This document shows, one piece after another, positions 1 through 44,062 of a stretch of 44,062 nt of DNA. This DNA comes from Opitutia bacterium (GTDB lineage Bacteria > Verrucomicrobiota > Verrucomicrobiia > Opitutales > Opitutaceae). The notes beneath the pieces were generated by a model. The model saw only the letters and a program-made list of their open reading frames with translations, was not told the DNA's origin and ran no database searches. The first letter of the stretch is position 1. Each line of letters opens with the position of its first letter. The stretch lies in NCBI GenBank assembly GCA_947467625.1, contig CANIJN010000011.1, positions 1-44,062 on the forward strand. Direction: 5' to 3'. The translations under genes and the position numbers were made by a program.

Positions 1-15
1 AGGGTATCGCTGGCC

Positions 16-456
16 ATGAGTGCGCGAGCCTTGGGCGTCATCGTGACCGGCGGGCGACACCACGTGGTGAGCGTCGAGGATCTGGCGTTTCTCGAACGCA
101 CCATGCGGGCATTGGGCGCGAAAGAAATCCACACGGATGGCAGCGACGGTGTCGCCGAGCAGGTCGAAGCCTGGGCGCGACGGCGCGGCATCGCCGTGTG
201 GCGTGTCACGGCGAATTGGCTGCGCGACGGCCCCGCGACTGCGGGTGAGCGCGATATCACGCTGGCCGGAGTCGCGCGCACGGTCATCGCGTTTCCCGGC
301 GAGGCCGCAACCGAGGACCTGCTCAACCGAGCGCGGAAACGCCGATTGAGAATTATCGAAAGTCCGAGCCGGCGGATGGCCCACCGGCCGGCGCTGGATC
401 GGCGGTTCACCACCTTGCAAAGCGGACCGCATCAGCGGCCCGGAATTTCACCCTAA
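16..456 (+). CDS. YspA-like SLOG family protein (DUF2493-type)
   Basis: A 146-residue protein. Residues 7-95 have the layout of the YspA/DUF2493 branch of the SLOG (Rossmann-like nucleotide-binding) superfamily: an N-terminal strand plus glycine turn (VIVTGGR), a helix, a segment reading 'IHTDGSDGVAEQVEAWARRRGI', and a late strand followed by 'FPGEAATEDLLNRAR'. Family members are thought to bind nucleotides or nucleotide-derived ligands, and they are frequent on plasmids, integrative elements and phages. No reaction can be assigned. The gene is followed after 4 bp by the next plus-strand gene, so the two are probably co-transcribed. The last 30 or so residues are Arg/Pro-rich and look disordered. 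The fold call is fairly secure; the function is unknown. Confidence 0.75.
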   Translation: MSARALGVIVTGGRHHVVSVEDLAFLERTMRALGAKEIHTDGSDGVAEQVEAWARRRGIAVWRVTANWLRDGPATAGERDITLAGVARTVIAFPGEAATEDLLNRARKRRLRIIESPSRRMAHRPALDRRFTTLQSGPHQRPGISP

Positions 457-460
457 CCTA

Positions 461-1096
461 ATGAATTCTCCCTCATTCCCACGTATTATCCGCTCTGAAG
501 ACGCCGACGCGGTCACTCAATTGCAGACCAAAATCGCGGCGGCGGAAAAATTGCAGACGACTATGAAGGCTGCGAATCTGATCGTCCGCAACCGGCGACT
601 GACCGACGACGAGAAGATCGCGCAACTGGTCGCCACCTGCGGTCTGCGCGACACGAGCGCCCGCGAACTGCTCAAGCCCGACTTCGGGGGCCGGTTCGGA
701 TTCCCCGACTACCAACTCACGAACAACGGCGCCAACATCCGGCGGATGCAGCAACGGCTGAAGGGACTCGCCAACGAGAGCGGACGCGCATCGGTGACTT
801 TGCCGTTTGCTGGGGGTCGGGTGGAGGACAACGCCGAAGAGTGTCGCGTGCGGATTTACCACGACGTCAAGCCGTCGCCGGAAACCATCGGTAAACTGAA
901 AACCCACGGGTTCCATTGGACGCCTTCGCTCGGGTGTTGGCAGCGTCTGCGTAACGACTCGGCGCGATATGCGGCGACACGAATCACCGGCGTTTGCTGG
1001 CCCGAGGCGGCGCCGGCGACATCAGCCGGGCCGAGTGTCGCGACGGTTAATACCGTAGCCAGCGGCACCGGGGTTCGCTCCGGCTACGCCGCATGA
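461..1096 (+). CDS. Plasmid/ICE-type hypothetical protein with C-terminal 'HGFHWTPSLGCWQR' motif
   Basis: A 211-residue protein. Residues 15-100 are helical and charged with no recognised domain. Around residues 120-170 there is a strand-rich segment ending in 'KLKTHGFHWTPSLGCWQRLRND'. That 'GF.W.P....W.R' signature recurs at the end of many plasmid- and phage-encoded proteins, including some annotated DUF3560, where it seems to be a small accessory fold. The final 40 residues are Ala/Thr/Ser-rich. The stop overlaps the ATG of the next small gene (ATGA), which suggests translational coupling. No enzymatic role can be proposed; the context suggests element maintenance or housekeeping. Confidence 0.6.
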   Translation: MNSPSFPRIIRSEDADAVTQLQTKIAAAEKLQTTMKAANLIVRNRRLTDDEKIAQLVATCGLRDTSARELLKPDFGGRFGFPDYQLTNNGANIRRMQQRLKGLANESGRASVTLPFAGGRVEDNAEECRVRIYHDVKPSPETIGKLKTHGFHWTPSLGCWQRLRNDSARYAATRITGVCWPEAAPATSAGPSVATVNTVASGTGVRSGYAA

Positions 1097-1325
1097 CGGC
1101 GGCGAGCACAGTCGCGTTGGAGACCCTGCGGCGGATGGCGCGCGGCCATGCGGGCGCGTCCTCCGGCGAAGTCGCGGCGTGGGAAATCCTCGGCAATTTC
1201 GGGAAGGAACCTCGGTGGATTTCGCGGGAAATTTCGTGCGCTTGGATAGCTGCGGCAAGCGGGCGGTGGTGCAGTTACTCCTCGACCTCACAACGGGCGG
1301 CACGGGCTTGAGTGAGCTGGATTGA
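1093..1325 (+). pseudogene. Small conserved protein, apparently frameshifted
   Basis: Read from the ATG overlapping the upstream stop, the frame gives a 72-residue product whose second half is unrelated to a second copy at 41338-41529. Aligning the DNA of the two copies shows that this one lacks one base near 1190-1230. With the base restored, the frame continues as '..VDFAGNFVRLDSCGKRAVVQLLLDLTTGG..' and stops at 1323-1325, giving about 77 residues. The later copy keeps that reading frame but carries two internal stops, so both copies look inactivated independently, or this one is read by frameshifting. Function unknown. A sequencing error at this site is a real alternative. Confidence 0.55.
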
Positions 1326-1339
1326 TTCGTGGGAACGAC

Positions 1340-1915
1340 ATGATCGAGTCTAACAATCCGCTGGCGGAGGTCGCGACCGCTGAGGCTTCGCCGGAGGCCG
1401 TGCTTCGGTTGGCGCGGTGGCTGCGGGCGAACCCGGACGGTTGGGTGCGGCTCTATCACGGCACGGCGGCTCACGTGCCGGTGGCAAACCAAGGGCTGCT
1501 GCCGACCAGCACACGGAGGCGGAATTCGCTGCAATCGCGGAGCGGCTACGTCTCGTTCTCCATCTTTCCGGGCCACGCCGAAATGTTCGCACTGCTCGCG
1601 TTCCCGCGCCGGTCGGTGACGGTGTATGGCGTCGATCTGCGTGTGCGTGAACTGGTGCCGGATCTCGACCAGTTGCGGAACCAGCGAGCTTGGGCCGAGC
1701 GCTGTGTGAAGCCCACCTTGGCCCACAGCCTCGCCTACGGGCACGGTGCGCAGGTTAAAGGCGCGGTGAGTGCGGCGCGGCTCTTTGCCGTGCGGACGGT
1801 CGTGCCGTCGCGGGGTGCGACGATTGGCTATCAACCGAGCGTTGGTTTCGCAACCGGCTCGCCGAGCCGCGCGGCGCTGGATGCGGCTTCGCGACCGAGC
1901 CGGGTGGCGATTTGA
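1340..1915 (+). CDS. Hypothetical protein, possible ADP-ribosyltransferase-like fold
   Basis: About 191 residues from ATG 1340; a TTG at 1322 is in frame but less likely. After a helical N-terminus, residues ~37-40 read 'LYHGT', followed by a strand segment 'SGYVSFSIFPGHAEMFALLA', then 'VTVYGVDLRV', and later 'SLAYGHGAQVKGAVSAARLFAVR'. A Tyr/His-Gly-Thr strand, a Ser-rich strand followed by an Ala/Phe-rich helix, and then alternating strands is the pattern of ART-fold proteins (NAD-binding H-x-T / S-x-S). The catalytic Glu of active ARTs is not obvious. It sits directly before the YhcG-family nuclease with a 3-bp gap. ADP-ribosylation is an inference only; 'hypothetical protein' is the safe name. 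Confidence 0.45.
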   Translation: MIESNNPLAEVATAEASPEAVLRLARWLRANPDGWVRLYHGTAAHVPVANQGLLPTSTRRRNSLQSRSGYVSFSIFPGHAEMFALLAFPRRSVTVYGVDLRVRELVPDLDQLRNQRAWAERCVKPTLAHSLAYGHGAQVKGAVSAARLFAVRTVVPSRGATIGYQPSVGFATGSPSRAALDAASRPSRVAI

Positions 1916-1918
1916 AAC

Positions 1919-3067
1919 ATGACTTCCGATTTACATCATGGACTACTCGGCCTCGTTTCGCTTGATGATTTCATGCCCAGGAAGGCCGTAAACCCGTCTC
2001 CCAAACGCTCGCCGGTGCCCAAGCTGCACGCCGAGCTGCGGGAACTTATTTTGACGACGCGCGAGCGCGTCGCACAGGCGGTGAATTCCGGGCTCACACT
2101 GCTTTACTGGCAGGTGGGCGACCGGATTCGGCGTGAAGTCCTGAAGGAAAAGCGGGCGGCTTACGGCGAGGAGATTGTGCAGGCACTGGCTGCACAATTG
2201 GCGGAGGAATTCGGGGCGGGGTTCAGCCGGAGGAATTTGTTCAACATGGTTCGGTTCTCGGAGGTTTTTGCGGATTTCAAGATTGTGCAGGCACTGACTG
2301 CACAATTGGGCTGGACGCACTTCACCCACATTATCCGCCTCGACGATCCGTTGAAGCGGGAGTTTTACGCGGAGATGTGCCGAATCGAGCGTTGGAGCAC
2401 ACGGGCATTGGACCAGAAGATCCAGTCCATGCTGTTCGAGCGGACGGCGCTCTCAAAGAAACCGGAGAAGCTTGCGCGGCAGGAGTTGGCGGCGTTGCGG
2501 GAGCATGACTTGGTTTCGCCGGACCTCGTTTTTCGCGATCCCTACGTGCTCGGTTTCCTCGGGCTCAAGAACACGTATGCCGAGAAGGATTTGGAAGCTG
2601 CCATCCTGCGGGAAATCGAGGCGTTTTTGGTGGAGCTGGGTCGGGGGTTCACCTTTGTGGCGCGGCAGAAGCGGATGACGATTGATGGCATTGATCACTA
2701 TCTCGACCTGTTGTTTTTTCACCGTGACCTGCGCCGATTGATCGCGATCGATTTGAAGTTGGGGGAATTTCAGGCGGCGGACAAAGGGCAGATGGAACTC
2801 TATCTCGGTTGGTTGCGGGAGCACGAGCAACGGGATCACGAGGAACCACCCCTTGGGCTCATCCTTTGCGCCGGCCGGCGGGAGGAGACGATTCGGCTGT
2901 TGAAGCCGGAGAAGACCGGTATTCGCGTGGCGTCTTACATCGACCGGCTGCTGCCACAGAAGCAACTGGAGCTGAAACTCCACGAGGCGGTTCGGCTGGC
3001 GCGGGAGCGCCTTGCCGCCACGGAGAGCCAACGGACTGAGTCAGACGGGTCTGCGGTGGAAACGTAG
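1919..3067 (+). CDS. YhcG-family PDDEXK nuclease domain protein (DUF1016)
   Basis: A 382-residue protein matching the YhcG/DUF1016 family along its length. It has an N-terminal winged-helix-like region (residues ~35-185) with 'GLTLLYWQVGDRI', 'FSRRNLFNMVRFSEVF', 'LDDPLKREFYAEMCRIERWSTR' and 'ERTALSKKP'. The C-terminal nuclease-fold region (~200-345) has 'DPYVLGFLGL', 'LDLLFFHRDLRRLIAIDLKLG' and 'GQMELYLGWLREHE'. The D..L-x(9-15)-D-x-K core in that block is the PDDEXK signature. Family members are common on mobile elements and are suspected to act in DNA processing or defence, but the substrate is not settled. ATG 1973 (MPRKAV) is an alternative start. Two in-frame copies of a DNA palindrome occur at 2174 and 2282. 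The last gene of the plus-strand group. Confidence 0.88.
   Translation: MTSDLHHGLLGLVSLDDFMPRKAVNPSPKRSPVPKLHAELRELILTTRERVAQAVNSGLTLLYWQVGDRIRREVLKEKRAAYGEEIVQALAAQLAEEFGAGFSRRNLFNMVRFSEVFADFKIVQALTAQLGWTHFTHIIRLDDPLKREFYAEMCRIERWSTRALDQKIQSMLFERTALSKKPEKLARQELAALREHDLVSPDLVFRDPYVLGFLGLKNTYAEKDLEAAILREIEAFLVELGRGFTFVARQKRMTIDGIDHYLDLLFFHRDLRRLIAIDLKLGEFQAADKGQMELYLGWLREHEQRDHEEPPLGLILCAGRREETIRLLKPEKTGIRVASYIDRLLPQKQLELKLHEAVRLARERLAATESQRTESDGSAVET
2174..2200. repeat. Palindromic element, copy 1 (inside the yhcG-like gene)
   Basis: Two perfect 9-bp arms, ATTGTGCAG and CTGCACAAT, are separated by 7 bases. It is read in frame as 'IVQALAAQL'. A near-identical copy starts exactly 108 bp later, and a third, intergenic one lies at 38933. 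The YhcG family normally has a duplicated 'IV.TLS.QL' peptide here, so the protein repeat is expected; the DNA-level palindrome and its intergenic relative are not. Confidence 0.8.
2282..2308. repeat. Palindromic element, copy 2 (inside the yhcG-like gene)
   Basis: Same arms as the copy at 2174 with a one-base difference in the spacer. It is read in frame as 'IVQALTAQL'. The 36-codon separation keeps both copies in phase with the coding frame. Confidence 0.8.
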
Positions 3068-3184
3068 TGAAGCCTAGATTGCGCCAATCCATTTTTCCGT
3101 TTGGAGTCAGTTGGGAGAACGACGGGACACGATGACTCGTCTCCGCGGTGATCGTTTTCGCCTATTATTTCCGGATCGTCCCAG

Positions 3185-3226
3185 CAGTTGTCCTATTTTG
3201 GTTGATGCGCTGACACCGGACAACTG
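3185..3226. terminator. Possible terminator between convergent genes (inverted repeat)
   Basis: CAGTTGTCC (3185-3193) and GGACAACTG (3218-3226) form a 9-bp perfect inverted repeat with a 24-base spacer, placed between the convergent yhcG-like and membrane-protein genes. The spacer is long and no T-run follows, so this is a weak call. Confidence 0.25.
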
Positions 3227-3253
3227 ACAACGCGGCAGCCATTATATCCAAAC

Positions 3254-4612
3254 TCAGTGAGGCGTCGCTGTGGATTGCGGCTCGGAGCCGGAATGTGGTG
3301 CTGTAGGGATCACTAATCGAATCACTGGCAATGAATCTTGCGGCACGGGAGTCTGGGCCGGTTGCGGCTTCACGGTTGCACCTATCGGCGCGACGCTAAG
3401 GACGGGAGCCGTGGGTTTGGGAGTTCCGAAAACGACCGCCGTAATCACACAGACCAATGGAGTCCAACTGGCGAAGCACATGAGCAACGAGCCCTTGGTC
3501 GCAGCCGCACCGCGATTTTTTAAGGTCTGATACGTTGTCTTCAGGACCGGGTTCGTTTCGCTGAGTCCCTTGCTCATCAAATCCTTTTCCGTGGCAGCGA
3601 TGGTCGTCTTTAGCAGGGACAGCAACGCCCTCTGGCTCTGATCGACGAGCGTCATCGTCGCTCCATACGTAAGGGCGGCAGCAACAATCACCGCGTTGAT
3701 CGCCGTGAATCCGCCGCCCTGCTCCACGTCTTTGACCGCCAGCAGGAGCGCGACGGGAATCGACAGGCTCTTCGTCTCCAGGCCGCTGATAATCTTCTCC
3801 AGTTTTTCCGAAAGACCGAGGCCGGCGGTCTTTGCTTCCTCCGCCAATTTCTCAGGCGAGTGTTCGGCGAGATAAATTGCCAGTCCCTCGTTGAGACGCC
3901 GGGCAAACCGGCTGCTGCCGCGAAGCAGCGCCGTAAAACAAGTTGCAGCCCCGTGGTCCCGAAGAAATTCGGAAAGGGCGGACGCAAAGATTTCGGCCCG
4001 CGTGGCTTTTCCGTCTTCGTTGTTTACGAAGTCTTCGATCTGCTGCGTTGAGACGTCATCCGTCAGATCGGCAATGGAAAAGCCTGGACTGACTTCCGTG
4101 CGCCTGATGCCGAAGAACAGCAAGGAGCCCGTGGCTGAATCGTGATGCTGCGCCCGTTGCTCAAGTATCCGCCAAAGCCGGATCGCGTCATGGTATCGGC
4201 GAACGTCAGGAGGGGCCGCTGTCAGATCATCACCGCAAGTGTGCTCGAAAAAAGCGCCGTTTGATCGGGTCGCAACGAGAACGTAAGCGGCGGGCTCCTG
4301 CGTCTGTGCCCGTGGCAGCGAAAGCAGATCCTTCAAATCCTCTGCGACAACCAAACGATCAACCGTGCGCGGGACGTGCAGGGTGATGTTGGCGCGCGCC
4401 GCAGCTTCGCCGGACCGGTTGGTGTCCAGCGCTCGCTGCACCGCGGGATCGTCGCACGTGGCGATGAGGTCAGCGGCCGAGAGATCGCGCAGCAGCTCAA
4501 ACGCCACCGGGCGTGTCAGCACGACGTTCAGGGTGGTCTGACCGTTCCAGCAGCGGCTTTCGGACGCCGCCCAGAGTTGCCGGAGTCCGGCGATGACATT
4601 TTTAGACTCCAC
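3254..4612 (-). CDS. Membrane-anchored hypothetical protein, partner of NdpA-like gene
   Basis: A 452-residue protein I do not recognise. Residues 1-290 are soluble and mixed alpha/beta ('VVLTRPVAFELLRDLSAADLI', 'YVLVATRSNGAFFEH', 'FFGIRR'). Hydrophobic segments lie near residues 305-324 (NAVIVAAALTYGATMTL) and 377-400 (LMCFASWTPLVCVITAVVFG), and the C-terminal 50 residues are Pro/Thr/Val-rich. This suggests a cytoplasmic sensor or enzyme part tethered to the membrane with a low-complexity tail. Its start overlaps the end of the upstream NdpA-like gene by 11 bp, so the two proteins are probably made together at fixed stoichiometry. A two-gene arrangement of DNA-associated protein plus membrane protein is typical of abortive-infection-type systems, but that role is inference. 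Confidence 0.6.
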   Translation of the reverse strand: MESKNVIAGLRQLWAASESRCWNGQTTLNVVLTRPVAFELLRDLSAADLIATCDDPAVQRALDTNRSGEAAARANITLHVPRTVDRLVVAEDLKDLLSLPRAQTQEPAAYVLVATRSNGAFFEHTCGDDLTAAPPDVRRYHDAIRLWRILEQRAQHHDSATGSLLFFGIRRTEVSPGFSIADLTDDVSTQQIEDFVNNEDGKATRAEIFASALSEFLRDHGAATCFTALLRGSSRFARRLNEGLAIYLAEHSPEKLAEEAKTAGLGLSEKLEKIISGLETKSLSIPVALLLAVKDVEQGGGFTAINAVIVAAALTYGATMTLVDQSQRALLSLLKTTIAATEKDLMSKGLSETNPVLKTTYQTLKNRGAAATKGSLLMCFASWTPLVCVITAVVFGTPKPTAPVLSVAPIGATVKPQPAQTPVPQDSLPVIRLVIPTAPHSGSEPQSTATPH

Positions 4613-5609
4613 TCTTTTCCTCGCTTAGTTGGCGCACCAAGTCGGCCGGTGCGTTGCGAATGGTGATGCTCTTCTCCCTGACCGTAATGTTATCCAGCCA
4701 GTCGTTGCGGTCGAATTCCAGCTTCAGTCCCGGTTGCGTGAATGTGAATTTCACGAACCGCTTCATTATTTTGCTGGGCGGAGGCGAGAATTCGCCTGCC
4801 AGCCCGGACGACTCCTCCGTCAGGTGCTTGAGGATGACAGTCGGATCGTTTGGCCGGAGATAGTTGGCTAGGCCGGTCATGGTCATGGCCCGGTCATTCT
4901 TTCGGCAGTCATTCCAATACGAATGCGTTTGCAGCATGATTGACTGCCGATCCTCCGCACTCATTTTCTGCCCTTCCGTGAACTTGTTCAGTGACGTGAA
5001 CAACTGCATGCCTTGCACTGACGAATCCGTGAGTGGCTCGCAGCCCAAAAACTCGCGGAAGTAGTCCGAAAGGCCCTCCATCCTTCTCGAAACAAAGTGC
5101 ACGACCCCATCTTCATTCCCCGCCACCGCCGCAATCCGGATTCGGCCCGCGAAACGCAGGTGCTCAAAATCTAGGGTATCTGACGAAATGAGGTTTAATT
5201 TCTCATCGAAGCTCGGCTGAACCTTCGTGCTCAAGACGGCCACGAGGATGAGTGCTTCATCGCCGTGCTCATATTGGGCACAAACGACGTAGCCACCGGT
5301 CGCCGCCGTTTCCGAGCGCATGCTCGCTTCAAGGAGCTTGGTCGCGTCCCGGGAGAAAGAGATGAACTCAGCATCGGTCGAGGTGGCGAGGTATCGTTCC
5401 AGTCGCTGTTCAAACACGGGCTTCGCACCGGCGGGCCGCACGAACCGCCCAGCCACGGGATTGCCATTCTTGATCGCGGCCCGAAGCTCCTGCATGAAAT
5501 TTTCCGCCAGTGGATCGGACGCTGGCAACAGGTTGTCACGCAGCAGGCTGCTCGTCTGCTTTTCATGCTGCTTCTTGAGGATCTGATGGGCGATGAGTCG
5601 GCTGGGCAT
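4602..5609 (-). CDS. Nucleoid-associated protein, NdpA/YejK family
   Basis: A 335-residue protein, the same size as E. coli YejK (335 residues). The order of conserved segments agrees with that family: an N-terminal 'LIAHQILKKQ', 'LLRDNLLPASDPLAENFMQELR', 'GGYVVCAQYEH...LILVAVLSTK', 'LDFEHLRFAGRI', 'VVHFVSRR...LSDYFREFLGCE', and the C-terminal 'KRFVKFTFTQPGLKLEFD'. YejK binds the nucleoid; its biochemical task is not well defined. Here the gene is first in a two-gene minus-strand operon with a membrane protein, inside an accessory region, so this is unlikely to be the housekeeping copy. A defence or element-associated role is inferred from location. The family call is firm. Confidence 0.85.
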   Translation of the reverse strand: MPSRLIAHQILKKQHEKQTSSLLRDNLLPASDPLAENFMQELRAAIKNGNPVAGRFVRPAGAKPVFEQRLERYLATSTDAEFISFSRDATKLLEASMRSETAATGGYVVCAQYEHGDEALILVAVLSTKVQPSFDEKLNLISSDTLDFEHLRFAGRIRIAAVAGNEDGVVHFVSRRMEGLSDYFREFLGCEPLTDSSVQGMQLFTSLNKFTEGQKMSAEDRQSIMLQTHSYWNDCRKNDRAMTMTGLANYLRPNDPTVILKHLTEESSGLAGEFSPPPSKIMKRFVKFTFTQPGLKLEFDRNDWLDNITVREKSITIRNAPADLVRQLSEEKSGV

Positions 5610-5929
5610 AAGGAGTCCTGTTTTCTATTCTACTCTGCGGGGTGGGCCAATGGCGGTCCCACCTCCGCGCAAATCACAAAACAACGGCGCCGGCGTCAGG
5701 GGGAACTTCATCACAGTAAATTTTGAAAGATGGGGCATCATGAAAAAATCTGAAGGCCCGTGCGCGATAACGCGACCGGGTGCAAGTTGGCGGAAAATTC
5801 GGCGGTGTGACCTCGTTGGCTGGAAAACTGCGCTCCCTGCCGAGTAGAAAACCAAGCGCTCCGTGAATTACAATCCTGACAATCTCGCGCCCCTCCCGCG
5901 TTGTTCGTTTCTTAATTGGTGGCGGCCCA
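5610..5929. other. Non-coding stretch upstream of NdpA-like gene
   Basis: No convincing gene on either strand; the short open frames here have no family-like features. The segment must hold the promoter of the minus-strand NdpA operon, but no clear -35/-10 pair is visible. Confidence 0.4.
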
Positions 5930-6060
5930 TTCCCGGAGGCTTTTGATGGGGGCGTATGCGGTGTGGGCGCGAGTTTGTCCGGCGGACTCGCGGCCTTTCT
6001 TCGCATCGGATTCCGATGCTGGCCGCTCACCGCGCGGGCGTCTTTTAAGTTGACATGGGG
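5930..6060 (+). ncRNA. Candidate IS110 bridge RNA leader
   Basis: The leader directly upstream of the IS110 transposase contains consecutive hairpins. The first is GCGA-GTCC-ggc-GGAC-TCGC with a 4-base bulge at 5969-5991, and the second is CATCGG-att-CCGATG at 6004-6018. IS110-group elements such as IS621 transcribe a bridge RNA of under 200 nt from this position, with two internal loops that pair to target and donor DNA. The location and stem-loop content fit. I cannot identify the guide loops without the exact element ends and insertion site, so the call is tentative. Confidence 0.35.
5937..5970 (+). repeat. Bipartite repeat block, copy 1 (left of IS110)
   Basis: GGCTTTTGATG, 12 bases, then GTGTGGGCGC. 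Matching blocks lie at 7393-7427 and, more loosely, at 7914-7942. Confidence 0.55.
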
Positions 6061-6098
6061 TGGTCAGGTGAGCGCCGAGGTGCTAGCTGACAATCGCT

Positions 6099-7319
6099 AT
6101 GATCACTCAAAATCCCCCGTCCACCCCACCGGCCACTGCCACTGCCACGGCCGCGACCGCTACGCCTCCTTCCGCGACCGCTACGCCGAGCCCCAAACCG
6201 CACCGAGTGATCAAGCTCGGCGTCGACGTGCATTGGCGTGAACACGTCGTTGTGCGCCAGATCGACGGCACCTCGCCGCAGCCCGCGCAGCGTTTCGCGC
6301 CCGAGGCGTTCGTCGCGTGGGTCGCCAAGCAGGCGCAACAAGCCGACGTCGTGCATTGTTGCTACGAGGCCGGTCCGTTTGGCTTTGTGCTGCACCGACG
6401 TCTGGTGGGCTTGGGCGTCAAGAGCCTCGTGGTGCGGCCGCGCAACTGGGATGAATACGGCAAAAAAGTGAAGACCGACCGGCGCGACGCGCTGGCCCTG
6501 GTCTCGTGCCTGGACCGGTATGTCGCTGGGAACACCGAGGCGTTGACGAGCATCCGCGTGCCGACGGAAAACGAGGAGCGCGCCCGTAGCGTCAGCCGTC
6601 AACGCGAACAACTGCTGGAGCACCGCAAGCGCCTGGCCGCCCAAGGTCTGAGCTGCGCGCGCTACTACGGCCACGACCTGCCCGACGAATGGTGGCGCGC
6701 CAAGAAGTTCGAACTGCTGCAGGCCGAACTGCCGGAATTCCTGGTCGGACTGCTGGCGAGCGTGCAACGGATCGCCCTGCTGGTGCACGCCGAACTGGAG
6801 GCCCACAGCGCGGAGGTCGAGTCCGCCCAGACGCAGGAGTTGCCCACCGGCCTCGGTGCACTCACCGCTCAGATTCTCGACCGCGAGATCGGCGACTGGG
6901 GTCGGTTCAAAAACCGCCGGCAGGTCGCCAGCTATACCGGACTGGTGCCCAGCGAACACTCGTCGGGCGAACGCCGCCAGCGGGGAGCCATCACCAAGCA
7001 CGGCAATCCACGCGTGCGCCACATCCTGATCGAAGCGAGCTGGCGGCTGCAACAATTCCAACCCGGCTATCGTCCGCTTAAATCACGTCAGGGCGCATTA
7101 GATACGGCCAAGCGCAAGGGCGACAAGCCGGCGCGCAAAAAGCTCTGCGTCGCGCTCGCGCGGCAGTTCATCGTCGACTGGTGGCGCATCCGCACGGGCC
7201 GCACGACGCCCGCGAAACTGGGCCTACAAATGAGTTGGCCCGCCGCCTACGTGCTGCGCGGCAAAGCACCGCAACCCGTCGTCGCACCGCTGGCCGTCCC
7301 GCAACCCGCCGCCGCGTAA
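6099..7319 (+). CDS. IS110-family transposase (DEDD recombinase)
   Basis: A 406-residue protein. The N-terminal RuvC-like DEDD domain shows D43 (LGVDVHW), E90 (CCYEAG), and D127/D130 (KVKTDRRDA). The C-terminal Tnp_2 (transposase_20) domain has 'YTGLVPSEHSSGERRQRG', with the Ser region expected to supply the catalytic serine of IS110 recombinases, then 'ITKHGNPRVRHILIEASWR'. All key residues are present and the frame is intact, so the element may be active. The first 34 residues are a Pro/Ala/Thr low-complexity leader that most relatives lack. In characterised relatives the enzyme works with a bridge RNA from the element's non-coding end. Confidence 0.95.
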   Translation: MITQNPPSTPPATATATAATATPPSATATPSPKPHRVIKLGVDVHWREHVVVRQIDGTSPQPAQRFAPEAFVAWVAKQAQQADVVHCCYEAGPFGFVLHRRLVGLGVKSLVVRPRNWDEYGKKVKTDRRDALALVSCLDRYVAGNTEALTSIRVPTENEERARSVSRQREQLLEHRKRLAAQGLSCARYYGHDLPDEWWRAKKFELLQAELPEFLVGLLASVQRIALLVHAELEAHSAEVESAQTQELPTGLGALTAQILDREIGDWGRFKNRRQVASYTGLVPSEHSSGERRQRGAITKHGNPRVRHILIEASWRLQQFQPGYRPLKSRQGALDTAKRKGDKPARKKLCVALARQFIVDWWRIRTGRTTPAKLGLQMSWPAAYVLRGKAPQPVVAPLAVPQPAAA

Positions 7320-7370
7320 CTCCACGAAACTCCGTCGAATCACCGCAAGCAATTTTCCCTTTTGGAGCGG

Positions 7371-7429
7371 GTTGGCGCCCGTTTTGACCCCTGGGCTTTT
7401 GATGTCCGTCCCAAAGTGTGGGCGCCAAC
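7371..7429. repeat. Stem-loop in IS110 3' non-coding region, includes bipartite block copy 2
   Basis: GTTGGCGCCC (7371-7380) pairs perfectly with GGGCGCCAAC (7420-7429) across 39 bases. The loop holds a second small fold (ACCC-CTGGG) and the GGCTTTTGATG block at 7394. Its position 50 bp past the transposase stop fits a structured element end, or the bridge-RNA region if this is an IS1111-like arrangement. Confidence 0.5.
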
Positions 7430-7988
7430 TCGTTCCTCTCTCCGACTCGAATTAGTCAACATGCGCTGGCATCACCACGCGCGGATAGCAGGATGAGCCC
7501 CGGAATAGCCGGACCGCTTTCAGAGAGGAACCGCTTCAAACTCCACCACCACCGCTCGCCGGCGACCAAGCCGCTAAAAGAAAACCAACCTATCTCAGAA
7601 AAATAAACTATCCTCAGCATCACGCTTGACTTCATTTCCCCATAGCAGGGAGTCATGAGCGAGCGGTTCCCTCGCGTTCCCGGCTGCTTTCCTCCGATTG
7701 TGCATCTGTTGCCATGCAGGGCACCGCTCCCGTTGGTCGCGGTTGAGACCAGGTTTCAGACCCGCCCCGCGGGAGGAGCGGCAAAAAAGGTGGTAGGTGT
7801 GAGGGTGTTTGGCTCGGTTTGTTTGCGTGTGCTGCGCGAAATAAAAATCACCCGAACCACGAAAGAACGTATTCCACCAAGCCTTGCGGCCTCGTGCCCG
7901 TATTCGCCTCTCGGCTTTGGACGTTGCGGCGTGTGGGTGCCAGCCCGTTGAACTCTGGGTGTCGGTGTGGTTCGGATGAAAGCGGGAC
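7430..7988. other. Non-coding stretch between IS110 and the ParB-like operon
   Basis: No supported gene. Short open frames on both strands are rich in Arg/Pro/His without any family pattern. A third, looser copy of the bipartite block (GGCTTTGGACG, then GTGTGGGTGCC) lies at 7914-7942. This stretch also forms the 3' end region of the minus-strand recombinase operon; no clear terminator hairpin with a T-run was found. Confidence 0.4.
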
Positions 7989-8873
7989 CTACAGCGCTTC
8001 GAGCGCGGCAACTTCGAGCAGTTCTTCGAGGATTTCCGGATGGCGCTGTTGGAGGAATTTCTTGACCTTGCCGTTTTCGAGCAGCTTCCGGACGTAGCGC
8101 TGCGCCGCTCCGAGGTGGAGGGTGTTCTGGCCGAATTGGTCCTGGAAAATCCGAAAGTCCCGCTCCAGCGACTCCATCTCCTTTTCCATCCGGGAGATTT
8201 CGACGGCGGTGAGTCCCTTCACCTTCTTGGGCTCGTCCGGCTTCACCAAGTTCTCCTGCGAGGTGCCGACGAGGAGCGCGCGGGCGTAGGCGAAGGTAAA
8301 GTTGCTGCCGCTGACCATGAGCTGGGCCATTTCGATCTGCCGGAGTGCTTTGACCTGTTTCAGGATGTTGAGGGCGCGTGCGGTGATCGGTTTGTCTTTA
8401 AGAATCTGGATTGCTTCGGCGTGCAGCCCGTCGAGCAGGTTTTTCCCTTCGACAATTTTGCGCACGTCGAGGTCGAGGGCCTGGGCGATCTGCTCTTCGG
8501 TGACGCCGCCCTCCAGCGCCTTCATGATCATCTTGTGCTCTTGGATTAGGGACAGCCGGTTGACCTTGTCGTTGTAGGTGAAGGCGTCGTCTTCGGTGGA
8601 GATGAGGCAGGGGGCGGTGGTGTGGCCGAGTTCGCGAATGGCTTTCAGGCGAAGGTGGCCGTCGAGGAGGAGGAACGTGCCCTTGGCGCCCTTGTTCGGA
8701 TAGACCACGATGGGCTCGACGAGGCCGATGGCCTTGATCGAGGCGAGCACGGCCCGGTATTTCCCGAAGCATTGGTCGGAGGGTTTTACCTGGCGGATCG
8801 GCAGAATCGCATCGACGGCAAGGTCGATGCCGCGGCGCTCGAATCCGATGCGAACTTTCTGTGATTGGCTCAT
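7989..8873 (-). CDS. ParB/RepB-like protein (RepB C-terminal type)
   Basis: A 294-residue protein. Residues ~20-115 form a ParB N-terminal (CTPase/nuclease-like) domain with 'VDAILPIRQVKPSD', 'VLASIKAIGLVEPIVVYPN' and the core 'LLLDGHLRLKAIRELG', where GHLR stands in place of the canonical GERR-type motif. Residues ~120-190 are a helix-turn-helix region (EEQIAQALDLDVRKIVEGK). The C-terminal third is helical like plasmid RepB C-terminal domains. Its ATG overlaps the upstream gene's stop (ATGA at 8873), so it is the last of a coupled set with a second ParB-like protein and a serine recombinase. A role in controlling or positioning recombination, rather than partitioning, is inferred because no ParA is present. 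Confidence 0.82.
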   Translation of the reverse strand: MSQSQKVRIGFERRGIDLAVDAILPIRQVKPSDQCFGKYRAVLASIKAIGLVEPIVVYPNKGAKGTFLLLDGHLRLKAIRELGHTTAPCLISTEDDAFTYNDKVNRLSLIQEHKMIMKALEGGVTEEQIAQALDLDVRKIVEGKNLLDGLHAEAIQILKDKPITARALNILKQVKALRQIEMAQLMVSGSNFTFAYARALLVGTSQENLVKPDEPKKVKGLTAVEISRMEKEMESLERDFRIFQDQFGQNTLHLGAAQRYVRKLLENGKVKKFLQQRHPEILEELLEVAALEAL

Positions 8874-9757
8874 CAGGGGTTTTTGGCGCGCTCGACAAGG
8901 AACTTGGGGAGGGTGTCGAGATCCTCCGCGCGCAGGAGGGTCGTGAAATTTTCGTCCGCGAGGAGCGCGCGAAACGCCGCGCCGAGGGAGAGCAGCCGTG
9001 ATTCGCAGGCGCGGGCTTTGCGGACCATCAGCTTCTGGCGCTGGGTTTCCTGTTTGTAGGCGAGGATCAAGCCGTCGGCGGTGGTGCGACGGCGGGCGCG
9101 GAGGCGGGCGTCGTTGGTGTAGGTTTTGCCGAATGCCTTTCGCTGATCCAAAAGCCGGCGGAAGATCGAGAGCGTCGCCTGTTTCATGGCCTTGCGCTCG
9201 TAGGCCTCGACGAGCATCCGCTGCGCGGCTTCGTCGTCCACTCCGGCAATCTGGATGGCGATGGTGATCGGCAGTCGGCCGAGGAGAACGGCGTCGAGGA
9301 TGCGCTCCTCGCCGTGATCGAGGAGTCTCAGGATGCCTTCGAGATACTGCGCGGACAGGCCGGTCTTGCGGGAAATCTCGTCGAGGGAATTACCCTGACT
9401 GTGCATCCACTGGATCATCCGGATTTGATCGAGAGCGCGGACGCGGCGGCGGGCGATGTTCTCCACGAGGCTGGCGACAAGCCCGTCGGTCTTGGACATC
9501 CGGCGGACGAAGGCGGGAATTTCGGATTGGCCGAGAGAGATGAAGGCTTCGAGCCGGCCCTGGCCGCAGACGAGATCGTAGGCGGGCTGTCCGTCGGGGC
9601 CGGGTTTCGTTTCGGTGACGGTGATAGGGCGCTTCAAGCCCTGTTCGGCGATGCTGCGGACGATCTGTTCGAACTTCCGGCGTTCGCGCACGCGGGGATT
9701 GGCGACGCGGATCGCTTGCACCGGGATCATCAGGATTTCTTTTTCGTCGGGGTTCAT
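8873..9757 (-). CDS. ParB-like protein 2
   Basis: Starts at ATG 9757 (MNPDEKEILMIPVQAIRVANPRVRE), overlapping the recombinase stop by ATGA; 294 residues, the same length as its neighbour. The N-terminal ParB domain has 'VQAIRVANPR', 'FEQIVRSIAEQGLKRPITVTE', 'YDLVCGQGRLEAFISLG' and 'SLVENIARR'. The HTH region has 'SLDEISRKTGLSAQYLEGILRLLDHGEERI' followed by 'LPITIAIQIAG'. It is closer to chromosomal ParB in the GQGR and EN-ARR motifs than the downstream paralogue. The frame is open further upstream, but that portion is antisense-style noise over the recombinase. Two tandem ParB-like proteins without ParA behind a recombinase suggest a DNA-bridging or spreading accessory for recombination. Function inferred. 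Confidence 0.82.
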   Translation of the reverse strand: MNPDEKEILMIPVQAIRVANPRVRERRKFEQIVRSIAEQGLKRPITVTETKPGPDGQPAYDLVCGQGRLEAFISLGQSEIPAFVRRMSKTDGLVASLVENIARRRVRALDQIRMIQWMHSQGNSLDEISRKTGLSAQYLEGILRLLDHGEERILDAVLLGRLPITIAIQIAGVDDEAAQRMLVEAYERKAMKQATLSIFRRLLDQRKAFGKTYTNDARLRARRRTTADGLILAYKQETQRQKLMVRKARACESRLLSLGAAFRALLADENFTTLLRAEDLDTLPKFLVERAKNP

Positions 9758-11319
9758 GCCACGTCCTCGATGGAGATGCGCTCGGCCAAGGCGTAGAAGA
9801 AGCCGAGGTCGTCGAACCGGTAGGTGTCGAGCAGCGCGTTGTTGCACTCGGCCAGCCGGAGGCGGAGGGCCACCTGATCGAGTGCGGGGAAAAGATAGTA
9901 GTCCTTTATGCCGTGGTTGGACTCGTCCATGCGGGCCACGATGGTGATGTCCGGTCGGTGCGTTTCCTCGAAACGAACCAGCCACCGGTGCGCGCCGGCC
10001 GGCGTGTGCAGGCAGCGGGAGAGAACGAGCGACACGACGAGTTCGTGGTCGAGCACGAGCAGTTCGTTGGCGGGGTTGCGGTCGACGTGGACGCCGAGGG
10101 TTGCGAGCTGAGTGATGACCTCCTGGACAATCTCGGGATGTTTCTGGCGGAGGAAGCGGTTTACCTCGATGAAACTGAAATCGGTGTCGGGCGTGTAGCC
10201 AATGAGCTGGTAGGCGCGGACGAGGCTGCCGAACCGGTGGCGGAAGGAAGCGCTGGACGGCAGGTCGTCGCATTCGTCGATCAGCAGGCCGGAGATGCGG
10301 CCATGCTGAGAGAGAATTTGCCGGAGCCGTTCGAGCATTTCCTCGTCGGTGAAGCGCTTGGCGCGGGCGAGGATGATTTCCTGCACCTTCAGAAAATCCT
10401 CGGTCGAAACGATGGCGGGGAATGCGGCCTTCACCCGAATCCACATGTCGGGCGGATTCTGGACATGCTTCCGTTTCAATTTGAAGGAAGTGCGGTGATA
10501 GACGTTGTTGCCGAGGTATTTTTCGTTGGTGAGAAGCTGATGCACCGTGCCGCGGGTCCACGGTCTCCCCAGATCGGTGCGGACGTTGCGCGCGTTGAGT
10601 TGTTCGGCGATCTCGCGTTCGGTGAGATGCTCGTCGAGGAACGCGCGGTAAACCCAACGGACCGTGGCAACTTCCTCCTCGGGACCGAGGGTCAGGACGA
10701 CACGGTCGGTCTGGAGGCTTTTGTGTTCGCCGACGGCGAGGACGCCTTTGAGCTGGCCCGACTGATCGATCAGCATCCGGCGGAGCCCATAGCCGGCCGC
10801 GCCGCCTTGCTTGAAGCCGAGTTGAATCAGCCGGCAGGCACCCTGAAAAACCTTGGTCGAAAGCTCCCGGCTGTATTCGCCGGCCATCGAGCGTTTGACG
10901 CTCTTGATGATGTTCGAGGTCGGCGAGCCATCGTTCTCGAATTGTTCGGCGCAGTAGTGAACCGTGATCCCGGCGCGTTTGCAGATGTATTCATAGTAGC
11001 CGCTTTCATCGGCGTCCTGAAACCGGCCCCAGCGGCTGACATCGTAAGCGAGGATGCACTTGAAGTCGGCGGCGCCTTTTTCGACTTCCTCGATCATCTT
11101 GCGGAGACTGTCGCGGCCACGGACATTCAGGCCGCTCTTGCCGGCGTCCTCGAAGACCCGCACGACCGCCATGTTCCGGCGAGCCGCGTATTCCTTGATC
11201 CGGTCGAGCTGATTCTCCGTGGAATACTGTTGGTGCTCGGTGGACATGCGGACGTAGGCCGCAGCCGGAGTGACGGCGGCATCATGGGGCTTGAGCGGGA
11301 GTTGAGGCTGCCCGCTCAT
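9754..11319 (-). CDS. Large serine recombinase
   Basis: A 521-residue protein. The N-terminal resolvase domain has catalytic Ser26 in 'AYVRMSTEHQ', then 'TENQLDRIKEYAARR', 'FEDAGKSG', 'ILAYDVSRWGR' and 'SIK'-type downstream helices ('IIKSVKRSMAGEYSRELS'). The 'recombinase' domain follows with 'YGLRRMLID', 'VRWVYRAFLDEHLTEREIAEQLNARNV' and 'WTRGTVHQLLTNEKYLGNNVYHR'. Residues ~330-521 lack the zinc-ribbon/coiled-coil tail of phage integrases and instead form a long family-specific C-terminal region. It heads an operon with two ParB-like genes and is preceded by a small zinc-ribbon gene. The catalytic motifs are intact. Probably the mobility enzyme of this accessory region; no att sites could be identified. 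Confidence 0.93.
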   Translation of the reverse strand: MSGQPQLPLKPHDAAVTPAAAYVRMSTEHQQYSTENQLDRIKEYAARRNMAVVRVFEDAGKSGLNVRGRDSLRKMIEEVEKGAADFKCILAYDVSRWGRFQDADESGYYEYICKRAGITVHYCAEQFENDGSPTSNIIKSVKRSMAGEYSRELSTKVFQGACRLIQLGFKQGGAAGYGLRRMLIDQSGQLKGVLAVGEHKSLQTDRVVLTLGPEEEVATVRWVYRAFLDEHLTEREIAEQLNARNVRTDLGRPWTRGTVHQLLTNEKYLGNNVYHRTSFKLKRKHVQNPPDMWIRVKAAFPAIVSTEDFLKVQEIILARAKRFTDEEMLERLRQILSQHGRISGLLIDECDDLPSSASFRHRFGSLVRAYQLIGYTPDTDFSFIEVNRFLRQKHPEIVQEVITQLATLGVHVDRNPANELLVLDHELVVSLVLSRCLHTPAGAHRWLVRFEETHRPDITIVARMDESNHGIKDYYLFPALDQVALRLRLAECNNALLDTYRFDDLGFFYALAERISIEDVA

Positions 11320-11348
11320 TTTCAGATGAAGGGGAACACGCTGGGCGG

Positions 11349-11365
11349 GCTCCCGTTCTGGGAGC
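11349..11365 (-). promoter_or_regulatory. Hairpin in the leader of the serine recombinase
   Basis: GCTCCC and GGGAGC form a perfect 6-bp stem with a GTTCT loop, between the zinc-ribbon gene and the recombinase start. There is no T-run on the coding strand, so it is not a classical terminator. It could tune recombinase expression; that is speculative. Confidence 0.3.
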
Positions 11366-11370
11366 GGGTG

Positions 11371-11869
11371 CTATTTTTTCGGGGCCGCGCGCATCTCGTC
11401 GAGAATGGCATGGCCGGCGAACATGATGTCGCGCAGGTCGTCGGCGATGACGTTTTGTAACGCAGTCCCCCGCACCCAGGCAATCAGGCCGAGCAGCGCA
11501 GTGAGATGGGGAGTCCAGGAATCTTGTAACGCAGGGCAGGCGTCTTGTAACGCAAACTGGGTAAGCAGAGAACTCAGCGTGGTCTTTTCCTTTCCGGGGT
11601 CGTCACATTTGGCGGCGCGACGGCGCCAGTAGCCGGGGTGGGCTGCGCGCCATGCCTTCACACGGTCGGCGGGCGTGTCTCCGGTGTGGTAGGCGGCGTT
11701 GCCCGTCCTCGCGAGCCAGCGGCGCTGGCTTTCGCGCCGACTGATTTTGCGGCACACTGGCCGGACGCAGTAGCGCTGGCGTCCGGCCGAGCGGTAATCA
11801 GGGATGAACAATGCGCCGCACGCGGCGCATCGGGGATGCGAGACAGTTTTTTTTGATGTGAGGATTCAC
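11371..11869 (-). pseudogene. Zinc-ribbon-like small protein, frameshift near its start
   Basis: From TTG 11811 the frame encodes 146 residues beginning 'FIPDYRSAGRQRYCVRPVCRK', then 'RWLARTGN', 'RVKAWRAAHPGYWRRRA' and two 'ALQD' segments. This belongs to a conserved small-protein family with an N-terminal Cys ribbon. The first Cys pair (CAACGAL) is encoded in the same frame upstream of TTG 11811, but no ATG, GTG or TTG lies between it and an upstream stop at 11866-11868. A GTG start at 11869 lies in another frame and would join through a run of eight A (11847-11854), giving 'MNPHIKK..' into the ribbon. So it is a frameshift mutation, slippage at A8, a non-standard start or a sequencing error. 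The gene precedes the recombinase operon. Confidence 0.6.
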
Positions 11870-11948
11870 ATTGGCGATCATGCCGGGATTCGCAGGGCAG
11901 GCATGGCAGGAAGCGCCACGGAAGGATCTTTGCGGTGAGATCGGTAGA

Positions 11949-13364
11949 TTATTTCACGCGGCGAGTTGATTTTCTGACACCATGATCGAGCGCATGCGAT
12001 TCGCCCCGCAGCCATTTCACAATATCCTCAAGCCGAGTCTCGGCGGTCTGGAATCCGCCATTCCAGATCGCCACGGGTGCATGCATGGAGCGCTCGAAAC
12101 CGGCCGTCGTCATCGTTTCCGGCAATTCCGTCCACTGTCGCTGCGCCAAATGCTCTGGTGCGCGAAAGGTCACGGGCGGAACCCGGAGCGTCTGCCCGAG
12201 AGCGTTGATCCACGGATCATGGCGCTTGGCGGTGGGCGCACCTTGGAGACGGCGCGTCACTACCAACACGGGAGGTCGGCGACGACCAACGGCCTTGGAG
12301 CGCAGCACTTGGTGAATCACCGCATTGATGTGCGGGTCAGCGAATCCGTATCCGCCGATGAGAATCGCGTCTGCCTGATAAGCGTGGTGCGTCAGCACGC
12401 TGTAGAGCGTGAGGAACGGCTCTTCCTGCAATTGATCGAGCTTGAGGCCGCCGGTGACGAGCGATGTCGGGAGGATACGCTTGCCGTCGGCTGCCAGGCG
12501 GACGTCTTTGATGTCCTCCCAGTCTTCGCCGTCGCCGGTTTGGCTGAGATCGTCATGCCACACCACTTTCAGTCCGAAGTCGTCATGCTCCTGCTCGCGA
12601 CTGCCGACGCGAATGCGATGGTGAACGCTGCCGTGAAGATGATATAGGAAATCCCATTGTTTGCGGCTCAGGATTTGTGTCGGCTGAAACGCTCCGCGCT
12701 GGCGGTCGAATCCGACAAAAGCGTTGGGAAGCGCATTTAGTGCGACGGTGTCGTGGTTCAGGTTATAGACGCCGACAGAGAATTGCTCCGTGAGCGTCGT
12801 GAGCAGCCGTTGATATGGGTTGAAGGCCGCCGTGCCTCGATCGTTTTCCAGCTCCAACTCGAAACGCCGCGAGCAATCCCGAATGCGAGTCGCGATGCGA
12901 GCGCACAGGTAGTGAAGCTGTCCTTGAATAGCGTGAAACACCTTGCCGCTCGCGTGGCCGTCCAGGTCGGTCGAATCCGGACGGATTTTCAGTGAGGCAA
13001 ACACGTCCGCCTGCGGAATCCACTTAAAGATTGGATCGCCATACGGCTTTGCGAGGACGGCGTTCATCAGCACGTGAAGATCGCCGAGGACACGCTCGTA
13101 GTTCGGAGCCGTGCGGGGTTCGGTGAAGCTCTTCAGCTCGGACGACAGGTCGGCGGAGTAATTTTCCCGGTTCGACCAAAGCAAATTGAAATAGTCGGCG
13201 TGGGTTTGCGCGGACAGCGATTCGATGGGATCGCGACCGAGCCGCTTGACATAGTCTCTGGCCCATTGGCGGACTTCACCGTCCAGGTCGCTCGCAATCG
13301 GAAAACCCTGTTCGGCCGAGCTGCCGGCGCCGAGGATGACCAGAAGCTTTTTTTTCGCGGGCAT
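11949..13364 (-). CDS. SIR2-like domain protein
   Basis: Start placed at ATG 13364 (MPAKKKLLVILGAGSS), giving 471 residues; the open frame upstream has no family-like sequence. Residues 7-30 carry the NAD-binding SIR2 signature (ILGAGSSAEQGFP). 'YNLNHDTVAL' (200-209) supplies the N-x-x-D element, 'LYHLHGSVHH' (241-250) the catalytic-His/HG-S segment, and 'ILIGGYGFADPHIN' (334-347) the late Rossmann strand. This is the SIR2_2/SIR2-like group found in anti-phage systems (ThsA, DSR, Avs effectors), where the domain depletes NAD+. No obvious SLOG or sensor domain follows; the last 100 residues are unassigned. It is divergent from a cyclase-like gene. An A8 run in codons 4-6 could allow slippage. 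Confidence 0.8.
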   Translation of the reverse strand: MPAKKKLLVILGAGSSAEQGFPIASDLDGEVRQWARDYVKRLGRDPIESLSAQTHADYFNLLWSNRENYSADLSSELKSFTEPRTAPNYERVLGDLHVLMNAVLAKPYGDPIFKWIPQADVFASLKIRPDSTDLDGHASGKVFHAIQGQLHYLCARIATRIRDCSRRFELELENDRGTAAFNPYQRLLTTLTEQFSVGVYNLNHDTVALNALPNAFVGFDRQRGAFQPTQILSRKQWDFLYHLHGSVHHRIRVGSREQEHDDFGLKVVWHDDLSQTGDGEDWEDIKDVRLAADGKRILPTSLVTGGLKLDQLQEEPFLTLYSVLTHHAYQADAILIGGYGFADPHINAVIHQVLRSKAVGRRRPPVLVVTRRLQGAPTAKRHDPWINALGQTLRVPPVTFRAPEHLAQRQWTELPETMTTAGFERSMHAPVAIWNGGFQTAETRLEDIVKWLRGESHALDHGVRKSTRRVK

Positions 13365-13473
13365 GCCTGTTGAGCAACGACCGCGAGACGCTGCCGTCAA
13401 CGAAACATGCTGCCGACGAAGGGAACGCTCGCGCCGACAAAATGGCTCCTCCTGCCCGCCGCGAAATTGTGCC

Positions 13474-13522
13474 CCGGCCGTCAAGGTAGTGCTCCTTCGT
13501 CGCCTCACACCTTGACTGCCGG
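13474..13522. promoter_or_regulatory. Inverted repeat in the divergent sir2/cyclase-like promoter region
   Basis: CCGGCCGTCAAGGT (13474-13487) faces ACCTTGACTGCCGG (13509-13522): 14-bp arms with 13 matches and a 21-base spacer. It is 110 bp from each of the two divergent start codons, as expected for an operator serving both promoters or a hairpin in one leader. Confidence 0.45.
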
Positions 13523-13633
13523 AGAATACCGCGGCCTATCGGGTCAGGTGGAGCGCTGGCCGTCGTGTCAAATGGCCTAGCCAACAGGATTGCATGTGAG
13601 TTCGCCGTGGAAGAGCGTTGCCTGTTTTCCGCC

Positions 13634-14338
13634 ATGAGTGAACGCACCGCCATGTTTGTCGACATCCAGGGGTTCGCTGTCCTTTACGGTGGCGAGCACG
13701 ATTCGCTTTGGGGCCTTTCGGAATTGATGCGAGGAGTCTACCTGCTCGGCACTGAGGCCAAGCGCCTCGGAATTTCGCGCCTGTTCGCGCATCACATTGG
13801 CGACGGGTTCGTGCTCGTTGACGACAGCGGGACCGCGAATGTCACCCGCCTCGTCTCGGTCGCGGTGGCGCTGCATCAATTTACGCTCATCAAGGCCGGT
13901 CATTTCTGCGCATCCGCGATCGAGCGAGGCGAAATGGCCGACGTGATGGGCTGTTATCCGGAGGAGGTGTGCGACGCGCGGTCGAAATACGGCGCGCTGC
14001 CGTTGGGTGATGGCCTGATGACCGTCTTTCCCGTGATGGGCACCGCGATCATTAGAACGGTAAAGCTGCAGGCCAAGGCCCACGCCGCCGCGATCCTCCT
14101 TCCGGCCGTGCAGGCGGTAGGGTTGGAAGACGGCGTCTCCACGACGAGTGAAGGCGATAATCTATATGTAGATTGGGTGGGGAGCATGTCCCCGACGATC
14201 AAATTGGCGCGGGAAATTATGGGGATTGACCGAGTGACGTCGGCCCAACTCGCGGCGGCGATTGACGCCTCGGTCCTGCGCAACAATTGCAAACCCGACT
14301 GGACCGTGCGGACGTGGGGGTTTTTATCTCGACTATGA
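13634..14338 (+). CDS. Class-III nucleotide-cyclase-like protein (Pycsar-cyclase-like fold)
   Basis: From ATG 13634, 234 residues (GTG 13565 is an in-frame alternative). The first strand reads 'MFVDIQGF' with D10, and a later hairpin reads 'HHIGDGFVLVDD' with D57. These are the two metal-ligand aspartates of class III cyclases in the 'FVDI.GF ... GDG' context. Downstream, 'ASAIERGEMAD' and 'LPLGDGLMTVFPVMGTAI' resemble the 'G.I..GE ... G.gli.AY' segments of stand-alone Pycsar cyclases. There is no sensor or membrane part, consistent with a single-domain phage-activated cyclase. The stop overlaps the next ATG (ATGA), coupling it to an unknown protein. The product nucleotide cannot be told, and a degenerate or non-cyclase GGDEF/cyclase fold is possible. 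Confidence 0.55.
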   Translation: MSERTAMFVDIQGFAVLYGGEHDSLWGLSELMRGVYLLGTEAKRLGISRLFAHHIGDGFVLVDDSGTANVTRLVSVAVALHQFTLIKAGHFCASAIERGEMADVMGCYPEEVCDARSKYGALPLGDGLMTVFPVMGTAIIRTVKLQAKAHAAAILLPAVQAVGLEDGVSTTSEGDNLYVDWVGSMSPTIKLAREIMGIDRVTSAQLAAAIDASVLRNNCKPDWTVRTWGFLSRL

Positions 14339-15162
14339 ACGCTGCGTGCAAAGCACCGACGCGGAAACGCGAGGCCGCGAAACCCAAGCGGGCTCGGAAA
14401 CCGGCGCGCGTGACGGGCGCCGTTATCTTTCTCGCGTCACTCCTGTGGGAGGATGATCGCGAAGCGGACGAGCCGTTGGGGAAATTACGAATGGAGTGGC
14501 GAAAAAAACATCTCGTGATGGACCACCTGGCGGACTTGCGGGTGCCGATCCGCTATTGGCGAAAAAGTGGCATCAACGGCCGGCGGAAAGGACAATATAC
14601 GATGGTTTTCGCAGGCAAGGAACTTGGCACCGCGAAGGTCTCCAAACTGAGCGCGGTCCTACCGGTGCGCGCGGGCGTCATCCCCGCGAAAACGGAAACA
14701 CAGATTGCACGCGAAGCGGACGCGCTGGCCCGGGCGGAGGACATACAAAAGAACGGCGACCCGCGACACGTCTGCACTTGGGGCGTCGTCGCGATGGCCA
14801 TCAATCCGAATTCACCGCACCGCGCGGAGCTCCGGCGCGTTTGGCGCCGCATCTTCAAGAGAGATCCGAACAAGGAGCACTGGAGGTTCGGGCCGGACGT
14901 GGTCGATCGCTCCGGTTTCTTGCGGGTCAAGTTGCGGTGGAGCGATGAGGCGCTGCGAGGCGTCGATTTCTGCTTGGCCACTCAGACCAACCCGGCGGTG
15001 CCGCTACCATCGCCGCAGGCAATTGCCGACGCGGCCCGGCCGATGGGAGCAAATTCATATTTCCACCGAACCGTTTCAGCCGGAATCGTCACCGTAGATG
15101 ACGAAGCGATTCATGCATGCCTCGCGACGGCTCGTGCCGGCGTGTCGGAGACAGTGGAGTGA
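14335..15162 (+). CDS. Unknown protein coupled to the cyclase-like gene
   Basis: A 275-residue protein from ATG 14335 that overlaps the cyclase-like stop. Residues 1-27 are very Lys/Arg-rich. Residues ~28-110 contain 'GAVIFLASLLWEDD', 'WRKKHL', 'LRVPIRYWRKSG' and 'QYTMVFAGKELGTAKV', a strand-rich pattern I have seen only in uncharacterised proteins. Residues ~150-220 include 'WGVVAMAINPNS' and 'DRSGFLRVKLRWSDEAL'. No transmembrane segment, TIR, nuclease or cyclic-nucleotide-binding motif is evident, so it is not a standard Pycsar effector. Because it is translationally coupled to a probable cyclase, an effector or regulator role is the natural guess, but the sequence does not prove it. Confidence 0.55.
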   Translation: MNAACKAPTRKREAAKPKRARKPARVTGAVIFLASLLWEDDREADEPLGKLRMEWRKKHLVMDHLADLRVPIRYWRKSGINGRRKGQYTMVFAGKELGTAKVSKLSAVLPVRAGVIPAKTETQIAREADALARAEDIQKNGDPRHVCTWGVVAMAINPNSPHRAELRRVWRRIFKRDPNKEHWRFGPDVVDRSGFLRVKLRWSDEALRGVDFCLATQTNPAVPLPSPQAIADAARPMGANSYFHRTVSAGIVTVDDEAIHACLATARAGVSETVE

Positions 15163-15319
15163 AGCATTTCAGACCATCGTCGCCGCCCCAAGCAGTTCGA
15201 TGCGGTCGACGTCCCTCAGAAAATCTGCTCGGGCAACTATTCTGCCTTGGAAAAGGGCCAGCAGGACAAATTTCCGTTTCTTGCCTCGCCGCACCCCGAA
15301 GAAACGCTACGCTCCCGGC

Positions 15320-16300
15320 ATGGCCAGTTCCGCCCAGATCAAGGCAATGCTTCAAAGTCACGGCTCCGGTGACAACGACCGGTTTTATGCCGTTGCACTT
15401 CAAGTTGCCGCAGCCGAGGCCCGCCGTGGGCATGATCGTCTTGCGAAGGAGATTCAGGAGATGGTCGAAAAAGCGCGTTTGGCCAAATCGAACCAACGGG
15501 CGGCTTCCATCGTCCCGCTGTCTATGCCGCAGGGCGAGGCGGCGGATCTGCTCGAGGAAGTCCCGGGCAATTGTCGTGTTTCCGACCTAATCCTTTCCCA
15601 ACCACTTCGTGACCGGGTTTCGAGAATTCTGGAAGAACAGCGTAATCTCAGCCAACTCAAGGAGCATGGTCTGCGCCCACGTCAAAAGCTGCTATTCACC
15701 GGGCCTCCGGGATGCGGCAAGACCATGACCGCATCTGCATTGGCGGCAGAGCTATCCCTGCCGCTTTTCGTGGTCCGGCTTGACGGACTGATCACCCGTT
15801 ACCTTGGGGATTCGCTGTCAAAGCTCCGTCTCGTGTTCGACGCGGTAAATCGCTCCCGTGCGGTGTATCTCTTTGATGAATTCGATAGCATCGGCTATAC
15901 GCGTGAGTTTGCTAATGAAGTCGGCGAAATGCGCCGGCTCTTGAACAGCTTTCTCATGTTCATTGAAAAACTGAACAGCAATAGCCTTGTAGTCGCAGCG
16001 ACGAATCACGGCAGTCGTCTGGACAAGGCGCTATATCGGCGTTTCGACGACCTAATTGAGTTTGGACTGCCAGGTGACGAAGAAACCTGGACTACCATCC
16101 GAACTCGGATGGCGGGCGTCCATACTGCGTCGCTTTCGCAAGCCAAGTTGCTGCCCGCGGCCAAGGGACTTAGCTTCGCGGAAATTACCCGCGCCTGTGA
16201 GGAAGCGGTAAAGGGAATGCTCATCGGTGGGAGGAAAAGTGTGACGACCGACATGCTCGTAAACGCTCTCACCGAGCGCCGTTTATTTCTGAACCATTGA
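15320..16300 (+). CDS. ietA: AAA+ ATPase, IetA-like
   Basis: Start set at ATG 15320 (MASSAQIKAML), giving 326 residues; the open frame upstream overlaps the previous gene and reads as noise. An N-terminal helical region (1-90) precedes a single AAA domain: Walker A GPPGCGKT at ~128-135, pore-type 'LDGLITRYLGDSLSKLR', Walker B 'VYLFDEFDSIG' with D186/E187, 'VVAATNHGSRLD' (sensor 1) and 'ALYRRFDD' (arginine finger). The FtsH/Vps4-like ATPase directly followed, 9 bp on, by a subtilisin-like protease is the arrangement named IetAS by Gao et al. (2020) as an anti-phage system. The ATPase is thought to govern the protease; the trigger and substrates are unknown. The symbol is assigned from architecture, not from alignment. 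Confidence 0.82.
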   Translation: MASSAQIKAMLQSHGSGDNDRFYAVALQVAAAEARRGHDRLAKEIQEMVEKARLAKSNQRAASIVPLSMPQGEAADLLEEVPGNCRVSDLILSQPLRDRVSRILEEQRNLSQLKEHGLRPRQKLLFTGPPGCGKTMTASALAAELSLPLFVVRLDGLITRYLGDSLSKLRLVFDAVNRSRAVYLFDEFDSIGYTREFANEVGEMRRLLNSFLMFIEKLNSNSLVVAATNHGSRLDKALYRRFDDLIEFGLPGDEETWTTIRTRMAGVHTASLSQAKLLPAAKGLSFAEITRACEEAVKGMLIGGRKSVTTDMLVNALTERRLFLNH

Positions 16301-16309
16301 TCTCAATCC

Positions 16310-18886
16310 GTGGCCGATCCTCAATTGCCCCTGTTTCGGATGCCCGAGCCCGCGCTCCGGCACCTCAATCTCCCCAAAAAACCGAGCAGGTTGGATTACA
16401 AGGGCAATGGGCGGGGAGCGTCGCCGAGACAGGTTGATCGCACCCTGCACGGAGCGAGTCTGCGCCGGCAGATTGAAACGGTCGAAGCCCAGATTACGGC
16501 CGTGGAGGAACAAAGAATCGAACAGGGGCTTCCGGCTCAGGTAGATTTGATTCTCGAACTCGAATCCGCGCCTGACTTCCCGCTTTCGGCCGACCATCTC
16601 CATGCGCTCACGTCAGGGACCAACGGAACGATTTCCTTGCTGCACGCCCGCCCGGTTAGTGATGACCAGGGCGTCGAGCGCACCGTAGTCGTCCTGCACG
16701 TGCGGTATGGCTCCATTCATTTCCTAGCCGACAAGGTCCGCAACTATCAGGAAGGGACCACCAAAAAGGGAAAGACCCCAAATGCCTGGATTGCCAATCT
16801 TGCGCGGATCGGTGTCGCGGCTCTCGCAGCCCTGTGGACCGACACCGACAAATTGCCGGACGACCATGAGCCCCATTGGTGGGAACTTTGGGTGCGCCGG
16901 GAGCCGGCCGTTTTAAGCCAGTTCGACAGAATCGTTCAGCAACTGGCCGTCCAACACCGTCCTGAACGCCTCGCTTTGCCCGACCATGTCATCGTCGTGG
17001 TGCAGGCGACACGCGCGCAATTGGAGTCGTCGCTCGATCTGCTCAATACGCTCGCCGAGGTGCGGCGTGCCCGTCCGTGCAGTATCGGCCTCTCGGACCT
17101 TCGCGGCGCCGAGCTGGCAGAGTGGATAGATGATGCGCTCAACCGTGTTGCTTTGCCGGGTGCAGATGCCCCCGTCGTTTGTCTCCTCGATTCGGGCGTC
17201 AATCGCGGACATCGCCTCATCGCTCCGCTTCTTGCCGAAGGTGACAATCATACCGTGTTTGGGGATCGGGACGCCAGCGACTGCTGGCCGGGAGGGCATG
17301 GCACCCAGATGGCGGGCCTCGCCGCCTACGGTGACCTCCGAACCTTGATGCTTTCGAATCAGCCTTGGGCTCAGAGCCACCGTCTGGAGGGAGTTCGCCT
17401 GATCGATCCGGCCCGGCCGCACGAGCCGGAAAACTACGGCCAGGTAACCAAGCAAGGCGTTACCCTGCCGGAAGTGGCTGCCCCCCACCGCCGTCGTGTC
17501 TATTCGCTGGCGGTCACGGCCGATGGATTGAGCGACGCCCGGCCAACGTCATGGTCTGCCGCCGTGGACGCTGCCGCCTTTGGCGCAGAGGAGCGGGGCG
17601 AACCCAAACGAATTATTCTCGTTTCCGCCGGCAACGTCGACGCCCTGTCCATGGGCGGTGCCTATCGGTATCCGCAGGATAACCAAAAACTCACCGTTCA
17701 AGATCCGGCCCAAGCATGGAATGCCGTTACGGTGGGCGCCCTCACGCATCGGGACCGTATTGAAGAAACGGACGCGGAGTCCCGTTTGCTCTCCCCTCTG
17801 GCCGGACGCGAGCAGTTGAGCCCTTTCAGCCGCACCTCCTGCGACGCCGATCCGCATTGGCCGATCAAACCGGAAATCGTGATGGAAGGCGGAAACGTCG
17901 GCTTGCATCCCCGGAACGGTCCCGAGCGTCGCGACTCACTTGATCTTCTCAGCACGGCGGCGGAATTTCGGGTCCGCCCGATTTGCGGGATGCGGGCCAC
18001 GAGTGCGGCGACGGCCCTTGCAGCGCGACTGGCGGCCCAGCTCCAAGCGACCTATCCGAACTATTGGCCGGAAACGATTCGCGGGTTGTTGGTCCACTCG
18101 GCGCGGTGGAATGATGCGATGTTGGGAGACCTCAATCCGTTCGCTGCGTTCACACGGGAAAAACGGGCGCTGTTCATTCAAATGCTCCGGTGCTACGGTT
18201 TTGGCGAACCGGATACTGCGCGAGCCCGATTTAGCTCCCAGCAGGCAGTCACACTTCTGCGGGAAGACACGATCACGCCCTTCAAAGGCTCCGCCGGCGC
18301 GGCGGGGCTGAACGATTGCCATATTCACGGGCTGCCGCTCCCTACTGCCCTGCTGCAGGCGAATCCCGCCACCACCTGCACCCTCAAGGTCACCCTGTCG
18401 CATTTCACCGCACCCAATCCTTCGGCCAGCAATCGCATCCCCGGTTCACGTTACCGTTATGCGGGGTGCCTCCTAAGGTTTCAGGTTCGGCACAAGGACG
18501 ACAGCGTCGCGGAATTTGAAAGCCGTGTAGCCAAAGTGGCAGAGGAGGACGAGGAAGCCAATGAGGAAGGACTGGAGGCTCGTAACGATTCGGCCTGGGC
18601 GCTTGGGGCCAAACTGCGCGGCAAAGCCGGGTCGCTTGTTCAAGACATCTGGCAGGGGAGTGCTGCCGACCTGACGCAGATGGATCGGATCGCTGTCTTT
18701 CCTGTCAAGGGATGGTGGGCGGCGCGGAGTTTCAATGATCGGAACTCTCCCTGGTATCGGTGCCATCGGCGCACGGTCCGCTACAGCCTGATTGTTAGCG
18801 TTGAGATCGCCGCCGAAGTGCAACTCTACAACGAGATCAACAACATCATCGTCAGCCTGCCCGTGGACGTGGAGATTGGCACATGA
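16310..18886 (+). CDS. ietS: Subtilisin-like (S8) protease, IetS-like
   Basis: An 858-residue protein starting at GTG 16310, 9 bp after the ATPase stop. Residues 1-280 form an N-terminal region typical of IetS-type proteins, with 'VDLILELES', 'VVVLHVRYGSI' and 'ARPCSIGLSDL'. The S8 catalytic triad is visible: D294 in 'VVCLLDSGVN', H330 in 'GGHGTQMAGL' and S565 in 'MRATSAATALAARLA'. The Asn/oxyanion segment is 'IILVSAGN'. Residues ~600-858 are a beta-rich C-terminal part with an acidic patch 'AEEDEEANEEG'. No signal peptide is present, so it is a cytoplasmic protease, as expected of an intracellular defence effector. The frame is intact. Repeat R1 begins 4-5 bp after the stop. Confidence 0.88.
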   Translation: MADPQLPLFRMPEPALRHLNLPKKPSRLDYKGNGRGASPRQVDRTLHGASLRRQIETVEAQITAVEEQRIEQGLPAQVDLILELESAPDFPLSADHLHALTSGTNGTISLLHARPVSDDQGVERTVVVLHVRYGSIHFLADKVRNYQEGTTKKGKTPNAWIANLARIGVAALAALWTDTDKLPDDHEPHWWELWVRREPAVLSQFDRIVQQLAVQHRPERLALPDHVIVVVQATRAQLESSLDLLNTLAEVRRARPCSIGLSDLRGAELAEWIDDALNRVALPGADAPVVCLLDSGVNRGHRLIAPLLAEGDNHTVFGDRDASDCWPGGHGTQMAGLAAYGDLRTLMLSNQPWAQSHRLEGVRLIDPARPHEPENYGQVTKQGVTLPEVAAPHRRRVYSLAVTADGLSDARPTSWSAAVDAAAFGAEERGEPKRIILVSAGNVDALSMGGAYRYPQDNQKLTVQDPAQAWNAVTVGALTHRDRIEETDAESRLLSPLAGREQLSPFSRTSCDADPHWPIKPEIVMEGGNVGLHPRNGPERRDSLDLLSTAAEFRVRPICGMRATSAATALAARLAAQLQATYPNYWPETIRGLLVHSARWNDAMLGDLNPFAAFTREKRALFIQMLRCYGFGEPDTARARFSSQQAVTLLREDTITPFKGSAGAAGLNDCHIHGLPLPTALLQANPATTCTLKVTLSHFTAPNPSASNRIPGSRYRYAGCLLRFQVRHKDDSVAEFESRVAKVAEEDEEANEEGLEARNDSAWALGAKLRGKAGSLVQDIWQGSAADLTQMDRIAVFPVKGWWAARSFNDRNSPWYRCHRRTVRYSLIVSVEIAAEVQLYNEINNIIVSLPVDVEIGT

Positions 18887-18889
18887 TTT

Positions 18890-19203
18890 TGATTCGCTTC
18901 AAAAGTTCGTGGTTTCATCCACGGCGGTTGAAGCGAATGAAGCGAATTGATGACGAGAAACCCAGTTGCCGGCCCGTCAGGTCGACGCCATAGTTTGACT
19001 CACCTTCGAGTTCCCCTGCGGTTCTCCCTCGGAAAGCGAAGGATTCGCTTCAAAAGTTCTCGATTCGATCCACGCCGGGCAGCCAGTGTGAATTCTGACG
19101 CGAACCGTCTCACGGTCCGGTCAAAGATTGGGCTAACTGACTGCAAAATAGGTAGAAATGAATCCCGGCGATTTGACCGATCTCGGCAATGGTTCGCGTC
19201 AGC
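18890..19203 (+). repeat. Structured interspersed repeat R1
   Basis: About 310 bp, starting right after the IetS-like stop. Block 1: ATTCGCTTCAA (18892-18902) pairs with TTGAAGCGAAT (18928-18938), enclosing a second hairpin CGTGG-tttcat-CCACG. Block 2 begins near 19041 with a fresh GATTCGCTTCAAAAGTT and contains TCCACGCCGGGCAGCCAG. Block 3: CTGACGCGAACC (19095-19106) pairs with GGTTCGCGTCAG (19191-19202), with inner CGGTCAAAG facing TTTGACCG. Copies R2 (41060) and R3 (43214) share this layout. No coding potential. Confidence 0.85.
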
Positions 19204-19234
19204 CGTTTTTTTCGCCCCTATGGTTAAAAAAAAT

Positions 19235-19753
19235 TCAGGCGGCCTCCCGGTGATAGAATTTCAGCAGGCCGCCGATGCGCTCGCGCGTGCGGATTTTTCT
19301 AGAGGAAGTGCCGATCCGGTCTTCTGCCACCGGAAAGAGGTTCACGCTGTCCTTTCCTTGGTGGTTCCTCTCCTCGTGATAATGTAGCGCGTATTTCAAG
19401 AGCACATGGCGAAGCGACGCCTCGCCGAAGAGGAGCAGCTTCGACAGACACTCCTCTTTCACCGATCGATACCACCGTTCGAGATGGGCGTTTAGGTTTG
19501 GACTGCGTGGGGGCAGGGCCAAGGGTTCGACGCCAGCCGACCGCAGGGTGGCGCAAGAGGCCGCGCTAAACTTGGCATCCCGGTCATGCAGCAGATGTCG
19601 ACAGCCGTTCAGAAAGCCGTCGCCAACCATCGTCAGGTTGCGAGCTATCCGCTTCATCCACTCCCCCGTAGGCGCCAAGGTGACACCAGCGATGTGAATC
19701 TGGCAGGGAGCAACGACCGGGGCATGAAAGACAACTCGGGGGACCGTCAACAA
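19235..19753 (-). pseudogene. IS transposase (rve integrase core), C-terminal fragment
   Basis: A 172-residue open frame equivalent to the C-terminal half of a DDE integrase-core transposase: 'IHIAGVTLAPTGEWMKRIARNLT', 'LLHDRDAKFS' (DDE Asp region), 'LPPRSPNLNAHLERWYRSVKEECLS' (catalytic Glu region), and the typical end 'RERIGGLLKFYHREAA'. The N-terminal helix-turn-helix half and the first catalytic Asp are absent, since the frame starts inside the core domain. The fragment lies 30 bp beyond repeat R1. The missing N-terminal half-type occurs separately at 41650-41901, also on the minus strand, so both are remnants of the same IS family, not necessarily the same copy. Confidence 0.85.
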
Positions 19754-19779
19754 ACGTCGCTCGGATAGGCCGGAGTCAC

Positions 19780-19798
19780 AGCGAAAATCGATTTCGCT
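19780..19798. promoter_or_regulatory. Inverted repeat upstream of the ECF sigma gene
   Basis: AGCGAAA-atcga-TTTCGCT forms 7-bp perfect arms with a 5-base spacer, 49 bp before the sigma-factor start. It may be an operator or leader hairpin, or a remnant terminator of DNA to the left. A T-rich stretch follows on the plus strand. Confidence 0.3.
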
Positions 19799-19846
19799 TT
19801 TCTTTGTTCGGTTTTTGAGAGCGGCGGTTCTAATTAAAGCAACCCC

Positions 19847-21466
19847 ATGATTGGCGATACCGAGTTACTCAGGCGCTACGTCGAAGAACACTCCGAGCCG
19901 GCCTTTGCCAGTTTGGTGCAGCGGTATGTCGGGCTGGTTTACTCGGCCGCCTTGCGCCGCACTAACGGCGATGCGGCGCTCGCCGAGGACGTCACGCAGC
20001 GAGTGTTCGCGCTTTTGGCCGGTGAAGCAGCCCGTCTGCAACGACACACGGTCCTGTCCGGCTGGCTCTACGTCGCAACGCGCCACTCCGCCGCCAATGA
20101 GATGCGGGCCGAAAAGCGTCGCAAACTCCGGGAAGAGGAAGCCCACGCCATGCAAGAAATATCCACGCCCGATCCAAGTTGGAACCAATTGCGCCCTGAG
20201 CTCGACAGCGTGATGGACGAATTGAAAGCGCCCGACCGCGACGCCGTGCTCCTGCGCTATTTCGAAAACCGCCCGTTCGCCGAGATCGGCTCAGCGTTCC
20301 GTATCTCGGAGGATGCTGCACGGATGCGCGTGGATCGAGCGTTGGAGAAACTGCGGGTGTTGCTGGCGCAACGCGGGATTCATTCAACCGCGGCGGCTTT
20401 GGGGACGGTGCTCGCAACTCAGGCGGCGGGAGCCGCGCCCACAGGATTGGCCGCGTTCGCAACCTCAAGCGCCCTTAGCGGTGCGGAAACCATCGGAAGT
20501 GCAACCTCCGGCCTTGGAGTATTCAGCGCCGTTGGCGGCCTCAAGGTCGTGCTCACAGCCGCCGGGGTCATGGCGCTGATTTCGGTCGGAACCGCGGTCT
20601 ATCACTACGAATCGGCGAGAGAAACACGCACCTCCCTCTCTGCGTTGCAACTGGCTCACGCCGGACTGCAACAACAGCTCCAACGGCAAGCCGAACGGGC
20701 GTGGGAGGCCGAGGAAAATTCCCGCGTCGCCGACTCGCGGATCGCGGTCGCCGAAGAAACGCAAGGACTCGGGAAGTCCGCGGGGACAAACGAGCGGGCC
20801 ACATTGCGACCGGTCGGAAACACCCTCGATATCCTCATGGCCGATCCGACCTATCAGAAGATATCGGTAAAGCAGTATGCATCGACGCTCCGCTTTCGGT
20901 ATGCGGCACTATACCGCAAGCTCGGCTGGCCCCCGGCAACCATCACTGCATTCGAAAACTTCAAGGTTAAGGAATACGAGGCGCTGAACGACACGATGGC
21001 CGCCGCCCGCTCCGAGGGCGTGTCAGTCGTGGAGCCGACGCTGAAGACGCTGATGAAACCGACTAACTTCGCGTTCAGCGAAGAGCTTCGGCGGCTCATC
21101 GGCGATTCCGCCTATTCGGCGTATTTAAACCACAACGAACAGTTCTCTGCGCGAACCGCCGTCGAGGCTCTCGCCGGTCTTCTGCAATACTCGGCAACAC
21201 CTGTCACAGTCGCCCAAACCGAACAGTTGACCAGAATCATCGCGACCAACACTCCACGCGTTCAATCCAACGGCCTCGTTGGAGTGTCTCGCCCCACCGA
21301 CTGGGATACGGTATTCTCCCAGACAGAGGGAGTGCTGGGGGCTGCTCAATTGGAATCACTTCGCGCAGTCGCAGAAAAAACGCGGGCCACGCAAGAGTTG
21401 CACGACCGCGCCCAGTCGTTGCTGCGCGCCGCGGCGGCCGCGGCGCCAGCGGGACCCACCAAATAG
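19847..21466 (+). CDS. ECF-type sigma factor with membrane-anchored C-terminal domain
   Basis: A 539-residue protein. Residues 1-85 are sigma region 2 (DTELLRRYVEEHSEPAFASLVQRYVGLVYSAALR.., GWLYVATRHSAANEMR). Residues ~120-180 are region 4, with the HTH 'RPFAEIGSAFRISEDAARMRVDRALEKLR'. After an Ala/Gly/Ser-rich linker, one transmembrane helix lies at ~231-252 (VVLTAAGVMALISVGTAVY), then a coiled-coil-like stretch (LSALQLAHAGLQQQLQRQAERAWEAEE) and a long helical, probably extracytoplasmic, domain. Sigma factors with a built-in membrane tail are frequent in Verrucomicrobia and presumably replace a separate anti-sigma factor. The gene lies directly upstream of the glycan cluster, so it may control it; no target promoter was identified. 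Confidence 0.85.
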   Translation: MIGDTELLRRYVEEHSEPAFASLVQRYVGLVYSAALRRTNGDAALAEDVTQRVFALLAGEAARLQRHTVLSGWLYVATRHSAANEMRAEKRRKLREEEAHAMQEISTPDPSWNQLRPELDSVMDELKAPDRDAVLLRYFENRPFAEIGSAFRISEDAARMRVDRALEKLRVLLAQRGIHSTAAALGTVLATQAAGAAPTGLAAFATSSALSGAETIGSATSGLGVFSAVGGLKVVLTAAGVMALISVGTAVYHYESARETRTSLSALQLAHAGLQQQLQRQAERAWEAEENSRVADSRIAVAEETQGLGKSAGTNERATLRPVGNTLDILMADPTYQKISVKQYASTLRFRYAALYRKLGWPPATITAFENFKVKEYEALNDTMAAARSEGVSVVEPTLKTLMKPTNFAFSEELRRLIGDSAYSAYLNHNEQFSARTAVEALAGLLQYSATPVTVAQTEQLTRIIATNTPRVQSNGLVGVSRPTDWDTVFSQTEGVLGAAQLESLRAVAEKTRATQELHDRAQSLLRAAAAAAPAGPTK

Positions 21467-21517
21467 TCCGCCGCGTTTGCCCACTGCTGCCCACCCAAAC
21501 GATTCAGTGCCCATTCC

Positions 21518-21538
21518 CTAAATCGATTTAGCCTTTTT
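21518..21538 (+). terminator. Possible weak terminator after the ECF sigma gene
   Basis: The 14-bp palindrome CTAAATCGATTTAG is followed by CCTTTTT, 51 bp after the sigma-factor stop. The stem is AT-rich and the loop minimal, so the call is weak. Confidence 0.3.
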
Positions 21539-21684
21539 CCGATATGCAGCGCACCGGCGTCCTGCCGCGATCACTGCCCCCCCTACCCCACCCCAGGTCA
21601 AGTTGGTATCCCATGTTCCACGAACCATCGCACGGAAGCACGAGCACATAGCCATAGTCCAAGCGTGGCGAACCCCCTCTCACA

Positions 21685-24600
21685 ATGAACGAGTCCTATC
21701 CTTCTTTTGCGTTATCTTGGCTGCCGTCCGAGCAACGGCACCGAAGCGGTTTTGCACGAGGCGCATTGCGCCTCGCGCGGACCGGGTGCCTCGCAATCAC
21801 TGCAATGATTCCCGCTTTTGCAGCGAGCTTCGCACCGGTCCTCCAACCGTTTCTTGACGGCCGACAGATTGCCGGGGCAGTCGTGCTCGTCGCCGATGCC
21901 CAGAAAACCCTGCACGTCGAGACGGTCGGGTTCGCTGATGCCGCCACGCAGAAGAAGATGGCGCCTGACACCCTATTCTGGGTCGCGTCGATGACCAAGC
22001 CTATCCTCTGCACCGGGCTCATGATTTTGGTCGACGAGGGCAAGGTGGACGTGGACGCGCCGGTCGCGAAATACCTGCCCGAGTTCAAAGACCAGTGGCT
22101 CATCGCCGAGCGGGACGACGGACGCCAAGTTCTAAAAAAGCCCGCGCGGTCCATGCGCGTGCGCGATGTCCTAAGCCACACCAGCGGGATCACGCGCCAG
22201 CTTTCCTTTCCGGGCGTGCCGGGCGGAGACGATCTGCCGCTGAATTACCGGGTCGCCGCGCTGGCCCTCCAACCCTTGGAGAGCGAACCCGGCACCGCAT
22301 TTCACTACACCAACGGCGGCATGGCTGTGGTCGCGCGCCTCATCGAAAAAGTCTCCGGCCAACCCTACGCGGAATTTCTGCAACAGCGGATCCTCGATCC
22401 GCTCGGGATGAGGGACACCACGTTCTGGCCGTCGGACGCGCAGGCCGCGCGTCTCGCCACCGGCTATCGCGGCACGAAGGACGGCACGGGCCTCGAGCCG
22501 GCGCCGCTCGATCCGTTTCGCAAGCCGCTGAGCGATCGATCGCGCCACGCGTTTCCCGGCGGCGGATTGTTTTCCACCGCGGCGGACCTCACGACGTTTT
22601 GCCAGATGATTCTCAACGAGGGCACACTCCACGGTCGCCGCTATCTCTCGCCTGCGATCGTGAAACAAATGACTACGCGGCAAACCGCGCCCGGCATCGC
22701 CGAGAGCTATGGCTTTGGCTGGACTACCACACCGCGCACCGCCGCCCACGCGGGTGCCTGGAAGACCAACATGACCGTTCATCCGTCGGCCAACTTGATC
22801 ACGATCTTCCTCGTGCAGAACGCCACCTGGCGCAACGACGAGGGCAAGAAGGCCGAGCCGGCATTTCGCAACGCCGCGCTCGCCGCCTTCGGCAAAGCCG
22901 CACCTCCCACCGCACTAGGAGCACCATCCTCCCCCGTCGCAGTTCCCGCATCGACCACCGCAGTCCCGCCCCCGCCGCCCGAGTTGGCCGCGCCGCCAGC
23001 CGCCGTCGCTACGCCGGTGCCCACGCTATCCGTCACCAAAGAACACGTCACCGTCTTCAACGTCCCCGGCCAATACGGCGGCTGGCCTGCGAACCACGGC
23101 ATGTGGCAGTGGGGCGATGAGGTCGTCGTGGGCTACACCGAGGCGACCTACAAAGCGCAGATCAACGCGCATGCCGTCGATCGCAGCGTGCCGTTTCAGG
23201 AGAAACAGGCGCGCAGCCTCGACGGCGGACGAACGTGGAAAATCGAGTCGGACCTGCCGTTCCGCGAGCCGGCGAAGGCGCCGAAACCCGTGGCGTTGAC
23301 GCAGCCATTGGATTTCACCGCGCCGGATTTTGCGCTGATGTTTCGCTTCGGCAGCATGCACGTCGGCCCCTCATGGTTCTACACGACGCATGACCGCGCG
23401 CGGACCTGGCAGGGGCCGTATGTCTTTTCCGTCGAAGGCATCGACCGGATCAGCACGCGCACCGATCTCGTCGTGCTAGGGCCGCGCGACTGCCTGATGT
23501 TCGGCAGCGCCGCGAAGGCCGACGGCAAGGAAGGCCGCGTGTTCTGCGCGCGCACGACCGACGGCGGTCTCACCTGGAAACTCGTTTCGCACATCGGCCC
23601 CGAGCCGACGGGTTTCGCAATCATGCCCTCGTCGCTACTGCTCAAGGGCGGGGCGATCCTCACGACGATTCGCCGGAACGAACCCGGCGAGGGCGGACAC
23701 ATCGAGGCCTGGCGAAGCGCCGACCAAGGCAAGACTTGGGCGGTCACCGGCAAGGCCGCAATCAACCTCGGCGGCGGCCCGCCCGCGCTCGTGACGCTGA
23801 AGGATGGGCGCGTCGCGCTCACCTACGGATATCGCCGCAAGCCCTTCGGCGTGCGCGCGCGCATCAGCGCCGACGGCGGCTACACCTGGGGTTCGGAGAT
23901 CGTGTTGCGCGACGACGGCTTCAGCGGCGACCTCGGCTACGCGCGCAGCGTCGTTCGGCCCGACGGCCGTGTGCTGACCGCGTATTATTTTAACGGCCCG
24001 CGCGACGAAGACCGTCCGATCGCGGCCACGCTGTGGACGCCGCCCGACGCGGCCGCCGAGGCCGCGTTGCACCGTCCCACACTCAGCCCGCTGACCAACG
24101 GCACAGAGTGGAAAAATGACCGCCCCGTGGCGTTGAAAAACCCGCAGCGCCCCCGCGTCGAGACGAGTTTCGTTTACCAGCCCTCGACCGAGTGGACGTA
24201 TTCGCACCATCAGAGCATCACGTTTTTCAAGGGCCGCTTCTACGCGATCTGGTCCAACGGCCGCGTCGGCGAAGACGAACCCGGGCAACGCGTGCTCATC
24301 TCAAGCTCGCCTGACACACGCACGTGGACGAAGCCGCGCCCGCTCGTCGATTCCGTGACCGATGCCGCCGGGATCGAGCGCGTGCTCACCGCGGGCGGTT
24401 TCCACCAGCACAACGGCACACTCGTCGCGTATTTCGGCAACTACGGCCCGAACAAGGAAACGACGCACCTGCAGGCCGTCACAACGACCGACGGCGAAAC
24501 GTGGAGCGCAGTGCGCGACATCGGCATACCGTTCTGCCCGAACCAGGGACCGGAGCGCATCAAGTCCGGCCGCCTGATTTTTGCGGGCAACACCTCGTTC

Positions 24601-25188
24601 CCCTACACCGACGATCCCACCGGCCTCACCGGCTGGAAGATGACCGGTATCTATCCCTCAGAGATGGCCGCGAAATTCAAAGACGACCCGATGACCTTCG
24701 GCGAAGTCGCCATGCGCCACGGCTGGCCGTCGTCGCTGTGCGAAGGCTCGTTCTTCGAAACGGACGACGGCGTGCTGCACATGCAGCTCCGCAACGTCAG
24801 CCGCGCGTTCCTCGGACGACTTTGGACCACGCAGAGCCGCGACCAGGGCGCGACGTGGTCGGCGCCCGCGCTCACGTCCTTCAGCGATTGGAACACGAAG
24901 TTTCACTTCGGCCGCCTGCCCGACGGACGGTTTTACCACGTCGGCAATCCGCTTGCCGGCAGCCGCATTCCGCTCGTGCTGCACCTCTCGCGCGACGGCG
25001 TGAACTTCAACCGCCACTTCGTCCTCGGCGACACTCCCTACCAGCGCCTTCAGGCCGGCGGCCACAAGGGCGGCGAATACGGCTACCCGCACACCCTCGT
25101 CCACAAAGGATCACTCTACACAATCGTCTCGCGGCAGAAGGAAGCCGTGCAGGTGCTGCGCGTCGCGCTGGCCGACCTGCGGGATTGA
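21685..25188 (+). CDS. Serine hydrolase (beta-lactamase fold)-sialidase fusion protein
   Basis: A 1167-residue, two-enzyme protein. An N-terminal export signal is likely (Arg-rich start, hydrophobic stretch ending 'PAFAAS' near residue 48). Residues ~50-400 are a class-C beta-lactamase-related hydrolase/esterase with S102-M-T-K (SxxK), 'HYTNGGMAVVARLI' (Y-x-N) and 'AHAGAWKTNM' (the HxG-type motif). A Pro/Ala/Thr linker (~412-452) joins a sialidase-type beta-propeller with Asp boxes 'SLDGGRTW', 'TTDGGLTW', 'SADQGKTW', 'SADGGYTW' and 'SRDQGATW'. The propeller part seems to span two sialidase-like modules. The hydrolase could remove acyl groups while the propeller binds or cleaves the sugar; activities are inferred. 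First gene of the glycan cluster. Confidence 0.8.
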   Translation: MNESYPSFALSWLPSEQRHRSGFARGALRLARTGCLAITAMIPAFAASFAPVLQPFLDGRQIAGAVVLVADAQKTLHVETVGFADAATQKKMAPDTLFWVASMTKPILCTGLMILVDEGKVDVDAPVAKYLPEFKDQWLIAERDDGRQVLKKPARSMRVRDVLSHTSGITRQLSFPGVPGGDDLPLNYRVAALALQPLESEPGTAFHYTNGGMAVVARLIEKVSGQPYAEFLQQRILDPLGMRDTTFWPSDAQAARLATGYRGTKDGTGLEPAPLDPFRKPLSDRSRHAFPGGGLFSTAADLTTFCQMILNEGTLHGRRYLSPAIVKQMTTRQTAPGIAESYGFGWTTTPRTAAHAGAWKTNMTVHPSANLITIFLVQNATWRNDEGKKAEPAFRNAALAAFGKAAPPTALGAPSSPVAVPASTTAVPPPPPELAAPPAAVATPVPTLSVTKEHVTVFNVPGQYGGWPANHGMWQWGDEVVVGYTEATYKAQINAHAVDRSVPFQEKQARSLDGGRTWKIESDLPFREPAKAPKPVALTQPLDFTAPDFALMFRFGSMHVGPSWFYTTHDRARTWQGPYVFSVEGIDRISTRTDLVVLGPRDCLMFGSAAKADGKEGRVFCARTTDGGLTWKLVSHIGPEPTGFAIMPSSLLLKGGAILTTIRRNEPGEGGHIEAWRSADQGKTWAVTGKAAINLGGGPPALVTLKDGRVALTYGYRRKPFGVRARISADGGYTWGSEIVLRDDGFSGDLGYARSVVRPDGRVLTAYYFNGPRDEDRPIAATLWTPPDAAAEAALHRPTLSPLTNGTEWKNDRPVALKNPQRPRVETSFVYQPSTEWTYSHHQSITFFKGRFYAIWSNGRVGEDEPGQRVLISSSPDTRTWTKPRPLVDSVTDAAGIERVLTAGGFHQHNGTLVAYFGNYGPNKETTHLQAVTTTDGETWSAVRDIGIPFCPNQGPERIKSGRLIFAGNTSFPYTDDPTGLTGWKMTGIYPSEMAAKFKDDPMTFGEVAMRHGWPSSLCEGSFFETDDGVLHMQLRNVSRAFLGRLWTTQSRDQGATWSAPALTSFSDWNTKFHFGRLPDGRFYHVGNPLAGSRIPLVLHLSRDGVNFNRHFVLGDTPYQRLQAGGHKGGEYGYPHTLVHKGSLYTIVSRQKEAVQVLRVALADLRD

Positions 25189-25242
25189 AACACCGTCGCC
25201 GCTGCCCATTCCCCCCACTCACCGCAACCCCAACCCAATCCC

Positions 25243-28200
25243 ATGAACACGTCGCCCCGTCTCGTTCGGAAAACCGCCCCCGCCGCACTAGGACTGCTCC
25301 TGTGCGCTTCGCTGTCGGCCCAGACCGCTCCTGCCCCGGTCACTCGCACCACGGTCGAGCCCCCGCCCGCCGAAACCATCGTCGAGCTCTCGCCCTTCAT
25401 CGTCGATACGTCCAACGACCGTGGTTACGACGCCGCGAACACCCTCTCCGGCAGCCGCCTCAGCACGCCGTCCAAATACGTGGGCGCCGCCGTAGCCGAA
25501 ATCACGCTGGCGTTCATGCAGGATCTTTCCCTGACGAACGTCCAAGATCTGATCGATTTTGCGCCCAACTCCTCCTCCTATAACGGCGGCGGCCTCAACT
25601 CCGATCCCAACGGCAACAACGGTCTTTTCGGCCCCAACTACTCCGTGCGCGGCCTCCTCGTGCAGAGTGTGAGCCGCGACTTCATCACGATGCGCGCCGC
25701 GGACGACGCCTACAACGCGGAGCAGTTCTCCTTCACGCGCGGCCCCAACTCGATCCTCTTCGGCATCGGCAATCCCGGCGGCATCATGAACACCGTCTCG
25801 AAGCGCGCGAAGTTCGCCAACACCTACCAGCTTACTCTGCGCGCCGATACGAACGATAGCGTGCGCGCCAGCGTCGATCTCAACCGCGTGCTCTGGAAGA
25901 ACCGCGCCGCGCTCCGCTTCGCCGCCGTGAAAGACGAGAGCCACACCAACCGCAAACCCTCCGACCGCGTCGCCCACCGCCAATACGGCGCCTTCACCGC
26001 GAAGCCGTTCGTCAACACCACCGTGCGCGTCAACGGCGAGCACGGCCGGCTCAACTCGCTCAATGTGCGCCCCTGGGCCGCCGCCGACGGATTGTCCGCC
26101 TGGGTCACCGCCGGCCGGCAGGACATTCCCGCCATCATGGAGGCGGGCGGCGCCACCTACGCCAACCTCCCGTCCGATCCCGCCGGTCGGCCCACGCGCG
26201 CCGCGAACCTCGCCGTGCTCACCGCCGCGGGCTTCGAGATCCAAAACCAGAGCCCCGTGGCACTGGTCGTGGACAACAGCCTCAGCCCTCTGCCCGTGCT
26301 CACCCAGATGGGCTTCATCACCACCGGCCGCCCTGCGCTGCCCGGCGGCGATCGCGTGCCGACACTGCTGAATTCGCCGATTCCCTACACAGCCAACGTC
26401 CTCGGTTACGGCAACAGCCTCGTGCAGCACCTCGCAACCTACTCCGTCGCCCTCGAACAGCGGATCGGCTCGAACCTTTTCATCGAGGCCGTTTACAGCC
26501 GGCAGCGCACTGACAACTGGAACAACTACTCCTCCGGCAACCAGGACAACATCTATCAGGACCGCCAGCGCTCGCTGCTCAGCTGGGACAACCGCGTTCT
26601 CCCGAATCCGAATTTCGGCCGCTACTTCGTCTCGAACATCGCCGTGACCTCGCTGCGGACCAATTACCTCGATCAGACCGCGCGCGTCACCGCCTCCTAC
26701 ACGCTCAACCTGAAGGAAAAAGTCTCTGGCCGGCTCGGAAAAATTCTCGGCCGCCACAATTTCGCCGTGCTCGGCGAACGCGTCTCCTCGAACTTCGCGC
26801 AGGACGACTCCCGCCTCGGCAACGCGACCCCCGAAGCCGTGCGCTCCACGCCCCGCTGGCCGGCCGCCAACGCCACCAACATTCAAGCGTCGCAAAACGG
26901 TCTCGGCCGCGTGAGCTACCTCACCATCGGCGACGAATCCACGTATGCGATGCGCAATTTCCTCTTCTCCTATCCGCGCATCTTGCTCGACGGCACGCCG
27001 CTGCCCGCGGCCAGCCCCGACGGCGTCACGCCGGCGTTCATCGCGACGCGCAGCACCCGCACCATTCAGGAGATCGCATCGAAGATGGTCGTCTCGCAGA
27101 ATTTCTTCTGGGAAGACCGCGTCGTCACGACCGTCGGCGTGCGCAACGACGCCTCGGATCTCTGGCTCCTGCCCACGCAAAACAATCCCGCGAACCGCGG
27201 ATTCACCATCGACGCGCGCAAGCGCGACGTGAAGGGCACGGTCAAACCCTTCTCCCGCGAGGGCAACACCTACACCCAGGGCGTCGTCGTCACGCCGCTG
27301 CGCTGGCTCGGCGTTTTCTACAACCGCTCGACCAGTTTCATTCCGCCGGCCGCCGTGGTGGACATTTACGGCGACCCGCTCCCCAACGGCCGAGGCCAGG
27401 GCCAGGACTATGGCGTGAAGCTCTCCTTCCTCGACGGCGCGCTCAACGCCTCGCTCTCCCGCTACACGACCGACTACCTCTCGGTGCCCAGCACCGTCCT
27501 GCGCAGCGGCGCCACCAACATGAGCGTGCATCGGCTGGCCATCATTTCCGCGATGAACAATTCGAATGTCGGCGGCCCCGGCGGCCCCATGTGGGACGGC
27601 TCGCATCCGCAATGGGCCGGCAGCGCCACCGTGCTCAACGGCATCAACGACGTGGCGTCGCGTGGTTATGAACTCAGCGTAAACGCCAACCTGCGCCGCA
27701 ACTGGCGCCTGACCGCGAATTTCTCCCACCAGCTCACGAAGACCTCGAACTTCGGCGCGAAGGAAGCCAAGTGGCTCGACGAAGTCGCCTACGCCTATTT
27801 CAACGCCAACCCCCAGTATCGCGGCATCCTCACCGGCGCCGGGCTCCAGAACAACAACGAGACCATCGCCCAGCGTCTCGAAGACATGCGCACCGTCCTC
27901 TCGCTCGCGCAGACCCTCAGCGGCAAGGCCGACGCGCGCCAACCGCAATACAGCGCCAACTTTGTCACCGGTTACGATTTCACCGAAGGCGGGCTCAAAG
28001 GATTTGGCGTCGGCGCAAACTATCGCTGGCGGCAGAAACCGATCCTCGGCTACGCCTTCGTGGCGGGACGCACCGATCTCTTCGATACGTCGAAGATTTT
28101 CTACGGCGATGCGACGCATAACCTCGGTGCCTTCATTTCCTACCGCTTCAAGAAGTGGGGCAAGTCCGCCCGCATCCAGCTCAACGCGAACGGGCTCACC

Positions 28201-28320
28201 AACGACAACGGCCTGCATCCCTACTCGGCGGTCGATGCCGGCAACGGGACGCCGTTCAACGCGCGCTACAGCGTCGGCCCTGGGCGTAGTTTCGCGCTCA
28301 CGACGACCTTCGACCTCTGA
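25243..28320 (+). CDS. TonB-dependent outer-membrane receptor 1
   Basis: A 1025-residue protein with a signal peptide (ALGLLLCASLSAQ). The mature N-terminus bears 'IVELSPFIVDTSNDRGYDAANTLSGSRLSTP', the TonB-box/plug entry typical of Verrucomicrobia receptors. The plug domain (~60-190) includes 'VRGLLVQSVSRDF' and 'FTRGPNSILFGIGNPGGIMNTVSKRA'. The remaining ~830 residues are the 22-strand barrel, ending in the aromatic-terminal 'RSFALTTTFDL'. It presumably imports oligosaccharides released by the neighbouring sialidases and esterases. There is no SusD gene in the cluster. It is 54 bp after the upstream gene and 17 bp before the next, consistent with one transcript. Confidence 0.93.
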   Translation: MNTSPRLVRKTAPAALGLLLCASLSAQTAPAPVTRTTVEPPPAETIVELSPFIVDTSNDRGYDAANTLSGSRLSTPSKYVGAAVAEITLAFMQDLSLTNVQDLIDFAPNSSSYNGGGLNSDPNGNNGLFGPNYSVRGLLVQSVSRDFITMRAADDAYNAEQFSFTRGPNSILFGIGNPGGIMNTVSKRAKFANTYQLTLRADTNDSVRASVDLNRVLWKNRAALRFAAVKDESHTNRKPSDRVAHRQYGAFTAKPFVNTTVRVNGEHGRLNSLNVRPWAAADGLSAWVTAGRQDIPAIMEAGGATYANLPSDPAGRPTRAANLAVLTAAGFEIQNQSPVALVVDNSLSPLPVLTQMGFITTGRPALPGGDRVPTLLNSPIPYTANVLGYGNSLVQHLATYSVALEQRIGSNLFIEAVYSRQRTDNWNNYSSGNQDNIYQDRQRSLLSWDNRVLPNPNFGRYFVSNIAVTSLRTNYLDQTARVTASYTLNLKEKVSGRLGKILGRHNFAVLGERVSSNFAQDDSRLGNATPEAVRSTPRWPAANATNIQASQNGLGRVSYLTIGDESTYAMRNFLFSYPRILLDGTPLPAASPDGVTPAFIATRSTRTIQEIASKMVVSQNFFWEDRVVTTVGVRNDASDLWLLPTQNNPANRGFTIDARKRDVKGTVKPFSREGNTYTQGVVVTPLRWLGVFYNRSTSFIPPAAVVDIYGDPLPNGRGQGQDYGVKLSFLDGALNASLSRYTTDYLSVPSTVLRSGATNMSVHRLAIISAMNNSNVGGPGGPMWDGSHPQWAGSATVLNGINDVASRGYELSVNANLRRNWRLTANFSHQLTKTSNFGAKEAKWLDEVAYAYFNANPQYRGILTGAGLQNNNETIAQRLEDMRTVLSLAQTLSGKADARQPQYSANFVTGYDFTEGGLKGFGVGANYRWRQKPILGYAFVAGRTDLFDTSKIFYGDATHNLGAFISYRFKKWGKSARIQLNANGLTNDNGLHPYSAVDAGNGTPFNARYSVGPGRSFALTTTFDL

Positions 28321-28337
28321 GGCCTCGCCCCGCCGTC

Positions 28338-30407
28338 ATGATTCTTACGGAGTTGTTTCGTCCGTTCTCCCGCGGTGCGCTCGCCGCGGTGGTCGCGCTC
28401 ACCGTCGCCTCGGCCGTGATGGCCGACGTCACGCTCGCTCCGCTCTTCCGCGATGGAGCGGTGCTGCAGCGCGACAAACCGATCCCCGTCTGGGGCCGCG
28501 CCGCCGCCGGCGAAAAAATCGAGGTCCGCTTCCGCGGACAGAACGCCGCGACCGTCACCGGGGCGGACGGGCGCTGGCGCGTCACACTCGCCCCCGAGCG
28601 AGGCGAGGCCCGCCCGGCCGAACTCATCGTCGCCGGCCAAACCACCGTGCGCGTAGCCGACGTGCTCGTGGGCGAAGTCTGGCTCTGCTCCGGCCAATCC
28701 AACATGGAGTGGATGCTCTCCGGCGCGGACGACGTCGCCGCCGAGCTCGCCCGCCCCGCCAACCCGCTCCTGCGGCAGTTCACCGTGAAACGCTCCGCCG
28801 CGAAGACGCCGCAGGAAGATTGCGTCGGCACGTGGACCACCGCCGGACCGGAAACGTCGGCGCGCTTCTCGGCTCTCGCCTATCACTTCGGCCGGAAGCT
28901 CCAGCAGGAGCTGGGCGTGCCCGTCGGCCTAATCAACGCCTCGTGGGGCGGCACGCCGCTCGAAGTCTGGCTGAGCGAACGGAGCGTCTCAGGCGAACCG
29001 GACTTGCACGCGGCCCAGGTGCGCGCACTTGAGCGCGAACCGCGTTTCGCGGCAGAGCTCGCCGCCTTCGTCGAGAGTGGGCGCTTATGGGACGAAAAGT
29101 TTCAGCGCGCCGACCGGCCGCCGGCGGAACCCGCGGCTTGGCAGACGGTCGCGCTACCCGAAGGACTCGCCCAGGCCGCCCTCCCGAAGTCCGGGGCGAT
29201 CTGGCTGCGGCGCACCGTGCGCGTGCCGGCGCGCATCGAGACCATCGGACTCGAACGCGGCTTCCTCGTCTCGTTCGGCGCATTCGCGGGCTTCGACCAC
29301 GTCTATTGGAACGAAACCAAAATCGGCGAATCGTCGTGGGCCAAGCCGCCCGTCAACGGCGGCCGGCGTTACGCCGTGCCCCCCGCGCTCCTCCAGCCGG
29401 GAACCGAGGCGACGCTGCTAATCCGCATCTTCAATCCGCTGGATACCGGCTTCGCGGTCACTGTGCCCGAGGGCGCGGCGTTCCTCGCCGACACCTTCGA
29501 TCTACGCGGCGAGTGGCAGGTCGCGACGGAGTTCGCACTGCCGGAGTTACCGGCCGGCGCTCTCGCGACGTATCCGCGCAACGCGCCGCGCGCGCCGACG
29601 CTGGCCTCGCGGATGTTCAACGGCCTGATCGCTCCGTTCGCCGGCTGCGCTCTGCGCGGGTTCATCTGGTATCAGGGCGAGTCGAACACCGGCCGCTCCG
29701 TGCAATACGCGACGACGTTTCCCGCGCTCATTCGCGACTGGCGCGCGCACTGGGGCGATGACGACCTGCCATTTTATTTTTGCCAACTCGCCAACGCCAA
29801 CTCGAAGCACGCGCAGCCGCGCGAGAGCGGCTGGGCGGAGTTGCGTGAGGCACAGTCGCGAACGCTCGCGTTGCCGCGCACCGGTCAGGCCGTGCTGATC
29901 GACGTCGGCGAGCAGGACGACCTCCACCCGCGCAACAAACGCGAACCCGCCGAGCGCGTCGCGCGCCTCGCCCTCGCGCACGACTACGGACGCAAGGTCG
30001 TGACCACCGGCCCCTTGTTCGCCGCAGCCACGGTGGAAGGCGCGGCCATGCGGGTGCGTTTCGCGTCTGCGTCCACGGCCGGTGGGCTCGTCGCGCGCCC
30101 GCTACCCGAGTCGTATCGACCCCGCTCGACGTCGCCCCGCACCGCGCCGCTGCGCCGCCACAGTCCCGGCGGCGAAGTCGAGGGATTCGCCATTTGTGGC
30201 GCCGATCGCCGCTGGGTCTGGGCCGACGCGGCGAGGATCGACGGCGACACGGTAATTATTTCGTCCCGCGAAGTGCCCTCGCCGGTCGCCGTGCGCTACG
30301 CATGGGCCGACAACCCGACGTGCAATCTCTACAACGGTGCGGGCCTGCCCGCATCTCCGTTTCGCACCGACACGTTTCCCCTGACCACGGCCGCGGCGAA
30401 ATTCTAG
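28338..30407 (+). CDS. Sialate O-acetylesterase (SGNH-type)
   Basis: A 689-residue secreted protein (signal peptide around residues 10-30, 'ALAAVVALTVASAVMA'). The sialate O-acetylesterase signature is clear: 'LFRDGAVLQRDKPIPVWGRA' at the start of the mature part, 'VWLCSGQSNMEWMLSG' with the SGNH catalytic Ser, 'GLINASWGGTPLEVWLS', 'FIWYQGESNTG', 'DDLPFYFCQLAN' and the C-terminal Asp-His block 'DLHPRNKREPAERVARLAL'. An inserted beta-sandwich lies in the middle (~240-390). It removes O-acetyl groups from sialic acid or related acetylated sugars, which lets sialidases act. It is closely paralogous to the interrupted gene at 36643-38697, and the two share their C-terminal 'ADNPTCNLYNGAGLPASPFRTD' segment almost unchanged. 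Confidence 0.92.
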   Translation: MILTELFRPFSRGALAAVVALTVASAVMADVTLAPLFRDGAVLQRDKPIPVWGRAAAGEKIEVRFRGQNAATVTGADGRWRVTLAPERGEARPAELIVAGQTTVRVADVLVGEVWLCSGQSNMEWMLSGADDVAAELARPANPLLRQFTVKRSAAKTPQEDCVGTWTTAGPETSARFSALAYHFGRKLQQELGVPVGLINASWGGTPLEVWLSERSVSGEPDLHAAQVRALEREPRFAAELAAFVESGRLWDEKFQRADRPPAEPAAWQTVALPEGLAQAALPKSGAIWLRRTVRVPARIETIGLERGFLVSFGAFAGFDHVYWNETKIGESSWAKPPVNGGRRYAVPPALLQPGTEATLLIRIFNPLDTGFAVTVPEGAAFLADTFDLRGEWQVATEFALPELPAGALATYPRNAPRAPTLASRMFNGLIAPFAGCALRGFIWYQGESNTGRSVQYATTFPALIRDWRAHWGDDDLPFYFCQLANANSKHAQPRESGWAELREAQSRTLALPRTGQAVLIDVGEQDDLHPRNKREPAERVARLALAHDYGRKVVTTGPLFAAATVEGAAMRVRFASASTAGGLVARPLPESYRPRSTSPRTAPLRRHSPGGEVEGFAICGADRRWVWADAARIDGDTVIISSREVPSPVAVRYAWADNPTCNLYNGAGLPASPFRTDTFPLTTAAAKF

Positions 30408-30416
30408 TCTAACCCG

Positions 30417-31523
30417 ATGAACCCACTCCTCCTCTCCCTCCTTCGCTCCGCTTGTCTCGGCGCACTGCTCACCGCTGCGCTTGCCCGCGCCGCGACCACC
30501 GAATCCCTCGCCACCCAGCCGGGCATCCTGCGCAGCGAACCGATCTATACGCAGGCGCCCTATCCGCAGTGCCACTCCTCGACGATCGTCGAAACGAAAT
30601 CCGGCCTCGTCGCCGCGTGGTTCGGCGGCACGAAGGAGGGCCATCCCGACGTGGGCATCTGGGTGTCGCGCCTGCGCGAGGGCAAATGGTCGCCCGTCGT
30701 CGAAGTCGCCCACGGCGCCGAGACCGAAGATCCTCGCGTGAACTGCCTCAATCCCGTGCTGTTCCAAGTGCCGGGCGGCCCGCTGCTGCTCTTCTACAAG
30801 ACCGGCGAATGGTGGGCCTATGTGAAGCGCTCGACCGACGACGGCCTCACGTGGTCGAAGCCCGAGCGCCTCTACAACGGCCTTTTCGGCCCCGTGAAGA
30901 ACAAGCCCGTCCTCCTCTCCGACGGCTCGATCCTCAGCCCAACCAGCACGGAATTTCCGAGTCCGCAGGGCAAAATGTGGCGCGTGCAGTTCGAGCGCAG
31001 CATCGACGGAGGCAAGTCGTGGCAGGTAATCGGTCCCGTCAACGAAGGGCACAAAATCCAGGCGATCCAGCCCAGCATTCTGTTTCATCCGGACCGTCGT
31101 TTGCAGGCCCTCGGCCGAACGAGTCAGGGAAAGATTTTCGACATCTGGTCCGAGGACGAGGGCCGCACTTGGGGCCCGATGAAACTCATCGACCTCCCCA
31201 ACCCCAACTCCGGCACGGATGCGCTCACGCTCAAAGACGGCCGCCACCTTCTCGTTTACAACCACACCACGATTCGCGCCGAGGGAAAGGGCGGTCCGCG
31301 CTCTCCCCTCAATGTTGCCCTCTCCGTTGACGGCCGCACGTGGCAGGCCGCTCTCGTGCTGGAAGACCAGCCCGGCGAGTTCTCCTATCCCGCCGTCATC
31401 CAGTCCACCGACGGCCTCGTCCACATCACCTACACGTGGAAGCGCCAGACGATCCGCCATGTCGTCGTCGATCCCGCTAAACTCGTGCTGCGCGACCTCG
31501 TCGGCGGCCAGTGGCCGAAGTGA
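30417..31523 (+). CDS. Secreted sialidase-fold (BNR repeat) protein
   Basis: A 368-residue protein with a signal peptide (LLTAALARAA). It forms a six-bladed beta-propeller of the BNR_2/sialidase-like group, with 'YPQCHSSTIVETKSGLVAAWFGGTKEGHPDVGIWVSR', 'RSTDDGLTWSKPERL', 'FGPVKNKPVLLSDGSILSPTSTE', 'RSIDGGKSWQV', 'SEDEGRTWGPM' and 'YPAVIQSTDGLVHITYTWKR'. This subgroup is often called exo-alpha-sialidase, although some relatives act on other glycans. The catalytic Arg triad cannot be verified by eye. It lies 9 bp downstream of the esterase gene, so esterase and sialidase are probably co-produced for stepwise removal of acetylated sialic acids. Confidence 0.82.
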   Translation: MNPLLLSLLRSACLGALLTAALARAATTESLATQPGILRSEPIYTQAPYPQCHSSTIVETKSGLVAAWFGGTKEGHPDVGIWVSRLREGKWSPVVEVAHGAETEDPRVNCLNPVLFQVPGGPLLLFYKTGEWWAYVKRSTDDGLTWSKPERLYNGLFGPVKNKPVLLSDGSILSPTSTEFPSPQGKMWRVQFERSIDGGKSWQVIGPVNEGHKIQAIQPSILFHPDRRLQALGRTSQGKIFDIWSEDEGRTWGPMKLIDLPNPNSGTDALTLKDGRHLLVYNHTTIRAEGKGGPRSPLNVALSVDGRTWQAALVLEDQPGEFSYPAVIQSTDGLVHITYTWKRQTIRHVVVDPAKLVLRDLVGGQWPK

Positions 31524-31566
31524 CCCATCCGCCTCCGCCGCCTTTCCGTTTTTACACCACTACCCC

Positions 31567-34509
31567 ATGAAAATGAAAATACTCCTCCTCCGGCGACTTT
31601 TCTGCGCGTTGGTGGCGCTCGCCGCCGTCCTCGAAACTCGTGCGCAACCCGCTCCTGTCACCGCCTCCGCCACCGGCGAACTCTCCGGCGACGTTAGTCA
31701 CGCGGTCACCAAGGCCGCGCTTGACGGCGCCGTCGTCGAACTAGTCGGCACCAACCGGAAGACGCTCACGGATTCGTCCGGTCAGTTCACGTTTCGCAAC
31801 CTCCCGCCTGGCGACTATGCGGCGGCGGTTTCCTACACGGGCCTCGACTCCGTGACGAGCCGCGCGCAGGTGTCCACCGGCTCTCAGGCGAGGCTGCCCG
31901 TGCAACTGACCTCCGGCCTCTACACGCTGGAGGCGTTCTCAGTGACGGCCGAACGCGAGGGCAACGCCGCCGCCATCACGCGCCAACGCAACGCCAGCAA
32001 CATGATCAACGTTGTCGCGCTCGACGCCTACGGCGACATCGCCGACGGCAACATCGGCAACTTCATCCGCAAGCTCCCCGGCGTCGCCACGCAGAACGCT
32101 GAAGGCGATATCGTCGGTGTCATGCTCCGCGGTGCTCCGCCCAGCATGAGCATGATCTCGCTCGACGGCACACAGCTCACCGCCGCCGCCGCCAGCAACA
32201 CCGGCACTGTCGGCGACCGCGCACCGCTCATCGACCGCCTGCCCGCAGAGTTCATCAAGGAAATCGAAGTCACCAAGGCCTCGCGTCCCGACATGGACGC
32301 CACCGGCCTCGGGGGCGCGGCCAAACTCGTCACGAAGTCGGCGTTCGACTTCAAAGAGAACCTCGTCGCGACCTACCGTGCGGGCATCAACCGCAACACC
32401 TACCGCGATGAGAACGGCTGGACGCCGAACGCCTCGTTCACGCTGATGAAAAAATTCGGCCCGGAGGACAAGTTCGCCGCCACCGCTTCGGCGAGCTACG
32501 CCAAGACGATTGTGACCCGCGACCGCGTGCAGCTTCAGCACATCGACCCGATCGACATCTCCACCGGTCACCGGCAGCTCGACGACACCTACACGCGCGT
32601 GCGCAAGGGCGGCGGCTTCAAACTCGAATATCGGCCCGACCGCAGCCTTTCGCTCTACGCGGACACGTTGGTCTCGTGGTATCTCTCCGACACAAAACGA
32701 TTCGACTACAACGCCGCCTCGACCGGTGGCCGGCGCGTCGCCGACTACAACATCGTGAGTCGAGCCGCGATCGAGGCGGGAGCAGCACCCCTGACGACAG
32801 CTCGGCTTTCGGCCGGCGTCGCCCCGGGTGCGACGAGCACTCTGACCGAACTGCTCGCCGCGACCTGGAACAACCGCAACGCGATCGATGTGCGCACCGA
32901 CCCGCAGCGCTTCATCGCCGTCGGCGGCACGAAGAAAATTGGTGACTGGGAAATCTCCGCCCGCGGCACCTACAGCTACGAAAAATACGACCGCTCGTTC
33001 GAGCAGTTTTCCGGCACATTGCCCAACGTCGGCTTCAAGATCGACCAGGTGCAGTCGCAGGCCCGGCCATTGCTCACGCAAACCTACGGACCAAGCATCA
33101 CGAACTGGGCGCTCTACAACGGTCAGATGACCAAACAAATGGTCCGGAACCGGGACTACATCGAGTCGGCCAACCTCGATGTTACGCGCACCTTCGCCGG
33201 CGACCGGTTGCGCGGGCTGTTCAAGGCCGGTGCAAAGTATCAACGACAGGAGCGCCAGGCGTGGTCCTACAATCCCGTGTGGGACTACATCGGCGCCGAC
33301 GGTTTCATCGGCACCAATAACGGCACGCGCGTGAGCGATGACAACCTCGCGCAATTCCTCCGCGCCGACAACGGCTACGGGCTCTTCGACGGCGCGTTTC
33401 CTTCCTACCAGCGGCTGGACTACGCGGGGAAAGTTAAGCCGATCTTCGACAGCACCCCGAATTTTTTCCGCCCCAACGGCACGAGCGTCTCCGCCCGTCC
33501 GCCGCCCGGCCGCGCTGTGGAAGAAGTCGCGGCCGGCTATGCGATGGCGAAGGTCGACTACCAACGCGCCTCGCTGCTCACCGGCGTGCGAGGCGAGCAA
33601 ACCGAAATCGAGGCGACGGGCGCGGTGAATCGCTCCGGCGTGTTCTCCACGACCACACGCGATGGCGACTACCGGAAATATTTTCCGAGCGCCCACCTTC
33701 GCTACGATGCCACGAAGAACCTCGTGTTGCGCGCCTCGTATTCCACCACGATGGCCCGGCCCGGCATCGCGGACATCATCCCGACGACCACGATCACCGG
33801 GCCGACCGGCGCGGCGGGCGTGGGCGTCGTGCAGCAGAATAACGCGAACCTCGGCCCGCAGATGTCGAAAAACTACGATCTCATGGCCGAATACTACTTC
33901 AATCCGGTCGGCGTGCTCTCGGCCGGAATCTACCGTAAGAACGTCACGGGCTTCATCGCCTCCTACAACAGCGTCATCGACTCCGGAGCAGACAACGGCT
34001 TCGACGGTCAGTTCGCCGGCTATACGCTTTCCTCAAAGCGTAACCTCACCAACGCGACGATCAACGGCTACGAGTTCAGCTATGACCAGCAACTGCGCTG
34101 GCTGCCGAAGCCGTTCAACTCGCTCGCGCTCTTCGCGAACTACACGCACATCAAGACCGAGGGCACCTACGACAACGGCGCCGCGGCCCTCGCGAACTTT
34201 GTGCCCACGTCCTACAACTGGGGCCTCAGCTATACGTTTCGCCGCCTGCAAGTGCGCGTCGCGATGAACCACCTCAGCCCCTATCTGCTTCAGTTCAGCC
34301 CCGATCCGATCGCTGCGGTCTGGCAGACGGAGACCGACACGCTGTCGGTGAATGCCAACTACAAGCTCACGCGCTGGGTCAACCTAAGCGCGGGCGTCGA
34401 GAATCTCTTCAACGAGTGGCCGCACAACTACTCGCTCAACCGCAACCGCCTCACCGTGATCGAAGTTTACGGCACGCGGTGGACGTTCGGCGTCAACGGC
34501 CGTTTTTGA
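31567..34509 (+). CDS. TonB-dependent outer-membrane receptor 2 with N-terminal carboxypeptidase-like domain
   Basis: Start at ATG 31567 (MKMKILLLRRLF, signal peptide to ~27); 980 residues. Residues ~35-115 form a CarboxypepD_reg-like beta-sandwich ('LSGDVSHAVTKAALDGAVVELVG', 'SSGQFTFRNLPPGDYAAAVSYTG'). Then comes the TonB box 'LEAFSVTAEREGNAAAITRQR', the plug with 'NIGNFIRKLPGVATQNAEGD', 'VMLRGAPPSMSMISLDG' and 'IEVTKASRPDMDATGLGGAAKLVTKSAF', and the barrel ending 'TRWTFGVNGRF'. It belongs to a different receptor subgroup from receptor 1 (TonB-dep./N-terminal extension type), so the cluster carries two receptors of differing specificity. Ligand unknown; a glycan is inferred from context. Confidence 0.92.
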   Translation: MKMKILLLRRLFCALVALAAVLETRAQPAPVTASATGELSGDVSHAVTKAALDGAVVELVGTNRKTLTDSSGQFTFRNLPPGDYAAAVSYTGLDSVTSRAQVSTGSQARLPVQLTSGLYTLEAFSVTAEREGNAAAITRQRNASNMINVVALDAYGDIADGNIGNFIRKLPGVATQNAEGDIVGVMLRGAPPSMSMISLDGTQLTAAAASNTGTVGDRAPLIDRLPAEFIKEIEVTKASRPDMDATGLGGAAKLVTKSAFDFKENLVATYRAGINRNTYRDENGWTPNASFTLMKKFGPEDKFAATASASYAKTIVTRDRVQLQHIDPIDISTGHRQLDDTYTRVRKGGGFKLEYRPDRSLSLYADTLVSWYLSDTKRFDYNAASTGGRRVADYNIVSRAAIEAGAAPLTTARLSAGVAPGATSTLTELLAATWNNRNAIDVRTDPQRFIAVGGTKKIGDWEISARGTYSYEKYDRSFEQFSGTLPNVGFKIDQVQSQARPLLTQTYGPSITNWALYNGQMTKQMVRNRDYIESANLDVTRTFAGDRLRGLFKAGAKYQRQERQAWSYNPVWDYIGADGFIGTNNGTRVSDDNLAQFLRADNGYGLFDGAFPSYQRLDYAGKVKPIFDSTPNFFRPNGTSVSARPPPGRAVEEVAAGYAMAKVDYQRASLLTGVRGEQTEIEATGAVNRSGVFSTTTRDGDYRKYFPSAHLRYDATKNLVLRASYSTTMARPGIADIIPTTTITGPTGAAGVGVVQQNNANLGPQMSKNYDLMAEYYFNPVGVLSAGIYRKNVTGFIASYNSVIDSGADNGFDGQFAGYTLSSKRNLTNATINGYEFSYDQQLRWLPKPFNSLALFANYTHIKTEGTYDNGAAALANFVPTSYNWGLSYTFRRLQVRVAMNHLSPYLLQFSPDPIAAVWQTETDTLSVNANYKLTRWVNLSAGVENLFNEWPHNYSLNRNRLTVIEVYGTRWTFGVNGRF

Positions 34510-34525
34510 AAAAACTACTCCCCTC

Positions 34526-36646
34526 GTGAAGCCATACCTGCCCATCGCGTTTCTCGCCGCCTCCCTCGCCGGTCCGCTTATCGGCGCGCCTGAGCCCTAC
34601 ACCAACAGCATTGGCCTGCGCCTTGTGCCCATTGCCGCCGGTGAATTTACGATGGGACAGGATGCACGGCTCACGAGTTTCCGTTCGCCGTGGTCGGTCG
34701 AAAAAGACCGCGGGGCCGATTGGGACGAGGCTCCGGCGCATCGGGTGCGGATCGCGCGTGCATTCTTCATCGGCGCGACTGAGATCACCAACGCGCAATA
34801 TGAGCGCTTCGATCCCGCGCACCGCTCCAAGCGCACGAAGGCTTCGGCCAACGACGACGACGCCGTGGTGCAAGTGAGCTGGCACGACGCGGTGCGGTTC
34901 TGTGCCTGGCTCTCAGCGCAGGAGGGCCGGACCTACCGACTCCCGACCGAGGCCGAGTGGGAATATGCCTGCCGAGCGGGCACCATGACGTTTTTCTCCT
35001 ACGGCGATGAACTCCCAACCGGCTATCAGACGCTCGTGCCGGCGCACATCCATGCCTTCCAAGTCTATTTTCGCGATGTCTCGGCCCCGCCGGCCTACTA
35101 CCGCGTGCAGGACACGGTGAGCGCGAGAGTCGGTCAGCGACCGCCCAACGCCTGGGGCCTTTTCGATGTGCACGGCAACGTCGAGGAGTGGTGCCACGAT
35201 TGGTATGCTCCTTACTCGTCCGGCGAGCAACGCGACCCGGCGGGGCCGGTGGCCGGAGATTTTCGCGTCACGCGCGGCGGATCATTTTCTCAACTTGCTC
35301 GTCAACTCCGCTCGGCGAACCGCGCCAGTATGATTCCCAATTCGGGCAACGATTTTATCGGCTTTCGCGTGGTTCAGGCGGAACCCATCGCCGGAAACGC
35401 AGCGGAGGCGGGGCCCAAACCGGATCAAACAACGGCGGTGGCGCGCAGCAGTCCAACCGCGCCGTTCTCCGCGTCGGAATCGACGAAGCCGTTTTTCCAC
35501 GGACCGCAGGAATACGTGAAGATTCCCACCGGCTCGATGGGTCCGTTATTCTCCAAGCACAACCATGATCCCGGCATCACGGTGTGTCCCAACGGCGACC
35601 TGCTCGCCATCTGGTATACGTGCGAAGAGGAGCCGGGCAGCGAACTCGCGGTGGTGTCGAGTCGGCTGCGGCGCGGCGCGACCGAGTGGGAGCCGGCGGC
35701 GATTTTCTGGGATGCGGCGGACCGCAACGATCACGGCCCGGCGCTTTGGTGGGACGGCGCCGACACGCTCTATCATTTCAACGGCCTTAAACAGATCGGC
35801 GGTTCCGTTGTCCGCAGGTCGCGTGATAGCGGCCACACGTGGAGCGCACCCATCGTCTACAGCAAGGCCACGCAGGCCAACGAAGCCAACTTCCGCACGC
35901 GCGACGGGCGCCTCCTCGCCTCGCTCGACGGCCCGCATCAATCCACCGTGCTCGAGGCGAGTGCCGACGGCGGCGCGACGTGGCTGGCGCTCTCGAATAT
36001 CACTAAGAAACCGGAGTTCATCCCCGGGAATACCGGCCCGGCAATCGCGGGAATTCACGCGGGGGTCGTCGAGTTGAAGGACGGCCGGCTGCTCGCGCTC
36101 GGCCGCTTCGACGCCATTGAAAACCAACGGGCCTTCAAAGACACGACGCCGCGGAGCATCTCGGCCGACGGCGGGCGCACGTGGACCTACTCGGTGAGCC
36201 CCTTCCTGCCGATCAGTTCCGGGCAACGGTTCACGTTGAAGCGACTGAAGGAAGGCCCGCTGCTGCTTTGCTCGTTTACGGAGATGCGCGTGAAGAAGGA
36301 CGACTTCGGCCGCGTGATAGGCGGCAAGCCGCTCAATGAGCGTGTCGGCATGAAGCTGCCGGCTCCGGGCCGCGGCGAAGTTACCGTGCACGGGCTGTTC
36401 GCCGCGCTATCGTTCGACGAGGGCGAAACGTGGCCCGTGCGCCGCCTCGTCACGCCCGGCGGTGCGCAGCGCCTGGAGACCGGCATCGATGGCGGGAAAT
36501 TCAACCTCGGCGAAACCGAGGCCGAGCCCTCCGGCTATCTCGCGATGGCGCAGGACCCGACGGGCGCGATCCACCTCATCTCCAGCCGCAACTACTATCG
36601 CTTCAACCTCGCTTGGATCACAGGCGGCACCCGGTCTCCCGAATGA
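34526..36646 (+). CDS. FGE-like (SUMF1) domain-sialidase fusion protein
   Basis: A 706-residue secreted protein (signal peptide 'FLAASLAGPLIGA'; GTG start 34526). Residues ~25-290 form a SUMF1/formylglycine-generating-enzyme fold: 'FTMGQD', 'EITNAQYERF', 'VSWHDAVRFCAWLSAQEGRTYRLPTEAEWEYACRAG', 'NAWGLFDVHGNVEEWCHDWY', 'RGGSF' and 'IGFRVV'. The Cys pair that binds copper in true FGE (CxxxxC just after GGSF) is absent ('GGSFSQLARQLRSANR'), so sulfatase maturation is unlikely; binding or a different chemistry is more plausible. After a linker (~300-335), residues ~338-706 are a sialidase-like propeller ('RSRDSGHTW', 'SADGGATW', 'SADGGRTW', 'SFDEGETW'). Its stop overlaps the next ATG. Confidence 0.8.
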   Translation: MKPYLPIAFLAASLAGPLIGAPEPYTNSIGLRLVPIAAGEFTMGQDARLTSFRSPWSVEKDRGADWDEAPAHRVRIARAFFIGATEITNAQYERFDPAHRSKRTKASANDDDAVVQVSWHDAVRFCAWLSAQEGRTYRLPTEAEWEYACRAGTMTFFSYGDELPTGYQTLVPAHIHAFQVYFRDVSAPPAYYRVQDTVSARVGQRPPNAWGLFDVHGNVEEWCHDWYAPYSSGEQRDPAGPVAGDFRVTRGGSFSQLARQLRSANRASMIPNSGNDFIGFRVVQAEPIAGNAAEAGPKPDQTTAVARSSPTAPFSASESTKPFFHGPQEYVKIPTGSMGPLFSKHNHDPGITVCPNGDLLAIWYTCEEEPGSELAVVSSRLRRGATEWEPAAIFWDAADRNDHGPALWWDGADTLYHFNGLKQIGGSVVRRSRDSGHTWSAPIVYSKATQANEANFRTRDGRLLASLDGPHQSTVLEASADGGATWLALSNITKKPEFIPGNTGPAIAGIHAGVVELKDGRLLALGRFDAIENQRAFKDTTPRSISADGGRTWTYSVSPFLPISSGQRFTLKRLKEGPLLLCSFTEMRVKKDDFGRVIGGKPLNERVGMKLPAPGRGEVTVHGLFAALSFDEGETWPVRRLVTPGGAQRLETGIDGGKFNLGETEAEPSGYLAMAQDPTGAIHLISSRNYYRFNLAWITGGTRSPE

Positions 36647-38697
36647 AAAACTGCAATATCGCACTCGTGCTTGGCATTCTCGTGTCGGCGACTCCAGGTC
36701 GCACGGACGTGAAGTTGCCGGCGATTTTTTCCGACCACCTGGTGCTGCAATCGGCTGAAGCGGTGCCCGTCTAGGGGAAGGCCGACCCCGGCGAAGAAGT
36801 GACGCTCGTGTTCGACGCGAAAACTCACAGGGTCACAGCCGCAGCGGACGGGCGCTGGAGGATGCATCTGAATCTCAGCGGCACCGCGGCCGGGCCGTTC
36901 GAAATGGAGGTGAAGGGAAAGAATCGCATCGTCCTCCGCGACGTCGTGGTCGGACAAGTTTGGCTGGCTTCCGGCCAGTCCAACATGGAGCGCCTGCTCC
37001 GGCAGACCGCGAACGCCGAGGCGGAGATCGCGCGTTCCGAGAACGCCCTCATCCGCCAGTTCAAGATTCCGCGCACGACGGCGGATTCCCCTCAGGAGGA
37101 TTGCGAAGGCAAATGGGTGCTCGCCAGCCCGGCCACGACAGCCGATTTCACGGCGGTCGGCTACTACTTCGCGAAGCGCCTGCATGGAGAACTCGGCGCG
37201 CCCGTGGGCATCATCAACTCCACGTGGGGCGGCTCATTTTCCGAGGCTTGGACCAGCGCGGAAGCGATCGCAACCAACCCGTCGCTCGCCGCCGGGCAAG
37301 CCGCACGCGCGCAGGCGCGGATCGAGTATCCGGACAAGATCAAGGCGTTCACGCGCGAGTTCGCCGCCTGGCTGAAAGCGACCGCACGCGAGGATAGGCC
37401 AATCGCATCTGAGGCGTTTCTGGCCGAGGCCCCTTCCTCCGACGGATGGACGCCGATCACGCTGCCGGGCAAGATCGCTGCACCCGGACTTCCGGCCCAC
37501 GGAGTCATTTGGCTGCGGCGGGAGGTCGAGGTCACGGGCCCGAACATGCCGCCGAGCCTGAACCTTCTCTTCGGCGAGTTGACCGGCTTTGAAAAGGTAT
37601 ATTGGAACGGGAAGAAGATTTCGGAAACGACGCCGGAAAAGTTCACAGGCGAAGGCATGCCGCGTCTGTGCGGCATCCCCGCGCCGTTAATCAAACCCGG
37701 CAAAAACGTCCTCGCGATCCGCGTGTATGCGCCGGCGGAAAGTCCCGCGTTTCGGATCAACCCTCAGTCTTTCAATGCCGGGCCCATCAGCTTGGTTGGA
37801 GAGTGGCTCGCGAAAGCGGAGTCGTCGTTGCCAGACGTAGCGTCGTTGCCCGCGGCGCCCAAGCCGCCCCGCATGCCGGTCAGCCACCTCGCATCCGAGA
37901 TGTTCAACGGCATGATTGCTCCGTTGGTGCCCTTCCGCCTCGCAGGCGTGATTTGGTATCAGGGCGAAGCCAACCGGGGACGCGCGTGGGAGTATCGCGA
38001 AGGCTTTCCGCTCCTGATCAACGACTGGCGCCAGCAATGGAAACGGGACGACCTGCCGTTCTATTTCTGCCAGCTCGCGAATTTCCTGGCCAAGTCCGAC
38101 GTGCCCGCCGAGAGCGCGTGGGCGGAAACACGCGAGGCGCAGTCTCTGGCCCTTTCGCTCCCGGCCACCGGACAGGCCGTGCTGATCGACCTCGGCGAGT
38201 CAAAGGACATCCACCCGCTGAACAAGCTCGATGTCGGCGAACGGTTGGCGCGAATCGCACTGGCCCGACAGCACGGGAAGAAGATCGTCGACAGCGGACC
38301 GGTTTTTGCCGCGCAGAAGATCGAGGGAAAGACCATCCGCGTGACGTTCCGCCACACGGATGAGGGCCTTGTGGCCCGGCCCTTGCCGAGCCGTTACGAT
38401 GTCTCCACTCAGATCGGTGAAACGGCTCCACTGGTGCGCAACAGTCCGGACAGCGACGTCGAAGGTTTCGCGATCTGCGGTGCGGATCGAAAATGGGTTT
38501 GGGCGAAGGCACGGATCGAGCGCGATGCCGTGGTGGTCTGGTCCGATCAGGTCTCGCGGCCGGTCGCAGTCCGCTATGCATGGGCGGACAATCCCACCTG
38601 CAATCTCTACAACGGAGCCGGGCTGCCGGCATCGCCCTTTCGCACGGACGACTTTCCGGCGACGACGAAAGGCAGCGTCTTCGGGCCGCGGTCGTAG
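36643..38697 (+). pseudogene. Sialate O-acetylesterase paralogue interrupted by one TAG
   Basis: Begins at ATG 36643 (overlapping the upstream stop, ATGA) with a signal peptide and 'LPAIFSDHLVLQSAEAVPV'. Codon 44 (36772-36774) is TAG, and the same frame then continues uninterrupted for 640 codons from 'GKADPGEEVTLVF'. The intact paralogue at 28338 has Trp there (PVWGRAAAGE), so a single TGG-to-TAG change explains the stop. Everything else is preserved: 'WLASGQSNMERLL', 'GIINSTWGGSFSEAW', 'VIWYQGEANRG' and 'DIHPLNKLDVGERLARIAL'. It is therefore a very recent pseudogene, a sequencing error, or read through. Re-initiation downstream would give a product without signal peptide. TAG is an ordinary stop for other genes here, which argues against recoding. 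Confidence 0.85.
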
Positions 38698-38932
38698 CTG
38701 CGCGTGGCCGGTCACCCCTCGCTGAATCGGGCGCGTGGTCGAGGTGCCAGAATGGCTGCCGGCGGGTCTTGAGTTAGGAGGCGCTCGTAAGGTTCAGGTG
38801 GCGCACTCGCTGACGCTGGACGAAGCTCTCACGCTCGGGGTTAACAAGAGCAAAGGGATCCAATTTGGCCGGCTCAAAATTGAGCCCGGCAATGCGGAGA
38901 GACGCGCAGGCAGATATCGCAGAGCGGAGCCA

Positions 38933-38956
38933 ATGTGCAGGCACTGCCTGCACAAT
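38933..38956. repeat. Palindromic element, copy 3 (intergenic)
   Basis: AATGTGCAG-GCACTGC-CTGCACAATT resembles the two palindromes inside the yhcG-like gene; the left arm differs by one base. The extended inner stem GTGCAGGC-act-GCCTGCAC is perfect here. No yhcG-like coding sequence surrounds it. Confidence 0.65.
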
Positions 38957-39541
38957 TCGTCGTAAGTAAGACGACGACGGTTTGGTGAAAGCCGATTTCG
39001 AACGGAGCCGCGGATTCGGCAGACACAGTCTGCTCAAATGGCAACGCTACGCCGGCCATAATTCCTGTGGCCATGGAAACTCGTAAACCGAAGAAAAGCC
39101 AGACACCGTCTGGCGAATTTAATGGGTCGGATCCGACCTGATCACCAGCACGCCCAAGGGTGGTCGACTTCGGGATCAAGGGGCGACGCGGTTTTTCCAT
39201 TGATGCGTCCGGTCAGTTCAACCCCGTGAATGAAACGCATGAAACGCAATTCCGGATCCCAACCGTCAGCTCCAGCGCCTTTCGGCGGTGCCGATTTGAC
39301 CGATCAGTTGGCATACCTCTCGTAAATGGCCGTTCCGTTACAACGGTTCATCTCGCCGTCCGTCCAGTGCAGCCAGTTTTTGGGGTGGCGTGTTCTCCCC
39401 TAAGCGGGAGTGATGCGGATTTTCGCTGGTGCCTAACGTGGAGAGACCCTACCGCGCGCGAACCGCCGAAGTTTGGCTCGGTGAGTCTCCGCCAAAGGGA
39501 GGCGAGTCTCCCATCCATGGCCGAATCACCGGATTCTTCAG

Positions 39542-39580
39542 GCAGCCAAATCACCGGATGCCGTCTGGTGATTTGGCTGC
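39542..39580. repeat. Long-stem hairpin
   Basis: GCAGCCAAATCACC (39542-39555) pairs perfectly with GGTGATTTGGCTGC (39567-39580), with an 11-base loop. No T-run follows, so it is not a classical terminator; it may be a REP-type or recombination-associated element. Confidence 0.6.
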
Positions 39581-39610
39581 GCTTGGGGATAAGGTGGCAG
39601 CACCAACATC

Positions 39611-39649
39611 GAACTAGGAAGCATTGACGGACAGGGCGCTTCCTAGTTC
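39611..39649. promoter_or_regulatory. Operator-like inverted repeat before the AlbA_2 gene
   Basis: GAACTAGGAAGC (39611-39622) and GCTTCCTAGTTC (39638-39649) are perfect 12-bp arms with a 15-base spacer. A third half-site, TTCCTAG, follows at 39652-39658 and abuts the ATG at 39660. It is a plausible binding site for autoregulation by the downstream protein, which has a C-terminal winged helix. No Shine-Dalgarno sequence is visible between the repeat and the ATG. Confidence 0.5.
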
Positions 39650-39659
39650 CGTTCCTAGT

Positions 39660-41027
39660 ATGGACCTGATCGGACTGCTGCAGCGCCCCGAGGGCAAGAC
39701 GCTGGAATTCAAGCGGGACTTGTCGTCGCCGGAGAAGGTGCTGCACACGCTGATTGCCTTTGCCAACACGGCGGGTGGCCTGATCGTCATCGGAGTCGAA
39801 AACGGCACCAAGCGCGTGCGCGGGCTGCTCGATCCACTCAAGGAGGAGGAGCGCCTCGCCAGTCTCATCAGCGACCGGATCGCGCCACGGCTGATTCCGA
39901 CGATCGACGTGATCGCGTGGCGCTCGGCCCAGTTGATCGTGGTGGAGGTCTTTCCCAGTTCCAACCGGCCGCACTACTTGAAGAATCTCGGCCCCGAAGA
40001 AGGCGTGTTTGTCCGCATCGGTTCGACCAATCGCAAGGCAGACGCGGCGTTGACGCAGGAGTTGCGCCGGATGGCGTCGAACGAAACATTCGACGAATCA
40101 CCGTTGGCGGAGTTCGACTCGGAAGCACTGGACTTCCGAGCTGCTTCCGAGTCTTTCCCCGCGCGGGGGCAGTTGAAAAAGGCCGATTTGCAGACCCTAC
40201 GGTTGCTCACCTCCCATGGCCGACGCCTGGTGCCGACGGTGGGTGGCTTGCTGCTCTTCGGCCGGCAACCGGAACGACGTTTCCCGGATGCATGGATTCA
40301 ATGCGGTCGATTCAAGGGCACCAAAAAGGCGGAAATCACCGATTCGGCGGAGTGCCGGGGCATGCTGCAAAAGTCACTGGAGGCAGCCTATGAATTCATC
40401 AAGCGGCACGCGATGCAGGGAATGGCGATCGATGAACTAAAACGCGTCGAACAGGCCAGCATTCCGCTGCGCGCTGTGCGGGAGCTATTGGTCAACGCGG
40501 TGGTGCACGCCGACTACACCCAGCAGGGCGCGCCGATTCGAGTTTCGTTGTTTGACGACCGGATCGAAATCGAGAATCCCGGTGTGCTGCTGGCCGGACT
40601 TACCATTGACGATATCCGGCAGGGCATCTCTCGGCTGAGGAACCGGGTGATCGGCCGGATTTTCAAGGAACTCGGCTACATCGAGCAATGGGGCAGCGGT
40701 ATCCATCGGGCCACGGCGGAATGCGAGGCGGCCGGGTTGGCCGCGCCTGAATTTGAGGAGCGCGGCTTCCGTTTTCGTGTCTCAGTGCGGTTGGAGAAAC
40801 ACCGGGCGGCGCAGATGGATGAGGTGGACGCACACATTCGGAAGCTCTTCGCGCCGGATACGCCGGCAGCCAAAAACGGGTTGTCCACAGCCCAGATTGC
40901 TGCGGCCGTCAAATTGACCACCCGTTCCGTCAGAACTCGGATGGGAAAGCTAATCGAGCAAGGCCTGGTCACGGTTGTCGGGAAAAACGCGCGTGATCCG
41001 CAGAGGAAGTATTACTGGCGGCGCTGA
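39660..41027 (+). CDS. AlbA_2/Schlafen-type ATP-binding protein with C-terminal winged helix
   Basis: Start at ATG 39660 (MDLIGLLQRPEGKTLEFKRDLS), 455 residues. Residues ~8-125 are the AlbA_2 (Schlafen-core-related) domain, with 'GKTLEFKRDLSSPEKVLHTLIAFANTAGGLIVIGVENG' and 'GVFVRIGSTNRKA'. Residues ~240-330 are a GHKL/HATPase-like block, 'LRAVRELLVNAVVHADYTQQGAPIRVSLFDDRIEIENPG' followed by 'RNRVIGRIFKELGYIEQWGSGI'. The C-terminus (~400-450) is a winged helix (LSTAQIAAAVKLTTRSVRTRMGKLIEQGLVTV). Such proteins are usually called transcriptional regulators or RecG-like and are common in accessory and defence regions. The inverted repeat directly upstream suggests autoregulation. Repeat R2 begins 33 bp after the stop. 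Confidence 0.85.
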   Translation: MDLIGLLQRPEGKTLEFKRDLSSPEKVLHTLIAFANTAGGLIVIGVENGTKRVRGLLDPLKEEERLASLISDRIAPRLIPTIDVIAWRSAQLIVVEVFPSSNRPHYLKNLGPEEGVFVRIGSTNRKADAALTQELRRMASNETFDESPLAEFDSEALDFRAASESFPARGQLKKADLQTLRLLTSHGRRLVPTVGGLLLFGRQPERRFPDAWIQCGRFKGTKKAEITDSAECRGMLQKSLEAAYEFIKRHAMQGMAIDELKRVEQASIPLRAVRELLVNAVVHADYTQQGAPIRVSLFDDRIEIENPGVLLAGLTIDDIRQGISRLRNRVIGRIFKELGYIEQWGSGIHRATAECEAAGLAAPEFEERGFRFRVSVRLEKHRAAQMDEVDAHIRKLFAPDTPAAKNGLSTAQIAAAVKLTTRSVRTRMGKLIEQGLVTVVGKNARDPQRKYYWRR

Positions 41028-41059
41028 GGAGCGCCCATTGGCGGTCTTTCGGGATTCTT

Positions 41060-41252
41060 TGATTCGCTTCAATAGTTCGTGGTTTCATCCACGGCGGTTT
41101 GAAGCGAATTGACGACGAGCTACCCAGTCTCCGGCCCGGCACGACGGCTCCAAACCTAAGTCTACCTTCGATTCTCCCTGCGGGCCTCCCTCTGAAAACG
41201 CGGGATTCGCTTCAAAAGTTCTCGGTTCGCTCCACGCCGGGCAGCCAGAGGT
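41060..41252 (+). repeat. Structured interspersed repeat R2 (blocks 1 and 2 only)
   Basis: It shares block 1 with R1, including the nested hairpin (ATTCGCTTCAA, CGTGG-tttcat-CCACG, TTGAAGCGAAT), and block 2 (GATTCGCTTCAAAAGTTCTCGGTTCG..., TCCACGCCGGGCAGCCAG). It ends abruptly after CAGCCAG at 41252; the block 3 long inverted repeat is missing. It has the same orientation as the upstream gene. Confidence 0.8.
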
Positions 41253-41255
41253 AGT

Positions 41256-41318
41256 CTTGTGGTGGCGGAGTAGTGGTCGAGTAGCGGAGTAGTAGTGGCA
41301 AAGTAGTGGTTGGGTAGC
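41256..41318. repeat. Degenerate short tandem GTAG/GTGG repeat
   Basis: Seven or so spaced GTAGTGG/GTAGCGG units in 60 bp, directly after the truncated end of R2 and before a decayed gene. It is probably a decay or slippage product. Confidence 0.4.
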
Positions 41319-41337
41319 GTTCTCATCTCGGGCGCGC

Positions 41338-41529
41338 ATGGCGCGCGGGGATGCGGGTGCGTCATCGGGCGAATCGGCCACCTAGGAAATTCTCGCCAAT
41401 CTCCGGGATGGCGCCGAGGTGGACTTCGCGGGGAATTTCGTGCGGCTGGATAGCTGCGGGAAATAGGCCGTCGTGCAGTTACTGCTGGATCTCACGGCCG
41501 GAGGGACGGGCCTGAGCGAATTGAACTGA
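41338..41529 (+). pseudogene. Decayed second copy of the small gene at 1093-1325
   Basis: 64 codons in one frame, aligned throughout with 1135-1325: 'MARGDAGASSGES', then 'EILANLRDGAEVDFAGNFVRLDSCGK', then 'AVVQLLLDLTAGGTGLSELN'. Two in-frame TAG codons interrupt it, at 41383-41385 (Trp in the other copy) and 41464-41466 (Arg in the other copy). The part missing at the front corresponds to codons 1-14 of the left copy. Function unknown. The DNA identity shows that the left and right accessory regions share ancestry. Confidence 0.7.
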
Positions 41530-41649
41530 AGGCATATCCCTTCCGCTCTTTCGCCATCGCTCCATTCTACCATCTCCTCCAAATTGGGTTCCATGACAGC
41601 GTCTAGGGCTCAAGGCCGAGAGGTCTCGTCGAGTATTTGCGCACGCTCG

Positions 41650-41901
41650 CCGATGCCACGCCGGAATTGTGTCCGGCGTCACGATGCACGCCACCTCGGA
41701 TAGCAATTTTCGGCCGAGTGCTTTACCCTTCGCCGCCAATTTTCGCCGGTCATCGTCGCTGAGAGTGATGCGCCGCCCTTTGAGTTGCGACTTGAGCACC
41801 TCGTTTTCGGCTTGGAGATACTCGATCACTGCTTGCTGCTGGCGATTTACCCAGCCGGCGAAAATCACCATCAAAAAATGCACCGGCAACGGCATACTCA
41901 T
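41650..41901 (-). pseudogene. IS transposase, N-terminal fragment
   Basis: From ATG 41901 (or 41895) the minus strand encodes 'MPLPVHFLMVIFAGWVNRQQQAVIEYLQAENEVLKSQL' and then 'LSDDDRRKLAAKGKALGRK', 'VACIVTPDTIPAWHR'. This is the N-terminal helical/HTH part of the rve-type transposase family whose C-terminal part is at 19235-19753. Family resemblance ends at about 41650; the open frame continues to 41479 with unrelated sequence antisense to the decayed small gene. No catalytic DDE residues are present. Confidence 0.8.
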
Positions 41902-42019
41902 CCATACCTGCTGCTCCCCTACCCCACCACGGCTATCATCTACACCCGTTCGAGTTTTTGGCCACTACGCGCCGAAGTCTCTTGAAATCGGCATCAGTTC
42001 CGCCATTTTGCGCCTCAGA

Positions 42020-43171
42020 ATGGCATTTATCTCGCGAATCTTCACGCCGGGTCGCGATCACTTCTTCCTGCTTGGCCCGCGTGGCACGGGCAAGACACTT
42101 TGGTCCACCCATCACTATCCCAAGGCGCTGCGGATTGACCTGCTCGACCCGGAGACACTGCGACTGTTGTCCGCCCGGCCGGAGCGGCTGACTGAATTGG
42201 TGGAAGGCAACCGGGACAAGCCCCAGGTCATCATTGATGAAGTGCAAAAGCTGCCTGCCCTTCTGGAAGTCGTGCATCTGCTGATCGAGCGCAAGACCGG
42301 TCAGCAATTCATCCTGACAGGATCAAGCGCCCGCAAACTGCGCCGGCAGGGTGTTAATTTGCTGGGCGGGCGGGCGGCGCAAAAAAATATGCATCCATAC
42401 TTGGCAGCGGAATTGGGTAAACGGTTCTCGCTGACCTCGGCCTTGCGCCAAGGGATGCTACCGCTGGTGTGGGCCGCCGACAACCCTGCGGATATTTTGA
42501 AGGCCTACAACGGGCTCTATTTGCGGGAGGAAGTGCAGATGGAGGGACTTGTGCGCAATGTCGGCTCGTTCGCGCGGTTTCTTGAGGCGATGAGTTTTTC
42601 ACACGCCAGCGTGCTCAATCTCAGCAACGTCTCCCGCGACTGCCAGGTGAGCCGGAAGACGGTCGAGGGCTATCTGGAGATTCTGGAGGACTTGCTGCTG
42701 GGGTTCCGTCTGCCCGTGTTTACGAAACGCGCGAAACGGGAATTGGCGACGCACCCGAAATTTTACTACTTCGACGCCGGGGTGTTTCGCGCCAACCGGC
42801 CCAGCGGTCCCCTGGATGCGCCCCAGGAAATTGACGGGCTGGCGCTTGAGGGACTCGTCGCCCAGCACCTGCGCGCATGGTGCGACTATTCTACGGGCAA
42901 CCACCAACTGCACTACTGGCAGACCCGCTCGCAGGTGGAGGTTGATTTCGTGGTATACGGCGACTCGGGACTTTATGCGGTCGAGGTGAAGAACTCGACG
43001 CAGGTGCGCTCCGATGACCTGCGGGCGCTCAAAAATTTTGCCGACGACTATCCGCAAAGCCAACGCTACCTCATTTACCGGGGGAAGGAGCGCTTCAAGC
43101 GTGACGACATCCTCTGCCTGCCGACTGAAGAGTTTCTGTTGGGACTACGCCCGGGGAAATTTCAGCCGTGA
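42020..43171 (+). CDS. AAA ATPase with DUF4143 domain
   Basis: Start at ATG 42020 (MAFISRIFTPGRDHFFLLGPRG), 383 residues. The AAA_14-type domain has Walker A 'GPRGTGKT' (19-26), Walker B 'VIIDEVQKLP', sensor 'FILTGSSARKLRRQGVNLLGGRA', and 'LYLREEVQMEGLVRNVGSFARFLEAMS'. A winged helix 'LSNVSRDCQVSRKTVEGYLEILEDL' follows, then the DUF4143 C-terminal domain with a PDDEXK-like core 'VEVDFVVYGDSGLYAVEVKNS' (D-x-E-x-K pattern). The family is widespread in bacteria and archaea and uncharacterised; linkage to mobile and defence DNA is common. The frame is open upstream of 42020, but that segment overlaps the transposase fragment and is not family-like. Repeat R3 follows. Confidence 0.9.
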   Translation: MAFISRIFTPGRDHFFLLGPRGTGKTLWSTHHYPKALRIDLLDPETLRLLSARPERLTELVEGNRDKPQVIIDEVQKLPALLEVVHLLIERKTGQQFILTGSSARKLRRQGVNLLGGRAAQKNMHPYLAAELGKRFSLTSALRQGMLPLVWAADNPADILKAYNGLYLREEVQMEGLVRNVGSFARFLEAMSFSHASVLNLSNVSRDCQVSRKTVEGYLEILEDLLLGFRLPVFTKRAKRELATHPKFYYFDAGVFRANRPSGPLDAPQEIDGLALEGLVAQHLRAWCDYSTGNHQLHYWQTRSQVEVDFVVYGDSGLYAVEVKNSTQVRSDDLRALKNFADDYPQSQRYLIYRGKERFKRDDILCLPTEEFLLGLRPGKFQP

Positions 43172-43213
43172 GGCGCCGAAGGCGAATCAACACTCTCACA
43201 TAGTTTTGGCTTT

Positions 43214-43520
43214 TGATTCACTTTAATAGTTCGCATCCATGGCGGTTGAAGCGAATGAAGCGAATCGATCATGAGATTCAGCGTTGTCTCAGCTGCCATG
43301 GCGACCGGACTTTGACTCAGATCAATGCTCTCCGAGGAGAACCTCCTCTGAAAACTCCCGATTCGCTTCAAAAGTTCGTGGTTTGATCCACGCCGGGCAG
43401 CCAGTGTGAATCTGACGCGAACCTTATCACGGTTCGGTCAAAGGTTGAGCTTACTTTCTGTGATCTGGGCGGAAACGAATTTCCGCGATTTGACCGAACT
43501 CGATCATGGTTCGCGTCAGC
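43214..43520 (+). repeat. Structured interspersed repeat R3
   Basis: Full-length copy with all three blocks. Block 1 is partly degenerate (ATTCACTTTAA left arm; the apical hairpin is shortened by 6 bases relative to R1). Block 2 has GATTCGCTTCAAAAGTTCGTGGTTTG then TCCACGCCGGGCAGCCAG. Block 3 keeps perfect arms CTGACGCGAACC (43412-43423) and GGTTCGCGTCAG (43508-43519) although the sequence between has diverged from R1. It begins 42 bp after the DUF4143 gene stop, in the same orientation. Confidence 0.83.
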
Positions 43521-43616
43521 ACTTTGTTCCCGCTCCGAAATCCGCTACATTTCCCGGCGATTTCAATCACCGGTCAAATCCTTGGAGTCCGCCTTATACC
43601 AACGTCATTTGAGTTT

Positions 43617-44062
43617 TTGGCTTCTGGTAGCTGCGAGCGTGGCCACCGGCGAGATCAAGACGAGCAAGACTTCGAGCGAGCCTATGTCACGCAACCGGTG
43701 TGCACGCCATCGCGCTCCTCGCTCCTGACGGGCCTGTGGCCGCATCAATCCGGCTGCACCGAAAACAACCGGGCATTGCCCACTCACGCCCAGACACTGC
43801 CTGAGTTGTTGGCCGATCCAGACTACCGCTGCGGCTATTTCGGCAAATGGCATCTTGGCGACGAGGTGTTCGCCCAGCGCGGTTTTCACGACTGGGTCTC
43901 GATCGAGGACATTTACCAAGAGCACTTCAGTGCCGGCCGGGAACGGGGTCGCCTGAGCGACTATTCGCGGTTCCTCCTCGAAAAGGGCCACCAGCCCGAC
44001 TCGACCGCCCGTGGCGCGTTCAGTCGAAAATTCGCCAGCCAGCTCCCGATCGAGCTCTCGAA
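43617..44062 (+). pseudogene. Sulfatase, 5'-truncated and running off the window
   Basis: The plus-strand frame reads 'FERAYVTQPVCTPSRSSLLTGLWPHQSG', with the sulfatase signature C-x-P-S-R (Cys codon 43701-43703, to be converted to formylglycine), then 'TLPELLADPDYRCGYFGKWHLGDEVF', the second sulfatase motif. It stays open to the last base. The N-terminal segment that should precede this, with the paired metal-binding Asp residues, is not present; similarity begins only near 43670, about 150 bp past repeat R3, and no convincing start is seen (TTG 43617 is the nearest). Probably truncated by the rearrangement that brought in R3. The downstream part is outside the window. Confidence 0.75.

Follow-up and report, generated by a model that had tools for sequence, protein, structure and literature searches.

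In the DefensePredictor paper 42 systems were validated by their protection of E. coli MG1655 from phage; one of them carries a YejK nucleoid-associated domain (PMC13092281). DS-1 was reported in 2026, and the main text of the paper gives no mechanism for it (PMC13092281). Since this main text never spells out DS-1, we rely on the NCBIfam names in equating DS-1 with the YejK-domain system. Kiwa combines a membrane protein with a DNA-binding protein that does not cleave DNA (PMC12904381). In RexAB of lambda and its relatives, two prophage-borne genes encode one protein that binds DNA and one that is located in the membrane (PMC12894663).

The locus considered here is located in a 44 062-nt sequence of an Opitutia bacterium, the complete contig CANIJN010000011.1, the whole of which is called the window below. 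The pair consists of two intact genes on the reverse strand: a gene for an NA37/YejK-type nucleoid-associated protein (DS-1A-like; 4602..5609, 335 aa, ATG start) and a partner gene (DS-1B-like; 3254..4612, 452 aa, GTG start). The 11-bp overlap of the two genes described in the earlier note on this DNA is exact (4602..4612, reverse strand), and in most relatives the two genes overlap too (-4 to -41 bp). A ribosome-binding-like motif, GAGG, was observed just 5′ of the partner GTG, within the NA37 gene, and AGGA is present ahead of the NA37 ATG; judging by the sequence, translation of the two genes is probably coupled. Both reading frames are real, since 9,674 bp of the region recur with 99.93% identity in a second assembly, a MAG of an uncultured Opitutae (CAJAYO010000599.1). 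A search of the whole 5.6-Mb genome found no further NA37 genes.

The upstream protein matched the Pfam family PF04245 (NA37) over residues 6-323 (E 1e-44), with a score of 153.7 bits passing the gathering cut-off of 24.6 bits; it also matched phrog_3767 (E 1e-52). Its predicted model was matched by Foldseek to E. coli YejK (9be2) with E 3e-19, and the comparison of the two structures gave Z 23 and rmsd 5.1 over 313 residues. The score against the YejK equivalog NF001557, 152.1 bits, was below the curated cut-off of 341.

The author of the earlier note knew of no named system with such a pair; DS-1 is one. The model NF053868 (DS1_1_antiphage) matched the window NA37 protein with E 4.9e-11 and 42.2 bits (curated cut-off 330, not reached), and NF053869 (DS1_2_antiphage) matched the partner with E 1.1e-11 and 44.5 bits (curated cut-off 315, not reached), the two matches being in the same gene order. 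Since the scores are far below the cut-offs, we characterized the window pair as a divergent DS-1-like variant, not as DS-1 itself. The E. coli pair WP_000355468.1 / WP_000150292.1 scored above both NCBIfam cut-offs; its PGAP names are 'nucleoid-associated anti-phage protein' and 'anti-phage protein'. We found the E. coli DS-1 pair in 105 out of 5,426 complete E. coli genomes; in the records that were opened it was located in prophages or prophage-like plasmids, reverse to its phage neighbours and beside antiterminator Q. A further link is given by PHROG 5023, a phage protein cluster listed without function, which E. coli DS-1B matches as well (E 2e-158); its profile, for which no curated cut-off exists, matched residues 87-384 of the window partner with E 1e-24.

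To collect relatives of the pair we have taken the following approach. Homologues were searched for with the partner only, in plasmids, phage records, one genome scan and IMG/VR; therefore, the sample of homologues is independent of NA37. Closer sub-alignments, rather than the wide alignment, were used as scan queries, and the homologues were grouped at 90% identity into 35 clusters. We observed an NA37 gene directly upstream of the partner, on the same strand and at a distance of -41 to +27 bp, in 34 of these clusters; the lone exception was a truncated partner gene on a Cupriavidus plasmid. The earlier note had named a partner not conserved next to NA37-like genes as grounds against the pair; since NA37 adjoins the partner in nearly all of the non-redundant clusters, what we found is the opposite. 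Distance matrices of NA37 and partner were correlated at 0.942 over 32 pairs, while the maximum of 2,000 shuffles was 0.358. NA37 and its partner form one unit, near-obligately paired and co-inherited.

The link is one-way: the partner needs NA37, and NA37 does not need the partner. Lone NA37 genes are many; they are found in E. coli K-12, on Pseudomonas plasmids, in Vibrio and Pseudomonas phages and, on a separate branch, in other Verrucomicrobiota. Beside the examined lone NA37 genes of plasmids hmmsearch gave no match to the partner. Among 386 sampled genomes of other Verrucomicrobiota (one of the same genus included) none had a full-length partner, and 95% of sampled Verrucomicrobiota had no NA37 at all. 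Two changes on the NA37 tree, in which many end branches are long, are needed for paired versus lone NA37. The window partner used alone gave no match to viral contigs. An NA37 gene was seen in 68 phage records (43 of them from Vibrio phages) and the partner in only ∼7; in phages, NA37 without the partner might trigger the paired systems or counteract them.

Some relatives depart from the common arrangement. In three of them (L010, L048 and L052) apparent frameshifts interrupt one gene of the pair or both. In Acinetobacter pairs (L006, L018 and L008) a small gene of 207-210 aa with hydrophobic segments comes next downstream and overlaps the partner gene; it is maybe a third component. The NA37 protein of Acinetobacter pragensis (L008, 4558-5763) has two long EEQ / DQE repeat insertions. 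In another Verrucomicrobiota genome (L079, 1441-3545) NA37 shares 46 bp with a gene whose 342-aa product lacks hydrophobic helices, and the two may make up an NA37 unit of another kind; genome G027 has two NA37 genes ∼2 kb apart with another gene in between (L063, L080).

The partner protein is laid out as a soluble N-terminal part (residues ∼1-250), a helical membrane module (∼251-400) and a disordered tail (∼399-452). Its predicted model is of middling confidence (pLDDT 73, pTM 0.51), with long helices at residues 253-293, 304-347 and 355-396. The earlier note had described two hydrophobic segments. This description holds for the window partner taken singly (305-323 and 376-394), whereas hydropathy averaged over 26 relatives, with peaks at 306-322 and 375-394, adds a weaker third one at 284-292; the main segments are joined by a helical, coiled-coil-like stretch. 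With the averaged hydropathy and the predicted helices taken together, the membrane module was delimited to residues 284-396 (3425..3763, reverse strand). The low-complexity, Pro/Thr/Ala-rich C-terminal tail (residues ∼399-452; 3257..3418, reverse strand), also pointed out earlier, is real and predicted to be disordered (pLDDT below 50); it is present in only some of the relatives.

The best conserved part of the partner is the helix together with the first hydrophobic segment, with mean pairwise identity of 0.43 versus 0.19-0.23 in the N-terminal part. P286 and Q327 are almost invariant across the family; the window partner itself deviates at several family-conserved residues, e.g. D277, Q279 and Q281 are changed to G, E and K. 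Comparison of the partner with Pfam, PADLOC and PDB sequences gave no match beyond coiled-coil noise, and a Foldseek comparison of its model with PDB and viral structures returned nothing at E 0.001; neither Pfam nor the structural comparison of the model showed an enzyme domain. The second-look matches were generic three-helix bundles, pore-forming toxin subunits among them, and these were not above the long-helix background. On the predicted model, a plausible topology would be a cytosolic soluble part, a hairpin, a cytosolic coiled coil, a third helix and an outer tail.

The genes found within 19 kb of the pair include PDC-S02, a SIR2-like gene, IetAS, an IS110 transposase, two ParB/RepB-like genes and a serine recombinase. 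The PADLOC candidate PDC-S02, a DUF1016/YhcG PDDEXK nuclease gene (1919..3067, forward strand), is not a part of the pair; it is convergent with it and ends 186 bp from its tail end. The gene of the SIR2_2 domain protein (11949-13508, reverse strand) had weak PADLOC SIR2/Aga_SIR2 matches, and the IetAS defence pair, an IetA-like AAA ATPase and an IetS-like subtilase, occupies 15098-18886 on the forward strand. The large serine recombinase gene (9754..11319, reverse strand), a probable mobile-element core, is followed by the two ParB/RepB-like genes in overlapping order, and the stretch 7989-11319 (reverse strand) has the look of an integrative-element core. The recombinase, the transposase and these three other defence loci bear out the earlier suggestion that the region is accessory. 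Elsewhere, the Methylobacter pair adjoins Gabija and PDC-S19 and the Pseudomonas pair adjoins PDC-S06; related pairs are also carried on plasmids and in prophages.

In our view the pair is probably an anti-phage system, DS-1-like but divergent, which is part of a defence island carried by an acquired element, with NA37 sensing DNA and the membrane partner responding. The anti-phage role, proposed in the earlier note from a resemblance to abortive-infection pairs, is well backed: the pair is homologous to DS-1, which was validated in E. coli, and its surroundings are a defence island. Abortive infection by way of a membrane effector would be a narrower and more conjectural claim. Defence is the best-supported role of the pair, and the copy in the window probably defends as well. 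NA37 would bind nucleic acid and recognize either the DNA of the phage or one of its nucleoprotein states. Two or three helices would insert the partner into the inner membrane, its coiled coil would lie in the cytosol, and its variable cytosolic part may contact NA37 and hold it at or near the membrane. The conserved helical membrane module would then make the response, most likely a membrane disturbance resulting in failed infection, as proposed for RexAB. Our preference for a membrane effector, paired with a DNA-sensing NA37, comes from the conservation of the membrane module and from the variability of the soluble part, which could be that of a sensor or docking part. A membrane output by the partner, read from the architecture alone, is put forward tentatively.

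The division of labour could also be that of Kiwa: the partner would tether NA37, which would capture or coat phage DNA at the inner membrane and block replication and transcription without cell death. We hold such a capture mechanism to be rather doubtful, and nearly as likely as the membrane-effector one. Kiwa has the same two-part plan as the window pair, no nuclease domain is present in the pair, and the long coiled-coil helices and large cytosolic part of the modelled partner would fit a scaffold no less than a channel. KwaB chains (9mrx, 9nyu, 9mtn) were among the second-look matches of the NA37 model, with Z 3.6-3.9 and rmsd 4.5-4.7 over ∼120 residues, but Z under 4 is in the range of common arrangements and is not significant. 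Profile comparison (hhalign) of NA37 with five KwaB-like sequences gave probability below 1%; likewise, there was no PADLOC hit to the pair at E up to 1 and no PF16162 hit in the genome. RexA was absent among the matches listed for the NA37 model, which tells nothing either way.

Two other explanations leave defence aside. The pair might serve the mobile element, with NA37 organizing or silencing element DNA and the partner tethering it for stable inheritance or transfer control. The plasmids and prophages that carry related pairs, the frequent lone NA37 genes of Pseudomonas plasmids and of phages and the ParB/RepB-like genes nearby would all fit such upkeep, and NdpA2 is reportedly a regulator of PAPI-1 transfer. 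Still, the E. coli pair acts as a defence system in phage tests, the pair is also found among other defence genes and the examined lone NA37 genes of plasmids are without the partner, so that we regard element upkeep as improbable. That NA37 is an ordinary housekeeping YejK with an unrelated neighbour is scarcely credible. Its being the sole NA37 gene of the genome would agree with a housekeeping role, but the linkage to the partner (34/35) effectively refutes it; the missed equivalog cut-off (152 of 341 bits), the lack of NA37 in most sampled Verrucomicrobiota and the separate branch formed by the lone NA37 of the phylum are also against it, and we rejected this explanation.

The pair type was already known through DS-1. 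What is added here is how far the family extends, a link that is one-way and near-obligate, the connection of DS-1B/NA37 with PHROG 5023 and a variant from Verrucomicrobiota that lies too far away for current models. DS-1 is now tied to a wide family present in Verrucomicrobiota, Alpha- and Gammaproteobacteria, plasmids and phages, and PHROG 5023, listed as of unknown function, gains a function-bearing link. One could speculate, with more hesitation than about the membrane output, that DS-1 is one tip of a large old superfamily (NA37 with PHROG 5023), and that in this superfamily a fold of nucleoid proteins was taken into a membrane-bound immune complex as its DNA-sensing half; the helix-proline-helix module, conserved in the partner, would then be an effector or scaffold of a new kind, either distantly related to Kiwa or convergent with it. 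A testable question is how a nucleoid-protein fold and a membrane protein together stop a phage.

Compared with Kiwa, the N-terminal half of the window NA37 may weakly resemble KwaB in structure; no sequence kinship with Kiwa was found for either window protein, and the membrane protein differs in size and predicted topology. RexAB has the two-gene plan of a DNA-binding and a membrane protein in common with the window pair; however, unlike the window partner, RexB is small and channel-like, with several helices and no large soluble domain. YejK/NdpA (PF04245; PDB 9be2) belongs to the same Pfam family as the window NA37 and has the same fold over the full length, but the housekeeping and plasmid genes are solitary, whereas the window NA37 is coupled to a membrane partner in a defence island. 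DS-1 resembles the window pair in having an NA37 gene and then a membrane/coiled-coil gene, on the same strand, abutting and on mobile DNA, while identity of the window proteins to the E. coli proteins is ∼15-20%. The E. coli NA37 protein carries an N-terminal zinc ribbon of two CxxC motifs (CLEC, CDKC), whereas the window protein begins at the NA37 domain and is without it; the ribbon is missing in the other aligned relatives too and is perhaps no defining feature of the family at large. The disordered C-terminal tail, on the other hand, is a feature of the window partner. Finally, the home of the E. coli pair is a lambdoid prophage, and that of the window pair is a Verrucomicrobiota defence island.
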